DNA of 64,000 nucleotides from Candidatus Gastranaerophilales bacterium (GTDB lineage Bacteria; Cyanobacteriota; Vampirovibrionia; Gastranaerophilales; Gastranaerophilaceae), in contig CALVEO010000004.1 in assembly GCA_944326615.1 (NCBI GenBank), positions 1 to 64,000 on the forward strand, given 5' to 3'. A model generated the notes under the pieces. The model saw only the letters and a list, made by a program, of their open reading frames with translations, was not told where the DNA came from and made no database searches. Within the stretch, counting starts at the first letter, position 1. The number at the start of each line of letters is the position of its first letter. This document shows positions 1 through 64,000 of the stretch, in pieces. Made by a program: the position numbers and the translations under genes.

Positions 1-297
1 ATCTATTTATATTTAGTGTTTCGACTACACTTAAATCTTATGTCTTTATTATTGCATATAAGATTTTAAATGTCAATAGAATGATTTAATATTTTTTAGC
101 GGGTTTCGGGAAATGCACATATAGTGTAGAATTTACACTTTACAAAACTTAATATTGTGTTATTTTTAATGTCTTTTTGGGTATAAATAATGAACTTAAA
201 TATGTTAATTTATATTAAGGTTTAGATTAATAAAAAAGCAATTTTCTATAAATTATATACTTTATATATATAACATATTTAACAGGAATAATACGAC
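1..297. other. AT-rich leader region without a gene
   Basis: I see no credible reading frame here. The stretch is almost entirely A and T, with runs such as TTTATATATATAAC just before the first gene, so the promoter of the 298 gene probably lies here, but no clear -35/-10 pair stands out. An AGGAA at about 284-288 may serve as ribosome binding site for the next gene. Confidence 0.4.
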
Positions 298-564
298 ATG
301 AATGCAATCAGAAAAACTGACGCGGTATATCGGCAAAAAACACTGCCGGTAGAAGCAGTTACACTATATGGAAATATAAGCAGAACATCAGTTCAAACAA
401 TCGGCGGGGAAAACCCGTTTGCAAATACTAGAAGTATGGGCTTATGGCAATTCCCTACCAACGATTATATTGGACAGGTTAATGGTGAACCTCCGACAGA
501 GTATACAAAAGACCAATCAGGAATGATTACAGAGGTTACAAGAACATTAAATTTATTTGCATAA
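298..564 (+). CDS. small hypothetical protein (88 aa)
   Basis: I do not recognise this family. The product is an 88-residue, mostly polar protein with no signal peptide, membrane segment or cysteine. It is rich in Asn, Thr and Gly and ends in LNLFA. It lies 12 nt upstream of a second small gene of similar composition with the same strand, so the two are probably co-transcribed. A similar pair of small proteins occurs at 37242-37732, where one protein shares an NGIEAI string with the 577 gene. Codon use and a spaced AGGAA upstream support real coding. Function unknown. Confidence 0.6.
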   Translation: MNAIRKTDAVYRQKTLPVEAVTLYGNISRTSVQTIGGENPFANTRSMGLWQFPTNDYIGQVNGEPPTEYTKDQSGMITEVTRTLNLFA

Positions 565-576
565 AAAGAGGTTACT

Positions 577-867
577 ATGGCAAACGGTCAGGGCGGATTA
601 AACGGAATAGAGGCAATATCGGGAATACAGCCCGCTTCTACTGCTGCTGTTGAAAAAGTAACACTTCAAAATATTGAAGGCTATGATTATACAAAAGCCA
701 GCAGGCTTGGAAATCAGACTCAATTTCTGGGAATTACAGCCCAGCATACAACAACAAAATTTGATTCAAGAACTCTTGATATTGCATTTAACGACGGCGG
801 AAATAATGTAGGTTTTAACCCATTTTTTAGACCTCCGAAAACGGCAACAAAAATATTTACAGCATAA
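577..867 (+). CDS. small hypothetical protein (96 aa) with NGIEAI motif
   Basis: Unrecognised 96-residue soluble protein, preceded by an AGAGGTT ribosome binding site 5 nt before the ATG. The N-terminus is Gly-rich and contains NGIEAI, a string that also opens the 68-residue protein at 37526-37732. The middle is Thr/Gln/Asn-rich and the C-terminus has FNDGGNNVGFNPFFRPP. There is no signal peptide or membrane helix. It follows the 298 gene by 12 nt and is closed by a strong hairpin terminator, which marks the two as a small transcription unit. The composition recalls short structural or secreted proteins, but I have no evidence for a role. Confidence 0.65.
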   Translation: MANGQGGLNGIEAISGIQPASTAAVEKVTLQNIEGYDYTKASRLGNQTQFLGITAQHTTTKFDSRTLDIAFNDGGNNVGFNPFFRPPKTATKIFTA

Positions 868-903
868 AAAAGACGACACCACACATACTGGTATCGTCTT
901 TTT
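867..903. terminator. bidirectional rho-independent terminator
   Basis: Arms 867-881 and 889-903 pair over 15 bp with one mismatch around a 7-nt loop. The stem is A-rich on the left and ends in TTTTT on the right, so it can stop transcription from both the 577 gene (+) and, read on the other strand, from the convergent aminotransferase gene (-). Confidence 0.85.
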
Positions 904-918
904 AATTAAACTATTAAT

Positions 919-2043
919 TTATACAGCAGCTTTAGATTTTGATTTTTCAATACAGTCAATCAAAGTTGATGCTACTGTTTTTTGTTCTTCTTCCGTTAAT
1001 TCAGGGAACATTGGAAGAGATATAACCATTTCCGTATTCTTTTCTGAAACAGGGAGCGAACCTTTACCTACGCCTAAGTATTCATGAACTTTTTGCAAAT
1101 GCAAAGGAATAGGATAATAAAGCATTGCGCCTATACCGCGTTCCTGAAGCATTTTGTGAACTTCATCGCGGTTAGGGATTTTAACAGTGTACTGGTGATA
1201 GACACAGTATGTATCATCCAATTCTTTTGGTGTTTGAACATCTGCACAGTCTTTGAACAATTCATTATAATAGTAAGCATGTTTACGTCTTGCTTCGTTC
1301 CAGGCTTTGACATGCGGGAGTTTTACACGTAAAATAGCAGCCTGGATTTCATCAAGACGGCTGTTAACACCTATTTCATCATGATGATAGCGTACAGCAC
1401 CGCCATGATTTCTTAAAGCTACAACTCTGTCGCGTAATTTTTCATCGCTAGTCATAATAAGACCACCGTCTCCCATTCCGCCTAAGTTTTTAGTCGGATA
1501 GAAGCTTAAGCATCCAAAATCTCCGAATGTTCCGACCATTTTACCTTTATACAAAGCTCCGATTGCCTGACAGCAGTCTTCAATAACATGAAGATTATGT
1601 TTTTTAGCGACTGACATGATAGTATCCATATCGCAGGGCTGTCCGTAAAGGTGTACCGGAATAATTGCCTTTGTTCTCGGTGTAATTGCAGATTCCAATT
1701 TTGAAGCATCCATATTAAAAGTGTCTTTATCAATATCTACAAAAACAGGTTTTGCGCCTACAATACCGATAGCTTCTGTTGTTGCGACAAATGTAAATGC
1801 AACTGTAATAACTTCATCCCCTGCGCCGATATCAAGAGCACGCAATGCCAAATGTAAAGCATCTGTACCAGAATTTAAGCCTACAGTATATTTGCATCCT
1901 ATAAAATCAGCCATTTCCTGTTCAAAAGCTTTACAGTTAGCACCGAGAATGTAAGATCCCGAGCGTAAAACTTCGCATACAGCTTTTTCAACTTCCGAGC
2001 CAATTGCAGCATATTGGCGTTTTGAATCTAAAATAGGTATCAT
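919..2043 (-). CDS. DegT/DnrJ/EryC1/StrS-family sugar aminotransferase
   Basis: PLP-dependent aminotransferase (fold type I) of the family that aminates nucleotide-linked keto-sugars for surface polysaccharides. The product is 374 residues, the usual length. Visible family features are GTDALHLALRAL near the N-terminus, the EDCCQAIGA segment with the cofactor-binding Asp, SFYPTKNLGGMGDGG with the Schiff-base lysine, and [13 protein letters not shown] use the ATG at 2043 because an AAGGAG lies 6 nt upstream; a longer frame starts at 2070 with nine extra residues. It is the last gene of a minus-strand operon with an O-antigen ligase-like protein and a sugar kinase, which fits a role in surface glycan synthesis. 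The exact sugar substrate cannot be told. Confidence 0.9.
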   Translation of the reverse strand: MIPILDSKRQYAAIGSEVEKAVCEVLRSGSYILGANCKAFEQEMADFIGCKYTVGLNSGTDALHLALRALDIGAGDEVITVAFTFVATTEAIGIVGAKPVFVDIDKDTFNMDASKLESAITPRTKAIIPVHLYGQPCDMDTIMSVAKKHNLHVIEDCCQAIGALYKGKMVGTFGDFGCLSFYPTKNLGGMGDGGLIMTSDEKLRDRVVALRNHGGAVRYHHDEIGVNSRLDEIQAAILRVKLPHVKAWNEARRKHAYYYNELFKDCADVQTPKELDDTYCVYHQYTVKIPNRDEVHKMLQERGIGAMLYYPIPLHLQKVHEYLGVGKGSLPVSEKNTEMVISLPMFPELTEEEQKTVASTLIDCIEKSKSKAAV

Positions 2044-2121
2044 ATTATTTCTCCTTCTTAAAACTACCAATCGAGTTTATAATATAAGTTTAGCACAGGT
2101 TTTCCATGCCTTTATATAAGC

Positions 2122-3453
2122 TTAACATTCATAAAATTTTAAACTACCCAGTGATACTGATAAAATTGCAACAATTGTCCAGAAAACAAATTGAATTTGC
2201 GGTCTGAAAAATACTGTGTCAACAAGCCCATGCACGCAGACAGCACAAATGGAAATTACGCAAGCAGATACTATTATAACTGTCTGTGTATCAGCTGACT
2301 TTAATATAAAATTTATACCATTCTTAATTAATGTAATAAGAAATCCTACAAATGCAATAAGGGCAAAAATTCCGCTTTCAACAGCTATTTCAAGAAAAAT
2401 ATTATACGCACTCAAAGCATCAAAACCGGTTTTCATATAAAGTCCATAGATTTCACGAAAATTTTGATTTCCGACACCTATCCCCAGAAGCCAATTATCC
2501 TTAAACATTTCTATCGAAGAATGATAAACGTTAAATCTGAAAGAATTTGATGAATCCTGCCTCATAGCAAATATAGATAAAACCCTTGCTCTCAAAGCTG
2601 AAACAAAAAGCATTGCTGCAGTTCCAAACGCAATAACCGCACCTAAAACAGATAAATATATCTGTTTATAATTCTGCCATAAATATTTAGCAGAAACGGC
2701 GAACATACCGGCTAAAATTACCATCATACCAATATATGACCCGCGGCATCCTGTTAAAAATAATGTTAAAGTTGAAAGTAATGCTAAAATTAGCCAGATA
2801 CCCGAAAAATTATATTTTTTATCAACAAAGTACAAGGCAGAAAGCCCGTACAATGCAGGAATTCCTGCGACAAAATAACCTCCGAGCAAATTCGGATTAT
2901 AAGGCTTTAATGTTCCGTATACACGCGTCATAATCTCTTCCGGATTTAATTTTGACACATCCTGCCACGTAGAAATCTCATCTACATGTGCAAAGTTCTG
3001 TAAAAATCCGATAATCGCCTCAAAACTTACACAAACCCCGATTGCTCCGAGAATAAACGGAATTTTATCTCTATTATTTTTCAAATACTGAACAACAGAA
3101 AAATAAAAAGCAAGATATGTGAAAGTCTTGAAAAATCCCTTTAAACTCAGATAAAATAAAGTTGATCCCGCAAGACTTATTATAACAATCATAAAATATG
3201 CCAAAAGCCACAATTCAAAAGTCTTGCATTCAAGTTTTTCATAAGGTTTTGTCAGGATTTTGACAAAAGACAAAAATACTGTAATTAACGCAATAAAACC
3301 GATTACATCAGATGACATTACGGTAGAAGAAAGAAAAACAGCAATTATTGATGCAAAAATAAGTTTGTCTATATTCTTCAAGAACAAGCTGTTTTCATAT
3401 AAATATTCACATTTTCTCTGAGTAAATTGGATTAAAGTATTAAACATTGTCAT
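2122..3453 (-). CDS. O-antigen ligase/polymerase-like membrane protein (Wzy/WaaL superfamily)
   Basis: Integral inner-membrane protein of 443 residues with about ten hydrophobic helices. The large loop in the C-terminal half, with LLGIGVGNQNFREIYG and then SAYNIFLEIAVESG, is typical of the Wzy_C/O-antigen ligase superfamily, which transfers or polymerises lipid-linked glycans at the periplasmic face. A TGCRGSY segment follows a helix near the middle. Its start overlaps the end of the DUF4330 gene by about 14 nt (ATGACAATG), which indicates translational coupling. Ligase and polymerase cannot be separated by sequence alone; the first gene downstream is an aminotransferase for nucleotide sugars. 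Confidence 0.82.
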   Translation of the reverse strand: MTMFNTLIQFTQRKCEYLYENSLFLKNIDKLIFASIIAVFLSSTVMSSDVIGFIALITVFLSFVKILTKPYEKLECKTFELWLLAYFMIVIISLAGSTLFYLSLKGFFKTFTYLAFYFSVVQYLKNNRDKIPFILGAIGVCVSFEAIIGFLQNFAHVDEISTWQDVSKLNPEEIMTRVYGTLKPYNPNLLGGYFVAGIPALYGLSALYFVDKKYNFSGIWLILALLSTLTLFLTGCRGSYIGMMVILAGMFAVSAKYLWQNYKQIYLSVLGAVIAFGTAAMLFVSALRARVLSIFAMRQDSSNSFRFNVYHSSIEMFKDNWLLGIGVGNQNFREIYGLYMKTGFDALSAYNIFLEIAVESGIFALIAFVGFLITLIKNGINFILKSADTQTVIIVSACVISICAVCVHGLVDTVFFRPQIQFVFWTIVAILSVSLGSLKFYEC

Positions 3454-4003
3454 TCGTATCTAATGCACTATTAAATTTTTCATCATCTGTAACAGGCATA
3501 ACCTTCAAATCTGAAACAGTTCCGTTAAATTTGTAATCTTTCCCTTCCAGAGTAATAGGCAGACCCATTTTAATTTTGTTGCCTCCGACAACGGCTCCGT
3601 CCTTTGTAATTTTTGCAGTATCTGAAAGAGTTACTATCATATCGTAAACGTAGGCCTGAGAAGGATCTTCTATAACCATAACTTTTTTACTGTTCAAAAT
3701 AGGTAAAACTACTTTTTTTCTGTCAGCCTGAACATTCAAAATGTCCAAATCACTATACGGAACATTTCTTATACTAATAAATGTTTTTTCGTTAGCATTC
3801 AAAGGGATTTCCCCTCCTGTCAGCGTAACTCCGCGGATATAAACCTGAAAAGAAATCTTTGATGTAGCTTCAATTTGCTTTGAAGCTGTTTGTCTGAAGT
3901 TTTTATAAGTGAAAAATCCTACAATCAATGCAATAATAACTCCGGCAATAATAATCACATCAACCGGTTTAAATTTTTTTAAATAATTTGATAAATTTTC
4001 CAT
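3440..4003 (-). CDS. DUF4330-like membrane-anchored protein
   Basis: 187 residues with one N-terminal transmembrane helix (DVIIIAGVIIALIVGFFTY, roughly residues 14-33) followed by an extracytoplasmic beta-rich domain of about 150 residues. Sequence and size match DUF4330 proteins, which are common in Cyanobacteria and some Firmicutes and have no established biochemical role. It sits between the sugar kinase and the O-antigen ligase-like gene and overlaps the latter, so I infer an accessory envelope-glycan function. I am fairly sure of the family and have no evidence for the activity. Confidence 0.65.
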   Translation of the reverse strand: MENLSNYLKKFKPVDVIIIAGVIIALIVGFFTYKNFRQTASKQIEATSKISFQVYIRGVTLTGGEIPLNANEKTFISIRNVPYSDLDILNVQADRKKVVLPILNSKKVMVIEDPSQAYVYDMIVTLSDTAKITKDGAVVGGNKIKMGLPITLEGKDYKFNGTVSDLKVMPVTDDEKFNSALDTNDNV

Positions 4004-4033
4004 AAAGTTTTCTCCGTAAATTAATACAAATGC

Positions 4034-5038
4034 CTATAATTCTTCTACGGCATTCAAAATTTCATCAATAGATGTAGTTGCACAACCAAACTGTTTTACA
4101 ACCAGACTTGCTGCAATATTTCCGATAATTGCAGCATAAACAGGATCAGCACCTGCTGCCAGAGCAAGTGTATAAACAGCCGTTACAGTATCGCCTGCAC
4201 CTGTTACGTCAAACACTTCCGACTTATTAAAAACCGGAATTTTTGTATAATTACCATGCCCTCTTGCTACAAACATTCCGTCAGCACCACATGTAATTAA
4301 TACTGATTTTGCATTTGTTTCATCAAGAAGTTTATCACCAGCACGCTGTAAATCTTCCTCGCTTTCTATTACAAATCCTACGGATTTTTGTGTGTCCGGA
4401 AGATTTGGAGTCATGGAAGTAACATTTTTATAAATTTCTAATTCTTTTTGAGCATCAACAACAATAATTTTGTTATACTTATTTGCCAATTTTATTGTTT
4501 CCTGAATAATTTTAGGCGTTAATGTACCAATATGATAGTTTGATAAAATTACAGCATCAAATTCAGGAACAGCTCTTTCAATCTGTTTTAAAACTTCATC
4601 TTCTATTTCAGGGGACAACATTTCATTTGTCTGCCTGTCAATTCTGACAATCTGCTGGGTAATTGATGTAGTAATTGAGCCTGAAATTCTGGTTTTAGTT
4701 GTAGTTTTTCTGGAAGGATCAACAACTAAAAGTCCGCAGTTTACATTCGCATTTTCAAAAGTTTCTCTTAACTGCCCTGCCTGAAAATCATCCCCGCAAA
4801 CCCCGATTACGCTGACTTTACCTCCGTTTAAAGAAGAAACATTATGAGCCGCATTTGAAGCCGCACCAAGAATAAGCTTTGTTTCCGAATGTAATAAAAT
4901 TAAAACCGGAGCTTCTCTGGAAATTCTCTCCGCATTACCGTAAACCATTTCATCTATGGCTAAATCACCTATTACCAAAACTTTCGGCTCACCAAGTTTT
5001 TTTATATAAGAAATAAGCTGTTCTTTATTTACATACAT
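4034..5038 (-). CDS. PfkB-family sugar kinase, HldE/RfaE domain I-like (heptose-7-phosphate kinase type)
   Basis: 334 residues of ribokinase fold. The N-terminal part has VLVIGDLAIDEMVYG and ERISREAPV, then LGAASNAAHNV, all hallmarks of RfaE/HldE domain I, which phosphorylates D-glycero-D-manno-heptose 7-phosphate at C1. The C-terminal DVTGAGDTV carries the catalytic Asp and anion hole of PfkB kinases. No cytidylyl- or adenylyltransferase domain follows, so it is the single-domain form (HldA-like). I take the ATG at 5038, which has AAGGAAG upstream; the frame can be extended to 5107 but those residues look non-coding. It is first in the minus-strand envelope operon. A different sugar substrate is possible. 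Confidence 0.83.
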   Translation of the reverse strand: MYVNKEQLISYIKKLGEPKVLVIGDLAIDEMVYGNAERISREAPVLILLHSETKLILGAASNAAHNVSSLNGGKVSVIGVCGDDFQAGQLRETFENANVNCGLLVVDPSRKTTTKTRISGSITTSITQQIVRIDRQTNEMLSPEIEDEVLKQIERAVPEFDAVILSNYHIGTLTPKIIQETIKLANKYNKIIVVDAQKELEIYKNVTSMTPNLPDTQKSVGFVIESEEDLQRAGDKLLDETNAKSVLITCGADGMFVARGHGNYTKIPVFNKSEVFDVTGAGDTVTAVYTLALAAGADPVYAAIIGNIAASLVVKQFGCATTSIDEILNAVEEL

Positions 5039-5107
5039 AAAAACTTCCTTTGATTTAATTTCTATACTAACACAAATAAAATTTTTATCAAAATTCGATA
5101 AAGCCAC

Positions 5108-5136
5108 TTGTTATGTAAACTTTTTTTAAGTATAAT
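5108..5136 (+). promoter_or_regulatory. sigma70-type promoter for the 5188 gene
   Basis: TTGTTA at 5108-5113 and TATAAT at 5131-5136 are separated by exactly 17 nt. Transcription would begin about 45 nt before the ATG at 5188, and an AAGGTAAGGAAG ribosome binding region lies in the leader. The promoter overlaps the unused upstream extension of the sugar kinase frame. Confidence 0.7.
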
Positions 5137-5187
5137 AGCAAAAAAAAAATTCTTGAGTTTTATAAAAACTACGAAAGGTAAGGAAGT

Positions 5188-5679
5188 ATGATATCAAGTA
5201 TAAGAAGCATTAATTTTTCAAACAATTACATTTCAAATATCTCTACATCACACTCTAAACGATGCAGTGCTCCTGCGATTAATTACAACAGTTGCGACAG
5301 AGTGTCTTTTTCCGGCAAAACACAGACCGTAACAAAGCTTTCTGACCAGAGTGCAGAACTTGTTCAACATTTTGCCAAACAATTAAAATTAAACAAAATC
5401 TATAAATTCAGTACTCCTGATGTTGAAAAATTTCAGCTTGCATCAATTGCAACCAAAGAAAAATCTGACATGCGAAATCTGCTTGTACAATATTCAGGAT
5501 ATACAAAGGATGATACGACAAAACATATCATGTGTATTATAAAAAATAACGGAGAAATTTTGGAAAACGGAACACCTGTGAAAAATGCTGATGAAATAGC
5601 ATTATATGAACAAATTCTTCCGGAATTAATACACAGAGCATCGAAAGAACTTAAAATAAAATTACAACAATGTGTTTAA
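5188..5679 (+). CDS. hypothetical protein (163 aa) with N-terminal VSFSGK motif
   Basis: I do not recognise the family. The first 45 residues are Ser/Asn-rich and end in RVSFSGK; the rest looks like a compact soluble domain of mixed charge (residues about 50-163). The short (V)(S/P)F(S/A)(G/A)K string after a disordered N-terminus also occurs in the DUF2023 protein at 13776-14225 (SVPFAAK), suggesting a shared lineage-specific N-terminal segment. A consensus promoter and an AAGGAAG ribosome binding site precede it. It overlaps the convergent phosphoesterase gene by 4 nt. No membrane helix or signal peptide is visible. Confidence 0.7.
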   Translation: MISSIRSINFSNNYISNISTSHSKRCSAPAINYNSCDRVSFSGKTQTVTKLSDQSAELVQHFAKQLKLNKIYKFSTPDVEKFQLASIATKEKSDMRNLLVQYSGYTKDDTTKHIMCIIKNNGEILENGTPVKNADEIALYEQILPELIHRASKELKIKLQQCV

Positions 5680-6410
5680 ATATGTCTTTCAGATGGATGT
5701 AAAATCATTTGAGCGATTTTATCAGCGCCGTCAAAATTTCTTGCACGCATTAATTTTGCTGCAGTATCTCTGTCGTAATCCAGCAATCTGTGTTCAATTG
5801 AAAAACCACCGTCCTGAAAATCTGCAATAACATAACATGCTTTAGCATCCTCTGTCATTGGACGCCCTACACTGCCTACATTAACAACAGTCTGTTTTTT
5901 ATTAGTCTGATAACCGGCAGGCTGGTGCGTATGGCCACAGAATATTAAATCAGCATCAGTCCCTTCGAGCATTTCTTCAATCTGCTTTAACGGCATATTG
6001 GGGAAAATGTTTTCATTATTACGCCTTGGAGAGCCATGAACAAGCAGAACTTTTACACCCTCTACCTCCAATTCTTTTTGCGCAGGCAGGTTTCTTAAAT
6101 ATTCTTTTCTTTCTTCTTCTAAATAATAAACATCGTCAACAAGCGCATTTGCCATGACAGGAAAGTTCTTTTTAGCGTTCTCTATTATTTCAGGAGAAAA
6201 ATCAGAAATCATTTTATCTGTATTGCCCTGTATAACAATCCAGTTATCCTGCTGTTTTATATAATCTATAACCATTCTCGGCTGGGGTCCTGCCATTGCT
6301 AAATCTCCAAGACAGAAAACCTTTTCACATTTATTTTTATTAATATCCCCAACAATAGTTTCAAGTGCCTGAAAATTTCCATGGATATCAGATAAAACAG
6401 CTACTCTCAT
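5676..6410 (-). CDS. calcineurin-like metallophosphoesterase (YfcE/MJ0936 type)
   Basis: 244-residue dimetal phosphoesterase. The metal ligands are visible in order: LSDIHGN (Asp and His), LGDLAMAGP (Asp), QGNTD (Asn), LLVHGSP (His) and FCGHTHQP (GHTH signature), followed by NVGSVGRPM. The length and layout fit small phosphodiesterases of the YfcE/MJ0936 group, which act on phosphodiesters or cyclic nucleotides; the physiological substrate is unknown. The ATG is preceded by a perfect AGGAGG with 4 nt spacing. It is divergent from ispG, whose promoter must lie within the 34-nt spacer and the 5' end of this gene. Confidence 0.88.
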   Translation of the reverse strand: MRVAVLSDIHGNFQALETIVGDINKNKCEKVFCLGDLAMAGPQPRMVIDYIKQQDNWIVIQGNTDKMISDFSPEIIENAKKNFPVMANALVDDVYYLEEERKEYLRNLPAQKELEVEGVKVLLVHGSPRRNNENIFPNMPLKQIEEMLEGTDADLIFCGHTHQPAGYQTNKKQTVVNVGSVGRPMTEDAKACYVIADFQDGGFSIEHRLLDYDRDTAAKLMRARNFDGADKIAQMILHPSERHI

Positions 6411-6432
6411 TTTTCCTCCTTAAATTTTATGC

Positions 6433-6438
6433 TATAAT
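6433..6438 (+). promoter_or_regulatory. -10 element implying leaderless ispG mRNA
   Basis: A perfect TATAAT ends 6 nt before the ispG ATG at 6445, so the expected start of transcription is at or next to the A of the ATG. No Shine-Dalgarno sequence is present. The -35 position (about 6410-6415, TTTTTC) is weak. Confidence 0.5.
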
Positions 6439-6444
6439 TATAAT

Positions 6445-7500
6445 ATGATAAACAGAAGAAAATCAAAACAATTAACAATCGGAAACATAAAAATAGGCGG
6501 AGACGCTCCAATCAGCGTACAGTCAATGTGCAATACAGATACATGTGATATAAAATCTACACTTTATCAAATTAATCAACTGGCAGAAAGAGGATGCGAA
6601 CTTGTACGTCTTGCAGTTTTAAACTCAGATGCCGCAGATGCAATAAAAGAGCTTGTAAAAAAATCTCCTCTGCCTTTGATTGCAGATATACATTTTGACT
6701 ACAAACTTGCAATTCAATGCATAAATAACGGAATTCATGCACTAAGACTTAATCCCGGCAATATCGGTAAAAAAGAAAATGTTGAAAAAGTAGTAAAACT
6801 TGCAAAACAACAGCAAATTCCTATAAGAATAGGAGTAAATGCCGGTTCGCTTGAAAAAGATTTGCAAGATTTAGATATTCCGTTATCTAAAAAAATGGTC
6901 AAAAGCGCTATGGGACATATTAAAATCCTTGAAGATCTTGATTTTGATTTGATAAAGGTTTCCCTGAAATCATCAGATGTTATGACAACAATTGAAGCTT
7001 ACAGATTAATTGCTGATAAAATTCCATATCCGCTGCACCTCGGGATAACAGAAGCCGGTACATTACGCCAGGGGCTTATAAAATCCTCAATTGGTCTTGG
7101 AACACTGCTGGCAGAAGGTATCGGCGATACTATAAGAGTTTCGCTTACAGAAAATCCGCAAGAAGAAGTAACTGCAGGTTTTGATATTTTAAAAAGTCTC
7201 GGACTTAGACAAAAAGGGGTAAATTTTATCTCCTGCCCGACCTGCGGAAGAACCAGAATAGATTTAATAACACTTGCAAAAAAAGTAGAAGAAAAATTCA
7301 AAAATCTGGATAAACCTATTACTATTGCAACTATGGGATGTGCTGTCAACGGCCCCGGCGAAGCAAAACACGCAGATTTTGGAATTGCAGGCGGTGTCGG
7401 CGAAGGCATTGTTTTCAAAAAAGGTGAAATTATCGCAAAAGTCCCGGAAGATAAGCTCCTTGAAAAATTAGAAGAAATTATAACAAAATCATCCGAATAA
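6445..7500 (+). CDS. ispG: 4-hydroxy-3-methylbut-2-enyl diphosphate synthase IspG (GcpE)
   Basis: 351-residue enzyme of the MEP isoprenoid pathway that reductively converts MEcPP to HMBPP using a [4Fe-4S] cluster. The N-terminal TIM barrel starts with the family signature SVQSMCNTDT and contains IADIHFDYKLA and LRLNPGNIG. The C-terminal iron-sulfur domain has Cys264 and Cys267 (SCPTCGRT), Cys299 (TMGCAVNGPGEA) and the fourth ligand Glu306. Length and motifs match the short bacterial form without the insert domain. It is translated from an ATG with no ribosome binding site and a -10 box directly upstream, which suggests a leaderless transcript. It is a single gene between a phosphoesterase and a small exported protein. 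Confidence 0.97.
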   Translation: MINRRKSKQLTIGNIKIGGDAPISVQSMCNTDTCDIKSTLYQINQLAERGCELVRLAVLNSDAADAIKELVKKSPLPLIADIHFDYKLAIQCINNGIHALRLNPGNIGKKENVEKVVKLAKQQQIPIRIGVNAGSLEKDLQDLDIPLSKKMVKSAMGHIKILEDLDFDLIKVSLKSSDVMTTIEAYRLIADKIPYPLHLGITEAGTLRQGLIKSSIGLGTLLAEGIGDTIRVSLTENPQEEVTAGFDILKSLGLRQKGVNFISCPTCGRTRIDLITLAKKVEEKFKNLDKPITIATMGCAVNGPGEAKHADFGIAGGVGEGIVFKKGEIIAKVPEDKLLEKLEEIITKSSE

Positions 7501-7537
7501 TATATGGAAAAACTTTTGTAAAGAAATTATAATATTT

Positions 7538-7566
7538 TTGTAACTTGTAACAAATTGTACTATTAT
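7538..7566 (+). promoter_or_regulatory. promoter for the small exported protein gene
   Basis: TTGTAA at 7538-7543 and TATTAT at 7561-7566 are spaced by 17 nt. A GAGGTGG ribosome binding site follows at 7583-7589, immediately before the ATG at 7592. Confidence 0.6.
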
Positions 7567-7591
7567 AAAAAAGAACATAAATGAGGTGGAA

Positions 7592-7915
7592 ATGAAAAAA
7601 AGTTTATTAATTTTAAGTTTAGCAGCTTTATTCACAGTATTACCGTCTTATGCAGAATTGACAACCGCAGATACGGTAAGCCCTGATTATATGAAAAATC
7701 ATGGTTATTCTTCAGCTTTTATTAAGGCTACACAAAAATCAATTGCACAAAGTAATGGTGAAGCTTTAACAGAACCGGTTGAAAAAGAATACTACAATCA
7801 GCCTGTTGTAAAAGCTGTAAGAAGATTCTTCATGTATCTTGACCCTTCATATGACGATCACTCATTTATGAATGATCATGAAATACATACTTCTCCACAT
7901 TATGAAGATTTATAA
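7592..7915 (+). CDS. small exported hypothetical protein (107 aa)
   Basis: The N-terminus is a clear Sec signal peptide: MKKSLLILSLAALFTVLP followed by SYA, with predicted cleavage after Ala21. The mature part of about 86 residues is polar, without cysteines, and ends in a His/Asp-rich tail (DDHSFMNDHEIHTSPHYEDL) that could bind metal; that is only a suggestion. I start at the ATG at 7592 rather than at the GTG at 7586, because the GTG forms part of the ribosome binding site. The gene has its own promoter and terminator and is therefore monocistronic. Family not recognised. Confidence 0.75.
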   Translation: MKKSLLILSLAALFTVLPSYAELTTADTVSPDYMKNHGYSSAFIKATQKSIAQSNGEALTEPVEKEYYNQPVVKAVRRFFMYLDPSYDDHSFMNDHEIHTSPHYEDL

Positions 7916-7935
7916 TGTTTATATTTTTATAAAAG

Positions 7936-7978
7936 AAAAATCGGCAAATATATAAAAAAATTTGTCGATTTTTTTTTA
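7936..7978 (+). terminator. rho-independent terminator
   Basis: Arms 7936-7949 and 7960-7973 pair over 14 bp with one mismatch, followed by a T run to 7977. It closes the small exported protein gene. Confidence 0.85.
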
Positions 7979-8061
7979 ATTAATTAGTACATGAAATTTT
8001 TATGAGTTATTATATTTATTGAAAGCAATCCGGACTTAAATACATATATTAAATGAGCTAA

Positions 8062-8082
8062 ATTATGATAATATATCATAAT
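8062..8082. promoter_or_regulatory. perfect 8-bp inverted repeat before the GHL10 gene
   Basis: ATTATGAT (8062-8069) and ATCATAAT (8075-8082) are perfect inverted repeats separated by 5 nt, directly before the AGAGGACG ribosome binding site and the ATG at 8100. The position would suit an operator over the promoter. AT-only palindromes also arise by chance in DNA of this composition. Confidence 0.35.
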
Positions 8083-8099
8083 ATCAGGGAAAGAGGACG

Positions 8100-10055
8100 A
8101 TGAAACTAAAAAAATTACTAACAATGCTTGTGCTGATGCTGATGTCAATGTCATCTGTAAAAGCTGAAGATATATCCCCCATGTTAACTGTAAGTAACAG
8201 AAATATAGAATCATCAAAACTTCTTGTTGATGATTCTTCAGAGGAGGTAAACCTTGATAACTCCGATGTTATAGTAATTCCTCAAAATGAATCGCCCGTA
8301 TTCAAGCCCTACCAACCTGCAAAAGATGAAGTAGTTTTTAGCTATACAAAAAATTTGATTAATGCAATTGATCCTACAGCCTACACAAACAGAAAAGGCA
8401 GCTATCTGCCAGGTGCCAGAGGTATTAACCAGCTCGTAATATATACTCCTGCTTATGGGCCACGAACAAATACCAATGAATTTGGCGCTGAAGCTATTGT
8501 TGAAGGTAATACCGTTACGGAATTATCAGGAGCTGATTCTCTGATACCGCCAAATGGTATAGTAATAAGCGGGCATGGCAATGCTAAAAAATGGATGAAT
8601 TCCAGTATTAAAATAGGTACAAAAATTTATATCGATAGAGCATCAAACCTGGTTTACACATACACAACATCTGAAAGCTATATTTTTGAATCGGAGAAAA
8701 AAATTCATGAAGCAGAACAGATGCTTGAATACTATAGAAGCTTAAGCCCTGATTACAATTGGAAATTTCCAGGAAGCTATATTGCAGATGCAAAAAATTA
8801 CCTGAAAAAAGCAAGAAAAAATCCTGATGAAGTAAAAAAATACTCTCAAGCAGCCATAGAAGCTGCAAATGATGCACTAAAAAGTGTTGTTCCTTACAAA
8901 AACGGAGAACTTAAAGGAGTATGGATTAGACCTGTTGAAACGACTGAAAAACAAATAGAAGAAACTCTTGACAGACTAGAAAATGCTGGTATTGACACTA
9001 TATTTCTAGAAACATATTTCCATGGAAAAACAATATTTCCAAGTAAAACAATGGAAGCCTACGGATTTACCACCCAATACGAAAAATTTGCAGGGATTGA
9101 TCCGCTTGCAATATGGATAAAAGAGGCGCATAAACGCGGAATAAAAGTCCATATATGGTTTGAAACATTTTATGCAGGACCGCAAAATCCTAAAGATAAT
9201 CCTAAAAGTATACTTGGCATGAATCCCTCCTGGGGAAATAAAACAAGAAAAGATGCAGATGCATTTGAACCGTCCAAATCTACTTCGGAGCATAACGGAT
9301 ATTTCTTAGATCCGGCAAATCCTTATGTACAGGATTTCATTGTGAAGTTAGCTGATGAAATTATAACTAGATACAAACCCGACGGCATTAATCTTGATTA
9401 CATCAGATATCCGAATTGCGTTTCTCTAAGCGAAGATTCAAACTGGGGATACACAGATTATGCCAGAGAAGAATTCAAAATGCTTTTCGGAGTTGATCCG
9501 GTTAATATTTTAAAATCAGATCCTCTATGGCTTGAATGGAATAATTACAGACGCGAACAAATAACCAATATGGTAAAAAAAATCGGAGAACTGGGCAGAC
9601 GTAAACATATCTACATAAGCGCAGTAATTTTTCCTGACAGAAAAGCAGCCCTTGACCATAAGCAGCAGGATTGGAAAACCTGGTCAACAAGAGGTTATAT
9701 AAACGCCTTTACTCCGCTATTTTTAACTTGTGATTCAAAAACCGCAAACAAAATGATGACTGATGTAATTAATGCATCGTCAGGAAATACTGATTTTTAT
9801 GCAGGATTATTTGTAACATTTATGGGCGGAACAGATGAAGATTTGATAAGATTAATCCATGAAGCAAGAAAAGTCAATGCAAAAGGGGTTATCCTGTTTG
9901 ATTATGCGCATCTCAATAATAAATATATAAATACATTATCAAGAAGCGTATTTGCCTCTCAATCTCCATTTAAACCTAATTTCAGAATAGGTCAGCCGCA
10001 GCCGCAATTACAACCGCAGGACACAAAAGGCTGGTGGATTTTCAAAAAAGATTAA
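8100..10055 (+). CDS. exported family-10-like glycosyl hydrolase (GHL10, DUF187)
   Basis: 651 residues. Residues 1-22 form a signal peptide ending in VKA. Residues about 105-180 hold a domain (NQLVIYTPAYGPRTNTNEFG, then GIVISGHG) found before the hydrolase in cyanobacterial homologues. A helical linker (about 195-260) follows. The GHL10 TIM barrel begins at about residue 270 (GVWIRPVE) and includes ETYFHG, KVHIWFETFYAG and PDGINLDYIRYPN with the conserved acidic residues. A Pro/Gln-rich tail (QPQPQLQPQ) ends in GWWIFKKD. GHL10 proteins are thought to act on envelope glycans; the related DigH of E. coli cleaves denuded peptidoglycan strands. I infer a periplasmic or surface peptidoglycan role. 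Confidence 0.88.
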   Translation: MKLKKLLTMLVLMLMSMSSVKAEDISPMLTVSNRNIESSKLLVDDSSEEVNLDNSDVIVIPQNESPVFKPYQPAKDEVVFSYTKNLINAIDPTAYTNRKGSYLPGARGINQLVIYTPAYGPRTNTNEFGAEAIVEGNTVTELSGADSLIPPNGIVISGHGNAKKWMNSSIKIGTKIYIDRASNLVYTYTTSESYIFESEKKIHEAEQMLEYYRSLSPDYNWKFPGSYIADAKNYLKKARKNPDEVKKYSQAAIEAANDALKSVVPYKNGELKGVWIRPVETTEKQIEETLDRLENAGIDTIFLETYFHGKTIFPSKTMEAYGFTTQYEKFAGIDPLAIWIKEAHKRGIKVHIWFETFYAGPQNPKDNPKSILGMNPSWGNKTRKDADAFEPSKSTSEHNGYFLDPANPYVQDFIVKLADEIITRYKPDGINLDYIRYPNCVSLSEDSNWGYTDYAREEFKMLFGVDPVNILKSDPLWLEWNNYRREQITNMVKKIGELGRRKHIYISAVIFPDRKAALDHKQQDWKTWSTRGYINAFTPLFLTCDSKTANKMMTDVINASSGNTDFYAGLFVTFMGGTDEDLIRLIHEARKVNAKGVILFDYAHLNNKYINTLSRSVFASQSPFKPNFRIGQPQPQLQPQDTKGWWIFKKD

Positions 10056-10590
10056 GAGCGTGCCGCTCCATCCGTAACCCTGAGTCTTGCATGAATCTTC
10101 TCTGTCATTACGAGGGAACGTAGCCGTTCCATCCGCCACTTGAGGTTTGCATAAATCTTTCATGTCATTACGAGGAGAATGCGAAGCATTCGACGTAGTA
10201 ATCTAATTATTTATATAAATATTATGAGATTGCGAAGCTCCATTCTGTCGCTCGCAATGACAGTTTCTAGATTGTAGATCGGATTTACGGGAACATGCTC
10301 CCTCCCTGATCAGGGAGGGGCTGCGTAGCCGCTGCACCCGATACCTGGGTCCTGCATGAACTTGTTTTGTCAATACAAGCAGGTAGACTTTGGCAATTAG
10401 AAATAAAGCCTTTTAACGTAAAAGGCCTACCCTCCTAGCTTCCTACCTTCTTATCCTCTAGTTAAACCCTCCCCTTAATCCCACACCCAAAAGAGGGAAA
10501 AATTTTTAATTTCCTCTTCAAATGGGGAGGGGTAGGGTGCAAGCCTGAATTCATATTTATATTTCGTTACATGTGCATTTTTAAGTTTAA
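10056..10590. repeat. composite interspersed-repeat region A
   Basis: No gene is present. The region is a chain of short repeats that recur in the window: a GGAACGTAGCCGTTCC palindrome at about 10110, a 100-bp MITE-like element, and a segment at about 10315-10440 (AGCCGCTGCACCCGATACC onward) that is repeated in direct orientation at about 36620-36770. It ends with imperfect CCCTCCCC/GGGGAGGG inverted repeats (about 10467-10535) that could fold into a long stem. GC content is visibly higher than in the genes. Confidence 0.8.
10163..10262. mobile_element. MITE-like palindromic element, copy 1
   Basis: A 100-bp unit bounded by TGTCATTACGAG and CTCGCAATGACA, which are inverted repeats with one mismatch. 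The inner halves also pair (AATGCGAAGCATTCG and the GCGAAGCTCC side). Further copies lie at 21849-21951 (reverse orientation) and 27815-27914. It codes for nothing of its own and would need a transposase in trans. Confidence 0.75.
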
Positions 10591-10594
10591 CACG

Positions 10595-10600
10595 TATAAT
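10595..10600 (+). promoter_or_regulatory. -10 element implying leaderless comEC mRNA
   Basis: A perfect TATAAT ends 7 nt before the comEC ATG at 10608, as seen at ispG. No ribosome binding site precedes the ATG. Confidence 0.45.
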
Positions 10601-10607
10601 AAATTTT

Positions 10608-12986
10608 ATGGATAGAATGGCTGTTAACAATATTTGTCAGAATAAAAATGTTTTAATGTTTATTGCGGCATTGATATTTATGACTGGAATTCTGGCCTAT
10701 TTCAACGATAACGCAATCTTGTGTGCCGGAATTTTAAGCATAATTGCAATTCTTGCGACTTTGAAAAACTTTTTACCTTTAAAATACGTATTTTTCTGGG
10801 TAATCATATTTTATCTTGGATTTTTTAATGCATATTCAAGAACACATGTAACAGACGGGCTGGTTCCGTTTGCAGGACATGATGCAATAATTCAGGGACA
10901 GATTGTATCAATTCCAAACAGCAGTTCTCCAGAAAAAACAAAATTTTTCTTTAAAGCAGATAACATTAACGGAAACAGTATCTCTGGCAAAACTCTTGTA
11001 ACCTATACCGGCAATGATTTTGCAAATCTGCAAATAGGAAGTAAATACGAACTTTCCGGACGATTGAGAATTCCTTTTAAATCAAGTAATCCATCACAGT
11101 TCGATTACGGAAAATATTTGAGAAATTACGATACATTTACGGTATTCTATTCTGATAATGCAAAATATATAAACAGCAGTTTAACGCCAAAATGGAAATT
11201 TGTGCAAAACCTGAATAAACTCAGAGACAAAATCATAAATGAGCACGCTAAATATTTAAAATCCCCAAATCTTGAAATCCTGGGCGGAGTAGTATTTGGC
11301 GATGATGCTGTCGCGCCGCCTGATTATATTAAAACATCTTTTGTAAATTCAGGTTTATTGCATATTCTTGCGGCATCAGGGATGAACGTTGCTTTTATAT
11401 ATGCATTCTGGGTATTTTTCATGCGCCGGCTGCGTATGCCATTCAAATTCATGGTAATTTCCGGTATGGGGGTTGTCATAATTTATACATTTATGACAGG
11501 ACTGGGAGCTTCTGTTATAAGAGCTGCATTAATGTTATTATTTATACTTGCCGGCAAATTAATTGACCGAGATGCACATACTGTATCGCTTTTATCCTTT
11601 GTTGCAATGCTAATGCTTATTTATAACCCCGCATTTATAAATGATGTAGGTTTTCAGCTTTCATTTATTGTAACTTTCGGACTTTTGACCACAGCAAATG
11701 TAATTTTTGAAAAATATAAAGATTCTAAAGTTCCGCAGTGGCTGGTAAGTGCATTGTTAATCCCTGTGATTGCACAAATATGGGTTGCGCCGATACAAAT
11801 GTTTTATTTTAACACATTCAGCACATATTCAATCCTTGCAAATATTTTCAGCATGCCGTTTTTGAGTGTAATAAGCTTCGGCGGTTTCGTCAGTTCCATT
11901 ATTGCGATATTAGCACCATTTAGCGACAAATTGTGTATGGTTATAGACGTAATCTTAAATCTAATGCTTCAAATACTTGTCTATATATCAAATTTGTTTG
12001 CAAATCTTCCTGCCTCGCTTCTTACGACTACTCATCCGAATATTTTTCAAATTTCTATTTATTACGGAATAATTCTTGTTCTAACACTTTCAATCAAAAC
12101 AGGGATTAATAAAAAACTTGTATATACCTGCATAATCTCAGGAATTATACTTATGCTGACTTTAATCAATATTCCTTCAAAAAATCTTGAAATTATTGCA
12201 TTCGATGTTCAAAATGCAGACTGCTTTCTTATAAAAACTCCTGAAAATAAATATTTTATAATTGATACAGGCAGAGCAGGCTACAAGGGAAGCAATGCAC
12301 AGGCAAATTCGATTATTATAAAATATCTTAAAGACAGAGGGATTAAAAATATTGAAGGGATGATAATCACGCACTTTGACAACGACCACTCGGGCGGTGC
12401 AGTTGATATTATGAAAACAATGAAAGTAAAACAGGTTTATATAAATTCTTACAAAGATAAATCCATGACTTCAGAACATATCTACAAAGCGTTAAAAGAA
12501 CTGAATATAGCTTCCAATATTCCAGACAGCAATAAATCCATATATTCTGAAAATAATCTGAATATACAAACATACCTTGCAAACTCTGAAGAAGATAATG
12601 AAAAATCTATAATAACTCTTTTAAGTTATAAAGATTTTGACATGCTTTTCACTGGCGATACAGGAATTGAGGCGTTCAATAAATTGAAAAAAGATATTCC
12701 GCATAACGTTGAAATTTTGAAAGTAGGACATCATGGCGGTCCACATGTTGTAAATTCAGATATGCTTAATCACTTAAATACAAAAGTTTCTATAATTTCA
12801 ACAGGTCCAAACTCTTTCGGGCATCCGAATAAAGGGACCCTTGATATTTTGCGAAATACGGAAATTTACAGAACTGACCGCAACAATTCAATAAAAATAG
12901 AATCTGACGGAACAGACTACACTGTTTATACCTACAACAAAGACAAAAAGAAATATCAGAAATCAAAAGAATTTATAACTGATTAA
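10608..12986 (+). CDS. comEC: ComEC/Rec2 family DNA-uptake channel
   Basis: 792-residue inner-membrane protein of natural transformation that carries single-stranded DNA into the cytoplasm. Order of parts: N-terminal helices, the DUF4131 OB-like domain (about 70-190), the Competence domain with HILAASGMNVAF near residue 250 and many helices to about 520, and a C-terminal metallo-beta-lactamase domain with ITHFDNDHSGG near 588 and VGHHGGPH near 705. The full-length form includes all three domains. The ATG at 10608 has no Shine-Dalgarno sequence but a -10 box 7 nt upstream. It ends in a 4-nt convergent overlap with pyrF. Pilin-like genes in the window could supply the matching competence pilus; that link is inference. 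Confidence 0.93.
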   Translation: MDRMAVNNICQNKNVLMFIAALIFMTGILAYFNDNAILCAGILSIIAILATLKNFLPLKYVFFWVIIFYLGFFNAYSRTHVTDGLVPFAGHDAIIQGQIVSIPNSSSPEKTKFFFKADNINGNSISGKTLVTYTGNDFANLQIGSKYELSGRLRIPFKSSNPSQFDYGKYLRNYDTFTVFYSDNAKYINSSLTPKWKFVQNLNKLRDKIINEHAKYLKSPNLEILGGVVFGDDAVAPPDYIKTSFVNSGLLHILAASGMNVAFIYAFWVFFMRRLRMPFKFMVISGMGVVIIYTFMTGLGASVIRAALMLLFILAGKLIDRDAHTVSLLSFVAMLMLIYNPAFINDVGFQLSFIVTFGLLTTANVIFEKYKDSKVPQWLVSALLIPVIAQIWVAPIQMFYFNTFSTYSILANIFSMPFLSVISFGGFVSSIIAILAPFSDKLCMVIDVILNLMLQILVYISNLFANLPASLLTTTHPNIFQISIYYGIILVLTLSIKTGINKKLVYTCIISGIILMLTLINIPSKNLEIIAFDVQNADCFLIKTPENKYFIIDTGRAGYKGSNAQANSIIIKYLKDRGIKNIEGMIITHFDNDHSGGAVDIMKTMKVKQVYINSYKDKSMTSEHIYKALKELNIASNIPDSNKSIYSENNLNIQTYLANSEEDNEKSIITLLSYKDFDMLFTGDTGIEAFNKLKKDIPHNVEILKVGHHGGPHVVNSDMLNHLNTKVSIISTGPNSFGHPNKGTLDILRNTEIYRTDRNNSIKIESDGTDYTVYTYNKDKKKYQKSKEFITD

Positions 12987-13741
12987 ACACAAGAAACTTT
13001 ATCAGCCAGAGCTGTTTCTATTTCATCAATAATCAAAGATGCAGCTCCTATTCTATCATCAGCAGAGGTAATAGGCCGTCCGACTACCATATAATCAACA
13101 CCTGATAAAATATTATCGCGGGGAGTATCCACTCTGACCTGATCATTTACAGAAGCCCAGGTAGGACGGGTTGCAGGACATAAAATTATAAAATCATCAC
13201 CTATTTCTTTTCTAATCCTTCTAGCCTCTTCGGCACTAGCCACAACACCGTCAAGTCCTGAGTCCTTTGCAACTTTAGCAAGCTGCAAAACAAAGTCTTC
13301 TATATTTCTGTCAACACATAATTCTGTAGTCAAAGTCTTTTGCCCGAAACTTGAAAGCAGAGTAACACCGAGAATTGTCGGAGGTTCAACTCCCATAGAC
13401 TTTGCAGCAGCACGTGAAGCTTTCACAACAGCAGAAGTCATTTTAGAACCGCCTTGAATATGCACGTTGAAAAAATTTATATTATTTTTAACAAGACTGA
13501 TACAAGCTTTCTGAACAGTATGCGGAATATCATGGAACTTACAGTCATAATAACATTTTGCCCCATGTTCTTCCAGCAGTCTGAATGCTTCAAATCCATA
13601 ATTGACAATCAAAGGAAGACCGATTTTAAAATAACCGACATAATCTTTAAGCTCTCTTACAAGCTCTTCTGCCTCTTTTAAATTGTCAACATCCAATGCT
13701 AAAATAATTCTGTCTTTAGCTGTTTTAGGTTTATCAATCAT
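12983..13741 (-). CDS. pyrF: orotidine 5'-phosphate decarboxylase PyrF
   Basis: 252-residue TIM-barrel enzyme that decarboxylates OMP to UMP in pyrimidine synthesis. The start has IILALDVDNLKEAEEL with the first substrate-binding Asp. The catalytic Asp-Lys-Asp array is seen in YYDCKFHDIPHTV. The phosphate-binding end is DYMVVGRPIT. These match the group I (E. coli/B. subtilis type) enzyme. It is likely a single gene; the nearest gene upstream on the same strand, the DUF2023 gene, ends 34 nt before it. Confidence 0.95.
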   Translation of the reverse strand: MIDKPKTAKDRIILALDVDNLKEAEELVRELKDYVGYFKIGLPLIVNYGFEAFRLLEEHGAKCYYDCKFHDIPHTVQKACISLVKNNINFFNVHIQGGSKMTSAVVKASRAAAKSMGVEPPTILGVTLLSSFGQKTLTTELCVDRNIEDFVLQLAKVAKDSGLDGVVASAEEARRIRKEIGDDFIILCPATRPTWASVNDQVRVDTPRDNILSGVDYMVVGRPITSADDRIGAASLIIDEIETALADKVSCV

Positions 13742-13775
13742 ATTAACATGAATATATCACTACGAAAAAATAAAA

Positions 13776-14225
13776 TCAACCCATAACAGAATTAGGCTTG
13801 CCGCCCAATTTTTTAAGATATCTTTGACATTGCAAAATTTTATCATACCCAAGCATAATACCAAGCATAAAATCCTTTTCAGGAGAAAGCTTGTTCAGAT
13901 GTTTGTCAAAAGTTGCAATAACTTTTATACAATCTTCATTGCCGAAAAAAACATTAATTGAATTTTCTCCGGCTGGATTGATTATATAAGGAATTTTTTC
14001 TTTTTCAAGACGCGAAACAATATAATCTTTATTTGAGACTTTTTCCGTAGTCAAAATAAGGCTTCTCAATCCCTTTTTATACTCATATATATGATGCAGA
14101 AACACCTTTAACTCACTATGTTGTTTTTGAGTTATCTGCGGCAATTTAGCTGCAAAAGGAACACTTTTATTACACTGTTGATATTTAGCTTTAGAATTAT
14201 TGTATGCTATTGGATAAACCTTCAT
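13776..14225 (-). CDS. DUF2023-family protein with N-terminal SVPFAAK segment
   Basis: 149 residues. From about residue 40 the sequence LHHIYEYKKGLRSLIL, later INVFFGNEDCI and FMLGIMLGYDKILQCQRYL, matches the DUF2023 family known from Epsilonproteobacteria and other anaerobes; its function is not established. The first 38 residues are an extra, polar N-terminus with SVPFAAK, similar in kind to the RVSFSGK of the 5188 protein. No signal peptide or membrane helix. It lies 24 nt downstream of the XRE regulator gene on the same strand, so they may be co-transcribed. Confidence 0.7.
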   Translation of the reverse strand: MKVYPIAYNNSKAKYQQCNKSVPFAAKLPQITQKQHSELKVFLHHIYEYKKGLRSLILTTEKVSNKDYIVSRLEKEKIPYIINPAGENSINVFFGNEDCIKVIATFDKHLNKLSPEKDFMLGIMLGYDKILQCQRYLKKLGGKPNSVMG

Positions 14226-14249
14226 AAAACAAAGTTAGATTAAACTAAC

Positions 14250-14489
14250 TTATTTGTCAATATTATTTTTTTCATAACCTGCAAGTTCATCCAATGAGAT
14301 ATTAAACACCTGGGCAAGCTTAATAAAATTTTCAAGACCTATATTAATCTTACCATTCTCAATACGTGCAATATGCTCCCTGCTGCAATCAATGATTTCT
14401 GCAAGACGCTCCTGCGAAAGCCCTAATCTTTTACGATTTTTTCTTATTCTGTTACGAATTTTTAAATTATAATTTTTAAAATCTTGCAT
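14250..14489 (-). CDS. XRE-family (Cro/CI-type) transcriptional regulator
   Basis: 79 residues, essentially one helix-turn-helix domain: IRKNRKRLGLSQERLAEIID, then CSREHIARIENGKINIG and a helix FIKLAQVFNISLDEL. This is the classic HTH_3 layout without an effector domain. It is divergent from a pilin-like gene (start 14601), with 111 nt between the starts, the same arrangement as at 37842-38883. I infer that it controls its neighbours. It is followed on the same strand by the DUF2023 gene. Confidence 0.88.
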   Translation of the reverse strand: MQDFKNYNLKIRNRIRKNRKRLGLSQERLAEIIDCSREHIARIENGKINIGLENFIKLAQVFNISLDELAGYEKNNIDK

Positions 14490-14600
14490 AATTGTGATTA
14501 TACGTTTATAATAAGAATGTTACTGGGGTTAATTAATCACTTTTTATCGTCAAAATACTTATTATTAAGACATATTAGAGTATATTTATTGGAGAGATTT

Positions 14601-15353
14601 ATGAACAACAATTCAACTTTTTATACTAAAACAGGATTTACATTAGCAGAAGTATTAATAACTCTTGGAATTATAGGGGTTGTGGCTGCTATGACTATGC
14701 CGTCATTAATCACAAATCATAGAGAAAAGAAAACAGTTGCTCAATTAAAAAAGGCATATTCAACACTTCAGCAGGGCTATTTAATGGCAATAAGCAAACA
14801 TGGAGAACCTGAAAGCTGGGGAGTTGGAAACACTAATACAAGTACAAATGAGGACGGTACAACTCAAACGGATTATTCAGAAGCAGAACTTTTGTTAGAA
14901 TATCTTTCTGAAAACATGAATACAATTAACATTAATCAAGAAATAGAATACACAAAATATCAACTGAACGGAGCTAATGGAAGAAATGTCAATTTAAAAA
15001 ATATTCCAAATATTGTGCTTTCAGACGGAACAATAATAGCGTTAGGTTACATAACAGTAACAAAAAACACCGGAGATATTTATGTTATTCTCAATGGCTG
15101 CGCACAAAATGGCAGATGTACATTGGGAAAAGACATATTTTATTTTAATATTCGTTTTTCACCGGCAAAAATTATCCCTGTAGGTGCAGATGGAAGCCAG
15201 TATCCTAAAGAAGAATTTAAAAACTACTGTAACAAAACAGTGGACGCTAATGATTCAGGCAAGGGCTGCACAGCATGGGTACTTTATAACGAAAACATGG
15301 ACTATCTTCATTGCAATGATTTAGACTGGAACACAAAAACGCAATGCCATTAA
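14601..15353 (+). CDS. type II/IV pilin-like protein (pseudopilin)
   Basis: 250 residues. After a 12-residue leader the protein has GFTLAEVLITLGIIGVVAA, the prepilin peptidase site (cleavage after Gly, Phe+1, Glu+5) and hydrophobic alpha-1 helix of type IV pilins and pseudopilins. The C-terminal domain of about 200 residues is Asn/Thr-rich, with Cys residues likely paired near NGCAQNGRC and NYCNKTV...GKGC. I use the ATG at 14601, which follows GGAGAG; a 39-residue upstream extension has no ribosome binding site. It is divergent from an XRE regulator. Likely a minor pilin or secretion/competence pseudopilin. Confidence 0.9.
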   Translation: MNNNSTFYTKTGFTLAEVLITLGIIGVVAAMTMPSLITNHREKKTVAQLKKAYSTLQQGYLMAISKHGEPESWGVGNTNTSTNEDGTTQTDYSEAELLLEYLSENMNTININQEIEYTKYQLNGANGRNVNLKNIPNIVLSDGTIIALGYITVTKNTGDIYVILNGCAQNGRCTLGKDIFYFNIRFSPAKIIPVGADGSQYPKEEFKNYCNKTVDANDSGKGCTAWVLYNENMDYLHCNDLDWNTKTQCH

Positions 15354-15357
15354 ATCA

Positions 15358-16437
15358 TCATTCTTCATCAGAAATATCCGCCGGAAGTTCAGGCAAATCT
15401 TTGGAATATTTGCATCCGAGTTTTTCGAGTTTTTCAATCTGGGTTATTATATTTCCTCTTCCGGTAAGCTTTTTCAGAGAATTAGCAAGATTATCCTGTA
15501 TTTTAAGCAGTTCTTTCAACAAATCAGCAAATTTATCATGAACACTTGTACATAAATCCGCCATTTCCATAATATTTTTATTCTGTCTGTCGACAACATG
15601 AAACGCATTAATAATCTTTAATGCCGCAAGTAGTGTTGACGGCGATACAGGCATAACCTTATTTTTCCAGGCAAAATCCCACAATGCACACTCGTCACAA
15701 AACATCATTGAATAGCAGCTTTCAATCGGAATGAACATCAAAACATAATCAGGAGAAGATACCTCTATTGAATAATCTCTTTTTGCAAGCCCTGTAATAT
15801 GGGCTTTTGTAGAATCAACAAACTGCTTTAAATGAATTTGTTTTTCATCATCATCCTGAGCATTTACAAAACCGTCCCATGCTGCAAAAGACGTTTTGCT
15901 GTCAATATAAACACATCTACCCCCGGGCAGAAATACAGTGGCATCAGGTCTTCCTTCTGGTGTTCCCATCTGAATTTTATATTCTTCATCTTTTCTTAGC
16001 CCTGATGCTTCCAGAACTCTTTCAAGAACAATTTCACCCCAGCGCCCTGAAGCTCTGTTGTCAGATTTCATAACATTGACAAGAGAATTAGTGTCATGAG
16101 AAATCTTATTTCCAGCCTCAAGAAAACTTTTTATATTCATATCAAATTTTGTAAAATTCTCGGTTTCTGCCTTGAAATTTTGTTCCGTACGTTTTTCAAA
16201 ATCTTCAATTTTTTCTTTAAAACGTTTAAAAAATTCGTCTAGTTTTTCACGATTTTGGCTTGATAATTCTGTTGAACTTTCCTTAAAAATTTTATTAGCC
16301 GTATTTTCAAAATAAAGCTTCATCTGATCAAGCATCAAATCCTGAGTCATCTTACTATTTTTATTAATAACCTTGAAAGGAATGAATATACATAAAGCAC
16401 CAATAAAAAAACCAGCCAAAAATATTAAAATTTCCAT
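15358..16437 (-). CDS. rmuC: RmuC-family DNA recombination protein
   Basis: 359 residues. An N-terminal transmembrane anchor (ILIFLAGFFIGALCIFIPF) is followed by a coiled coil (about 40-130) and the RmuC domain with GRWGEIVLERVLEASGL, a PD-(D/E)XK-like core (RPDATVFLPGG then YIDSKTSF) and DYVLMFIPIE. RmuC proteins limit inversions at short inverted repeats and are predicted nucleases. This matters here because the window is rich in such repeats. I start at the ATG at 16437, preceded by GGGAG; an open frame to 16617 is not supported. It converges on the pilin gene. Confidence 0.9.
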   Translation of the reverse strand: MEILIFLAGFFIGALCIFIPFKVINKNSKMTQDLMLDQMKLYFENTANKIFKESSTELSSQNREKLDEFFKRFKEKIEDFEKRTEQNFKAETENFTKFDMNIKSFLEAGNKISHDTNSLVNVMKSDNRASGRWGEIVLERVLEASGLRKDEEYKIQMGTPEGRPDATVFLPGGRCVYIDSKTSFAAWDGFVNAQDDDEKQIHLKQFVDSTKAHITGLAKRDYSIEVSSPDYVLMFIPIESCYSMMFCDECALWDFAWKNKVMPVSPSTLLAALKIINAFHVVDRQNKNIMEMADLCTSVHDKFADLLKELLKIQDNLANSLKKLTGRGNIITQIEKLEKLGCKYSKDLPELPADISDEE

Positions 16438-16502
16438 TTTATACTCCCTGTTACCACTAAAATTATACCACAACAATATTAGACTAAAAATATTAGCCGT
16501 AT

Positions 16503-16555
16503 AAAAAATCAACCATGCGGCCATAAACCTAAAAGCATGATGTAGAGCATGGTTG
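16503..16555 (-). terminator. terminator-like hairpin on the minus strand upstream of rmuC
   Basis: CAACCATGC (16510-16518) and GCATGGTTG (16547-16555) are perfect 9-bp arms. Read on the minus strand the stem is followed by ATTTTTTAT. It lies upstream of the rmuC promoter region (a minus-strand TATAAT at about 16460), so it would end a short transcript made from about 16560-16690, not rmuC. No protein is evident there. Confidence 0.45.
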
Positions 16556-16699
16556 AGGGAAACTATCAATCTAAAGATGTAAGACAAATTCTCAAACCAA
16601 CATATAACCAATATCAATCAGGGCATGGATGAAAATAACCCTCTAAAAGTTGTAGTATTTATAGTGTAGAAGGAACTAAATAAAAACAGGGAGATAAAT

Positions 16700-17395
16700 A
16701 TGAGAGAATTTAAAAGAAATTCAAGAATTCTGCTTATTGATGATAATGCAGATCATTTAAGAGGGATAAAAGAATTAATTACACTTGAAAGCAGTTATAA
16801 TGTTGTAGGTGCAACAACCAGTGCAAATATAGGAATTAACCTCGCAAAAAAATATCGCCCTGACATAATTTTAATGGATATAAATATGCCTGAAAAAGAT
16901 GGACTTCAAGCTATTCAGGAAATTGAAAAGCTCGATATGGATATAAGAGTAATTTGCTTAAGCGGTTACGATGATGCAGATCTTATCTTCCGGGCTATGA
17001 AAATAGGCGCTAAAGGCTATGTTCTTAAAACAATGGCATCAGCCCAGCTTATTTATGCAATAGACGAAGTTGCATCCGGCAAAATTTATCTTCCGACTGC
17101 ACTTACATCAAGATTTTTTGAATACTTTCAACGTTCATTTAAAGATGAAGCAAACGCTGCAACAGAAGAAAATCTCCTTACATATTTAACAGCAAGAGAA
17201 GAAGAAGTTTTGGATCTTCTCACACAGGGTAATAACTACAAGGGTATTGCAGGAAAGTTATTTATATCCGAAACTACAGTAAAGACCCATGTAAACAATA
17301 TATTTCAAAAATTACAGGTAAACGACAGAACACAGGCTGTTTTATATGCCCTGAATAACGGATTTGCTAAAAGACGGGCTAAACTTGCTGTTTAA
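16700..17395 (+). CDS. NarL/FixJ-type response regulator
   Basis: 231 residues. The receiver domain (about 8-130) has the acidic pair Asp14-Asp15, phosphoacceptor Asp60 (ILMDINMPEKDG), a CLSG segment and GYVLK with the conserved Lys. The C-terminal LuxR-type HTH (about 165-225) has YLTAREEEVLDLLTQG and SETTVKTHVNNIFQKL. It is followed 74 nt later by a soluble histidine kinase gene, its likely partner. A GGGAG ribosome binding site precedes the ATG. The regulated genes are unknown; the large 1151-residue membrane protein lies just downstream of the kinase. Confidence 0.93.
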   Translation: MREFKRNSRILLIDDNADHLRGIKELITLESSYNVVGATTSANIGINLAKKYRPDIILMDINMPEKDGLQAIQEIEKLDMDIRVICLSGYDDADLIFRAMKIGAKGYVLKTMASAQLIYAIDEVASGKIYLPTALTSRFFEYFQRSFKDEANAATEENLLTYLTAREEEVLDLLTQGNNYKGIAGKLFISETTVKTHVNNIFQKLQVNDRTQAVLYALNNGFAKRRAKLAV

Positions 17396-17419
17396 ATTAT
17401 ATGATACTAATAAGTGTTT

Positions 17420-17451
17420 AAAGGTTCAGCCCCCTGAAAAGCTGAACCTTT
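17420..17451 (+). other. strong hairpin between response regulator and kinase genes
   Basis: AAAGGTTCAGC (17420-17430) and GCTGAACCTTT (17441-17451) form a perfect 11-bp stem with a 10-nt loop. No U-tract follows (TAATGTTAATG), so it is at best a weak terminator or an mRNA-processing or stability element that sets different levels of the two proteins. Confidence 0.6.
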
Positions 17452-17469
17452 AATGTTAATGAGGAGAAA

Positions 17470-18135
17470 ATGAATAATACTGACTTAGTTTACGAACAAT
17501 CAAGATGCGTTGCACACGAAATAAGAAATCATCTCTCTATCTGTGAAATTTATACACAAATTATTAAAAGAAATCTTGAGCAGGAAGGTGTAGAAAACCA
17601 ATCAATAGATAATGCACTAAACTGTATAAGCAAATCATTAAAAATCATGTGCAATTCGCTCATAGATCTAAAATCTCTGAATAATATCGAACAAAAAGAA
17701 TGCGATATCAAAGCAATTCTTGAAGAAGGCATCAAACTTTCATCAGTCTATATCCATGACAAAGAAATAAAAATAACCGCCGATATTAAAACAAACGCAA
17801 AAGTTTTTATAGATGAAAACAAATTTCTTGCCTGCATTGTAAATATAATAAAAAATGCTATAGAAGCTATAGATAAAAAAGGCGAAATTAATGTCTCACT
17901 TGAAATAAGATCTAATAACGTTCATATAAAAATTTCAAACAACGGAGAGCCGATATCTGCGTTAAAACAGGAAGAAATATTTAAGGAAGGCTACACTACA
18001 AAACCGACCGGCAGCGGACTTGGACTTCATATATGTTCTGACAACCTGAAAGCGCAGGATGCAATTTTAAGATTAAACAAATCCAACGCTGAAATAACTG
18101 AATTTGAAATTATAGTCCCTGTTTACAAAAATTAA
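17470..18135 (+). CDS. soluble sensor histidine kinase
   Basis: 221 residues, with no transmembrane or sensor domain. The DHp region begins almost at the N-terminus: VAHEIRNHLSI carries the phosphoacceptor His16. The HATPase_c domain follows with the N box NIIKNAIEAI, an FKEGYTTK segment and the G box GSGLGLHI. It is shorter than typical kinases because only the catalytic core is present, so the input must come from a partner protein or an intracellular signal. The gene follows the NarL-type regulator. An AGGAG ribosome binding site precedes it. Confidence 0.92.
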   Translation: MNNTDLVYEQSRCVAHEIRNHLSICEIYTQIIKRNLEQEGVENQSIDNALNCISKSLKIMCNSLIDLKSLNNIEQKECDIKAILEEGIKLSSVYIHDKEIKITADIKTNAKVFIDENKFLACIVNIIKNAIEAIDKKGEINVSLEIRSNNVHIKISNNGEPISALKQEEIFKEGYTTKPTGSGLGLHICSDNLKAQDAILRLNKSNAEITEFEIIVPVYKN

Positions 18136-18203
18136 CAAACTACGCAAAAAATATATACCTCTGTACTTATAATATATAGGGAAAAATAAAGACAGGGAAA
18201 AAT

Positions 18204-21200
18204 ATGGACTTTTTCAATTCACTCTCTCAAATAGCAAAAAACAAAGATAATTTTGCAAAATGGGAAGAACAACAAAAACACGAACAGACGCAGCGCGAAG
18301 AATTATATAAAAGGCGCCGGTATTCAGATGAAGAACTTGCACACGCTAAAGCACTCGGCCAAAATGTAATGGACGTTGTAGACATCATGGATAACCACTC
18401 CGAAAGCGTTGCAGAAAACGTTGAAACAGCACTCGAGCCTATTGTTGCAGGTATACCTCTTTTGACAGCATTCGGCAGCGCGCTGGCTTATGCAAAATTT
18501 ATTGCTAATCCAATGTATAAAAAGATATGGGCTGTTGAAGACAAACTGGCAAACAACGAAGAAGCTCAAAAACTTTGCGATAAAATAACAGAATTCAATG
18601 AAAAAAACGGGAAGAAAAATCCATACTTCCACACCTGGCACCTTACCCGCGAAAATAGCATAAAAAAAATAAAAGACGAAAATCTGAAAGCCCAAGCTAT
18701 GAAAATTTTCAAACAGTTCAGAAAGGAAACGGCTCAATTCAGACACAAAAATATTATGGGAAGATGGGGAGCAGTTGCGGCATTTTTCATATCGTTTGTT
18801 GCCGCAAATATATACGCCGCAAAGCTTCAGGTTGACAGTTCTAAAATTGCACGTTATCAGGCCAGAGAAGCCCTGAAAAACCCTAAAGCTTTCGTAGATT
18901 ACACACCCGAACAAATAGAAAAAGCTAAACAGGAAATAGCAGATCATCCTGAATTAAAGAAACAAGCAAAAAAAGAAAAACTTAAAACAGGGATGATCCC
19001 AAGTATTGTAAATCTGTTTAAAGATAGAAAAGCATACAAAAATGCAATAAAAAATGATACTGATGAATCAAAAATCATAACACGCGAATTAACTCCTGAA
19101 GAACTTATACAGGCTAAAAAAGATAAAGAAGTTCTCCAAAGAACAGTCAGAATTATAAATAATGAAGCAGAAAAATATTCACAGAATATGGAAGTGGCAG
19201 CACAGGTTTTGATTAACGGCACACCATTTCTTGGTGCCGGAGTAGGCCTTTTAGTCAGTACAATTATGAATAAAACCGGTATACTTAAAAAAATTATAGG
19301 AAATACCGTAAATAAAACAGGTTCTGAAAAAACAAAAGAACTGTACAAAGAATTCAGCAATCTGAAAGAAAATGCTCCGGGCTATCATCTTAAATGGAGA
19401 AAATTCTTCAATTCATTTATGGAAGATGTTAAAAATATATCGGCACAACAGGCAGAAAATACAGGACGCAAAAGCAGAAAAGCGCCTAAAGATATAATTA
19501 AAACAGTAAAAGGAATGGTAATAGGAGCTACTGCCCATAAATGGGGTAGAAAAGGTGTCATCGGCGGTATAGGTTCTATTGTTACAGGATTTGCAGGTCT
19601 TTTAATCGGTTTGAAACTCCAAAAATCAGCTTCAAGAGCAGGCAGATATACCGCGAAACGCGAACTGGAAAAAGATCCCAGAAACTTTATCGGCTACACA
19701 GAAGAAGATTATGAAGAAGTAAAAGATGTCAAAAATCCGAAAAAGCCGGAATCTAAAATAAAAGAATACGCAATGTTTATTCCGACAGTAATTAAACAGT
19801 ATTATGCGTACGAAAAATATAAAAATAACGAATTCAAAGAAAATAAACTTCTGCAGGAACAATTACAAAAACAGGATGTAACAGAAGAACAATTGCGCGA
19901 TGCAAAAAATCTTCAAAGGAAATTGTTTAATACATTTGAAAAAGTTGATGACAATTCGCAAACCTATTCTGAATCAATGGAAGCCGCAGTTGACATTGCA
20001 CAGCCTATTGTTGCATACGGCGGGATATTAGCAATGATTTCACCGTTTATTTACATAGGTGCACAAATTAAAAAAGGTAAAATATCAGGAGCTAAAGTTC
20101 TTGATAAAGCTGCAGGATTTTTCAGCAAATCAAGCGAAAAATTAAAAAGCAGATGGTTTAAAAAATATTTAGGCAATGTAGAAAAAAATATTCCTCATAA
20201 AATTCAAAGCGTAGATGTTAAACATAAACCCGCAGCAGTTTTGATGAAAGGGATTGATTTGCAAAACGATTCTATATATGAAATCGTTTCCAAAACATTC
20301 AAAAATTTCAAAAATTCAACAACAGAACTGCGTAAATTGCCGGAAAGCGAACAAAATCTACAGCTTCACAATTTCAGAGAAACATTAAAATCATATTTAA
20401 TGCTGAAAGACAAAAATATGGCAGAAAAAATAGATGAAATTCTTGGAGAAATTTCCTGGGCTGATGCAGGTACACGCGCAGATATGCTTGATATATTATT
20501 AAATCCGAAAAATATAAAAAATATGTCTAAAGAAAATTACGACAAAGCATATTCCAAACTACGCCGCATTATAGAAAATTCTATAGGCAGAGAAAAAATT
20601 AAAACTTTATATTCAGCAATACAAGAACATTCAAAAAATATACCTTTTGATGACATAGAAAAAGAAATCACAAAATTATATGACGAAGCGCCGCAATTAA
20701 AAGCATTAATCTCAAAAAATAAAATTGACAGCGCCTTTAAGACATTAAAAGAAGCTATTAAAGAACCTAGTAAATTAATGTTTGAATATAATATGAATAA
20801 TATGATAGATAATCTGTTCTCACAGAAAAATGTAACAGAAGCTGTTGCAGCTATTGAAAAGCTGTCAAATACAATAAAGGATATTCCCGGAATGGTAAAC
20901 AGAAATCCGGCATTGAGCGGAGTTATTGGAATGCTGAAAGCAAAACCCGTTCCGGTAAATAATGATATTCTTGTTGAATTAAAGAAATTAAATATAGATA
21001 TTAAACCCGTAAATGGGGAAATCACTCTTGGAGAAGCTATAAATTTATACTCCAAGGGAAAAGACAAAATTAAAGCATTAAAAATAAAAGATTACTATAA
21101 CAATATGCCGGAACAATTCCGTAACCCGAAAAATTCTCTGAAATCTTTCAAAGAACATATTGAAAAATTAACAGATGAACAATTTGCACAGCAAATGGAA

Positions 21201-21659
21201 AATATCGGCTTCAGCAGCATGAATAAAGAAACAATGCTCAAAATTCTTCCGAAAGTCGAGAAAATTCTTGATAATATTCCAAAAGAGGAAATGCAAAGAA
21301 TATGGACAACATTAATTAAAGAATTTAACGAGCATCCTGACGAATTTATTAAACTTGTTAAAACAGGCAAAATCGGTAATATATTGATGACTCCGGGATT
21401 GAAAAAAGCATTAGCTGCAATCGGTGTATCATGGACTGTATTTACACTCGCAATAACTTATGCTATAGAATCATGGCTTGCTGATATGCAGTTGAAAGCC
21501 GGACGTTTAGGAGTTATGAAAGCAATTGAGTCGCTTGAAGATCCCAGATATTATGCAAATATAGAGCCGGCTGAACAAAAAAACAAACCTGAAACATCAC
21601 CTGCTTTTGAAGCGGATTCTAATCTGCTTGCAAGAATTAATAAATATCCGTTGAAATAG
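18204..21659 (+). CDS. large membrane protein of three repeated modules (1151 aa), function unknown
   Basis: No known family recognised. The sequence contains one module three times. The first half of the module has the pattern (T/S)(P/D)EEL..AK, a helix, then a YS(E/Q)(S/N)ME.A stretch and a membrane helix; copies start near residues 41, 297 and 558. The second half has a WG..AVI/V membrane helix and then R.GRY.A.RELE.DPR.F..YT; copies start near 186, 445 and 1064. The third copy is split by about 430 residues of mainly helical, Lys/Glu-rich sequence (roughly 630-1060). The N-terminus lacks a signal peptide and the many charged helices suggest cytoplasmic domains joined by membrane hairpins. 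It lies 68 nt after the kinase gene, possibly in the same unit. Confidence 0.8.
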   Translation: MDFFNSLSQIAKNKDNFAKWEEQQKHEQTQREELYKRRRYSDEELAHAKALGQNVMDVVDIMDNHSESVAENVETALEPIVAGIPLLTAFGSALAYAKFIANPMYKKIWAVEDKLANNEEAQKLCDKITEFNEKNGKKNPYFHTWHLTRENSIKKIKDENLKAQAMKIFKQFRKETAQFRHKNIMGRWGAVAAFFISFVAANIYAAKLQVDSSKIARYQAREALKNPKAFVDYTPEQIEKAKQEIADHPELKKQAKKEKLKTGMIPSIVNLFKDRKAYKNAIKNDTDESKIITRELTPEELIQAKKDKEVLQRTVRIINNEAEKYSQNMEVAAQVLINGTPFLGAGVGLLVSTIMNKTGILKKIIGNTVNKTGSEKTKELYKEFSNLKENAPGYHLKWRKFFNSFMEDVKNISAQQAENTGRKSRKAPKDIIKTVKGMVIGATAHKWGRKGVIGGIGSIVTGFAGLLIGLKLQKSASRAGRYTAKRELEKDPRNFIGYTEEDYEEVKDVKNPKKPESKIKEYAMFIPTVIKQYYAYEKYKNNEFKENKLLQEQLQKQDVTEEQLRDAKNLQRKLFNTFEKVDDNSQTYSESMEAAVDIAQPIVAYGGILAMISPFIYIGAQIKKGKISGAKVLDKAAGFFSKSSEKLKSRWFKKYLGNVEKNIPHKIQSVDVKHKPAAVLMKGIDLQNDSIYEIVSKTFKNFKNSTTELRKLPESEQNLQLHNFRETLKSYLMLKDKNMAEKIDEILGEISWADAGTRADMLDILLNPKNIKNMSKENYDKAYSKLRRIIENSIGREKIKTLYSAIQEHSKNIPFDDIEKEITKLYDEAPQLKALISKNKIDSAFKTLKEAIKEPSKLMFEYNMNNMIDNLFSQKNVTEAVAAIEKLSNTIKDIPGMVNRNPALSGVIGMLKAKPVPVNNDILVELKKLNIDIKPVNGEITLGEAINLYSKGKDKIKALKIKDYYNNMPEQFRNPKNSLKSFKEHIEKLTDEQFAQQMENIGFSSMNKETMLKILPKVEKILDNIPKEEMQRIWTTLIKEFNEHPDEFIKLVKTGKIGNILMTPGLKKALAAIGVSWTVFTLAITYAIESWLADMQLKAGRLGVMKAIESLEDPRYYANIEPAEQKNKPETSPAFEADSNLLARINKYPLK

Positions 21660-22062
21660 TTATTTAGAAGTCAGGAAGTCCGGATGTCAGGATGTCAAGC
21701 TATTATCGGTGCTGCGCACAAAAATAACTTCTGTAATCAGCCTGCCTTCCTGCCTTCTGTTCCTCTGCCCTTCCTGTTTGCAACCCGCCCCAGCCCTCCC
21801 CCAAGGGAGGGAGAATGTTCTCGTAAATCCAATCCGCAAGCTAATAACTGTCATTGCGAGCGAGAGAATGGAGCGTCGCAATCTCATAATTTATGTAATA
21901 ATATTAATGAGATTACTACGTCGAATGCTTCGCATTCTCCTCGTAATGACATGGAAAATTCATGCAAAACTCAGGTGGCACCTGGAGCGTCTACGTTCCT
22001 CTTTAGTTTAGACTGGATAAGTTTTATGCAAGACTTAGGTGGCAGATGGAACGGCACGTTCC
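21660..22062. repeat. composite interspersed-repeat region B
   Basis: No real gene. The content is the same repeats as region C in inverted orientation: a segment around 21700-21780 (GCTATTATCGGTGCTGCGCAC...CAGCCTGCCTTCC type), a CCCTCCCCCAAGGGAGGG palindrome, the MITE-like element, and GGAACGGCACGTTCC near the mgtC stop. An open frame of 129 codons crosses it, but it simply translates the repeats. Confidence 0.8.
21849..21951. mobile_element. MITE-like palindromic element, copy 2 (inverted)
   Basis: Bounded by TGTCATTGCGAG and CTCGTAATGACA; reverse orientation relative to the copies at 10163-10262 and 27815-27914, with the same internal GGAGCGTCGCAATCTC and ACGTCGAATGCTTCGC blocks and a variable AT-rich middle. 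Confidence 0.75.
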
Positions 22063-22782
22063 CTATTCGTTGAATTCCTGTATAGAAATGGATTCAATAC
22101 CGTCAAGATTTTGATACGTTTTATATAAATCCTGAATTGGATGACGTCCTACAAAATCAAAAATTACAACTATCTTTGTCAAATTTTCATCCTGTTTGCT
22201 TAATTTCCTAGAAATTTCTACCAGATATTTACTGTTTTCAATTATATAATCATAAATCTGATTGGATTTTTCATTAGAGCATGAAATACTCATTTTTAAG
22301 CGTCTTGTATTTTTGGCGCTGGAAACAAGAATATTTTTCTCAAACATTCTGACAGATACAAGAACAACAATTGAAAATATAGTAGACAATATTGCAAGAG
22401 TATACATTCCGGCTCCACAAGCCATACCGATAGCTGCAGACACCCATAAAGTTGCGGCTGTTGTAAGCCCGAAAACAGTTGCGCCATGTCTGAACACAGT
22501 ACCGGCCCCGATAAAACCAATACCTGTAACAACCTGAGCAGCGACACGCGCTGTATCTCTGGTTCCGAGTTCATCACCTGTTACAGAAACTTCAGGAAAT
22601 CCGTATATTGAAATTATTGTAAATATACAGGCGCCGAGACAAACAAGAATATTAGTTCTTAAACCGGCATATTTATTTGTCATCTCTCTTTCAAGCCCTA
22701 TAGCAAAACCCAGAAGCAGAGCTGATAAAACCCTTATCACTATCGTTAAATCAAAAGCTATTCCCGTATTTAATAAATCCAT
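22063..22782 (-). CDS. MgtC/SapB-family membrane protein
   Basis: 239 residues. The N-terminal membrane domain has the MgtC signatures LLGFAIGLERE, GLRTNILVCLGA and VTGIGFIGAGTVFR, followed by TTAATLWVSAAIGMACG; there are about four or five helices. The C-terminal 90 residues form a cytoplasmic ACT-like domain. MgtC proteins affect magnesium homeostasis and virulence in pathogens, in part by inhibiting F-ATP synthase; most homologues elsewhere are uncharacterised. A CTCTCC (GGAGAG on the coding strand) precedes the ATG. The stop codon lies at the edge of repeat region B. Confidence 0.9.
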   Translation of the reverse strand: MDLLNTGIAFDLTIVIRVLSALLLGFAIGLEREMTNKYAGLRTNILVCLGACIFTIISIYGFPEVSVTGDELGTRDTARVAAQVVTGIGFIGAGTVFRHGATVFGLTTAATLWVSAAIGMACGAGMYTLAILSTIFSIVVLVSVRMFEKNILVSSAKNTRRLKMSISCSNEKSNQIYDYIIENSKYLVEISRKLSKQDENLTKIVVIFDFVGRHPIQDLYKTYQNLDGIESISIQEFNE

Positions 22783-22849
22783 TTACTCTCCTTGTAAAAT
22801 TTAAAGTTTTATATTATTGATACCGGGCTGAAAACCTGACCTGCTAACC

Positions 22850-23917
22850 TTATCTGGTTTTGCTTTTCGGATCAAGAATATCTCTTATTGTATCACCTAT
22901 AAGGTTAAATGCCAACACTGCAATAAAAATTAAAAATCCGGGAGTTAAAAGCCAGGGGCGGTAAATTATATTCGTATATTCCTGAGCTTCTTTGAGCATA
23001 TTACCCCAGCTTGCATCCGGCTGTTGAATTCCTAATCCCAGAAAGCTTAAACCGGATTCCGACAAAATATAAGAAGGAACAGATAAAGTCATCGCAACAA
23101 TAACAAAACTTGTTGTCTGCGGCAGGATATGTTTTACAATAATTCTTAAACGTGAGGCCCCGATTGATTTTGCGGCCTGAACATATTCCTGATTTTTAAT
23201 TGATAACACCATACCTCTTACAACACGAGCAAACCCTGCCCAGCCGATAAGCGCTAAGATAATTACAATAAGCATAAACCGCTGCACGCTTGTCATGCCG
23301 GATGGAAGAATTGAGGCTAAAATAATCAAAAGATAAAAACTCGGGATAGACATAACAGCTTCTGCAAACCTCATCATAATCATGTCTGTTTTACCACCAA
23401 GATACCCTGCAATTCCGCCGTATAAAAGTCCGATAGGGAAAAGAACAAACAATGCAAGAAAACCGATTGTCATTGAAATTCTTCCGCCAAAAAGTATACG
23501 CGAAAATACATCACGCCCGTTAATATCAGTTCCCAGAAGAAATAATCTTCCGTTTTCATCAGTTGTAACAAGATGACGTTTCATAGGAATTAATCCCAAA
23601 AATTTATATGGCTGGCCTTTTGCAAAAAATTTCACGTAATGTTTCTGGCTTCTATCCAGCGTATAAACAATTTTCAAATCATTGGGATCAAATTCCCGTT
23701 TATAATTATACGTGTAAGGTTTTGATAATTTACCATTTTCATCTATGGTAAAAATCTTTGAAGGTGGCACATAAGCCATTGACCTGTCTGAAAAATCTTT
23801 TGTATAAGGTGCTAAAAAGTCTGCAAAAAACAGTGCAAAGTAAATTATACCGAGAACAATAACGGCAATTCTTGCAAATTTATCTTTCCAAAGCTGTTTC
23901 AATAAATCTCTAATCAT
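22850..23917 (-). CDS. oligopeptide/dipeptide ABC transporter permease (OppC/DppC type)
   Basis: 355-residue inner-membrane subunit. An N-terminal helix (ARIAVIVLGIIYFALFFADF) is followed by a periplasmic segment of about 100 residues, longer than usual, then the binding-protein-dependent transport domain: GTDINGRDVFSRILFGGRIS, the EAA loop VQAAKSIGASRLRIIVKHILP and the C-terminal GLSFLGLGIQQPDASWG. All are typical of OppC. It overlaps the OppB-type gene by 4 nt. No ATPase genes follow; the next gene on this strand is the mgtC-like gene after a 67-nt gap. Confidence 0.92.
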   Translation of the reverse strand: MIRDLLKQLWKDKFARIAVIVLGIIYFALFFADFLAPYTKDFSDRSMAYVPPSKIFTIDENGKLSKPYTYNYKREFDPNDLKIVYTLDRSQKHYVKFFAKGQPYKFLGLIPMKRHLVTTDENGRLFLLGTDINGRDVFSRILFGGRISMTIGFLALFVLFPIGLLYGGIAGYLGGKTDMIMMRFAEAVMSIPSFYLLIILASILPSGMTSVQRFMLIVIILALIGWAGFARVVRGMVLSIKNQEYVQAAKSIGASRLRIIVKHILPQTTSFVIVAMTLSVPSYILSESGLSFLGLGIQQPDASWGNMLKEAQEYTNIIYRPWLLTPGFLIFIAVLAFNLIGDTIRDILDPKSKTR

Positions 23918-24891
23918 GCCCGGCTCCCTTCTCTTATACGCGGATCAGTAATTATTAAGAGAATATCGGCAATTAAATTGCCTAAAATCAGCATTACTGC
24001 ACCCATCATCAAAGATGCCATAACAAGGTTAATATCAGACTTTAAAACTGCCTCTAAAATTAGCCGTCCAAGACCCGGGTATTGAAAAACATATTCAGTA
24101 AGTGCAGCTCCGCTTAAAAGCCCGGCAAATTCAAACCCGAGAAGCGTTATCAAAGGATTGACTGCATTTCTGAGAGCATGCTTAAATATAACCTTAAATT
24201 CACTAAGCCCTTTTGCTCTTGCAAATTTCACGTAATCGCTATCCAGAACATCTAACAAATTGCCTCTCATCTGCCTTTGCAGTCCTGCTAGAGAAAGTGT
24301 GAAAAGAACAGTTACGGGAAGCACAAGGTGATGAGTAATATCCCAGACTTTTTGAGGAAATGTCATATCTAAAAAATTGGAACTTGTAAGTCCACCTACA
24401 GGAAACCACCCTGTTTTTACCGCAAAAATTAAGAGTAATACAGCAAAGAAAAATGACGGTATTGCCATTCCTATACTTGTAAGAACAGTTAAAATCCTGT
24501 CAAAAGGAGTTTTCCAATTAACAGCCGCGAGAATACCGAGCGGTACTCCGACAGTCCACGAAAGAAATATTACAACAACAGTCAAAAGCAGAGTATTTGG
24601 GATTCGTTCTTTTAACTTTGTACTTACCTGTTCTCCGTTTGAAGTTACTCCCAGATCTCCTTTTATAAAGGATTTTGCCCATTTGCCGTACTGGACAATT
24701 ATGGGTTTATCAAGGCCAAGCCGTTCTGTTTCTTTCTGCAAAGTTTCTTTTGAAACAGAAGGATTAAGCCTCAATTCCGCAAGCGGATCAACAGGCGACA
24801 AACGTATTATAAAAAAGCTTATCAACGAAACTATTATAAGCAATGGTATTGTTTGAAGTATTCTTTTTAGTATATAGATTAGTATTTGCAT
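23914..24891 (-). CDS. oligopeptide/dipeptide ABC transporter permease (OppB/DppB type)
   Basis: 325 residues. The first helix is ILQTIPLLIIVSLISFFIIR, followed by LSPVDPLAELRLNPSVS, the conserved periplasmic stretch of OppB, and six helices. The EAA loop is YVKFARAKGLSEFKVIFKHA. I start at the ATG at 24891, with AGGA upstream; the longer frame to 24978 adds 29 residues that translate the repeat at 24903-25030 and is rejected. It lies between the substrate-binding protein gene and the OppC-type gene. Confidence 0.93.
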   Translation of the reverse strand: MQILIYILKRILQTIPLLIIVSLISFFIIRLSPVDPLAELRLNPSVSKETLQKETERLGLDKPIIVQYGKWAKSFIKGDLGVTSNGEQVSTKLKERIPNTLLLTVVVIFLSWTVGVPLGILAAVNWKTPFDRILTVLTSIGMAIPSFFFAVLLLIFAVKTGWFPVGGLTSSNFLDMTFPQKVWDITHHLVLPVTVLFTLSLAGLQRQMRGNLLDVLDSDYVKFARAKGLSEFKVIFKHALRNAVNPLITLLGFEFAGLLSGAALTEYVFQYPGLGRLILEAVLKSDINLVMASLMMGAVMLILGNLIADILLIITDPRIREGSRA

Positions 24892-24902
24892 TGTTGTCCT
24901 TG

Positions 24903-25030
24903 TTGTAAAGTTAAAAAGTAAACAAGCTAATAAGTAAATAAGTGCATTGCGTTCGCTTAGCTCAAAATATATTTGCACGAAGTGCCGATATGAACTTATT
25001 CACAGATTCACTTATTAACTTATTTACTTT
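24903..25030 (-). repeat. 120-bp interspersed repeat R2, copy 1
   Basis: Its reverse complement matches 29199-29331 along the whole length, including a core TATCGGCACTTCGTGCAA and GAGC.AAGCGA flanked by AATAAGT-rich arms that can fold back on each other. The repeat occupies the gap between the binding-protein and OppB genes and includes the binding-protein stop codon. Confidence 0.75.
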
Positions 25031-26855
25031 CATAAATTTCCTCAATATTATGCGTAACCCCGCCTAAATTTGTCGGGTATATGTTTTTGAATTTGTCTCT
25101 TAATGCCACGATTATTATAGGCGAATAAATATATATCAAAGGCTTTTCATCATACACTATAGCCTGATATTCATCGTAATATTTTTTTCTGTCCTCAAAT
25201 TTTGTAGCAAGCGCTCCCTGAGTATAAAGATAATCAATACGTTTTTCAAAAGGATAACGTCTGCTGTTTAAGTCCTTTTCAAGCCTCTGGTTAAATATAT
25301 GTAGTGTTCCGTCAGAAAGCCAGACATTTTTCCCGCCGTTCGGCTCCAGAGGCGATCCTGTAAATCCCATTATAACCATATCCCAATCAAGAGTAGCCAT
25401 AAGTTTATTCACAAGAGAATTAAATTCTATAGGTTTGAAATTTACCTTCATACCTAAATCTTCCAAATCCTGTTTTACCATAACACCGATTGCTTCACGC
25501 TCTGTGTTTCCTGCGTTTGTATAAAGATCAAATTCAACATGATTTCCGAATTTGTCTATCAAATGTCCTGCTTTATCCCAGCTAAACCCTGACTTTTTTA
25601 ATAACTCTTTTGATTTCTCAAGATTTCTGCCATAACCTTTAAGCTCTTTATTCAAAAAGATAGAATTTAATGTTTCCGGAGTAAATAAAGGTTCCGCAAG
25701 ACCATTTGCGATATTAAATATCATATTTTCCCTGTCAATAGCATAATCTACTGCCTGACGGAAATTTTTATCCTGAAACCAGACCTGTTTTTTAGGATCA
25801 ACATAATATTTTCCGTTTTCATCTTTACGGTTGTTCATATTCATGGAAATATACATAGTTCCTGTATTAGGCCCTATATTGTAGACCGTAAAGTCTCCGT
25901 GTTTTTCCATTTCTTTAAAACGGGCGACATTTGCCCCCTGAAGACTTATCTCATCAAGTTCCCCGCCTTCAAATTTTAATACCTGATTGTTTATATCACC
26001 AACAATCAGATAAACGAGTTTATCAAGATAAGGAAGCTTCTGTTCGTCTTTATTTATAACATAATAGTCAGGATTTCTTTCAAAAACAACTCTTTGCGCC
26101 GGCACATATTCTTTTAGCCTGAATGCTCCAGAAGTGACAAGGATTTTCGGGTTTATATTTGTGGATAGAAATCCGTCAAAATATGCCTTACCTTTTTTAA
26201 CGGCAGGTTCAAAAAAATGTTTCGGGGCTATTGGAGTAGCAAGCATTCTCAAAAACGGCGCAAAAGGTTCGGGAGTAACAAATTTAACTGTATAATCATC
26301 AAGTTTTTCTACTGTAGGCAGTTTTCCGTCAATAACTATTGAATCTCTTGTAGATGTATTTCCAAACCCGTTAAAAATAATATTCTGCCACGTAAAAACA
26401 ATATCGTCAGCCGTAATCGGCTTCCCGTCAGACCATTTTATACCATGTCTTAATTTTACAATGTATTCTTTACCGTTTACCGTAAAAGATTTTGCAAGTT
26501 TCGGAATTGTATCTCCTGTTACAGGGTCGGTCGTAACAAGCCCGTCATACATAATATCAGACATTTGAGAAGATATGTTATCTTTAGAGTTAAAAGGATT
26601 AAAAGTTTTAGGTCCTTCACCAATTGTAGAAGAAACAAAAGTTCCGCCAAATTTACCGACAGGCGCCTGAGATTGAAGATAATCAACACCATTTATTGTC
26701 ACATTTTTTTCTAAAGGATATTCACCATCGTTAATCTTTGCTTTCTCTCTCAACACAGGTCTTTTATAATCAGATTGAATGTCAGCCCTTATACAAGCCC
26801 TTCCAAGCCCTAAAACAATCAATAAAACTAAGATAACATAAATAACCCGTCTCAT
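25020..26855 (-). CDS. peptide ABC transporter substrate-binding protein (SBP_bac_5 family)
   Basis: 611 residues. The N-terminus has a hydrophobic export helix (VIYVILVLLIVLGLGRAC); the Cys could be lipidated but the residues before it are not a standard lipobox. The SBP_bac_5 domain follows: GPKTFNPFNSKDN, LRHGIKWSDGKPITADDIVFTW split over 445-500 of the coding region, and FRQAVDYAIDRE. These proteins bind peptides, nickel or other small ligands for Opp-type importers. It is first in the operon with OppB- and OppC-type permeases. No OppD/OppF ATPase is in the window. Confidence 0.9.
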   Translation of the reverse strand: MRRVIYVILVLLIVLGLGRACIRADIQSDYKRPVLREKAKINDGEYPLEKNVTINGVDYLQSQAPVGKFGGTFVSSTIGEGPKTFNPFNSKDNISSQMSDIMYDGLVTTDPVTGDTIPKLAKSFTVNGKEYIVKLRHGIKWSDGKPITADDIVFTWQNIIFNGFGNTSTRDSIVIDGKLPTVEKLDDYTVKFVTPEPFAPFLRMLATPIAPKHFFEPAVKKGKAYFDGFLSTNINPKILVTSGAFRLKEYVPAQRVVFERNPDYYVINKDEQKLPYLDKLVYLIVGDINNQVLKFEGGELDEISLQGANVARFKEMEKHGDFTVYNIGPNTGTMYISMNMNNRKDENGKYYVDPKKQVWFQDKNFRQAVDYAIDRENMIFNIANGLAEPLFTPETLNSIFLNKELKGYGRNLEKSKELLKKSGFSWDKAGHLIDKFGNHVEFDLYTNAGNTEREAIGVMVKQDLEDLGMKVNFKPIEFNSLVNKLMATLDWDMVIMGFTGSPLEPNGGKNVWLSDGTLHIFNQRLEKDLNSRRYPFEKRIDYLYTQGALATKFEDRKKYYDEYQAIVYDEKPLIYIYSPIIIVALRDKFKNIYPTNLGGVTHNIEEIYESK

Positions 26856-26906
26856 AGTTTCAGGATAACATAAATATAATTTTTGTTTATAGCCTGAGTG
26901 TAGATT

Positions 26907-28202
26907 TTATTCATAAATTTCACATTTACCATCCTTTATGTAATCCATGTTTTTTTCATAAATAACATGAGCCGTACAGGCATCACCTCTGTTTATTGAT
27001 TGTTCATCATCTAATACATCTGAAAGCCCGCCTGGTAAAATTCTATCTTTATAAACAGCAAATGTATGCAAGTCAATACCCATCTTATTAGGCGGAGCAT
27101 CTCCGTTAACATCTACTCTTAATAAAGCACAGGCGGCATAAGCATTACCACAGGTATTTGAGAAAGTTAGAGAAGAAATATACATACCGTCATTTAAAAT
27201 TGCATTGGAATACCATGAATTAGTGTTGAGATTAATTCTGAAACCGGCAGAACCAATAGAGCCGTATACTATATCCGGAAAACATCCCTTATCATTTTTA
27301 CCGCAAAATTTTATAACGTTCATATATGGCAATATATAATACAAAAAATCTTCTTCATTGCTGGAGGATGATTCATAAGCCACTAAATTCCATCCGGAAA
27401 TATCACCGTTATCCTGCTTTGCTCTTATATAAGCATTACTTATAACAGTATAAAATTTATTAAGCTTAGATACATATTCCTGAATTTTATACTTTTGAAT
27501 TAAAGAAGGCAACGTCATGGCAGCCACAACACCGATAATTCCTAAGGTTATCAAGACTTCAGCTAATGTAAACGCGCAGCGTTTACAAGGTGAATAAGAG
27601 AATAGGTGAATAGGTGAATAAGTTCGTTTCGAGGAATTAGTGTCATGCTGAACTTGTTTCAGCATCTTATAATTACTTACTTCCTCTCCTGTGGGAGAGG
27701 GTTGGGGTGAGGGCTGATTATTATATATAATTTGATTGTAGTTACTTATTCCTTCTCCCCTGTGCGGCAGCGTAGCCGCTGCACCCGACACCTGTGTTTT
27801 GCATAAATTTTCCCTGTCATTACGAGGAGAAGGCGAAGCATTCGACGTAGTAATCTCATTTATATTACATAAATTAGGAGATTGCGACGCTCCATTCTGT
27901 CGCTCGCAATGACAGTTATTTGATTGCAGATTGGTTTTACAGGAACATGCTCCCTCCCTCGGGTGAGGGCTGGGGAGAGGGGCATTATCAGAAGAACAGA
28001 AGTTCGGAGGGCAGGAAGGCTGGCTGGTTACAGAAGTTATTTTAGTGCGCAGCACCGATAATAGCTTGACCTCTTGACATCCGATCCTCCGGCAGCCGAA
28101 TAGCTTACACTCATACCTTCTCCTACCTTCTAAAATGCCTGCCTTCTTGACATCCTGGCCTCTGTCAGCTAAAAATGCCCCCCCCCCGACACTCTTGGAC
28201 AA
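26907..28202 (-). CDS. pilin-like protein with repeat-derived 5' extension and G10 tract
   Basis: The C-terminal 220 residues are a pilin-like protein: CAFTLAEVLITLGIIGVVAA (prepilin-type N-terminus), then an alpha/beta domain with Cys pairs and YEKNMDYIKDGKC at the end, like the 14601 protein. Upstream the frame stays open for about 210 codons through repeat region C and the MITE-like element. Two starts are credible. One is a local ATG at 27665, giving 252 residues. The other is an ATG at 28216 with an excellent AAGGAG site (MKKFNCPRVSGGG...), which is out of frame by one base at a run of ten G's and meets a stop after 15 codons; eleven or eight G's would join it to the full frame. The listed start is the frame's first TTG. 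Phase variation or decay of the 5' end are both possible. Confidence 0.6.
   Translation of the reverse strand: MSKSVGGGAFLADRGQDVKKAGILEGRRRYECKLFGCRRIGCQEVKLLSVLRTKITSVTSQPSCPPNFCSSDNAPLPSPHPREGACSCKTNLQSNNCHCERQNGASQSPNLCNINEITTSNASPSPRNDRENLCKTQVSGAAATLPHRGEGISNYNQIIYNNQPSPQPSPTGEEVSNYKMLKQVQHDTNSSKRTYSPIHLFSYSPCKRCAFTLAEVLITLGIIGVVAAMTLPSLIQKYKIQEYVSKLNKFYTVISNAYIRAKQDNGDISGWNLVAYESSSSNEEDFLYYILPYMNVIKFCGKNDKGCFPDIVYGSIGSAGFRINLNTNSWYSNAILNDGMYISSLTFSNTCGNAYAACALLRVDVNGDAPPNKMGIDLHTFAVYKDRILPGGLSDVLDDEQSINRGDACTAHVIYEKNMDYIKDGKCEIYE
27580..28177. repeat. composite interspersed-repeat region C inside the pilin-like frame
   Basis: From the pilin side: tandem AATAGGTGA units near 27600, an ATGCTGAA/TTTCAGCAT hairpin at 27652-27672, CTCTCC-type palindromes, AGCCGCTGCACCCGACACC, the MITE-like element, and a 27930-28090 segment that is the inverse of 21700-21840. 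The whole region translates without stops in the pilin frame. Confidence 0.8.
27815..27914. mobile_element. MITE-like palindromic element, copy 3
   Basis: 100 bp bounded by TGTCATTACGAG and CTCGCAATGACA, same orientation as copy 1 and about 90 percent alike by eye. Unlike copies 1 and 2, it lies within an open reading frame that ends in a pilin domain. Confidence 0.75.
28178..28187 (-). repeat. G10 homopolymer at the start of a pilin-like gene (candidate phase switch)
   Basis: Ten G's on the coding strand, from about codon 10 after the ATG at 28216. In the present state the ATG frame stops at TAG just after the tract. Adding one G or removing two restores the frame to the pilin domain. Homopolymeric G/C tracts of this length are otherwise very rare in this AT-rich DNA; the only other one I see is at 49429-49438. 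Confidence 0.7.
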
Positions 28203-28216
28203 TTAAATTTTTTCAT

Positions 28217-28850
28217 AATTCGCTCCTTATTATTAATCTTCTTAAACTGATATATAAAGTATACATTATTTTTGTTAAAATTTCAAGATGTATCAAAGGG
28301 GCGTACTCTCCCTATCTCTTTGTGAGAGGGAGCAGCTCTTGACGAGCCTGCGAGTCATTAGAGATGCGGGTGAGGGTCTTATTAGAGGTCAGGAAGGCAA
28401 GCTATTATCAGTAATAAGGCTTTGGATAATTATATCAAGCATATTTATAAATGTAATTAGCCTGACCTCTTGCCTTCTGTTCATCTGTTCTTCTGATTGT
28501 ACCCCACCCTAACCCTCCCCATCCGGGGAGGGGAACGTAGCCGTTCCTTCCGACATTTGAGTTTTGCATGAACTTGTTCTGTTATTGTAAGAAAATGTGA
28601 CGTGTGGAACGGCACGCTTCTTCGACAATTACGTCAATATTTCAAGCAAAACAGATGCGAGGGATAAAAAGTTAAGTAAATTTGTCCCGAATTACGAAAA
28701 TACCCGAGTGCGTTGACCAAACAAAGCGATATTACGAATGAAATTTACAATATTTGAACATTCATTAAAGCGACTTATGCATAGTCGTAAGTTATAATGG
28801 GTGGAGCGGCTACGCTCCCAAAAATTAATTTTTCCTTAAGAAAATTAATT
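28217..28850. repeat. composite interspersed-repeat region D and groES upstream DNA
   Basis: No gene. About 28296-28400 (TTTGTGAGAGGGAGCAGC onward) is a near-identical inverted copy of 36200-36285. About 28530-28620 (GGAACGTAGCCGTTCC, TTGAGTTTTGCATGAACTTG) is an inverted copy of 36295-36390. From 28640 to 28800 the sequence is unique; I see short hairpins (CGACT/AGTCG near 28770; GGAGCG/CGCTCC near 28803) but no gene. A perfect 13-bp AT-only inverted repeat AAAAATTAATTTT spans about 28819-28854. Confidence 0.7.
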
Positions 28851-28879
28851 TTTTTGCAAATCCGTTATATAAATATAAT
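28851..28879 (+). promoter_or_regulatory. probable groESL promoter
   Basis: TATAAT at 28874-28879 is a perfect -10; the matching -35 is poor (TTTTTG at 28851-28856, 17 nt spacing). It lies 35 nt before the groES start. I found no CIRCE (HrcA) inverted repeat. Confidence 0.45.
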
Positions 28880-28913
28880 GTAGACTTGAATTAGGAGAAA
28901 AGGAGAAAATATT

Positions 28914-29198
28914 ATGTTAAAACCATTAGCAGACAGAATTGTTATTAAAGTAATTGAAGACACAGAACAAACTTCAGGCGGAATCTTTATTCCTGACAGC
29001 GCTAAAGAAAAACCACAAAAAGGTGAAGTTGTCGCAGTAGGTGCCGGCAAAATGAACGAAAAGGGTGAAAGAGAACCTATGGATGTAAAAGTCGGCGACA
29101 CAATTCTTTATGCAAAATATGCAGGAACAGATATTAAAATGGACGGAGTTGAATATAAAATTCTGTCAGTTAAAGATGCATTGGCAATTATTGAATAA
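28914..29198 (+). CDS. groES: co-chaperonin GroES
   Basis: 94-residue Hsp10, the heptameric lid of the GroEL cage. [13 protein letters not shown] opens the beta barrel; the mobile loop is [20 protein letters not shown], with the IFI-type hydrophobic anchor for Gro[20 protein letters not shown] forms the later strands. Full length. An AGGAG site precedes the ATG. It is followed by groEL after a 145-nt gap that holds interspersed repeat R2, an unusual spacer for this operon. Confidence 0.98.
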
Positions 29199-29331
29199 AA
29201 GTTAATAAGTAAATGGGTTAATAAGTAAATAAGTCTGTATCGGCACTCTGTGCAAGTATATTTTTGAGCAAAGCGAGAGATAAGAACTTATTCACAAATT
29301 CACTTATTAGCTTATTCACCAAAATATTTAA
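29199..29331 (+). repeat. 120-bp interspersed repeat R2, copy 2 (between groES and groEL)
   Basis: Matches the reverse complement of 24903-25030. AATAAGT-rich arms flank the core TATCGGCACTCTGTGCAA and GAGCAAAGCGA. The arms are imperfectly complementary, so the groESL transcript could fold a long hairpin here, which might affect groES/groEL ratio. Confidence 0.75.
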
Positions 29332-30981
<1,650 letters not shown>

Positions 30982-31002
30982 ATTATATCATTTTTTACAA
31001 AC

Positions 31003-31037
31003 AAAAACCGGAACGAATATTTTCGTTCCGGTTTTTT
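31003..31037 (+). terminator. groESL rho-independent terminator
   Basis: AACCGGAACGAA and TTCGTTCCGGTT form a perfect 12-bp stem with a 4-nt loop, followed by TTTTTT. It may also act for the convergent gene at 31073. Confidence 0.9.
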
Positions 31038-31072
31038 ATATCTACAAATCTCCTGTTTTTGCATTGTAAACT

Positions 31073-31393
31073 TCAGTGCAAGTCTCCAGTAATAAATTTT
31101 TGCCATATATGCATCATACGGTCTTTTGCGTCAATTTTTGGACCGCCTGCATCTATTATTAATTGTCGCAATTTATACATTTCCATATATCCTTTTAGCT
31201 GAGCTGCATCTAAAACTTTACCATCTTTTTTTATAACGATTGATGACACCCCGCCGATTGTAACATATTCCGGCTTTAAATCAGGTGGAATGCTTTCATT
31301 TTCTTCAAGCTTAAGCATAGTCTTTACATCGCTTTCAAATTTACTCTGGGTAACATATTTATTTTTACCGGCAGTAGAAACAGTTACGAGAGT
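31073..31393 (-). pseudogene. 3' part of an interrupted repeat protein, after an in-frame TAA
   Basis: This frame is the direct continuation of the 31394 gene. Immediately after the TAA the sequence reads TLVTVSTAGKNKYVTQ, which repeats TLAATKTFGKNKYISG found in the upstream half, so the stop interrupts a tandem-repeat protein at a position where the first repeat has Asp. The remaining residues (up to 31073, ending KFITGDLH) include VTIGGVSSIVIKKDGKVLDA and look like normal coding sequence. An internal ATG at 31318 could start an 81-residue product, but without a good ribosome binding site. A recent nonsense mutation, readthrough, or a sequence error would each explain it. Confidence 0.6.
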
Positions 31394-32101
31394 TTATCCA
31401 AGTGTAGTTTTTCCGGTTGTTTCATCTTCAACAACAAGTTTTCTAACCTTGTCTACATTTTCATCTTCATAAACTCCTATTTGAGCCTTATTACCATTAA
31501 CTTCTCTTTCTAAAATTCTTGTTTCAGGGGGGAAATCTCCGGAAATGTATTTATTTTTTCCAAATGTTTTTGTTGCAGCAAGTGTATCACCTAATGTTCC
31601 GTCATCATTTACGGCATATCTTACTTTTTTACCATCCTCTTTTACAACAGCAATCTGCTGTTTTTCACCGTCAACCGAACGATTAATTATTTTACCTGCG
31701 ACAACTTTTGTTTTCAAAGGCTCATTTTGTACATTTTCCTGATTGTCATTGTTTACTGTCTGGTTATTATCTTCATGCCCGGATTGTTCAATTTCCTCTT
31801 TTTTTGAAGTCAAAAGTTCTTTAATTTTACTCCATACACTGTCATCAATTTCTACAGTACCTTTATCAACAACAAAATTTGATTGATACGTACTCTTATC
31901 ACCAAGTTTATTGACATCAGTTGTGTATTTTCCTCCGGAACGAAAAATACTTGCATCTGTAGAATTTTTTTGGGCATTGTTAACTTCGGTCATAACTTGT
32001 TGCCAGGTTGCCAAATCAGCATTCTTGATATTTTCTGCACCAATTTTATCACGTATTGCCTGTGTTAAACCCTGTCCTGAATTGATATTAATACTGACCA
32101 T
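31394..32101 (-). CDS. hypothetical repeat protein, truncated by an in-frame stop
   Basis: 235 residues from an ATG at 32101 with AGGAG upstream; an open frame to 32191 is not needed. No known family. N-terminal 100 residues are polar and helical; then a Gln/Asn/Glu-rich linker (about 105-130), and from residue 135 a beta-rich region. A unit of about 60 residues occurs twice: VDGEKQQIAVVKEDGKKVRY...LGDTLAATKTFGKNKYI and VNGNKAQIGVYEDENVDKVRK...LG, the latter then cut by TAA. No signal peptide. With the 31073-31393 extension the full protein would be about 342 residues. Confidence 0.65.
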   Translation of the reverse strand: MVSININSGQGLTQAIRDKIGAENIKNADLATWQQVMTEVNNAQKNSTDASIFRSGGKYTTDVNKLGDKSTYQSNFVVDKGTVEIDDSVWSKIKELLTSKKEEIEQSGHEDNNQTVNNDNQENVQNEPLKTKVVAGKIINRSVDGEKQQIAVVKEDGKKVRYAVNDDGTLGDTLAATKTFGKNKYISGDFPPETRILEREVNGNKAQIGVYEDENVDKVRKLVVEDETTGKTTLG

Positions 32102-32304
32102 ATTGCTTCTCCTGTTTTTATACTCTCTATTTATATAAAAAAAACCGGCAATATAAAAATGCTGAATTGGCCATACAGCGCCACATATCATATCATATCA
32201 TATCAATGAGTATAATTGAATTTAAGGCAATTTTCAAATATTGACAAAACTTTATAATTGAATTTTGTTTTATGACGTGATTAATCACAATATTAAGAAT
32301 TATT

Positions 32305-33225
32305 TCAATCAAATAACACACTTGATAAATAACGTTCACCTGTATCAGGTAAAATTACAACAATTAATTTTCCTTCATTATCCGGCATTTTAGCAAACTC
32401 AAGCGCTGCATACATCGCAGCTCCCGATGAAATCCCGCACAAAATACCTTCATCTGATGCAAGTTTTCTGGCTGTATCAACCGCATCAATATCACCTACA
32501 GGATAAATAATATCAACAACACTTCTGTCAAAATTTCTCGGAACAAAATTTGCTCCAATCCCCTGAATTGCATGCGTATTTGCAGGCTTTCCTATAAGTA
32601 CCTGAGAACGAAACGGTTCAATAGCAACAATTTGGATATTTGGATTTTTTTTCTTTAAATTTCTGCCGATACCTGAAATTGTTCCGCCTGTTCCAACGCC
32701 TGCTATAACAATATCCACTTTGCCATCAGTATCATGCCAGATTTCTTCTGCGGTAGTTTTTTCATGAATCTCAGGATTAGCAGGATTGTTAAACTGCATA
32801 GGGATAAAAGAATCAGGAATCTGATCTCTTAACTCCATTGCCTTATCAATTGAGCCCTTCATTCCTTTCTCTGCTTCTGTCAAAACAATTTCAGCACCAT
32901 AAGCCTGCAAAAGTTTACGTCGTTCAAGACTCATATTTTCAGGCATAGTCAAAATCATTTTATACCCTTTTACAGCACATACCATAGCAAGTCCGATACC
33001 TGTATTACCGCTTGTCGGTTCTATGACAACCGCACCAGGTGTTAAAAGGCCTTCTCTTTCTGCATCTTCTATCATACTTAATGCTGGACGGTCTTTTATT
33101 GAACCTGCCGGATTAAAACTCTCAAGCTTTGCAGCCACTGTTGCATGGCCATTTTCATTCATCTTATTAATTTTTACAAGCGGCGTATTGCCTATCAGCT
33201 CTAATACATTTTCTGCTATTTTCAT
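32305..33225 (-). CDS. cysK: cysteine synthase A (O-acetylserine sulfhydrylase)
   Basis: 306-residue PLP enzyme that makes cysteine from O-acetylserine and sulfide. The PLP lysine lies in NPAGSIKDRPAL, the substrate-binding loop is EPTSGNTGIGLA, the phosphate-binding loop is GVGTGGTISGIG, and HAIQGIGANFVP and GISSGAA complete the set. The C-terminus ends shortly after LPDTGERYLS, as in CysK. Overall a standard-length CysK; CysM-like substrate differences cannot be excluded. It is a single gene, separated from the upstream Spy-like operon by a terminator. Confidence 0.95.
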   Translation of the reverse strand: MKIAENVLELIGNTPLVKINKMNENGHATVAAKLESFNPAGSIKDRPALSMIEDAEREGLLTPGAVVIEPTSGNTGIGLAMVCAVKGYKMILTMPENMSLERRKLLQAYGAEIVLTEAEKGMKGSIDKAMELRDQIPDSFIPMQFNNPANPEIHEKTTAEEIWHDTDGKVDIVIAGVGTGGTISGIGRNLKKKNPNIQIVAIEPFRSQVLIGKPANTHAIQGIGANFVPRNFDRSVVDIIYPVGDIDAVDTARKLASDEGILCGISSGAAMYAALEFAKMPDNEGKLIVVILPDTGERYLSSVLFD

Positions 33226-33254
33226 TTTCTGAACTCCTGATATAAATAATATAA

Positions 33255-33279
33255 AAGGGTTGATTAAAAATCAACCCTT
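33255..33279 (-). terminator. terminator of the anti-sigma/sigma/Spy-like operon
   Basis: AAGGGTTGAT (33255-33264) and ATCAACCCTT (33270-33279) form a perfect 10-bp stem with a 5-nt loop; on the minus strand TTTTATATT follows. Confidence 0.8.
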
Positions 33280-33308
33280 AGTTTATATATGGAGATTATG
33301 CAAATAAG

Positions 33309-33926
33309 CTATTCGGCATCAGCTTCCGGAGCTGGAGGAACAGGACAAGGACCGGCAGGTTTCGGGCCTTCAGGGCCAAATCCCGGACGTGGACCAAATT
33401 CCGGATGTCCGCCTTTTTTATGTCTTTTTTCAAAATTTTTGCGTCCTTCTTCTTTCATTTTTTTCAATTCTTTTAGTTGTTTTTTAGTTAATATTGCTTC
33501 AAAATCTTTCATATTCTGCATACGGAGTTCATGAGCCGCACGTTTTAATGCTTTAAGTTCTTTATGAAGTTCTGCTAACTTTTCCTGCTGCATTTCAACA
33601 GCCATTCTTGAACGTTTTACAGCTTCGATTTCCTGATGTTTTTCTTTTATTTTTTCCATAATAGGTTTCATCTGTTCAAAACTTTTCTGGCGTAATTCTT
33701 TTGCCTGAGCTTTCTGTTCATCAGTTAATTTTAATCTTTTTTCAAAAGCTTCCTGACGTTTTTTAAATTCCGGATTTTTCGGCGGCTTTTTGCATTCCGG
33801 AGCTGCCGGAGCTGCGACTGCAGGAGTTGTTGCAGTATCAGTTGTCTGAACAGTTTCACCTGCAAAACACATTGCAGAACTTGCAAATACCAGTACACTA
33901 GCCATGATTAAACTTTTTTTCAACAT
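33309..33926 (-). CDS. periplasmic Spy/CpxP-like LTxxQ-type helical protein
   Basis: 205 residues. Signal peptide KSLIMASVLVFASSAMCFA, cleaved about residue 22. After a Thr/Ala/Pro linker, the sequence KLTDEQKAQAKELRQKSFEQ begins an all-helical, Lys/Glu-rich region (about 50-155) with a second LTKKQLKELKKM motif, the two LTxxQ-like motifs of Spy/CpxP/ZraP/CnrX periplasmic proteins. A low-complexity Gly/Pro/His tail (EFGPRPGFGPEGPKPAGP) ends the protein and could bind metal. It is the third gene of an operon with a zinc-finger anti-sigma factor and an ECF sigma factor, so I infer an envelope-stress or metal sensor role like CnrX, or the operon's chaperone output. Confidence 0.8.
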   Translation of the reverse strand: MLKKSLIMASVLVFASSAMCFAGETVQTTDTATTPAVAAPAAPECKKPPKNPEFKKRQEAFEKRLKLTDEQKAQAKELRQKSFEQMKPIMEKIKEKHQEIEAVKRSRMAVEMQQEKLAELHKELKALKRAAHELRMQNMKDFEAILTKKQLKELKKMKEEGRKNFEKRHKKGGHPEFGPRPGFGPEGPKPAGPCPVPPAPEADAE

Positions 33927-33948
33927 AAATTCTAATCCTTTCTTTTTT

Positions 33949-34446
33949 TTACAATAAATCTTTCAACATTTCTGCCAATTCTTTTTTTGCGTTGTACAAC
34001 CTTGATTTTATTGTCCCTGTAGGACATTTTAGTTTAAATGCGGCGTCTTCGTATGAATAACCGTATATTTCACATAACATTATGACTTCTTTAAATTTAG
34101 GCTTCAAAGAATTTATTGCCTGCGTAATCCTTTTCTGCCTGTCATTTACTATAAGCTTTAATTCAGGAGTATTTTTTTTATCTTTTATTGTATTTATTAT
34201 TTCCTCATCGTTTGTCAAACAATCCTGATTTCGTTTCTGTTTAGACTTCAGATAATCCTTTGACACATTTTTGGCTATAGTATTTATCCAACTTTTAAAA
34301 GCACCCTGTTCAGTGTATTTCCCGGCATTTTTCCATACCTTTATATACACTTCCTGTTCAAGATCTTCATTTGTTTCTTTTGTAATAAGTCTTATTATAC
34401 TTCTTACGCTATTTTGATTGCTTTTAATAAGCTCTTTGAAATTCAT
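33949..34446 (-). CDS. ECF-type RNA polymerase sigma factor
   Basis: 165 residues, the usual ECF size. Region 2 contains EDLEQEVYIKVWKNAGKY, with FKSWINTIAKNVSKDYLKSK in 2.3/2.4; region 4 has INSLKPKFKEVIMLCEIYGYSYEDAAFKLKC in two parts and GTIKSRLYNAKKEL, the recognition helix. No C-terminal extension. The gene starts 6 nt after the anti-sigma gene, which is upstream of it, the less common order, and is followed after 22 nt by the Spy-like gene. The operon probably autoregulates from a promoter before 34797. Confidence 0.93.
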   Translation of the reverse strand: MNFKELIKSNQNSVRSIIRLITKETNEDLEQEVYIKVWKNAGKYTEQGAFKSWINTIAKNVSKDYLKSKQKRNQDCLTNDEEIINTIKDKKNTPELKLIVNDRQKRITQAINSLKPKFKEVIMLCEIYGYSYEDAAFKLKCPTGTIKSRLYNAKKELAEMLKDLL

Positions 34447-34452
34447 TATTTA

Positions 34453-34797
34453 CTATTCCACCATCAATAACCCGTATGAATCAACCGGAAATCCGTAATC
34501 TTCCGCGCTCAATGTTGTTCCGTATTTAATAATATCAGAAACATCCGGATTTAAATTTACTACACCCAAAGCAGTACTGCTGAACAGAATTACAAATACC
34601 GCACATGCCATTTTTAATTTTGTAATTTTTTTATGCTGGTTTTTGTAATAAGGTCTTACTTCTTTTAGCAAATCTGAAACTTTATCCATCACTTCCTGTT
34701 CTTTTTTGCAATCCTCACAGGTTTCAAGATGCTGCTTCAAGGTTTCATCACTGCCGAAAGTAAATAATGCTTCGTATTTTGTACATTTATCTGTCAT
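34453..34797 (-). CDS. zinc-finger anti-sigma factor, membrane-anchored
   Basis: 114 residues. The cytoplasmic N-terminus has the zinc-binding anti-sigma (ZAS) motif HxxxCxxC: His23, Cys27, Cys30 (QHLETCEDCKKE). One transmembrane helix follows (about 62-82, LKMACAVFVILFSSTALGVV), then only about 30 extracytoplasmic residues, so sensing must come from another protein; the Spy-like protein in the same operon is the natural candidate. First gene of the operon. The layout (anti-sigma, sigma, periplasmic helical protein) resembles CnrYXH-type systems by content but not by gene order. Confidence 0.87.
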   Translation of the reverse strand: MTDKCTKYEALFTFGSDETLKQHLETCEDCKKEQEVMDKVSDLLKEVRPYYKNQHKKITKLKMACAVFVILFSSTALGVVNLNPDVSDIIKYGTTLSAEDYGFPVDSYGLLMVE

Positions 34798-34956
34798 TCT
34801 TTATCCTTTTCGACTTTTTTAACCTCTATACTTATATAACGATATAAAAATAAAAAAGTTCATTTGCTAAAAAAATTTCTTCGTAATATTATAACATATG
34901 TTAACAAAACTGGCAAAAAAATTTATTTAAGCGTTTTATACGGCTTGGGAAAAGCA

Positions 34957-35502
34957 ATGGCAATAGCAGATTTAATAAAAAGAACCTGTAAATCACTGGG
35001 CGAAAATAATAAACCGACTTATGTCGTAATGGCAATTGCAGCAGTCAAAGGGATTTGCCGTCCGGCATTTACAATGATGGACAAAACCGAAAATCCGGAA
35101 ACTAAAAAATATACAGCCCTGAGGGAAGGCTTAACAGAGGCTATTGCGATACCTGCATACTGGGGATGCGGAGAGCTTGCCGGTAAACTTGCAAAAAAAG
35201 CCTTTAACAACGATAAAGCTCTGGCAAACAGGGCAGAAAAAAATCTTATGTTCATTGGAGTCTGTACTGCAGCGCTATTTGTAATCCCTGCGCTCTGTTC
35301 AATTGCTATAAAGCCTATTATGCACAAAATTGGATTAAAAGCGCCGGACGGACATAAAGATAAAAATATTCCGCCTGCACCTGCTCAAGCCAACACAACT
35401 GCAATATTAAAACAATCAGTATCTTTCAATAATAGTATTTATCCCAAAATGAGTACATTTACAAGCAGACCGCAAACCGGTCTAAGGGTGGGCGGTTTAT
35501 GA
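34957..35502 (+). CDS. membrane protein, paralogue A of a tandem pair, function unknown
   Basis: 181 residues from the ATG at 34957, which has GGGA upstream and lines up with the start of its neighbour; the frame can be extended to a TTG at 34864. I recognise no family. A conserved block KGICRPAFTMMDKTENPETKKYTA is split over about residues 28-55, followed by two predicted membrane helices (about 60-75 and 105-130), IKPIMHKIGLK and a Pro/Ala-rich tail with SVSFNNS. The next gene has the same block (KSIGRPGFILIDK...TKQYAAAKE) and the same helix order. Its stop overlaps the next start (ATGA). Confidence 0.75.
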   Translation: MAIADLIKRTCKSLGENNKPTYVVMAIAAVKGICRPAFTMMDKTENPETKKYTALREGLTEAIAIPAYWGCGELAGKLAKKAFNNDKALANRAEKNLMFIGVCTAALFVIPALCSIAIKPIMHKIGLKAPDGHKDKNIPPAPAQANTTAILKQSVSFNNSIYPKMSTFTSRPQTGLRVGGL

Positions 35503-36137
35503 TAGGATCAGTAAAAAGTTTTATAACAAGCTCACAGCTTGCAAATATTGCACAGAATACAACACAATCAGTTGCGGCTGAAACAACTCTAAAATCAATC
35601 GGACGCCCGGGTTTTATTCTTATTGATAAAGATATTGATTCTGACACTAAACAATATGCAGCGGCAAAAGAATTTCTTTATCAGGCAACATGCCTTGCTG
35701 TTTATATGGCTCTTATTGTTCCGGTTTTCAAAAAAGGCGGTTTTAAAATTGCAAAAGAAAAAATATTTAAAAATACTGAAGGGTTCGAACATTTTAAAAA
35801 TGTAAAAGAATACATGTATTACAGAAAACTTGCAGATAACCCGTCTGTAAACAACAGAATGAGAACTCTTGAAAAAGAACGGTTGACAGATAAGACAAAA
35901 ATCAGAGACAAATATAATGAAACTTTACAAAAAGAGTTAGAAAAAAAAGACCCTGATAAATTTGCATACGTTAAAGGCGCCGTTGAATTGAGCAATATAA
36001 TAGGTTCGGTTTTAGGTCTGGCAATTCTGGCACCGCAGGTTAGCCATGCATTTATCCATCCTGCACTTAGATTATTAGGGCTTGAGCACAAGAAAGATAA
36101 AAAAACACAGCTTGCTAAAATAGATACCAAAGCTTAA
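35499..36137 (+). CDS. membrane protein, paralogue B of a tandem pair, function unknown
   Basis: 212 residues. It shares with the upstream gene the pattern K..(G/C)RP.F...DK......TK.Y.A..E, then a membrane helix (ATCLAVYMALIVPVF), a charged segment of about 60 residues (Lys/Glu-rich, probably coiled coil, absent from paralogue A), and a second helix GSVLGLAILAPQVSHAFIHP ending in LRLLGLE. Translation is coupled by an ATGA overlap, so both are made together and probably form a hetero-oligomer. No enzymatic motif is visible. Confidence 0.75.
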   Translation: MIGSVKSFITSSQLANIAQNTTQSVAAETTLKSIGRPGFILIDKDIDSDTKQYAAAKEFLYQATCLAVYMALIVPVFKKGGFKIAKEKIFKNTEGFEHFKNVKEYMYYRKLADNPSVNNRMRTLEKERLTDKTKIRDKYNETLQKELEKKDPDKFAYVKGAVELSNIIGSVLGLAILAPQVSHAFIHPALRLLGLEHKKDKKTQLAKIDTKA

Positions 36138-36780
36138 TATAAAAAAGTTATGAAGATAAGCCTTTATAAATAAGCTTGACATCTTACCTTCCAGGACTTC
36201 TTGGCCTCCAATAAAACCCTCTCCCGCATCTCTAGGGACTCGCAGGCTCGTCAAGAGCTGCTCCCTCTCACAAAGAGAGAGGGGAAAGCGTGCCGCTCTA
36301 TACGTCACATTTTCTTACAATGACAGAACAAACTCATGCAAAACTCAAATGGCGGATGGAACGACTACGTTCCCCTCCCCAAACGGGGAGGGCTGGGGAG
36401 AGGGTAACAATCAGAAGAACAGAGGTTCTGAGGGCAGGAAGGCAGGCTGAATAAAGAAGTTATTTTTGTGCACAGCACAAATTATAGTTTTCTTTTCAAT
36501 AGCACCCACCCCTTTACTTCCCCTGTCTTGCTCATTCGCGAATAACGGGACTGCAACGCCGTCGCCTGCGCGCCGCCGTTTCGCCCTTCGCTCATTCGCG
36601 CTCCCCTCAAGGGAGGGGAAAACATAGCCGCTGCACCCGATACCTGGGTTTTGCATGAACTTGTTATATCACTACAAGAAGGTAGACTTCGACAATTAGA
36701 AAATAAGCCTTTTACTGTAAATGGCCTATCTTCCTAACTTCCTATCTTCTAAATCCGCTTGACATCCTGCCATCTAATAA
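36138..36780. repeat. composite interspersed-repeat region E
   Basis: No gene. About 36200-36390 is an inverted copy of region D. About 36400-36480 matches part of regions B and C. 36500-36600 contains CATTCGCGAATAACGGG and CTCATTCGCGCTCCCCTC, with the highest GC in the window. About 36620-36770 is a direct copy of 10320-10440 (AGCCGCTGCACCCGATACC through the AAGCCTTTTA segment). Confidence 0.8.
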
Positions 36781-36808
36781 AAAAAGATAGAGCCTGAGCT
36801 CTATCTTT
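36781..36808. terminator. terminator of the DUF1858 gene
   Basis: AAAGATAGAGC and GCTCTATCTTT form a perfect 11-bp stem with a CTGA loop. On the minus strand it is followed by TTTTT, so it closes the 36814 gene. Confidence 0.88.
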
Positions 36809-36813
36809 CAAAA

Positions 36814-37017
36814 TTATTCTTCCATTAAAGCATTGATATCGGCTACCATTGCATCCGGATCAAATCCATGAACTTTAGCACCTGCCTCTAAATTTTCAAA
36901 ATGAGCTGCCGCACATCCGATACAACCCAAACCATATTTTTGAAATACTGCAATACTTTCAGGACACTGCTGGACAATATCCATAATATTCATATCTTTT
37001 GTAATTTTTCCTGCCAT
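36814..37017 (-). CDS. DUF1858 domain protein (hybrid-cluster-associated redox disulfide type)
   Basis: 67 residues, the whole DUF1858 fold: KITKDMNIMDIVQQCPES, then FQKYGLGCIGCAAAHFENLE with the CxxC (Cys-Ile-Gly-Cys), and a C-terminal helix. Members of this family (TIGR03980-like) are small predicted redox-disulfide proteins found in anaerobes next to hybrid-cluster or related redox genes. No such partner is near here. A GGAGG ribosome binding site precedes the ATG, and it has its own terminator. Confidence 0.88.
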   Translation of the reverse strand: MAGKITKDMNIMDIVQQCPESIAVFQKYGLGCIGCAAAHFENLEAGAKVHGFDPDAMVADINALMEE

Positions 37018-37091
37018 AATATTTCCTCCTTATATTGACTTTACACATAATATCATTAAATATATTATACAATAAAAAAGAAGGACGTGTA

Positions 37092-37250
37092 ATGGAATTT
37101 ATTAAAAAATTATTTAAAGATGATGACAAAGTTATAGGCTTATGCAGTTTCAACAAAAAAACTCAAAAAGTTTATACTTTCACACCGCAAATTAAAAATA
37201 CAAATCTTTTTTACAGTACAAACACTAAAAATAACTTTCTCTTATCCTAA
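37092..37250 (+). CDS. small hypothetical protein (52 aa)
   Basis: 52 residues starting MEFIKKLFKDDDKVIGLCSF with AAGGACG upstream of the ATG. Basic and Asn-rich C-terminus (LFYSTNTKNNFLLS). The start at 37092 is preferred over a frame opening at 37035. It overlaps the end of the opposite-strand 37242 gene by 9 nt. Family unknown; coding is plausible because of the ribosome binding site and the position in an otherwise empty gap. Confidence 0.5.
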   Translation: MEFIKKLFKDDDKVIGLCSFNKKTQKVYTFTPQIKNTNLFYSTNTKNNFLLS

Positions 37251-37439
37251 GCAGTATAATTTGGTACCACGAGTAGGATCGCCCAAAGCATTTTCTGCAA
37301 CAACACCATACGGTCTATTAGGATTTGCTGTCCCAAAATTAAATGCTTCTTTTGCAAAATGGTTAACATGGCGTTCAACACCGCTGACTGCTTTTGTTCC
37401 CTGTAATGAATTAATCCCTAAAAGTTTTTGTATGTGCAT
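37242..37439 (-). CDS. small hypothetical protein (65 aa)
   Basis: 65 residues, MHIQKLLGINSLQGTKAVSG at the start, then VNHFAKEAFNFGTANPNRPYG and a C-terminal GTKLYCLG. No signal peptide or membrane helix. GGGG lies upstream of the ATG. It sits 86 nt downstream of another small gene on the same strand; the pair resembles in size and style the pair at 298-867. Function unknown. Confidence 0.55.
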   Translation of the reverse strand: MHIQKLLGINSLQGTKAVSGVERHVNHFAKEAFNFGTANPNRPYGVVAENALGDPTRGTKLYCLG

Positions 37440-37525
37440 AATTTTTTACCCCATAATTTCCCTTATATATATAAAATAAATTACGGGACAAAAATTGCCT
37501 AAAAATCAGAATTTATTAAGAAATA

Positions 37526-37732
37526 TTAAGCTAATAAATCAAGATGCTTTGCCTGAGTTTCACTACCAATCACTCTGGGATGGTTTAAATTATAATTTTC
37601 ATTGGTTTGCTGCGCAAATAACCCGCTGTCAAAGCGATTAAAAGATGCTCTGTTTTGACGTTCATTTTCAAAAAGATTAACAGCATTAACCCTGAAAATA
37701 TTATTCGGCTGTATAGCTTCAATTCCGTTCAT
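37526..37732 (-). CDS. small hypothetical protein (68 aa) beginning MNGIEAI
   Basis: 68 residues starting MNGIEAIQPNNIFRVNAVNL, with Asn, Gln and Arg-rich polar sequence and no membrane segment. NGIEAI also occurs at residues 9-14 of the 577-867 protein, which hints at a shared short N-terminal element in a family of small proteins. AAGGATTA lies upstream of the ATG. Function unknown. Confidence 0.55.
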   Translation of the reverse strand: MNGIEAIQPNNIFRVNAVNLFENERQNRASFNRFDSGLFAQQTNENYNLNHPRVIGSETQAKHLDLLA

Positions 37733-37841
37733 AATTAATCCTTAGTTATTATAAAACATACAAAAAACAGTTTTTTCAAAATTAAAAAAAAATCTTTACA
37801 AACTTAACAATTAATTATCAGCATTAAATTACATTTGTGAA

Positions 37842-38489
37842 TCACCAAGGATAGTCATCTCTAATGTCCCAGCCGTCATATTGAATTAATGATGAACACC
37901 AGTATGGACTTTCACCGCCGCACATACGTTTAAGATCGTCTCTGGTATAATCATACTGTTTCGGATTTGGAACTACTCCCTCTTGCCAGAATACAAATAC
38001 ATGCTGAGTATCTAAAGCATCTCTAAAGCTTGATTTATTATCAATATCTTCGCAATATCTATATTGAGGACAAAAAATCATATACATGCTGACTGTAGGA
38101 ACTGAAGCCGTTGGATCAAGGTAATCCCTTTGCATATAAGCTCCTGCTCCATTTGGAAAAGTTACAAACAATCCTTTTGCCATTTTCGTTACATTTACAA
38201 CTTTTATGTAAGGTCTCCAGTAGTGATTGAAAAATTTTTCCATATCTTCACCATTAAATGCCCTGACATCATTTGTACCCATATCTTCAAAACTGCCAAG
38301 AATTTTATCTTTTTCTCTAAGCTGAGCTGCTTGCTGCATTGTACTGCTAAAATGTTTTAAACGAGTTACAACAAGCTTTTTTTGATAATTTTGAACAAGC
38401 ACAGGCATAGTCATGGCAGCAACTACACCGATAACTCCGAGAGTTATCAAAACCTCAGCAAGTGTAAATCCTTCAAAATATTTCGTCAT
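37842..38489 (-). CDS. type II/IV pilin-like protein (pseudopilin)
   Basis: 215 residues. Leader MTKYFEG is followed by FTLAEVLITLGVIGVVAA, the prepilin cleavage site and N-terminal helix, as in the 14601 and 26907 proteins. The C-terminal region has four or more Cys (FCPQYRYCED, RMCGGESPYWC) probably in disulfides and a Trp/Asp-rich end (GWDIRDDYPW). The start at 38489 has AAAGGTG upstream. It is divergent from an XRE regulator at 38569 (79 nt between starts), the same pairing as 14250/14601. Role in a competence pilus or secretion apparatus is inferred. Confidence 0.9.
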   Translation of the reverse strand: MTKYFEGFTLAEVLITLGVIGVVAAMTMPVLVQNYQKKLVVTRLKHFSSTMQQAAQLREKDKILGSFEDMGTNDVRAFNGEDMEKFFNHYWRPYIKVVNVTKMAKGLFVTFPNGAGAYMQRDYLDPTASVPTVSMYMIFCPQYRYCEDIDNKSSFRDALDTQHVFVFWQEGVVPNPKQYDYTRDDLKRMCGGESPYWCSSLIQYDGWDIRDDYPW

Positions 38490-38568
38490 AAATATCACCT
38501 TTCATACAAAAATTCAGTATCTGACATTAGTAAAAGCTTTTTATAAAATACAGCTAACCGGTGAAATT

Positions 38569-38883
38569 ATGAGTACAAAAAAAGAATTATTGGGAATGAG
38601 GATTAAAGAAATCCGGGAAAACAGAAAATTTACACAGGACAAGCTTGCTGAAATGGTTGGAATTGATCCAAAACATCTCAGCAGAATAGAAAACGGAAGA
38701 AATTATCCTTCATTTGAAACCTTAGAAAAAATTCTTGACAGCCTTAATGTTTCTTATGAAGACATATTCAATTACACACATTTTGCGACGAAAACCGAAA
38801 TGATAAGCAAAATTAACGCAAAATTATCTAATTTAAATAATGAAAAATTGACATTTATATTCAAAATGGTAAACGAAATTTAA
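38569..38883 (+). CDS. XRE-family transcriptional regulator
   Basis: 104 residues. HTH_3 domain at about residues 10-65: MRIKEIRENRKFTQDKLAEM, IDPKHLSRIENGRNYPS and a helix ETLEKILDSLNVSYEDIF, followed by a helical C-terminal 35 residues of unknown role. I choose the ATG at 38569, preceded by GGTGA; the frame upstream to 38413 lies within the divergent pilin gene. Likely controls itself and the divergent pilin gene. It ends 3 nt before the convergent DUF151 gene. Confidence 0.9.
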   Translation: MSTKKELLGMRIKEIRENRKFTQDKLAEMVGIDPKHLSRIENGRNYPSFETLEKILDSLNVSYEDIFNYTHFATKTEMISKINAKLSNLNNEKLTFIFKMVNEI

Positions 38884-38886
38884 TAA

Positions 38887-39402
38887 TTATTGATCACTCT
38901 CGTGGTGTTCGTTATCTTTCATAAGTTTTGCAAAATCAGATGGCTTAATACTCTGAACAAACTTTTTAAATTCCTGTGCTTCTTCCTCATCTTTAGCCGA
39001 ATCTGTTGATACAGAGCCGTTTGAAATTACATTTGCAGTAACAAAAATCGGAGCATCAACTCTTATTGCAACAGCTATTGCATCAGACGGCCTTGAATCA
39101 ATCTCCAGCACTTTTCCTTCCTCGTTTTTCAGATATAAAGTAGCGTAATAAGTATCTTTTTCAACATCATTAATTTCTATTTTGTCAAGCTGATAGCCTG
39201 TCTTTTCAATAATATTAATAATTAAATCATGAGTCATTGGACGTGCAACATTAAGATTTTCAATCTTTCTTATAATCGCACTTGCCTCTGCCGAACCTAT
39301 CCAGATAGGCAGAGCCTTTCGGTTTTCTTTGTCATGCAAAACAACAATAGGTGAACCTGTTCTTGTATCAAGGGCAATGCCCATAACTTTCATTTCAATC
39401 AT
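38887..39402 (-). CDS. bifunctional nuclease family protein (DUF151/BFN)
   Basis: 171 residues. The DUF151 domain covers about 1-135: GSPIVVLHDKENRKALPIWI, GSAEASAI, RPMTHDLIINIIEKTG and the signature EIDSRPSDAIAVAIR. Members have reported DNase/RNase activity in plants and Mycobacterium structural homologues, and are widespread in Cyanobacteria. The C-terminal 35 residues are an acidic helical tail. An AGGC/AAAGGC-type site precedes the ATG. Substrate in this organism unknown. Confidence 0.92.
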   Translation of the reverse strand: MIEMKVMGIALDTRTGSPIVVLHDKENRKALPIWIGSAEASAIIRKIENLNVARPMTHDLIINIIEKTGYQLDKIEINDVEKDTYYATLYLKNEEGKVLEIDSRPSDAIAVAIRVDAPIFVTANVISNGSVSTDSAKDEEEAQEFKKFVQSIKPSDFAKLMKDNEHHESDQ

Positions 39403-39552
39403 TATAAATAAGCCTTTCTATATAATTTTATCAATATTTTAACTTAATTAAAAAATACGGTCAAGAAAAATATTTACGAAAAAAATATTTATGCTATTAT
39501 AAATATATGCACATGTCGTGAAAAATATTTTCACGAATAATTAAATAAAAAT

Positions 39553-39642
39553 GGAGTAGTGGCCGAGTGGCTGAAGGCGGCACCCTGCTAAGGTGTTATG
39601 TGGGTATAACCTGCATCCAGGGTTCAAATCCCTGCTGCTCCG
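39553..39642 (+). tRNA. tRNA-Ser(GCU)
   Basis: Class II tRNA. Acceptor arms GGAGTAG (39553-39559) and CTGCTCC (39635-39641) pair; discriminator G at 39642. D arm GCCGAGTGGCTGAAGGC; anticodon arm CACCCTGCTAAGGTG with anticodon GCT; a long variable arm typical of serine; T loop GGTTCAAATCC. CCA is not encoded. A hairpin terminator follows. Confidence 0.97.
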
Positions 39643-39646
39643 TATT

Positions 39647-39678
39647 AAAATCCGATAACTAAACGGTTATCGGATTTT
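39647..39678 (+). terminator. terminator of the tRNA-Ser gene
   Basis: AAAATCCGATAAC (39647-39659) and GTTATCGGATTTT (39666-39678) pair perfectly over 13 bp with a 6-nt loop. Confidence 0.88.
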
Positions 39679-39689
39679 AATTTTGTATA

Positions 39690-40000
39690 AACGTTGAATT
39701 TTAATTCTCTTCATTGAATTCAGCGGAAGCGATGGCAAAGGTGCTTTCTTTGGAACAAGCAAAGCTTGTGAAAAGAAAGTCCGCAGACCAGTAAAATACG
39801 AGCGGCAAGACAAATCTCTGATGCTAAAAAAATACCATCTGGCAAGTAATTATTAATGTTAAAAACATTCGTAATAATTCGCAATAATAAAGATAAAAAA
39901 GTTATTTTTATGCTATATTGAACTTAATACAACAAAATGAACATTATGTTGCATATTTATAAAAAACTGAAAATTTTTACTAAAATATTAAGGGAGAATA
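39690..40000. other. leader region of the deoxysugar operon
   Basis: No gene. A hairpin with CTTTCTTT/AAAGAAAG outer arms and an ACAAGC/GCTTGT core spans about 39749-39784, and another (AATTATTAATGTT / AACATTcgTAATAATT) spans 39848-39879. The last 120 nt are AT-rich and should hold the promoter of the operon that begins at 40001; a GGGAG site precedes its ATG. Confidence 0.5.
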
Positions 40001-40798
40001 ATGAAGGTTGTTATTTTAGCCGGCGGATTAGGAACACGCTTAAGTGAAGAAACAAAATTAATGCCAAAACCTATGGTTGAAATCGGCGGAAAGCCTATTT
40101 TATGGCATATTATGAAAATATATTCACACTTTGGTTTTAATGAATTTGTTATACTTAGTGGCTACAAATCCCACGTAATCAAGGATTATTTCGTGCATTA
40201 TTACCAGCAATATTCAGATATTACCGTAGATATGCTCAACAATTCTGTAGAAATCCATCGTATAAAAACTGAACCTTGGAAAGTTACAATACTTTATACG
40301 GGCCAAGATACAATGACCGGCGGACGTATAAAAAAAGCGCAGGAATACATTGGCAGAGAACCTTTCCTATTAACATATGGCGATGGGGTTTCTGATATAA
40401 ATATAAAAGATTTAATTGAATTTCATAAAAAATCAGGGAAACTTATAACTTTAACAGCAGTACAGCCAACCGGACGTTTTGGTGCTCTTGTTATTCAAGA
40501 TAATAGTTTGATTACTTCATTTATGGAAAAACCCAAAGGTGATACATCCTGGATAAATGGAGGGTTCTTTGTTTGTGAGCCTGGTGTATTCGATTATATA
40601 CCGGAAGGAGATGATGTTATTTTTGAACGAACACCATTAGAAAACCTAGCAAAAGCTCATGAGCTTAATGCATACAAACATGACGGTTTCTGGCGGCCAA
40701 TGGATACGCTTAAAGACAAAAATGATTTAACAAAAATGTGGGAATCAGGTGATTGCCCCTGGGCTGTATGGCAGCCTAGTGAGGTATCACATGTTTAA
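40001..40798 (+). CDS. rfbF: glucose-1-phosphate cytidylyltransferase
   Basis: 265-residue nucleotidyltransferase that makes CDP-glucose from glucose 1-phosphate and CTP, the first step to all CDP-3,6-dideoxyhexoses. MKVVILAGGLGTRLSEET opens the Rossmann-like fold, with PKPMVEIGGKPILWHIMKIY, LTYGDGVSDIN (metal Asp), FMEKPKGDTSWINGGFF and the C-terminal YKHDGFWRPMDTLKDK, all diagnostic of RfbF rather than dTDP- or UDP-glucose synthases. First gene of a plus-strand operon of twelve genes; its stop overlaps the rfbG start. Confidence 0.95.
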   Translation: MKVVILAGGLGTRLSEETKLMPKPMVEIGGKPILWHIMKIYSHFGFNEFVILSGYKSHVIKDYFVHYYQQYSDITVDMLNNSVEIHRIKTEPWKVTILYTGQDTMTGGRIKKAQEYIGREPFLLTYGDGVSDINIKDLIEFHKKSGKLITLTAVQPTGRFGALVIQDNSLITSFMEKPKGDTSWINGGFFVCEPGVFDYIPEGDDVIFERTPLENLAKAHELNAYKHDGFWRPMDTLKDKNDLTKMWESGDCPWAVWQPSEVSHV

Positions 40799-41873
40799 TA
40801 GTATTTATCATGGTAAAAAAATTTTTATTACAGGCCACACCGGATTTAAGGGGAGCTGGCTTTCGATTTGGCTGCAAATACTGGGAGCACAAGTCTGCGG
40901 ATATTCTCTTGAACCTGACACAGAACCTTCGATGTTTAAGGCTTTAAGAATCGGAGATAAAATATCTAAATCAATAACCGGCAACATACTTGATGAAAAA
41001 CTACTGGAAAAATCAATGTTGGAATTTGAACCTGATATTGTATTTCATCTTGCAGCCCAGCCATTAGTAAGGCTTTCATATTTAGAACCTGTATTAACAT
41101 ATAAAACAAATGTTATCGGAACATTAAATGTTTTAGAGGCAGCAAGAAAATGCCCTTCTGTAAAAGCTTTTGTTAATGTTACCACAGACAAATGCTATGA
41201 AAATAAAGAGATAAATCGCGGCTATCGTGAAGACGAACCAATGGGCGGTTATGATATGTATTCTTCTTCAAAAGGATGTGTTGAAATTATGTCTTCATCA
41301 TATAGACGTTCTTTTTTACAAGACGGATATGCACTGGCAACAGCGCGTGCAGGAAACGTTATCGGCGGTGGAGACTGGGCACAGGACAGATTAATACCTG
41401 ATTGTATAAGAGCTATAAATAAAGGCGAAAAAATTGAGATAAGAAATCCTGCAGCAGTACGTCCATGGCAGCATGTTCTTGAACCATTGTCAGGATATCT
41501 GCTATTAGGTCAAAAATTGCTTGAATACGGAAGACATTTTGCAGACGGGTTTAACTTTGGTCCGCAAGAAAACAGCGTTTTAAAAGTTTTGGAAGTAGCA
41601 GAAAAAATTATCGAATTATACGGCACAGGTGAAATTCTTATTCACAAATGTGATGATATGCATGAGGCAAATCTATTAATGCTAAATATAGAAAAAGCAG
41701 AAAAAGTGCTTGGATGGATACCATCTTACAGTGCAAATGAAGCTATTGAAAAAACTGTAGAATGGTACAAACATTTTTACAAACAAGATACAAATATGTA
41801 CGAATTTACAATAAATCAAATTAGAGAATACGAGGGAAGCATAAAATGGAGCAAGAATTACGCGATAAGGTAA
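40791..41873 (+). CDS. rfbG: CDP-glucose 4,6-dehydratase
   Basis: 360-residue SDR enzyme turning CDP-glucose into CDP-4-keto-6-deoxyglucose with bound NAD. GHTGFKGSWLSIWLQ is the RfbG form of the GxxGxxG motif; VTTDKCYEN and MYSSSKGCVE include the catalytic Asp-Lys and YxxxK (Tyr-Ser-Ser-Ser-Lys); ARAGNVIGGGDWA is typical of the family. The start at 40791 overlaps the rfbF stop and has GAGGT upstream. It overlaps rfbH by 28 nt. Product is the substrate of RfbH. Confidence 0.95.
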   Translation: MFNSIYHGKKIFITGHTGFKGSWLSIWLQILGAQVCGYSLEPDTEPSMFKALRIGDKISKSITGNILDEKLLEKSMLEFEPDIVFHLAAQPLVRLSYLEPVLTYKTNVIGTLNVLEAARKCPSVKAFVNVTTDKCYENKEINRGYREDEPMGGYDMYSSSKGCVEIMSSSYRRSFLQDGYALATARAGNVIGGGDWAQDRLIPDCIRAINKGEKIEIRNPAAVRPWQHVLEPLSGYLLLGQKLLEYGRHFADGFNFGPQENSVLKVLEVAEKIIELYGTGEILIHKCDDMHEANLLMLNIEKAEKVLGWIPSYSANEAIEKTVEWYKHFYKQDTNMYEFTINQIREYEGSIKWSKNYAIR

Positions 41874-43204
41874 AATCAGCAGCAAAAGAATATTATCAAT
41901 CGGTTTACGGAGAAAAACGGAAATTCGATTATATCCCGCCAAGCGGAAAACTTTTGGGCGAAGAAGAATTGATGAACATGATTGATGCTTCTTTGGATAT
42001 GTGGCTTACAGCGGGCAGATTTAACAGGGAATTTGAGAGCAAATTTGCTGAATATTTAGGCGTAAAATTTGCACTTTCAACAAATTCCGGCTCAAGCGCA
42101 AATTTACTTGCATTTTCAGCACTAACTTCCCACAAATTAGGAGAGCGAGCACTTAAAAAAGGAGATGAAGTTATCTCAGTTGCAGCAGGATTTCCTACAA
42201 CAATAAACCCTATTATTCAACATGGAATGGTTCCGGTTTTCATTGACTGCGAAATTGGCACTTATAATATCAACGCTGATAAAATTGAAGAGGCAATAAG
42301 TCCCAAAACAAAAGCAATTTTTCTTGCCCACACACTTGGCAACAGTTATGACTTAGACAAAATAATGAAAATTGCAGAAAAATATAATCTTTGGGTTATT
42401 GAGGACAGCTGTGATGCTTTAGGAGGCGAATATAAAGGGCGTAAACTTGGAACAATCGGTCATATCGGAACATTTAGTTTTTATCCTGCCCATCACCTCA
42501 CAATGGGTGAAGGCGGGGCAGTTATAACCAATGACCCTCAATTATACAAAATTATTATGTCATTCCGCGATTGGGGCAGAGATTGCTGCTGTCCGCCCGG
42601 ACAAGATGGAGTTTGCGGGAAACGTTTCAGCCGCCAGTTAGGGAACTTGCCATACGGATATGATCACAAATATACTTATTCCCACATTGGTTTTAACTTA
42701 AAAATTACCGACTGGCAGGCAGCGTTAGGCTGTTCACAAATTGATAAACTCGACAGCTTTTTAGCAATCCGCCGGCATAATGCTGCAATTTTAACAGAAA
42801 AACTTGCAGATCTGAAAGATTATTTAATTCTGCCGGAAGTCAGAGAAGGTGTAAAACCTTCCTGGTTCGGGTATTTAATTTCGGTAAAAGAAGATGCTCC
42901 ATTTACCAAACAGCAAATGGTTGAATATCTTGAAGAACATAAAATCGGTACCCGACAGCTATTTGCAGGTAATATTTTAAGACAGCCGATGATTGTTGAT
43001 AATGACGTTAATTTTAGAATAGGAAATTCTCCGCTTATTAATTCAAAAGACTTAACAGAAGAACACTATAAACTTCTGCCTGCAACAGAATTTATAATGA
43101 ATAATACATTCTGGGTTGGTACATTCCCTGCGCTTGGAGAACATGAAATAAACCGTATCTGTGAAACAATACACAATGCAATAGATGAATTGAGAGGCAA
43201 ATAA
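41846..43204 (+). CDS. rfbH: CDP-4-keto-6-deoxyglucose 3-dehydrase (E1), RfbH
   Basis: 452-residue PMP-dependent dehydrase that removes the C3 hydroxyl to give CDP-4-keto-3,6-dideoxyglucose together with a reductase (E3). It has the DegT fold but the Schiff-base Lys is replaced by His: FSFYPAHHLTMGEGG, His216/His217. The cysteine-rich loop RDCCCPPGQDGVCGKRFSRQ is the [2Fe-2S]-associated segment of RfbH/DdhC/AscC. The usual E3 flavoprotein (DdhD/AscD) is absent from the window; a 4Fe-4S protein gene overlaps instead by 1 nt at 43204. Confidence 0.95.
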   Translation: MEQELRDKVKSAAKEYYQSVYGEKRKFDYIPPSGKLLGEEELMNMIDASLDMWLTAGRFNREFESKFAEYLGVKFALSTNSGSSANLLAFSALTSHKLGERALKKGDEVISVAAGFPTTINPIIQHGMVPVFIDCEIGTYNINADKIEEAISPKTKAIFLAHTLGNSYDLDKIMKIAEKYNLWVIEDSCDALGGEYKGRKLGTIGHIGTFSFYPAHHLTMGEGGAVITNDPQLYKIIMSFRDWGRDCCCPPGQDGVCGKRFSRQLGNLPYGYDHKYTYSHIGFNLKITDWQAALGCSQIDKLDSFLAIRRHNAAILTEKLADLKDYLILPEVREGVKPSWFGYLISVKEDAPFTKQQMVEYLEEHKIGTRQLFAGNILRQPMIVDNDVNFRIGNSPLINSKDLTEEHYKLLPATEFIMNNTFWVGTFPALGEHEINRICETIHNAIDELRGK

Positions 43205-44178
43205 TGTTATTAGATTTATTTAAAAATAAAAAATGTTTTAAACTTGTCTGCGGGGCAGGCAATGAAGATGCTGTTGAAGTTGAAAAATTGGTTACTTTAT
43301 ATTCAAAAGCAGGATGTAATTTTTTTGATTTATGCGCAAAACCTGAAATAGTTGATGCCGCAAAACGCGGCTTGAAAAGAGCCGGAATTACAGAAGACAG
43401 ATACCTCTGCTGCTCTGTCGGCATAAAGGGAGATCCCCATGTCAGCAAAGCTAAAATTAATGAAGATTTATGCATAGGATGTTCAAAATGTACAAAAGAA
43501 TGTCTTCAAAATGCTTTAGTTCCACTGACAAATAAAAATGTTTATCAGGTTAATACTGTTAAATGTATAGGTTGCGGGCATTGCGCCAGTGTTTGTCCAA
43601 AACAAGCGATTGAAATGACAAGTGAATTTAAAAATTTAAAAGAAGTTCTACCCCCGCTTATTGAAAAAGGTATTGATTGTATTGAATTTCATGCACTTGG
43701 TGAAGATGAAAATGAAGTAGATGAAAAATGGGCAGATATTAATGAATTGTATAACGGACCGTTAAGCATCTGTATTGACCGTTCGAAACTTGGGAATGAA
43801 CGTGTTTTAAGCAGAATTAACAGAATGCTTGAGAAAAGACAGCCTTATACAACAATTATTCAGGCAGATGGATGTCCGATGAGCGGAGGTAAAGATGATT
43901 TTAAAACAACTTTACAAACCGTTGCTATGGCTGAAATTTTTCAAAATGCGAATTTGCCTGTCTATCTTTTATTATCAGGCGGTACCAATTCAAAATCTAC
44001 TGAATTAGCAAAATTATGCGGTATTAACGCAGGCGGTGTTGCAATAGGTTCTTTTGCAAGAAAAATAGTCAGAGAATATATTGACAGAAACGATTTTTTG
44101 GAAAATGAAGAAGCTTTCAATAAAGCATTGAAAATTGCGAAACAATTGGTTGATGTTTCTATGGAGAATATGAAATAA
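43204..44178 (+). CDS. LdpA-like 4Fe-4S protein, possible electron donor for RfbH
   Basis: 324 residues. Residues 1-75 resemble the N-terminus of cyanobacterial LdpA (CFKLVCGAGNEDAVEVEK, AGCNFFDLCAKPEIVDAA). Two ferredoxin-type clusters follow: CIGCSKCTKEC (about 92-102) and CIGCGHCASVC (about 122-132). The C-terminal half (about 145-320) is a TIM-barrel-like domain matching LdpA_C. LdpA is a redox-sensing clock-input protein in Synechococcus. Here it lies directly after rfbH in a sugar operon, so I infer that it supplies electrons to RfbH in place of the missing E3. No flavin motif is seen. Confidence 0.75.
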   Translation: MLLDLFKNKKCFKLVCGAGNEDAVEVEKLVTLYSKAGCNFFDLCAKPEIVDAAKRGLKRAGITEDRYLCCSVGIKGDPHVSKAKINEDLCIGCSKCTKECLQNALVPLTNKNVYQVNTVKCIGCGHCASVCPKQAIEMTSEFKNLKEVLPPLIEKGIDCIEFHALGEDENEVDEKWADINELYNGPLSICIDRSKLGNERVLSRINRMLEKRQPYTTIIQADGCPMSGGKDDFKTTLQTVAMAEIFQNANLPVYLLLSGGTNSKSTELAKLCGINAGGVAIGSFARKIVREYIDRNDFLENEEAFNKALKIAKQLVDVSMENMK

Positions 44179-44936
44179 TGATTAAATTAAAAACCTCAAA
44201 TTGGGAAATTGAAAATATAGAGGCAATTTTATTTGATAAAGACGGCACCTTTATAGATTCACATATTTACTGGGGAGAGATAATCAAACGCAGAGTAAAC
44301 GCCGTAATGAATTATTATAACATTGATAAAAAACTATTTGAAGAATTATGTCTTTCTTTAGGCTTGGACTGCAATAAAAACTGCTTAATTCCTGAAGGAC
44401 CTATTGCCCTTTTAGCACGAGAAGCAGTAATTAACTCGCTGCTTGCAAAACTAAAAGAATATAATATCCAAGCAGAATTAAATACTATTGAACAAATATT
44501 TAAAGATGTTCATAAAGCATTCCTGCCGGAAATTTATAATTATATAAAATTAATTGACGACGCAAAAGATATGTTTCAAAGATTACAAAAGCACAACGTG
44601 AAACTTGCTGTTGTAACCTCTGATATGAGAGCTAATACAGAAGCGATTTTAGAACATCTTAAACTTAGAGAATACTTTGATATCGTAATCGGCAAAGATG
44701 ATTGCACAAAAGCTAAAAAAACAGGAGAACCTGCATTAATCGCACTTGAAAAACTGCAAGCTAATCCGGAATTTACAATATCTGTAGGTGATGCATCTAT
44801 GGATTACGAAATGGCAAAAAATGCAAAATTAAAAGGTTCTATTCTTGTAGCAACAGGACAAACCCCGTTTGAAGACTTAAAAAAACTTACTGATACTGTT
44901 GTTAGCAGCTTAAAGGAGGTAAAAATTGAAAACTAA
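44178..44936 (+). CDS. HAD-superfamily phosphatase
   Basis: 252 residues. Motif I LFDKDGTFID (nucleophile Asp20, acid Asp22), motif II VVTSDMRA, a Lys in VIGKDDCTKAKKTGEPA and motif IV VGDASMDYEMA are all visible, with a helical cap between about 30 and 115, as in phosphoglycolate phosphatase-type (subclass I) enzymes. The substrate is probably a phosphorylated sugar or aldehyde made in the same pathway, because the gene is enclosed by overlapping genes of the deoxysugar operon. It overlaps the aldolase gene by 11 nt. Confidence 0.88.
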   Translation: MIKLKTSNWEIENIEAILFDKDGTFIDSHIYWGEIIKRRVNAVMNYYNIDKKLFEELCLSLGLDCNKNCLIPEGPIALLAREAVINSLLAKLKEYNIQAELNTIEQIFKDVHKAFLPEIYNYIKLIDDAKDMFQRLQKHNVKLAVVTSDMRANTEAILEHLKLREYFDIVIGKDDCTKAKKTGEPALIALEKLQANPEFTISVGDASMDYEMAKNAKLKGSILVATGQTPFEDLKKLTDTVVSSLKEVKIEN

Positions 44937-46635
44937 ACTTTTAGATTGTACAATACGCGACGGAGGACATTTAAACGGTTGGAATTTTACCCCTGAATGT
45001 GTTAGAGCTTCTTATTATGCAGCAGTCAAAGCAGGAGCAGATTATTTTGAAATAGGTTACAGATTTAAAAATCCAAAACCTGAATGGGGTCTATTTGCAA
45101 AATGTGATGACAATATGCTGCTCAATTTAATAACGCCAAATCCAAAATGTAAAATATCACTTATGATTGATGCAGGCAAGTCTGATGCAGATGAATTTAG
45201 GGAATGTAATTCAAAACTTACACCAATTTCTTTAGTGCGCGTTGCAACTTATCCGCAAAAACTTGAAGAAGCATTCGATTTGTGCGAAAAATTACACAAA
45301 AAAGGATACAATTTATTTTTGAATTTAATGGCAATATCTGAATTTAAAGAAGAGGATTTTGACAAAATAAAACACTGGCCTAATAAAAGTATACTTGATG
45401 CTATCTGTTTTGCTGACAGTTTTGGCTCCTTTATTCCTGATGATATTGAAAAATATTATAACAAATTAAAATCTCTTGGATTTAAAAATATAAGTTTTCA
45501 TTCGCATAATAACCTGCAGCTTGCTTTCGCAAATACATTAAAGGCAATCGATTTAAATTTCTACTCTGTTGATGCTTCAATCTACGGCATGGGCAGAGGT
45601 TCCGGCAACCTGCCAGCAGAAATTATTACAGGGTATCTCAGTAAAACCGGCAACCAGAAATATAATCCTGTTGCTTATATTGATGTAATTGAACGTTTTT
45701 ATTTAAAATTTACACAAACAACCCCCTGGGGCTATCGTATTCAATCGTTAATCGGCGGATTAAAAAATATTCATCCTTATTACGTTAACGGATTATATGA
45801 AAAGAAATCATTCACTATTAATGAAATCTGGACAGCCGCTGATCTTGTAAAAAAATACGCTCCGATATCATTCAGCAGTGATAATCTTAATAATGTACTG
45901 TCTGATAAATTTGTAAACTACGATGATATTAAAATTAAAGATAAATTAGCTGTTCTACCTGAAAAAGATGCATTTTCACAGGGAAATGTCGAATTTAAAA
46001 ATTTATATAAAGACAGAAATTTCATGATTATTGCAAACGGTTCTTCAATAAAAGAAAATCAGGAAGTTATCAAACGTTTTATAAGAGAAAAAGACTGTGT
46101 TGTAATCGGAACAAACTTTTTAGAAAATTTATATGATACAGATTTTCATTGTTTTGTAAATAGAAAACGGTTTTTAAAATATATAAATACCGTACACTCA
46201 ACACTGCTGTTGCCTTCTTTTTTCGGCAAAGAACTTGTAAAAGAGAATACAACAAATAAAGTAATGTATTTTGATACTAAACTTTCAGACAACATTACAG
46301 ACAATTTATTTGAAAATGACACCCACATATATAAGTATCTGAATGTAGCAATCTCTGCGATTTATTGTGCATATCAGATGGGGGCAAAAGCAATTTATGC
46401 CGTTGGAATTGACGGTTTCGGAAAAAATGGAGAAAAATTTGAATATTTCTATAAAGAAGATGATTTCTATAACAATAAAGAATATTTGATGAAAGCTTAT
46501 CAGGAATTGTCAGAAAGTTTAGATATAATAAATAAATTTTTGGAAAGTAAATCAATACCATTTTCTATCTTAACCAAAACTTCACACGACAAATATTTTA
46601 GTGATGTATTAATGGAGAAAGCATATGTCAATTAA
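44926..46635 (+). CDS. two-domain protein: DRE-TIM metallo-aldolase plus DUF115-like C-terminal domain
   Basis: 569 residues. Residues 1-300 form an HMGL-like barrel: LLDCTIRDGGHLNGW has the DRE-type Arg-Asp metal motif, SFHSHNNLQLAFAN the His-x-His metal ligands, and DASIYGMGRGSGNLPAE the end of the barrel, most like 4-hydroxy-2-oxovalerate aldolases, which join pyruvate and an aldehyde. No acetaldehyde dehydrogenase partner is present. From about residue 365 (NFMIIANGSSIKEN) a second, Rossmann-like domain follows (VVIGTNFLENLYDTDFHCF, AIYAVGIDGFGKNG), like DUF115/MptE-type domains of surface-glycan clusters. Start codon TTG at 44926 following AAGGAGG. The pairing of domains is unusual. Confidence 0.75.
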   Translation: MKTKLLDCTIRDGGHLNGWNFTPECVRASYYAAVKAGADYFEIGYRFKNPKPEWGLFAKCDDNMLLNLITPNPKCKISLMIDAGKSDADEFRECNSKLTPISLVRVATYPQKLEEAFDLCEKLHKKGYNLFLNLMAISEFKEEDFDKIKHWPNKSILDAICFADSFGSFIPDDIEKYYNKLKSLGFKNISFHSHNNLQLAFANTLKAIDLNFYSVDASIYGMGRGSGNLPAEIITGYLSKTGNQKYNPVAYIDVIERFYLKFTQTTPWGYRIQSLIGGLKNIHPYYVNGLYEKKSFTINEIWTAADLVKKYAPISFSSDNLNNVLSDKFVNYDDIKIKDKLAVLPEKDAFSQGNVEFKNLYKDRNFMIIANGSSIKENQEVIKRFIREKDCVVIGTNFLENLYDTDFHCFVNRKRFLKYINTVHSTLLLPSFFGKELVKENTTNKVMYFDTKLSDNITDNLFENDTHIYKYLNVAISAIYCAYQMGAKAIYAVGIDGFGKNGEKFEYFYKEDDFYNNKEYLMKAYQELSESLDIINKFLESKSIPFSILTKTSHDKYFSDVLMEKAYVN

Positions 46636-47377
46636 AGAAAAATTAAAAAATAGAGAACAAATGTTTGGAACATGGTGTATAATTCCTTCACCTGAAGTTG
46701 TTAATATATTATGCAAGTCAGGTTTAGATTTTGTACTTGTAGATTTTGAACATAGTCCGGTAAATTTCGAAACAGCACAAAAAATGATTATGGCAGCCCA
46801 TGCAGAAAATAAATACGCAGTTTCAAGAGTTGGCAAACTTGATGATGTTGAAATTTTAAGAAGCTTGGACATTGCATCTGACGGTATAATTATTCCTCAT
46901 ATTGAAAGTCTTGATGATGTCAATCGTTGCCTTGAATTCATAAAATATTATCCTCAGGGTAATCGTGGCTACTCGCCTTACACCAGAGCCGGAGGATATT
47001 GCGTAAATGCCGATTATACACAAAATGCAAATAAAAATATATTATTTGGTATTATTATTGAAAGTAAAAAAGGTATTGAAAACCTTGATGAAATTTTATC
47101 AAGTCCTGATTTGGATTTAGTGTATCTTGGAGCTTATGACATTTCAATATCTCTTGGTCTGGCAGGCAAAATTAATCATCCAAAAGTTTTAGAAGTTTTG
47201 AACTTATGCATTGAAAAAATTACAGCCGCCGGCAAAATTGTTGGAGCAATGTATCATACACAGGAAGATTACGAAACATTTACTCAAAAAAATGTTAATT
47301 TTTTGGTGTATAAAGTTGATTCTTTAATAATCAATGAAGGACTGGAGCAGGTAAGAACAGTAAAAGGTGTAAAATAA
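46625..47377 (+). CDS. HpcH/HpaI-family aldolase
   Basis: 250-residue class II pyruvate aldolase. GTWCIIPSPEVVNILCKSGLD and FVLVDFEHSP (catalytic His region), SRVGKLDDVEILRSLDIASD, GIIIPHIES, a metal Glu in IIIESKKG and LVYLGAYDISISLGL with the metal Asp are all typical. Members cleave or form 4-hydroxy-2-oxo acids such as 2-keto-3-deoxy-L-rhamnonate. A second aldolase of another fold lies directly upstream, with 11 nt overlap. I infer that both make branched or extended oxo-acids for the downstream ThDP enzyme; a catabolic role is unlikely in this operon. Confidence 0.85.
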   Translation: MSIKEKLKNREQMFGTWCIIPSPEVVNILCKSGLDFVLVDFEHSPVNFETAQKMIMAAHAENKYAVSRVGKLDDVEILRSLDIASDGIIIPHIESLDDVNRCLEFIKYYPQGNRGYSPYTRAGGYCVNADYTQNANKNILFGIIIESKKGIENLDEILSSPDLDLVYLGAYDISISLGLAGKINHPKVLEVLNLCIEKITAAGKIVGAMYHTQEDYETFTQKNVNFLVYKVDSLIINEGLEQVRTVKGVK

Positions 47378-49146
47378 TGAATGTATCTGAATATATAATG
47401 GAGAGAATTGCACAAGAGGGTGTAGAAAAAGTTTTTATGGTATCAGGCGGAGGAGGGATGTTCCTAATTGAAGCCTTAGGTAATAATCCCAAATTACAAC
47501 ATGTTTGTAATCATCATGAACAAGCTGTAGTTATGGCTGCCGAAGGTTATCAGAGAGCAACCAGAAACCTGGGGGTTGCACTTGTTACGACAGGACCGGC
47601 TGCGACCAATACTTTAACAGGTATATGCTGTGCCTGGAATGATTCTATACCATTACTAATTCTTTCAGGGCAAGCTAAAACTCCAACATTGATAGGCGAT
47701 AGCGGAATGCGTCAAAGAGGAACACATGAAGTAAATATTTCCCAGATTGTTAAACCTGTCACAAAATATTCTGTGTGTATAAAAGATGTAAATGAAGTTC
47801 GTTATCACCTTGAAAAAGCATTATATCTTGCTAAAAATGGCCGTCCTGGACCTGTTTTACTGGATATCCCGCTTGATATTCAACAGGCAGAAATTAATCC
47901 TAATGCACAAAAAGGATTTACTCCGGAAAAAATTGAATACGATGATAAAATTGATAATGTTTTTTCAATGTTAAAAAATGCTAAACGCCCTGTTATTTTA
48001 GCAGGTTATGGTCTAAAATTATCAAAAACAGAACAATACATGCTTGATATATCGGAAAAATATAATATCCCTGTAGTTACTCCAAAAAATGGTATGGATA
48101 TGATTTGGGAAACACATCCAATGTTAGCAGGCAGAATTGGGATAAACGGACAAAGGGCCGGCAATCTTACCATACAAAATTCTGATTTTATATTAATTTT
48201 AGGTGCAAGACTACCACTGGTTACAGTTGGATATGAAACCGATTTGTTTGCCCCTCATGCAAAAAAAGTTATTGTAGATTGCGATATGGCTCAGCTTAAA
48301 CATTGCTGGATAAAAACAGATTTATCAGTGTATGCAGATTTAAAAGATTTTATGCCAAAATTTGCAAAAAAATTAGAAGATGAAAAATTTTCTTATGATA
48401 GTAATTTTTGGGTAAATAAAGTTCAAGGTTATAGAAAAAAATATCCTACAGTAACTGATAAAGTCCGCAAACAAAATAAGTATGTTGATTCATATTTTTT
48501 CTTTGATACCTTGTCTGATTATATGACAAAAGATGATGTATTAGTTACAGATCAGGGGGCAGCTTTTTATTCTTTAACTACAGCATTTAAAGTAAAAAAA
48601 GGACAATTAGCATTTACAAACGGCGGTTTTTCACCTATGGGTTATGGATTGCCTGCATCCATAGGATGCTGCTTTGCGCCCGGAGTTAGAAAAGTTGTAT
48701 CTGTAAACGGCGATGGCGGCTTACAAATGAATTTACAGGAATTGCAGACGATTATTCATCATAATCTTGATATAAAAGTTTTTGTTTTTAATAATGACGG
48801 CTACTTGAGTATTAAACATACACAAACGAATTTCTTTAACGGACATTTAGTCGGTTCAAATCCGGCAAGCGGGGTATCTTGTCCGGATAGTATTAAATTA
48901 GGAAAAGCATACGGATTTAAAACATTTAGAATAAGAAACCACAAAGAAACAGCAAAAATAATTGAAAAAGTTATGAAAACTACAGGCCCAGTTCTTGTAG
49001 AGGTAATGCTTGATCCAATGCAGCCATATTACCCTAAAGTAACTTCACAAAAATTGCCTGATGGGACGTTTAAATCCCAGCCACTGGATAATATGTGGCC
49101 GTTTTTGCCCAAAGAGGAAATGGCTGAAAACAGGAGAATGAATTAA
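47377..49146 (+). CDS. ThDP-dependent acetolactate-synthase-like enzyme, candidate sugar-branching enzyme (YerE-like)
   Basis: 589 residues with the three domains of AHAS/POX enzymes: Pyr domain with the catalytic Glu in CNHHEQAVVMAAEGYQR (about residue 49), a central domain (about 190-330), and the PP domain with the ThDP motif NGDGGLQMNLQE...NNDG (about 443-472). In Yersinia, YerE of this family transfers a two-carbon unit from pyruvate onto CDP-4-keto-3,6-dideoxyglucose, giving yersiniose. rfbF, rfbG and rfbH just upstream should make exactly that acceptor, which is why I prefer this role over branched-chain amino acid synthesis. No regulatory IlvN subunit gene is present. Overlaps the HpcH gene by 1 nt. 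Confidence 0.78.
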   Translation: MNVSEYIMERIAQEGVEKVFMVSGGGGMFLIEALGNNPKLQHVCNHHEQAVVMAAEGYQRATRNLGVALVTTGPAATNTLTGICCAWNDSIPLLILSGQAKTPTLIGDSGMRQRGTHEVNISQIVKPVTKYSVCIKDVNEVRYHLEKALYLAKNGRPGPVLLDIPLDIQQAEINPNAQKGFTPEKIEYDDKIDNVFSMLKNAKRPVILAGYGLKLSKTEQYMLDISEKYNIPVVTPKNGMDMIWETHPMLAGRIGINGQRAGNLTIQNSDFILILGARLPLVTVGYETDLFAPHAKKVIVDCDMAQLKHCWIKTDLSVYADLKDFMPKFAKKLEDEKFSYDSNFWVNKVQGYRKKYPTVTDKVRKQNKYVDSYFFFDTLSDYMTKDDVLVTDQGAAFYSLTTAFKVKKGQLAFTNGGFSPMGYGLPASIGCCFAPGVRKVVSVNGDGGLQMNLQELQTIIHHNLDIKVFVFNNDGYLSIKHTQTNFFNGHLVGSNPASGVSCPDSIKLGKAYGFKTFRIRNHKETAKIIEKVMKTTGPVLVEVMLDPMQPYYPKVTSQKLPDGTFKSQPLDNMWPFLPKEEMAENRRMN

Positions 49147-49147
49147 A

Positions 49148-51379
49148 GTGTTTAAAGAAATAAAATGCAATGTAATAGATTATATAAACAAAAATTTTAG
49201 TGTAATATTTTATATCATAACTTCTATATTTATTTTTACTATAGTAAAAATATTGATTAGTTCAATTTTACCAGAAAATAATGTAAAAGTTTTTACTCAT
49301 TACAATTTCTTATTTTTTACAGATAAATTACAAGAAATAATAAACTATATAATGGGAGCAGGAGTATTTTTCTTAATGTTTATCCTATATCCGATTTATA
49401 AAAAATTCTCAGAATTCTCCACAAAATGCCCCCCCCCCGAAACACTTTTTTTAAATTTTATTATTATTTTGATATTAACACAAATAAAAACCTCAAGTAT
49501 AATTAAAGCATCCATTTTATCTCTTTTTGCAATAATATTATATGTCTCTTGTTTTTATTTCGCAAAAACAAATTATTTGGGAAAAATTTTTTTAATGTTA
49601 AGTTTAATACTAAAAAAATTTAAAACAAATTATATTATTAATACTATTTTCTGTATAAGTATTTTCATGTTTATATTTCAAATCTTTCCTTTTGTTTTTC
49701 AGGGACTAAAAGTAATGAACGAATTCATAGATATTCCTGAACAGACAATTATAGAAGATAAAATAATTAGCAATATAGACTATGAAATGTCATCAAAATT
49801 TAAAGATTATACAGAAATAAAAAAAGAAGAATCCGAAATAACGCAATATAATAAAATCAACAATTTTGAAATACATTGGAAAACCTTATCTCGCTGGGCA
49901 CTATACCATCATTCACATATGCTTATACCAATGCTTGAATTAGAATTAGGGAAAGATAGAACACAAATTTTTTCACAATATAGCTTATTTAATACCAATT
50001 TATTGCGTTATGCTCTTAAATATACAGGTGGTATAAATATTCAAACTTATTTTAAACTATACTATTCTTTTTACTATTTGTATTATGGACTTTTAATATT
50101 TTTTGCCTACAAAATTTTCAGAAGCAAAAATTATACATTAGCATTATTATTATCAATTATAATCTCAATTAATATATATAATTTCTACTATTTTTATTTG
50201 GCTCCCGGATGCAATCCTATGAGGCACTGTCTGGATATAATTGTAATCTTTCTGTTATATAAATATTATACCAATTATAAGATTAAATATTTTGTGTCAT
50301 CTGTGATACTTTCACTATTAGCGACATTACTCAATGCTAATATGGGTTTATTTCTATATTTAGCGGCACTACCAACTTTTTGGTATAAAAATATTATCGT
50401 AGGAGAAAGAAAAAATTATTTAAGTGAAATAATAGTATTAGTCTGTTCTCTTTTTATTCTGCCTTTTATTTATCATACTTCAACTATTGGTATTGATTAC
50501 ACAAAAGAATACTTTATTGCTGGAATGCTTGGCTGGCATTTACCTACTGCACTTATGTATAAAATTTTCGCTGCAATCATGGCCTGTTATATATTTTTTA
50601 CTGTAATAAAAGTCTATAACAAATTTTCTAATTTAAAATTTATTGCATTCTTTTCATTCATATACGTTCAAGGTTTATTATTATATTTTGTATGGGGTTC
50701 AGACACCAAACATTTTATGGTAATAATGCCTGTAATTTCATTTATGTTTTTGATGATATTTAAACTAATTATAGATACATACTTAAACAATAAATTTCTA
50801 AATTATAGAAATATAATAACAAATATCTCAATAGGATGCCTTTTTATAATTGCATGTATCGGTTTTTCCAAATATGTTGACGATTATCAAAGCTATTGCA
50901 ATATTTTTAAACATCATATAACTTACAATTGGAATTTAAAAAATGCAAAATTCACATCAACAATGAATCCGGCATATTTCACAGATTCTATTGATTTAAT
51001 AAAAAAATATTCTAAAAATCAAAATGGTATATATATTATTTCAAAATATGATTATTTTGTTCCATTTCTAGCTGATAAATACAGTTTAATGCCATATATA
51101 AATTTAGAATGGTATCTTGAATCTGATAAAGAAGTTAATAAAACAATTAACTTAATTAAAACAGAAAAACCAGAAATACTATTCACTGATAAGAATATAA
51201 TGTACAGAAATAATAAATGTTATTCAAATTATAATAGGAATTTTTCATATTTAAATCTTGAATGTCAAGCTCATAAAGATAGAATACATAAACTTGAAAA
51301 TATTTTCAATTCTGTTATAACTGATTATGAAGCTATTGACTCTAGTTATTTGTTGACAGTATATAGGAGGAAAAAATGA
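49148..51379 (+). CDS. large multi-pass membrane protein, probable GT-C-type sugar transferase, with C10 tract
   Basis: 743 residues starting with GTG at 49148, one nucleotide after the previous stop. About twelve or more hydrophobic helices up to residue 590, then an extracytoplasmic domain of about 150 residues. This is the layout of GT-C enzymes using lipid-linked sugars, and the downstream GtrB- and GtrA-like genes support it; no conclusive motif is seen. A run of ten C's at 49429-49438 codes for Cys-Pro-Pro-Pro at residues 94-97 and keeps the frame; gain or loss of one base would end translation early. Codon use is more AT-rich than in the neighbouring enzymes, suggesting a separate origin. 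Confidence 0.65.
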   Translation: MFKEIKCNVIDYINKNFSVIFYIITSIFIFTIVKILISSILPENNVKVFTHYNFLFFTDKLQEIINYIMGAGVFFLMFILYPIYKKFSEFSTKCPPPETLFLNFIIILILTQIKTSSIIKASILSLFAIILYVSCFYFAKTNYLGKIFLMLSLILKKFKTNYIINTIFCISIFMFIFQIFPFVFQGLKVMNEFIDIPEQTIIEDKIISNIDYEMSSKFKDYTEIKKEESEITQYNKINNFEIHWKTLSRWALYHHSHMLIPMLELELGKDRTQIFSQYSLFNTNLLRYALKYTGGINIQTYFKLYYSFYYLYYGLLIFFAYKIFRSKNYTLALLLSIIISINIYNFYYFYLAPGCNPMRHCLDIIVIFLLYKYYTNYKIKYFVSSVILSLLATLLNANMGLFLYLAALPTFWYKNIIVGERKNYLSEIIVLVCSLFILPFIYHTSTIGIDYTKEYFIAGMLGWHLPTALMYKIFAAIMACYIFFTVIKVYNKFSNLKFIAFFSFIYVQGLLLYFVWGSDTKHFMVIMPVISFMFLMIFKLIIDTYLNNKFLNYRNIITNISIGCLFIIACIGFSKYVDDYQSYCNIFKHHITYNWNLKNAKFTSTMNPAYFTDSIDLIKKYSKNQNGIYIISKYDYFVPFLADKYSLMPYINLEWYLESDKEVNKTINLIKTEKPEILFTDKNIMYRNNKCYSNYNRNFSYLNLECQAHKDRIHKLENIFNSVITDYEAIDSSYLLTVYRRKK
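49429..49438 (+). repeat. C10 homopolymer inside the transferase gene (candidate phase switch)
   Basis: Ten C's in frame, the ON state. Flanks AAAATG on the left and GAAACACT on the right match those of the tract at 28178-28187 (AAAATG and GACACT). Confidence 0.7.
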
Positions 51380-52230
51380 ATATTCTATTAACTGGTAGTG
51401 GCGGATTTATAGGGAAAAATTTGAAAGCCTTTTTATCTCCACAGTATTTTTTATTGACTCCTCGGAGTTTTGAATTAAATCTAACAAATGAAAATGCTGT
51501 CAGAAATTACTTTCATATTAATGATATTGATTTTATTATTCATTGTGGTTCAATAGGAGGTTATAGAAATCAAAAAGATAAAGATACAACATTTGAAGAT
51601 AATATTGCGATGGTCAATAATATATTAAAATTCAAAAAAAATTCCTGTCGAGTAATCCTGTTTGGTTCTGGTGCAATGTATGATAAATCCAGACCTTTGC
51701 ACAAAGTTGCCGAAAATGAAATAGGGAAATTTATTCCTAAGGATTTGTACGGGAAATCAAAACTTGAAATTGCAAAAATAATTGATAAAAGAGATGATGT
51801 TGTTTGTTTAAATATTTTCGGATGCTATGGGCAATACGAAAAAGACTCTCGATTTCCGACTTATGCTATAAAGCAAAAATTAAGAGGAGAAAAAATCTCT
51901 ATAAACCAAAATGTTATATTTGATTATATATACATAAAAGATTTATGTAAAATAATTAAATATTTTATTAGCCATAAACCGCAAAATAAAATTATAAATG
52001 TTACTCCGGACAAAAGTATTTCCCTTTTGGAAATTGCCAATATTATTAACAAAATTGACAATCCGCGAGTTGAGATTGAAATTTTAACAAAGGGGATGAA
52101 CAATGAATACACAGGCTCAAATTTATTATTAAAAAGTGAAATTCCAAATTTTCAATTTACTGATTACGAAAAAGGTTTAAAAGAATTATTTGATATTATT
52201 AAAAGGATAGAACAAAATGAAAAAAATTAG
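51376..52230 (+). CDS. NAD-dependent epimerase/dehydratase-family SDR
   Basis: 284-residue extended SDR. GSGGFIGKNL is the Gly-rich nucleotide-binding motif; LFGSGAMYDK and LYGKSKLEIAK give the catalytic Ser/Tyr and Lys (YxxxK, Tyr-Gly-Lys-Ser-Lys); DYIYIKDLCKII matches GDP-mannose/fucose-type SDRs. I infer reduction of the branched keto-sugar made by the ThDP enzyme, as YerF does after YerE, though an epimerase is also possible. Starts within the last four bases of the membrane protein gene; overlaps the next gene. Confidence 0.87.
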   Translation: MNILLTGSGGFIGKNLKAFLSPQYFLLTPRSFELNLTNENAVRNYFHINDIDFIIHCGSIGGYRNQKDKDTTFEDNIAMVNNILKFKKNSCRVILFGSGAMYDKSRPLHKVAENEIGKFIPKDLYGKSKLEIAKIIDKRDDVVCLNIFGCYGQYEKDSRFPTYAIKQKLRGEKISINQNVIFDYIYIKDLCKIIKYFISHKPQNKIINVTPDKSISLLEIANIINKIDNPRVEIEILTKGMNNEYTGSNLLLKSEIPNFQFTDYEKGLKELFDIIKRIEQNEKN

Positions 52231-53152
52231 TATAGTTACAAGTTGTTATAATGAAGAAGGCAATGTTGCAATTTTGTATGAAAAAGTCAAAGAACAAATG
52301 GAAAAGCTTCCCTATGAATGGGAACTTATATATGAAGATAATGCTTCAAAAGACGGTACTGTTAAAATATTAAGGGAATTATGTGCTAAAGATAAAAGAG
52401 TAAAAGTTTTATTAAATACTAGAAATTTTGGCTGCACACGCTCTGCACATAATGTTATGCTAAGTGCATATGGGGATGCCGTTATTTTTATGGTATCCGA
52501 CTTGCAGGATCCGCCGGAATTGTTACCCAAATTTGTTGATAAATGGCAAGCCGGCTATAAGGTCGTTTTGGGGCAGAAAAATAAATCTAAAGAAAATCCT
52601 TTAATGTTTGCAGTGAGAAAATTATTTTACAAAATAATGCACACAATTGTAGATGATAACACAGAACAACTGAATCAATGTACAGGTTTTGGATTATATG
52701 ATAAACAGGTTATAGATATTTTCAGAAATATAGATGATCCTTATCCTTACTTAAGAGGATTAATCTGTGAAGTAGGGTATGAAACAGCTCTTATTCAATT
52801 CACACAACCCAAACGGAAAAGTGGTTTCTCCAAAAATAAATTTTATAATTTATATGATTACGCAATGCTTGGGATTGTTAAACATTCAAGAGTACCACTA
52901 CGTATGGTCGCATTTATAGGGATATTATGTTCTATGATAAGTTTGTTTGTTGCATTTATATATTTTTGCGCAAAACTGATGTTCTGGAACAGCTTTGAAC
53001 TGGGCAAAGCACCTGTAATAATAGGCTTATTTTTCTTTTCTTCCGTTCAGCTTTTCTTCCTTGGTTTGATTGGAGAATATGTAGGTGCAATTTATACCAG
53101 AATAGATAAAAAACCGTTAGTAGTAATTAAGGAAAAAATTAACTTTGATTAG
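52217..53152 (+). CDS. family 2 glycosyltransferase, GtrB/DPM1-like (polyprenyl-phosphate sugar synthase)
   Basis: 311 residues. GT-A domain: ISIVTSCYNEEGNVAILYEK, then IYEDNASKDGT and MVSDLQDPPELLPKF with the DXD-like Asp residues; RKLFYKIMHTI and FGLYDKQVID follow as in GtrB/DPM1 proteins. Two C-terminal membrane helices (about 225-250 and 265-290). Members move a sugar from a nucleotide donor to undecaprenyl phosphate at the cytoplasmic face. With the GtrA-type flippase next to it, this gives the standard lipid-linked sugar unit. Here the donor may be the CDP-branched sugar; that is inference. Confidence 0.9.
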   Translation: MKKISIVTSCYNEEGNVAILYEKVKEQMEKLPYEWELIYEDNASKDGTVKILRELCAKDKRVKVLLNTRNFGCTRSAHNVMLSAYGDAVIFMVSDLQDPPELLPKFVDKWQAGYKVVLGQKNKSKENPLMFAVRKLFYKIMHTIVDDNTEQLNQCTGFGLYDKQVIDIFRNIDDPYPYLRGLICEVGYETALIQFTQPKRKSGFSKNKFYNLYDYAMLGIVKHSRVPLRMVAFIGILCSMISLFVAFIYFCAKLMFWNSFELGKAPVIIGLFFFSSVQLFFLGLIGEYVGAIYTRIDKKPLVVIKEKINFD

Positions 53153-53549
53153 CGCACTTAAAACTTTATGTGAAAAGTTTAATATCAGCTGGAGATTTAT
53201 TAAATTCCTTTTTGTCGGAGTTTTAAATACGCTATTTGGTTATGCAGTATTTGCTTTATTTAATTTCTTAGGTTTACATTATACACTATCAACTTTATTA
53301 GCAACAGTTCTTGGAATTCTGTTTAATTTTAAAACAACAGGATGTATTGTATTCAAAAACGGAAATAATAAATTATTATTCAGATTTGTATTAGTTTATT
53401 CTTTCACTTATATATTTACGATTGCGGCTTTATACGGTTTTAGAACTTTAAATATGAACAACATGTATATAAATTATGCTCTATTACTGCCAGTTAATGC
53501 AATGCTTTCTTATATACTTATGAAAAAATTTGTATTTTTAACAACATAA
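53145..53549 (+). CDS. GtrA-family membrane protein (lipid-sugar flippase)
   Basis: 134 residues with four transmembrane helices: FIKFLFVGVLNTLFGYAVFA opens the GtrA domain, followed by TLLATVLGILFNF, FVLVYSFTYIFTIAALYGF and MLSYILMKKFVF. Translation starts at a TTG at 53145, overlapping the GT2 gene by 8 nt. GtrA proteins are thought to flip undecaprenyl-phosphate-sugar to the periplasm. Last gene of the operon; it converges on the helicase gene with 10 nt between stops. Confidence 0.92.
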   Translation: MISALKTLCEKFNISWRFIKFLFVGVLNTLFGYAVFALFNFLGLHYTLSTLLATVLGILFNFKTTGCIVFKNGNNKLLFRFVLVYSFTYIFTIAALYGFRTLNMNNMYINYALLLPVNAMLSYILMKKFVFLTT

Positions 53550-53559
53550 AAAAATTAGT

Positions 53560-56500
53560 TTAAACTGTTTCAAAGCTGCAAAAATCTTTATATTGACAAT
53601 ATTTACAGGCCTGTTCATTGTATGATGGTTCAAATTTATAATTTTTTATGCTGGATATAGCATCTTTAAATTTCTTTTCAATTGTTTGACAATCTTCTTC
53701 TGACAAATTTAGAGATAAATTTTCAGTAAATTCTTCAGGAAAAATAAATATTGTTTCCTTTACTTTTTCACCTTTTAATTTTTCAAAATAGTATTTATAC
53801 AATCCTATTTGGTTATAATAATCTTCGTGGTCGCCGCCTTCACAAATTGATTTTTCGTTTTTGGCAGAACCTGTTTTATAATCATAAATTGTAAAAGTTC
53901 CGTCATCATTTTTATCAATACGGTCAATAATTCCTTTAAATTTTACACCATCAAAATTAAGCTTTATAGTTTCTTCCACAGAATATAAATTTTTAACAGG
54001 CATATTAGATAACTGTATATAATATGCCTCAAGAGCTTTTATACCTCTATCTTCATGAATACTGCGCTGCTGCAGACTTGACATTGGAAGCCTATTTAAT
54101 TCTTCTTTGAACACATTTATAAATTGTTCTTTTTCAGGATAATTTCCTGTTTCTATAGCGGTCTTTACAGCTTTTTCACAAGCCGCATGAACGGCCTTTC
54201 CATAATTTAAGGAATCCGGATTACCATCTCGTGCACCCAAATCCAAAATATAGTCATACAGATACTGACGCGGACATTTAAGATATGTATTTATTGATGT
54301 TGGAGAAAAAAATTTATCTTCAAGTTTTTTATCAACAAGAGAACAAAAATCCTTTTGATAGTCATAATCTCGTTTCAATAATAATTTAGTTTGTGTCTGC
54401 CAGTAAGAATCAATATCAAATTTAAAAGGTTCAGATTCTGTTTCACACATATCTTCAATACAGGAAATAAATGAAGTTGGTGTCTGCACAATTTTTCCTA
54501 TTGATTTTGGATAAGAAAGCCGTAATGTATGTTTAGCCCTTGTCATGCCAACATACATTAATTTTAATGCATCAGCAATTTTCATATCCTTCAATTCATT
54601 TTCTGTTTTATATTCAGAAGCATCAAGAGGCACTATCGGTTTTACGGAACGGCTGCTGCTTTCCCAATCTCTGTTTTTTAACGTCGGCATATAAACATAT
54701 TCAAACTCACGCCCCTTTGCAGAATGATAAGTCGACAATTGAACAGCATTCATAGTTATCGGAGGCTTATCCGTTTTTATTACAATTTCATCAGTAAGGC
54801 ACATATCAAGATATTCTACAAAATCTTCAAGAGATATCTTTTTATATATATTAGAAAAATCATCAGCCTCATCAACAAGTTTTTTCAAACCGGCAATATT
54901 TTCAATTCTGTTTGTTTCTGAATGTATATAATAATCAAATATACCGGTCTTGCCGCCAATTTCCAATACTACATTTTTTAACGTTTCATTTGTTTTGTAA
55001 GCCTGAAGATGTTCAAAAATTTTGATAAAATTTTTTATTTTTTCAGATTCTGTAAATTTTTCTTGTGGAACAGATTTAATCATATCCACAAACGATTTAT
55101 AATAAGATTTTTTTTCGAACAAAATCGCCAAATCCCGGGGATGAAAACAGAATGGTTTTGAAAGAACAAGTTTAAAAAATTTATCAGAATGAAGCTCAGG
55201 ATTAACCAGCATCTGCATATAATAATACAAAACAGTTGATGATTTTATTTCAAAAATACTTTTACCGTCTTTTAATTCAGACGGAATATTTCGTTCTTTA
55301 AGCATTTCTGCAAAAGTGGAAAGTTCTGCATTACCTCTTGTCAAAATAGCAATTTCAGATAATTTTTTCTCGCCGTTATCATCTACAGGACACTGTGAAG
55401 AATTAATAATATACTCTATTTCATCAATTATTTCCTTATATTCCTGAAGGATATCTGCATATCTATAGAGTCGCACTTTTTTACTTTTTTTAATTATCTC
55501 CTGATTACATGCAGTTAAAGTTTTATTGATATTATATTTTTCAAATTTCGGATTAATTTCCAAACGATTTGTATCAAGCTCCGTTAATTTTCTTGCGGTG
55601 TCAAGAATATTTTGAGTTGAGCGCATATTTTCTTCAAGGCAAATAACTTTTGTTTGGGGAAATTCTTCTAAAAATTTTTCAATAGTGTCAAGTCTTGCTC
55701 CCTGAAATGTATAAATAATTTGATCATCATCCCCTACTACAAAAACATTTTGAGATTCTAATGCTCCGGTCAGCTTAAAAATTATCTCATTTTGATTTTT
55801 GTTTGTATCCTGATATTCATCAACAAGAATATAATCATATTTATTTGCGACCTGGGATAAAAATGCAGTGTCATCTTCAAATTTATCAAGAACTAGATTA
55901 ATCATATCGTTAAAATCAAAATAATGCATCTCTTCCATTTTTGTCTGGTAAAGTTCATAAAACTTCCATAATTCTTCAGCCTTGGCAATTTTATCTTTTG
56001 TTTTTTCAATATTTGCGATTAAAGTTTTGGGAATTTTTTTATTTTGTTCAGTTTTTGTTTTTAATTCATTTTGTAATGCATTAAGCAGCGGGGTCCAATC
56101 CGGATTTGTTTCAAGATTTTTTAAATACTTTTCTTTTGTTAGTCTGTTTGTTTTAATTGCGTCAATACCTTTCTGGATTTTACTTAAAAAATAGTAAGGG
56201 TCATTACGTTTAGTTCTGTAAATTTGAGAATCAATTTCATCAATACATTCTTTCAGCAAAGCGACAGAAACTGCATCTGGAATTTTTCTGATATTTTCAG
56301 CGAGTTGAAAATCAATAGTATTATCTTCAATAATCTCATTGCAAAATCCATGATAAGTATAAACATTTACACCAACATCTGCTTTTTTTAATTCATTTTC
56401 AAGTCTTGTTTTTACCTCATTAGCTGCTGCATCTGAAAATGTTAAACACAATATTTTTTCAGGCGCTACTCCCCGTTCAATCATAGACTTTATACGTTGA

Positions 56501-56610
56501 ATCATAGTAAAAGTCTTTCCTGTTCCTGGTCCTGCCAGAACAAGGTATTTTCCTTCTATATTATCAATACATTCCTGCTGTTTTGCATTTGGTTTGAGCT
56601 CTGTAGTCAT
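53560..56610 (-). CDS. UvrD/Rep-type helicase fused to a PD-(D/E)XK nuclease with Fe-S cluster
   Basis: 1016 residues. SF1A motifs in order: LAGPGTGKTF (Walker A), CLTFSDAAANEVKTRL (Ia), ILVDEYQDTNKNQ (II), VFVVGDDDQIIYTFQGA (III), LEENMRSTQNIL (IV), STYHSAKGREF (V), LMYVGMTRAK (VI). A C-terminal nuclease domain of about 240 residues has FFSPTSINTYLKCPRQYLYDY, GKAVHA, FKGIIDRIDK and IYDYKTG, the AddAB/Cas4-type motif, and four Cys for a 4Fe-4S cluster (Cys near 780 and CKYCQYKDFC at the end). This is a single-protein AddA/AddB-like arrangement for break repair or defence. Standard RecB-type partners are not next to it. Confidence 0.92.
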   Translation of the reverse strand: MTTELKPNAKQQECIDNIEGKYLVLAGPGTGKTFTMIQRIKSMIERGVAPEKILCLTFSDAAANEVKTRLENELKKADVGVNVYTYHGFCNEIIEDNTIDFQLAENIRKIPDAVSVALLKECIDEIDSQIYRTKRNDPYYFLSKIQKGIDAIKTNRLTKEKYLKNLETNPDWTPLLNALQNELKTKTEQNKKIPKTLIANIEKTKDKIAKAEELWKFYELYQTKMEEMHYFDFNDMINLVLDKFEDDTAFLSQVANKYDYILVDEYQDTNKNQNEIIFKLTGALESQNVFVVGDDDQIIYTFQGARLDTIEKFLEEFPQTKVICLEENMRSTQNILDTARKLTELDTNRLEINPKFEKYNINKTLTACNQEIIKKSKKVRLYRYADILQEYKEIIDEIEYIINSSQCPVDDNGEKKLSEIAILTRGNAELSTFAEMLKERNIPSELKDGKSIFEIKSSTVLYYYMQMLVNPELHSDKFFKLVLSKPFCFHPRDLAILFEKKSYYKSFVDMIKSVPQEKFTESEKIKNFIKIFEHLQAYKTNETLKNVVLEIGGKTGIFDYYIHSETNRIENIAGLKKLVDEADDFSNIYKKISLEDFVEYLDMCLTDEIVIKTDKPPITMNAVQLSTYHSAKGREFEYVYMPTLKNRDWESSSRSVKPIVPLDASEYKTENELKDMKIADALKLMYVGMTRAKHTLRLSYPKSIGKIVQTPTSFISCIEDMCETESEPFKFDIDSYWQTQTKLLLKRDYDYQKDFCSLVDKKLEDKFFSPTSINTYLKCPRQYLYDYILDLGARDGNPDSLNYGKAVHAACEKAVKTAIETGNYPEKEQFINVFKEELNRLPMSSLQQRSIHEDRGIKALEAYYIQLSNMPVKNLYSVEETIKLNFDGVKFKGIIDRIDKNDDGTFTIYDYKTGSAKNEKSICEGGDHEDYYNQIGLYKYYFEKLKGEKVKETIFIFPEEFTENLSLNLSEEDCQTIEKKFKDAISSIKNYKFEPSYNEQACKYCQYKDFCSFETV

Positions 56611-56634
56611 ATTATTATTCCTCTTTTATCGCAT

Positions 56635-56763
56635 CTAAAATTTTCCATAAAATTTAAATAATTCTGATTTTACAAAAAAGCTTGTTTCAAACTGAAAAGT
56701 ATCTTCATTATCTTTTTCCCAGCGCCAATCATCAAGAGCTTTTATAAATTTGAATTTATTCAT
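56635..56763 (-). CDS. small unannotated ORF upstream of the helicase (42 aa)
   Basis: A 42-residue frame starting MNKFKFIKALDDWRWEKDNE, ending KSELFKFYGKF and stopping 24 nt before the helicase start. AAGGA lies about 11 nt upstream of the ATG. Charged and aromatic, no signal peptide or membrane helix. Position and codon use suggest it is translated, perhaps as a partner or leader of the helicase. The family is unknown and the start is not certain; the frame is too short to be sure. Confidence 0.45.
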   Translation of the reverse strand: MNKFKFIKALDDWRWEKDNEDTFQFETSFFVKSELFKFYGKF

Positions 56764-56840
56764 AAATCTAACATCCTTACATTTTTCTATTACCTGAAAC
56801 ACATACACTTATGTCATTTATTATGATTAAAACTTTATAA

Positions 56841-58301
56841 CTACAACTTGTTTAATAATTTAAAAATAAAATATTTTAAATAATATAAGTTTATTTTAAA
56901 TAAAGCTTTTAACCAAAAATCTTTATTATACACATAATTTAGAATAACTGATGCTTCGTCAATATCTTTGTTTTCTTTTTCGTTTGAAATATTTTTTACT
57001 GTATGAATTTTGGGAGTCATTTGTACTAAAGTTTCTATTTTTTTTCTCCAGTTTTTTAAAGAATGCTCTTTGTCTAAATTCGTTTTAACTTCATTTAATA
57101 AATCTTCTTTAAACTTTTCATTATTTAACACAAGTTTAATTTTTTTATATAATTCGTCTTCTGTTTTACAATAAGCACAAGAGATTGTTAAATAATCAAA
57201 CTGCCCCAGAGGATTCTTTAAAGATAGAACAGGTGTGTTAAAATTTATAGCATCAAGCATTACTGTTCCTCCGCCAATCGGCCATGAATCTATCACCAGA
57301 TCAGCAGCATTAATATAGTCAAAATATCCGTTATTATAATCTATTTCCCCTATAGTACTTATAATTCCTTTTGATTTTACATAAGCTTTCTTCCATAGCT
57401 TATCTTTTTTATCTGGTCCAATAATAATTATTTGAATATTATCGTTTTCATTAATTATATTCGATAAAATTTTTAAAAAATTTTTCCTACCAATCGGATG
57501 AAATTTGCTTGCGTTCCCAACAGATATTATCAATTTTTTATTTACATCAATCTTCAAATTTCTTTTAGCCTGTTGTTTGTCAATAAGCGGTTTATGCTTA
57601 AAATCTATTGGAACTCCGAGCATAAAAGAATCAGATATTTGTCTTTTACAAGTTGTTATATTATCACTATATTCGCGCAATACTGCCAATATATCGATAA
57701 TACTTTTACCTAACCAGAACATATGATCAGCATGATTAAAAAAGATTACAGGTCGTTTAAATGTTTCCGTACCAAAAGCAACGAGAGCAGTTGAATCTTC
57801 CATATGTATATGCAAAATAATGTATTCAAAATCCGATGCAATTTTTCTCAATTTTAAAGCTCTATCTTTTAAATTTGAGCATTCAAGAATAAATAGTTTT
57901 CCTTTTTTATCCTCAACAGCTTTTTTTAGTCTGTCTGGAATCTCAAATTCCTGCTGATTTAAACATATTACGGAATGAATTTGACTATCCGGAGCTTGCT
58001 CAATCCATTTTTCTACAACTCTTGTATGCCCTCCAAAAACAAAAGCTTTTGTTAACACATGTAAAAAAGTATTTGGATTAAAACTATTATTTATTTTTAC
58101 ATTAATTGTTTCCGCATAATCAGTAAAAATTTTTTCTAGTTTAGCAGAATAATAATAACCTGTATGGTTATATACAGCGAAATATGCTAATTTAGCCGCT
58201 AATTTTACTCTTAAGTCAATATCTTTTATATTAGCAATTTCATTTATCATATACTCAAAAAATTTTTGCTGTTGTTTTATAACTATTTTTTCTATAAACA
58301 T
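56841..58301 (-). CDS. putative glycosyltransferase (GT-B fold)
   Basis: 486 residues. The C-terminal half resembles GT-B transferases: KLIISVGNASKFHPIGRKNF starts the second Rossmann domain, IQIIIIGPDKKD follows, and NAADLVIDSWPIGGGTVMLD (Asp and Gly-rich donor-binding end) then FNTPVLSLKNPLG. The N-terminal half has VFGGHTRVVEKWI and ILHIHMEDSTALVAFG, typical of acceptor domains. A C-terminal hydrophobic, Lys-rich tail could contact the membrane. Last gene of the minus-strand operon, 12 nt after the aminotransferase. Sugar and acceptor unknown. Confidence 0.75.
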   Translation of the reverse strand: MFIEKIVIKQQQKFFEYMINEIANIKDIDLRVKLAAKLAYFAVYNHTGYYYSAKLEKIFTDYAETINVKINNSFNPNTFLHVLTKAFVFGGHTRVVEKWIEQAPDSQIHSVICLNQQEFEIPDRLKKAVEDKKGKLFILECSNLKDRALKLRKIASDFEYIILHIHMEDSTALVAFGTETFKRPVIFFNHADHMFWLGKSIIDILAVLREYSDNITTCKRQISDSFMLGVPIDFKHKPLIDKQQAKRNLKIDVNKKLIISVGNASKFHPIGRKNFLKILSNIINENDNIQIIIIGPDKKDKLWKKAYVKSKGIISTIGEIDYNNGYFDYINAADLVIDSWPIGGGTVMLDAINFNTPVLSLKNPLGQFDYLTISCAYCKTEDELYKKIKLVLNNEKFKEDLLNEVKTNLDKEHSLKNWRKKIETLVQMTPKIHTVKNISNEKENKDIDEASVILNYVYNKDFWLKALFKINLYYLKYFIFKLLNKL

Positions 58302-58313
58302 AATTTTAACTTT

Positions 58314-59417
58314 TTATACATATTCATTTAAACTTCTGACTATCTTTTCAATTTCTGCATCCACAAGCACAGGACTTATCGGAATAGATAAAATTTCATT
58401 GTGAATTTTTTCAGTAACAGGGAATTGCATATTATTCCATTCTTTATATGCTTTTTGCTTATGAGGAGGTGTTGGATAATGAATATTGGCTTCTATTCCA
58501 TTTTGTTCAAGATATTTTTTTAACCTATCTCGATTTGGTGTTCTTAATGCAAAAATATGCCAGACATGAGATAAATTATCTAAAATTGGCATTTGTTTTT
58601 CTACAGGGAGAATAATATTTGGATTATTAATATTTTTGCAATAATATTGAGCGATTTGACGGCGTCTTTGATTGTCATTATCCAGATATTTCAGCTTAAT
58701 ATCCAAAATTCCTGCCTGTATTTCATCAAGTCTTGAATTTACACCTTTATAAATATGATGGTATTTTCTATCTGATCCGTAATTTGCAAGAGTTTTAATT
58801 TTTTCTGCAAGTTCATCATCATTAGTTGTAACACATCCTCCGTCCCCCAAGCAGCCGAGATTTTTACCAGGATAGAATGAAAATCCGGAGGCATCACCAA
58901 GAGAGCCGCATTTTTTGCCATGATAAACTGCTCCATGAGCCTGTGCAGAATCTTCAATAATTTTCAAATTATATTTTTCAGCAATATTACGTATTTTTTG
59001 CATATTTACAGTCTGCCCGTAAAGGTGAACAACCATAATTGCTTTAGTATTTTCAGTAATTTTTTCTTCTATCAAATCAGGATTAATGTTGTATGTATTT
59101 ATATCAGGTTCTACAAGAACAGGAGTACAGCCGTTTTCAGAAACCGCAAGAATAGATGCAATATAAGTATTTGCAGGAACTATTATCTCATCACCTTTTG
59201 AAAATCCGTAACCTTTTATAATTAACTTCAAAGCATCAAATCCGTTTGCACACCCAATGCAGTGTTTTACCCCGCAAAATTCAGCAAAATGATTTGTAAA
59301 AATTTCATTCTGTTTTCCTAGTACATACCATCCGGAATTGAGAATATCTTTTATTTTTAAATCGATTTCATCCCGGAATCTTTCATTTATTTTATATAAA
59401 TCTAAAAACTTTATCAT
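58314..59417 (-). CDS. DegT/DnrJ/EryC1/StrS aminotransferase (FdtB/QdtB-like)
   Basis: 367-residue PLP enzyme. [63 protein letters not shown] (cofactor Asp), [16 protein letters not shown] with the PLP Lys, and [10 protein letters not shown] are visible. Sequence style and length resemble dTDP-3-keto-6-deoxyhexose transaminases (FdtB/QdtB), but the substrate cannot be fixed because the matching ketoisomerase is not in the window. Lies 5 nt after the Glyphos-type gene. Confidence 0.9.
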
Positions 59418-59422
59418 ATATT

Positions 59423-60715
59423 TTACCCCAATTGTTTCTTCAAAAAATTATATATACATTCAGCCGCGCAGGGATAATTAATCATAACTTTTTCTCTGGC
59501 AAATTTTTGCCGTTGTGCTTTTTTGACATCTTTTCCCTGCACTATTATATCATCAATGAATTTGTATAGTTCATTATCACACTTTATTATATAATGATTA
59601 TTTATACATTCTTTCCCGAATTCCGTAAAAACTAAATTTTCATCCATAGAATTTCTGTATAAATATGCACAGGGTTTACCGGTATATAAATATTCTGCGG
59701 TAAATGATCCGCAATCGTGTATTAATGCATCAGATTCTGCAAATAAATTCAAATAATCGCCTTCTGTTGAATATGTAATATTTGTATTAGACAATAATTT
59801 TTCCATGAAATCTTTAGTTTTTTCTTTGCCCCAATAAGTTTCTGATTTTAAATTTTCTAATAAAAGTGGATGCGGACGGAAGACAAAATCAATTTCAGGA
59901 TATTTCTGCGGCAGTTTTAATAATACATCTGCATATTCTAAAAAACATCCAACAGCATTTTTTGCAGAATTAATAGTGTGATGGGGCGCTAGAATAATTT
60001 TTTTACGATTATTATTTTTCAATCTTTCAAAAGCAGCTAATTTATCCAGTTTTGGATATCCTGTCACCTGAATATTATATCCCTTAATTAGTTCATATTT
60101 CTTCGCTAAATCAAGAACATTCGAATTCTCTGCAAAGTATTTCCAAATATAATTAAATTGTTTTAGGCGCAAATTGGCTATACTTGTATTACATTTTCCC
60201 ATATAGAAATAACTTATATAAAAAATCGGAATACATTTTTGGGCCCAATATTTTATTTGAAAATATTTATGTGCCATATTATCGTAAGGATTATTTGTAG
60301 TCATAATATCGAAATCATTGGTATAATCAATATATTGTTCTTTTTTATAATCATAACCATTTAAGACACGTTCTGCTCCGTATTTTTTAGATAATTCACT
60401 GAAAGTTCTTTCATAATTAAAATCGAAATTTTCCTTTGATCTTGAAATATCTGGATTTACAATAAAATAAGGGTCAAAATTATCATCTGCAAGCATTTTT
60501 TCAAAAATACAAACATTTTGAATGTCAGTGGAATACATATGTAAAAAAGCAACCTTGATTTTTTTATCTAACTTTAGAAGTTTTATAAATTTTACTTTTA
60601 AATTAATAATTAGCTGAAATAACAAACAAGCTAAAATATTAAATATTATAATTTGTTTTATTTTCTTTTTGCCGCGGGCTATATCAATAAATTTTTGTAT
60701 AACTTTAATTCTCAT
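59423..60715 (-). CDS. CDP-glycerol/polyol glycerophosphotransferase-like protein
   Basis: 430 residues. An N-terminal hydrophobic/amphipathic stretch ([20 protein letters not shown]) is followed by the Glyphos_transf-type catalytic domain: [13 protein letters not shown] with the catalytic His region, [16 protein letters not shown], and [28 protein letters not shown] with the conserved Asp-Cys-Gly-Ser block. This family moves polyol-phosphate units from CDP-polyols in teichoic-acid and capsule synthesis. An IspD/TarI-like cytidylyltransferase two genes upstream could make the donor. Confidence 0.85.
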
Positions 60716-60728
60716 CTAATTTACTTTC

Positions 60729-61751
60729 TCATATTTCAGCTTTAAAGCTGGAAATTAATCTGGAAAATCCTTCTTCCAAATTTACCATACAATTCCACCC
60801 CAAATTTTTTAATCGTTGTGTGGATATATTTAGCTTTGTGACAGATTTATAGCCGCGATTTTTACCGTCTATTTCATATATAAGTGAGGATTGTTTATAT
60901 TTTTCACATAATTCTTCTGCAAGATTTTTTATAGATATAAAACTTTCTTCATCAGCAATATTATAACTTACTGCAGATTCTCCTTTGAGAAGTATTATAA
61001 TCAATGCGGAAATAACATCTGTAATATAACAAAAACAACATTTGGTTTCACCTTTAGTATGTAAAATAATATCGGAATTTTGAGCAATACATTTGGCGAA
61101 ATAATTTACAACTCTTTTATCATTAACAGACGCATTTGAACCTAAAATCTGAACAGGTCTTGCAATTTTTACAGGGATATTAAATTCTTTAGAATAAGCA
61201 CAACATAACGTTTCTGCTGCTCGTTTTCCTTCGATATACGAACTTCTTGTATCGTTGATATTTATGTAACCATAATCTTTTTCGGTTATTTTTTCCTGCG
61301 AATTAATCTGCCCGTACACTTCCAAAGAAGACAAAAATATCATTTCAGACTTTTTCAATTTTGCCAGTTCTAATATATTTTTTGTACCTGTTACGATATT
61401 TAAAATAGTCTCAACAGGGAAATCTACAAAAGATTGAGAAGACGTATTGCAGGCACAGTGTATAATATAATCTACAGCACCATCATATTCTACAGGCTCT
61501 ATAATATCCCCGGTTAAATATATAATGTCATTATTATTCCCAAATAAATTTAACGCTTTTTTGATATCACGTACCTGTGCTATTAATTTTAAATTTAAAT
61601 CTTTCTGCTGTGCTTTCAACACATATACAAGCATACTCCCTATAAGTCCTGTTGCACCTGTTATCAGAATTGTTTTATTACGAAAATTTTCCCAGTTAAT
61701 ATAAGGATTGTTAATTATTTCTTTAATATCATTTTGAATTATTTTATTCAT
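60729..61751 (-). CDS. NAD-dependent epimerase/reductase (extended SDR)
   Basis: 340 residues from an ATG at 61751, with CAGGAAAC upstream; 15 extra codons are open beyond it. ILITGATGLIGSMLVYVL is the nucleotide-binding motif; FLSSLEVYG gives the active-site Ser and YIEGKRAAETL the YxxxK. The layout fits UDP-sugar epimerases and 4,6-dehydratase-like reductases. It lies directly after the cytidylyltransferase gene, and together they could make a CDP-polyol or a CDP-sugar; substrate not identified. Confidence 0.85.
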   Translation of the reverse strand: MNKIIQNDIKEIINNPYINWENFRNKTILITGATGLIGSMLVYVLKAQQKDLNLKLIAQVRDIKKALNLFGNNNDIIYLTGDIIEPVEYDGAVDYIIHCACNTSSQSFVDFPVETILNIVTGTKNILELAKLKKSEMIFLSSLEVYGQINSQEKITEKDYGYININDTRSSYIEGKRAAETLCCAYSKEFNIPVKIARPVQILGSNASVNDKRVVNYFAKCIAQNSDIILHTKGETKCCFCYITDVISALIIILLKGESAVSYNIADEESFISIKNLAEELCEKYKQSSLIYEIDGKNRGYKSVTKLNISTQRLKNLGWNCMVNLEEGFSRLISSFKAEI

Positions 61752-61752
61752 C

Positions 61753-62511
61753 TTATAATGTTTCCTGATTTTTACCTGCAAATCCAAATGCTTCAAGATC
61801 TTCTTTATAATTTATTAAAGCCCTCAGCAAATACATATCTTCAGGTGTTGTAATTTTAATATTTCCAAGATTACCTTCAACCATATAAGTTTGTTTATTC
61901 AAAACATTAAATATAGTACAATTGTCAACTAAATTTTCATAAGAAGGATTAGATTTTCTGATTATTTCATGCGCTTCAACTATTTCTCCAAGGCGAAAAG
62001 TTTGAGGAGCCTGTGCGGTAAAAGTATTTTTTCTGAAAGGGACTTGTAAAGGATTAATACCATCATTACTGATTAAAACGGTTTCATAACAAGGACGGCA
62101 TGTAATAGCATTCCCGTATTTACAAGCACATTCGATATTTTTAGATATAACTTCCTGCGTAATATTAGGTCTGACTCCATCATGAATTAATACCAGAGAA
62201 TCTGGATGGTTACTAATTTGAGCCTCTTTCAATAATAAATATATCGATTCCTGAGCGGTTTTACCTCCTTTTATTATACCAGCAGTTTTAGCAATATTAT
62301 AATATTTTACATATTCTTGCATTTTATCTAAATAATCGGGATGGACCGCAATAAATATTTCATCTATTAACGGATGATGTTGAAACTGTTCTAATGTGTA
62401 CATAATTATGGGCTTTCCATATATATTCAAAAATTGTTTTGGAACAGCATAAGCTGAATTATTTATTCGTTTTCCGCTTCCGGCTGCAAATATAATCGCA
62501 ATATTTTTCAT
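61753..62511 (-). CDS. IspD/TarI-family cytidylyltransferase
   Basis: 252 residues. IIFAAGSGKRINNSAYAVPKQFL is the CTP-binding loop (split: AAGSGKR and PKQFL), VLIHDGVRPNITQEVISKN the catalytic core, QAPQTFRLGEI and NIKITTPEDMYLLRAL the C-terminal signature. The family includes IspD (MEP pathway) and TarI/Bcs1 (ribitol 5-phosphate). In an operon with a glycerophosphotransferase-like gene I favour a CDP-polyol role, but the cell also needs IspD and no other copy is visible here. Start overlaps the FemAB-like stop (ATGA). Confidence 0.85.
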   Translation of the reverse strand: MKNIAIIFAAGSGKRINNSAYAVPKQFLNIYGKPIIMYTLEQFQHHPLIDEIFIAVHPDYLDKMQEYVKYYNIAKTAGIIKGGKTAQESIYLLLKEAQISNHPDSLVLIHDGVRPNITQEVISKNIECACKYGNAITCRPCYETVLISNDGINPLQVPFRKNTFTAQAPQTFRLGEIVEAHEIIRKSNPSYENLVDNCTIFNVLNKQTYMVEGNLGNIKITTPEDMYLLRALINYKEDLEAFGFAGKNQETL

Positions 62512-63446
62512 AACAACTCCAATTTATAAGTATTATACACAATTGTTCTGGCGCCAAAGCCTTCTTTTTGGCTTATCAATCCTTCATTAAGATACAATCC
62601 GGAATTTTCCGTTGAAATACCAAAATCAAAATATTTTTTATTATTTTTATATTCATTTATCAATTCACTGATTACAAGATCCAAAGCTCCAAGCTCTCTT
62701 CCTTTTTCTGACGATGCTAAATATTGAGTATGAACAAGATTTTCATAAACAAACAATAGAGCGCCTGCTATCATTTCTCCTTTATATATTGCAGTTACAA
62801 GTCTTATATTCTCAGGGAATTTTGAATATAAATATTCAAGCTCCTTTGCACTGTGAACTGCCTTTGTATGATGTCTTGTCTCTAAAACAGAATTTTCGAA
62901 ATTGATAAAATTTTCAAAATCCATTGAGTTTTCAACTATAACACCTTCACGTAGAGCTTTTGATATTTGAGATTTTCTGCCTTTAGAAAATTTTATATTT
63001 TTATTTAGTTCAATAACTGATGATGGCTCTGTTTTTATCAGTTTTGCGTTATTCTTAAATAGCGCATAAATATCTTCTTCTGCGGGAAAACTGTAATAGA
63101 TATACGGAATTGATTTATAAATTAAGCCTTGTATGCCATTATCTTTCATATACTGCTTTAAACAGTCAAAACAGACAATCATTTTCGGCTGTTTCATTTT
63201 TTCACCGGTTAAAAATCCGCCAAATGTCAAACCTCCATGACTGTATAATATATTCCCGTCAATATTTGCAGGCAGCAGAGCAAGAAGTTCATCTCTTTCA
63301 TTGAAAAATAATAATGAATTGTCACAAAAACGGTTCGAATGGTATTCCATAAACTCTCTTTTGTGCATAAAAAGAGAATTTTTTGCGCTTTCAACAAATT
63401 CATCCCACAAAATTTTGTATTCAGATGTATATTTTTTTATAATCAC
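62508..63446 (-). CDS. FemAB-like GNAT-fold acyltransferase
   Basis: 312 residues. GNAT/FemAB fold: KNSLFMHKREFMEYHSN, LLFFNERDELLALLPANIDG, GLIYKSIPYIYYSFPAEED, KGRKSQISKALREGVIVE and the acyl-CoA or acyl-tRNA side AGALLFVYENLVHTQYLAS are visible. Members add amino acids or acyl groups to peptidoglycan or surface sugars. Start is GTG, overlapping the methyltransferase stop (GTGA). In this cluster it probably modifies a sugar or acts near it; the donor is not known. Confidence 0.8.
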   Translation of the reverse strand: MIIKKYTSEYKILWDEFVESAKNSLFMHKREFMEYHSNRFCDNSLLFFNERDELLALLPANIDGNILYSHGGLTFGGFLTGEKMKQPKMIVCFDCLKQYMKDNGIQGLIYKSIPYIYYSFPAEEDIYALFKNNAKLIKTEPSSVIELNKNIKFSKGRKSQISKALREGVIVENSMDFENFINFENSVLETRHHTKAVHSAKELEYLYSKFPENIRLVTAIYKGEMIAGALLFVYENLVHTQYLASSEKGRELGALDLVISELINEYKNNKKYFDFGISTENSGLYLNEGLISQKEGFGARTIVYNTYKLELL

Positions 63447-64000
63447 TTATTCACCTTACAATTTACAAAAATTTCTGCACCATTTTGAGGAAAATATTCA
63501 ATTAAGTTATACAAACCATCAAGTAAATTTTCATCAATTATTTTTTCATTCACCAAACATTGCATTTTAGAGTGATTAAAAGGTTTTATGAAATAAGAAC
63601 CTTTATCAACAATCGAAAAACCTAAATCTTGAACAAATTTTGACAAACTTGAAATATTGTATGTTGTATTCTGCTGGAGTTTTTTTGCGGTACCGGTTAA
63701 ATTTCCGATATTATCGATCAGGCCGGATTTATATGCCCACAAAAGATGAAAACTCTCAGAATTTGGAACATTTATATGAACAATTGTGTTGTTATTGCAT
63801 AAACTCCTAACAGATTTAAGCAGATTTTCAGGTTGGTTTACTTCATGAAGCAGACTGCTGAGTATAATAAAATCGTATTTATTATGTTTCAAATTCTCTG
63901 TCTTATTTTCTAGAAAATCATTTATTATTGAAATGTTAGGGTTGAATTTATTCGAATTTTTAACTATTTCACAAAATTTTACTGATGGTTCAACTATCGT
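63443..64000 (-). CDS. SAM-dependent methyltransferase, C-terminal part (runs off the window)
   Basis: The frame is open from the window's right edge and ends at 63443, so only the last about 185 residues are seen. VEPSVKFCEIVK (about 63965-64000) and YDFIILSSLLHEVNQPENLL are motifs I/II and III-IV of class I methyltransferases; VHINVPNSESFHLLWAY follows. A TTG at 63892 is open but is not the true start. First visible gene of the minus-strand operon. Substrate unknown, probably a surface sugar. Confidence 0.85.
   Translation of the reverse strand, partial: TIVEPSVKFCEIVKNSNKFNPNISIINDFLENKTENLKHNKYDFIILSSLLHEVNQPENLLKSVRSLCNNNTIVHINVPNSESFHLLWAYKSGLIDNIGNLTGTAKKLQQNTTYNISSLSKFVQDLGFSIVDKGSYFIKPFNHSKMQCLVNEKIIDENLLDGLYNLIEYFPQNGAEIFVNCKVNK

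Follow-up and report, generated by a model that had tools for sequence, protein, structure and literature searches.

We asked whether an in-frame tract of ten cytosines in a glycan gene cluster of a Candidatus Gastranaerophilales bacterium could act as a phase-variation switch. The tract lies in the 64,000-nt stretch of DNA that we analysed (hereafter the window). A sequence-only reading had proposed that it sits in a sugar transferase gene, that slippage by one base truncates the protein, and that glycan attachment is thereby phase variable. The tract was found exactly where it had been placed, at 49429–49438 (+ strand), in frame, within a GTG-started gene at 49148–51379 (+) that encodes a 743-aa multi-span membrane protein in which residues 94–97 read Cys94-Pro-Pro-Pro97. 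Truncation by a one-base slip was also borne out when length changes were simulated: the product shrank to 101 aa at C9 and to 119 aa at C11 (118 aa at C8, 742 aa at C7). C10 is thus the ON state of this gene, which is cut short at C9 and C11. A first-order model predicts ~0.006 runs of C or G of at least 10 nt in the window; we observed two, at 28178–28187 and 49429–49438, and runs of 7–9 nt were absent from it. The flanks of the run at 49429–49438, AAAATG-C10-GA, are those of the tract context found genome-wide. The transferase identity, on the other hand, was not supported. Searches of Pfam, NCBIfam and PDB gave zero family matches for the 743-aa protein, no relative was found among 33 congeners or in the genome contig collection searched, and the predicted fold (pLDDT 40) was set aside as uninformative. 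The label ‘sugar transferase’ comes from the position of the gene beside a GT2 and a GtrA gene.

The neighbourhood of the tract gene is a glycan cluster, as had been claimed. Orthologues of RfbF, RfbG and RfbH, enzymes of CDP-deoxysugar synthesis, lie at 40001–43204 (+) and score over their cut-offs; an acetolactate-synthase-like TPP enzyme (47377–49146, +) directly precedes the tract gene, and a GT2 gene (GtrB-like by position) and the GtrA gene (52217–53549, +) close the cluster. The cluster is therefore predicted to make a CDP-linked deoxysugar. Within 40001–53549, the acetolactate-synthase-like enzyme is accompanied by two aldolase-like genes, and the sugar is possibly a branched (yersiniose-like) one. 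The cluster also contains a gene (43204–44178, +) that resembles the cyanobacterial circadian-clock protein LdpA at a score below the cut-off; its host is a non-photosynthetic relative of cyanobacteria.

We then counted tracts beyond the window. In the whole genome, 69 C/G tracts reach 10 nt or more (64 measure exactly 10, the other five 11), while ~0.175 such tracts are expected by chance per 2 Mb; with 69 observed against ~0.2 expected, a chance origin of the tracts was ruled out. Within the genus, 25 of 33 genomes contain 20–169 tracts of exactly 10. Five congeners (G013, G021, G023, G027 and G029) have almost none. Genomes from other families of the order have few or no C10 tracts, except G050, which gave 42 overlapping C10 matches on one strand only, probably from one or a few very long C runs. 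When 84,980 species were scanned for GCTnnGAAnTG-C10-G, 88 stretches were retrieved; wherever a listed record bears the name of a lineage, this is Candidatus Gastranaerophilales or Melainabacteria, the others being ‘uncultured bacterium’. One record was titled ‘Fusobacterium sp. CAG:439’, with one tract region ~90–95% identical to a Gastranaerophilales record. The motif was absent from the viral contigs scanned. We considered a mobile motif or integration site as the origin of the tracts. Their flanks share only the loose GCTnnGAAnTG-C10-GA and they occur in both orientations relative to genes; we dropped this idea, as the positions of the tracts are better accounted for by start codon and frame. 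Loss of mismatch repair was rejected as their cause, since MutS and MutL were both found in this genome. Among the congeners, a MutL match is missing in G027 and G013 has only a weaker MutS-type match, both genomes being tract-poor, and G008 has no MutL match yet many tracts.

Most tracts sit in pilin genes, and these genes, which the sequence-only reading had missed, are the main story. The majority of tracts lie inside genes that carry the prepilin motif FTLAEVLITLGIIGVVAAM, close to their start, pilin assignment here being by this N-terminal motif. Typically the tract lies 21–38 nt past an ATG with a good Shine-Dalgarno sequence, within the prepilin leader, and its sense-strand base is G in about half of the pilin genes and C in the other half. 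Peptides read from the ATG at length 10 end soon after the tract, e.g. MKKFNCPRVSGGGHF (window gene) and MMYREALNCPPPASIAA. The other tract of the window illustrates this anatomy. This tract (28178–28187, − strand), which reads G10 in the sense strand, belongs to a type IV pilin-like gene; it lies 29 nt past the ATG and is preceded by the Shine-Dalgarno sequence AAGGAG (28223–28228, −). Read from the ATG at G10, the gene yields a short OFF-state ORF (28169–28216, −) that encodes MKKFNCPRVSGGGHF and stops. The pilin-like reading frame (26907–28187, −) is one base off the ATG register at G10 and in register at G11. Between the tract and the pilin N-terminus lies a repeat-filled leader of ~200 codons (27585–28177, −) with 0 stops in the pilin frame versus 8 and 22 in the other two, followed by the prepilin N-terminal methylation motif (27513–27584, −; PF07963/TIGR02532), for which the gene scores over the TIGR02532 cut-off. 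PF07963 has 114 matches in this genome (G000), an extreme expansion for 1.96 Mb. The assembly ATPase PF00437 is present in 33 of 33 genomes, with 7 copies in this one.

How constant is the frame offset? Of 181 pilin genes that have an SD-ATG and a tract of length 10, 173 were off frame by the identical one base (binomial 3e-71), in C- and G-sense tracts alike and in all three codon registers. The 181 genes come from this genome and many congeners, at loci picked by their tract, partly as C10 with one flank pattern. Many tract genes are paralogues, and overlapping loci had been dropped by flank identity only; we therefore also counted clusters of leader peptides, and 62 of 67 showed the same one-base offset (3e-24). 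Both binomial values presume independence and are to be taken as ‘far from chance’. At length 11 the picture was reversed: 16 of 22 pilin genes were in frame, versus 4 of 181 at length 10 (Fisher 1.5e-15), while one of the 22 kept the C10 offset and five were off in the other direction. Since the genes are mostly in frame at 11 and not at 10, it is the length that decides, not a compensated frame. Two C11 pilin genes of this genome have a start that could be scored, and both are in frame; L049, another C11 pilin-like gene, is open through the tract.

The part of the gene that is out of frame at length 10 is nonetheless kept open. In many genes of this genome the leader is 40–305 codons long, enlarged by dispersed repeats, and across 6280 leader codons the frame that runs from tract to pilin contains 5 stops, all in one gene, whereas the two alternative frames contain 390 and 541. 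An open frame downstream of the tract implies selection. Translation could in principle restart past the tract; among the 114 out-of-frame genes with short leaders, however, 107 lack an in-frame SD start and 66 lack any start codon, and with such a start in only 7 of 114 we rejected internal restart. Tract-free pilin genes have an ordinary in-frame SD-ATG in 12 of the 14 checked. With the pilin frame open and no alternative start, the frame must therefore change at the tract, at least sometimes. The repeats that carry leaders to 100–305 codons (window 27585–28177, −, and many loci such as L035, L051 and L060) are REP-like, dispersed and in frame with the pilin, and they bring Rickettsia palindromic elements to mind; prepilin peptidase would cut off the enlarged leader.

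Length differences were seen between orthologues. We compared ten orthologous tracts from two species (~93% identity there); eight pairs were 10/10 and two were 10/11. In one of the latter (L128 versus L330), the G10 gene reads MKIFNIARGGGVS and stops (OFF), whereas the G11 gene reads MKMFSISRGGGQLKASS and on into the pilin (ON); bases adjoining the tract differ too. In the other (L116 versus L336), the added base gives an open frame whose start is a GTG that lacks a clear SD. The congener G002 (L065–L110), in which MutS and MutL are present, has tracts of 9–27 bases in mixed frames. Over 32 genomes we counted 1609 tracts of 10, whereas length 9 occurred 143 times and lengths of 11 or more at most 233 times, as read from assemblies, which give the modal tract length only. 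This genus-wide peak at 10 is uncomfortably close to the constant length expected of tracts that do not switch. If gain and loss of bases were unequal and a population sat close to their equilibrium, assemblies could show such a peak at 10.

We consider it probable (about 0.7) that the genus-wide G/C10 tracts are ON/OFF switches that work by replication slippage and are unusual in their scale, with pilins OFF and glycan genes ON by default. In a pilin gene with G10 or C10, translation from the ATG would halt soon past the tract, which is the OFF state, and the gain of one base would join the ATG with the pilin frame, which is the ON state; in a small group of glycan genes that includes the 743-aa gene, the product would be intact at 10 and truncated by a one-base slip. 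This proposal builds on the observed anatomy of the tracts, their constant offset, the open frame downstream and the one-base differences between orthologues. Tract length would then shift within populations, and a length of 11 would give a surface pilin. Replication slippage is favoured because orthologues occur as 10/11 pairs, because lengths spread in G002 and because tracts serve equally in C- and G-sense. The genes also carry the marks of known phase-variable loci: a G/C homopolymer of slippage-prone length within the reading frame, a one-base toggle between intact and truncated product, and surface-gene targets; a length difference between orthologues was found for the pilins only (2 of 10 pairs, 10/11). 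Against slippage count the tract lengths, which are far tighter than expected of a freely slipping tract, the five C11 pilin genes that are off in the other direction, and the presence of MutS and MutL, which should slow it.

The tightness of the lengths would suit a different reading, in which RNA polymerase or ribosomes slip on a fixed G10 or C10, so that a little pilin is made at a constant level, and selection fixes the length of the DNA. Such programmed frameshifting would agree with a length kept at 10 across species despite mismatch repair genes, with the identical one-base offset almost everywhere, and with a downstream frame that stays open though it is out of frame in the DNA. The C11 genes argue otherwise, as 16 of 22 are in frame and only 1 has the old offset, and G002 lengths vary freely. 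Moreover, tracts occur alike in C- and G-sense, over Pro or Gly codons and in all registers, as would be expected of strand-symmetric slippage on DNA more than of an effect of tRNAs or RNA hybrids. The tracts are also G/C runs, while the bacterial slippage patterns that have been surveyed are A/T runs (PMC1088944). With the offset kept in 1 of 22 C11 genes and runs of G/C, a frameshift or transcriptional slippage of fixed offset was rejected, and we regard programmed frameshifting in general as improbable.

Two further readings take the OFF genes at other than face value. The dozens of out-of-frame pilin-like genes in each genome could be a silent archive, cassettes recombined into an expression site and not expressed in place. 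A precedent is the gonococcus, in which silent pilS recombines into pilE, and the common leader repeats could act as recombination homology. Each gene, however, has its own SD-ATG and a frame kept open from the tract, and in-frame C11 versions were found in place, which makes this very improbable. Alternatively, the real tracts could be mostly 11, in frame, and be called as 10 by error, since G/C homopolymers are difficult to read and all genomes examined are draft assemblies, many labelled MAG. Against such an artefact, assemblies of different sources agree, runs of 11, 13 and longer do get called, and the four glycan genes, intact in frame at C10 or G10, would break at 11. Of these readings we give the artefact the least credence.

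The four glycan genes bring us back to the tract gene of the cluster. Glycosyltransferases are usual targets of phase variation, and the other non-pilin genes with an in-frame C10 or G10 in this genome are family-confirmed glycosyltransferases (GT1, GT2 and PMT_2). These three and the 743-aa gene are all ON at 10, the reverse of the pilins, so that the 743-aa gene, too, is most likely a phase-variable glycan gene. The proposal of phase-variable glycan attachment is thus supported in part, by truncation on slippage, by the glycan cluster, by the glycosyltransferases as fellow targets and by the one-base differences between pilin orthologues; the transferase identity is unsupported. On this proposal the gene would switch in fact, and its product would attach a sugar. 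For this gene only, its C10 might instead be a chance or inherited loop motif without biologically relevant switching: the gene has no orthologue and no seen length variation among the 33 congeners and the genome contigs, and hydrophobic segments lie on both sides of the tract, a position at which the protein may tolerate a stretch of Pro. C10 is, however, very improbable by chance in DNA of 33% GC, the flanks of 49429–49438 agree with the tract context, and its three non-pilin sister genes encode glycosyltransferases, so that we think this rather unlikely.

Extending slippage switching to whole cells, we tentatively suggest, at somewhat less than an even chance, a combinatorial pilus code. 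Each genome would hold dozens to >100 G/C10 switches of one design, their length held at 10 by gains and losses that balance with a bias; nearly all pilins would be OFF, a small random set at 11 would be ON in each cell, and the glycan genes would be wired oppositely.

Among known systems, the nearest relative in design, and one that speaks for the proposed switching, is the G-tract switch of sortase-dependent pili shown for bbr_0113 and bbr_1889 of Bifidobacterium breve UCC2003, in which one-base changes were detected by deep sequencing, ON alleles of one locus were enriched ~tenfold in mice, and pili became visible once the frames were joined (PMC9187656). That host, too, is a gut commensal, and its loci share a short ORF that bears the start, a G-tract, a main pilin ORF whose frame does not match that start in the reference genome, and a one-base change that gives ON. 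The differences are that two loci are concerned there versus dozens of genes per genome here, that ON arises there by loss of one G and here by gain of one, and that slippage was measured there whereas here it is proposed from assembled sequence. The LPXTG/sortase signature of the B. breve pili was not found here, the proteins being of the prepilin (type IV/type II secretion) class. The phasomes of Neisseria and Campylobacter represent the wider class. The Neisseria phasome comprises up to 54 loci in the gonococcus and 82 in N. lactamica (PMC5953494). Its pilC resembles the genes described here in having a G/C homopolymer inside the reading frame of a pilus gene, among many loci per genome. 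PilC is a pilus accessory protein, however, whereas here the tract is borne by prepilin-like subunits, with a near-uniform length of 10, a uniform default of OFF and up to 169 C10 tracts per genome. In Campylobacter jejuni, glycan genes are among the contingency targets. Strain NCTC11168 has 29 poly-G/poly-C contingency loci (PMC4965091). Their tracts of ~8–12 are like ours, but lengths and states there vary between colonies and hosts, whereas here the assembled length is nearly fixed and the pilin class dominates. The gtr O-antigen operons of Salmonella and phages likewise have a GT2 and a GtrA gene beside that of a membrane protein in a glycan cluster. Evidence of control by promoter methylation was not found here, and the switch would sit in coding sequence; the 743-aa protein, in the place of the third gtr gene, gave no recognisable family match and fits by its position beside the GT2 and GtrA genes.

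Our search, mostly of openly available literature, returned no paper linking Gastranaerophilales or Melainabacteria with phase variation. As far as the literature searched shows, the lineage, the number of genes of one design, the uniform default of OFF at one length and the reverse-wired glycan genes are new. For annotation, gene callers will render tract pilins wrongly as a short ORF and a headless ORF. Existing metagenome reads could put the model to the test, as to the pilins that are ON in a given host and any selection on them by phages or antibodies. Phase variation is known chiefly from pathogens. If our reading is true, a gut lineage that is common but uncultured, and that is related to cyanobacteria though non-photosynthetic, would rank among the organisms with the most phase-variable genes known, and its switches would act on pilus-like surface proteins and on their glycans.
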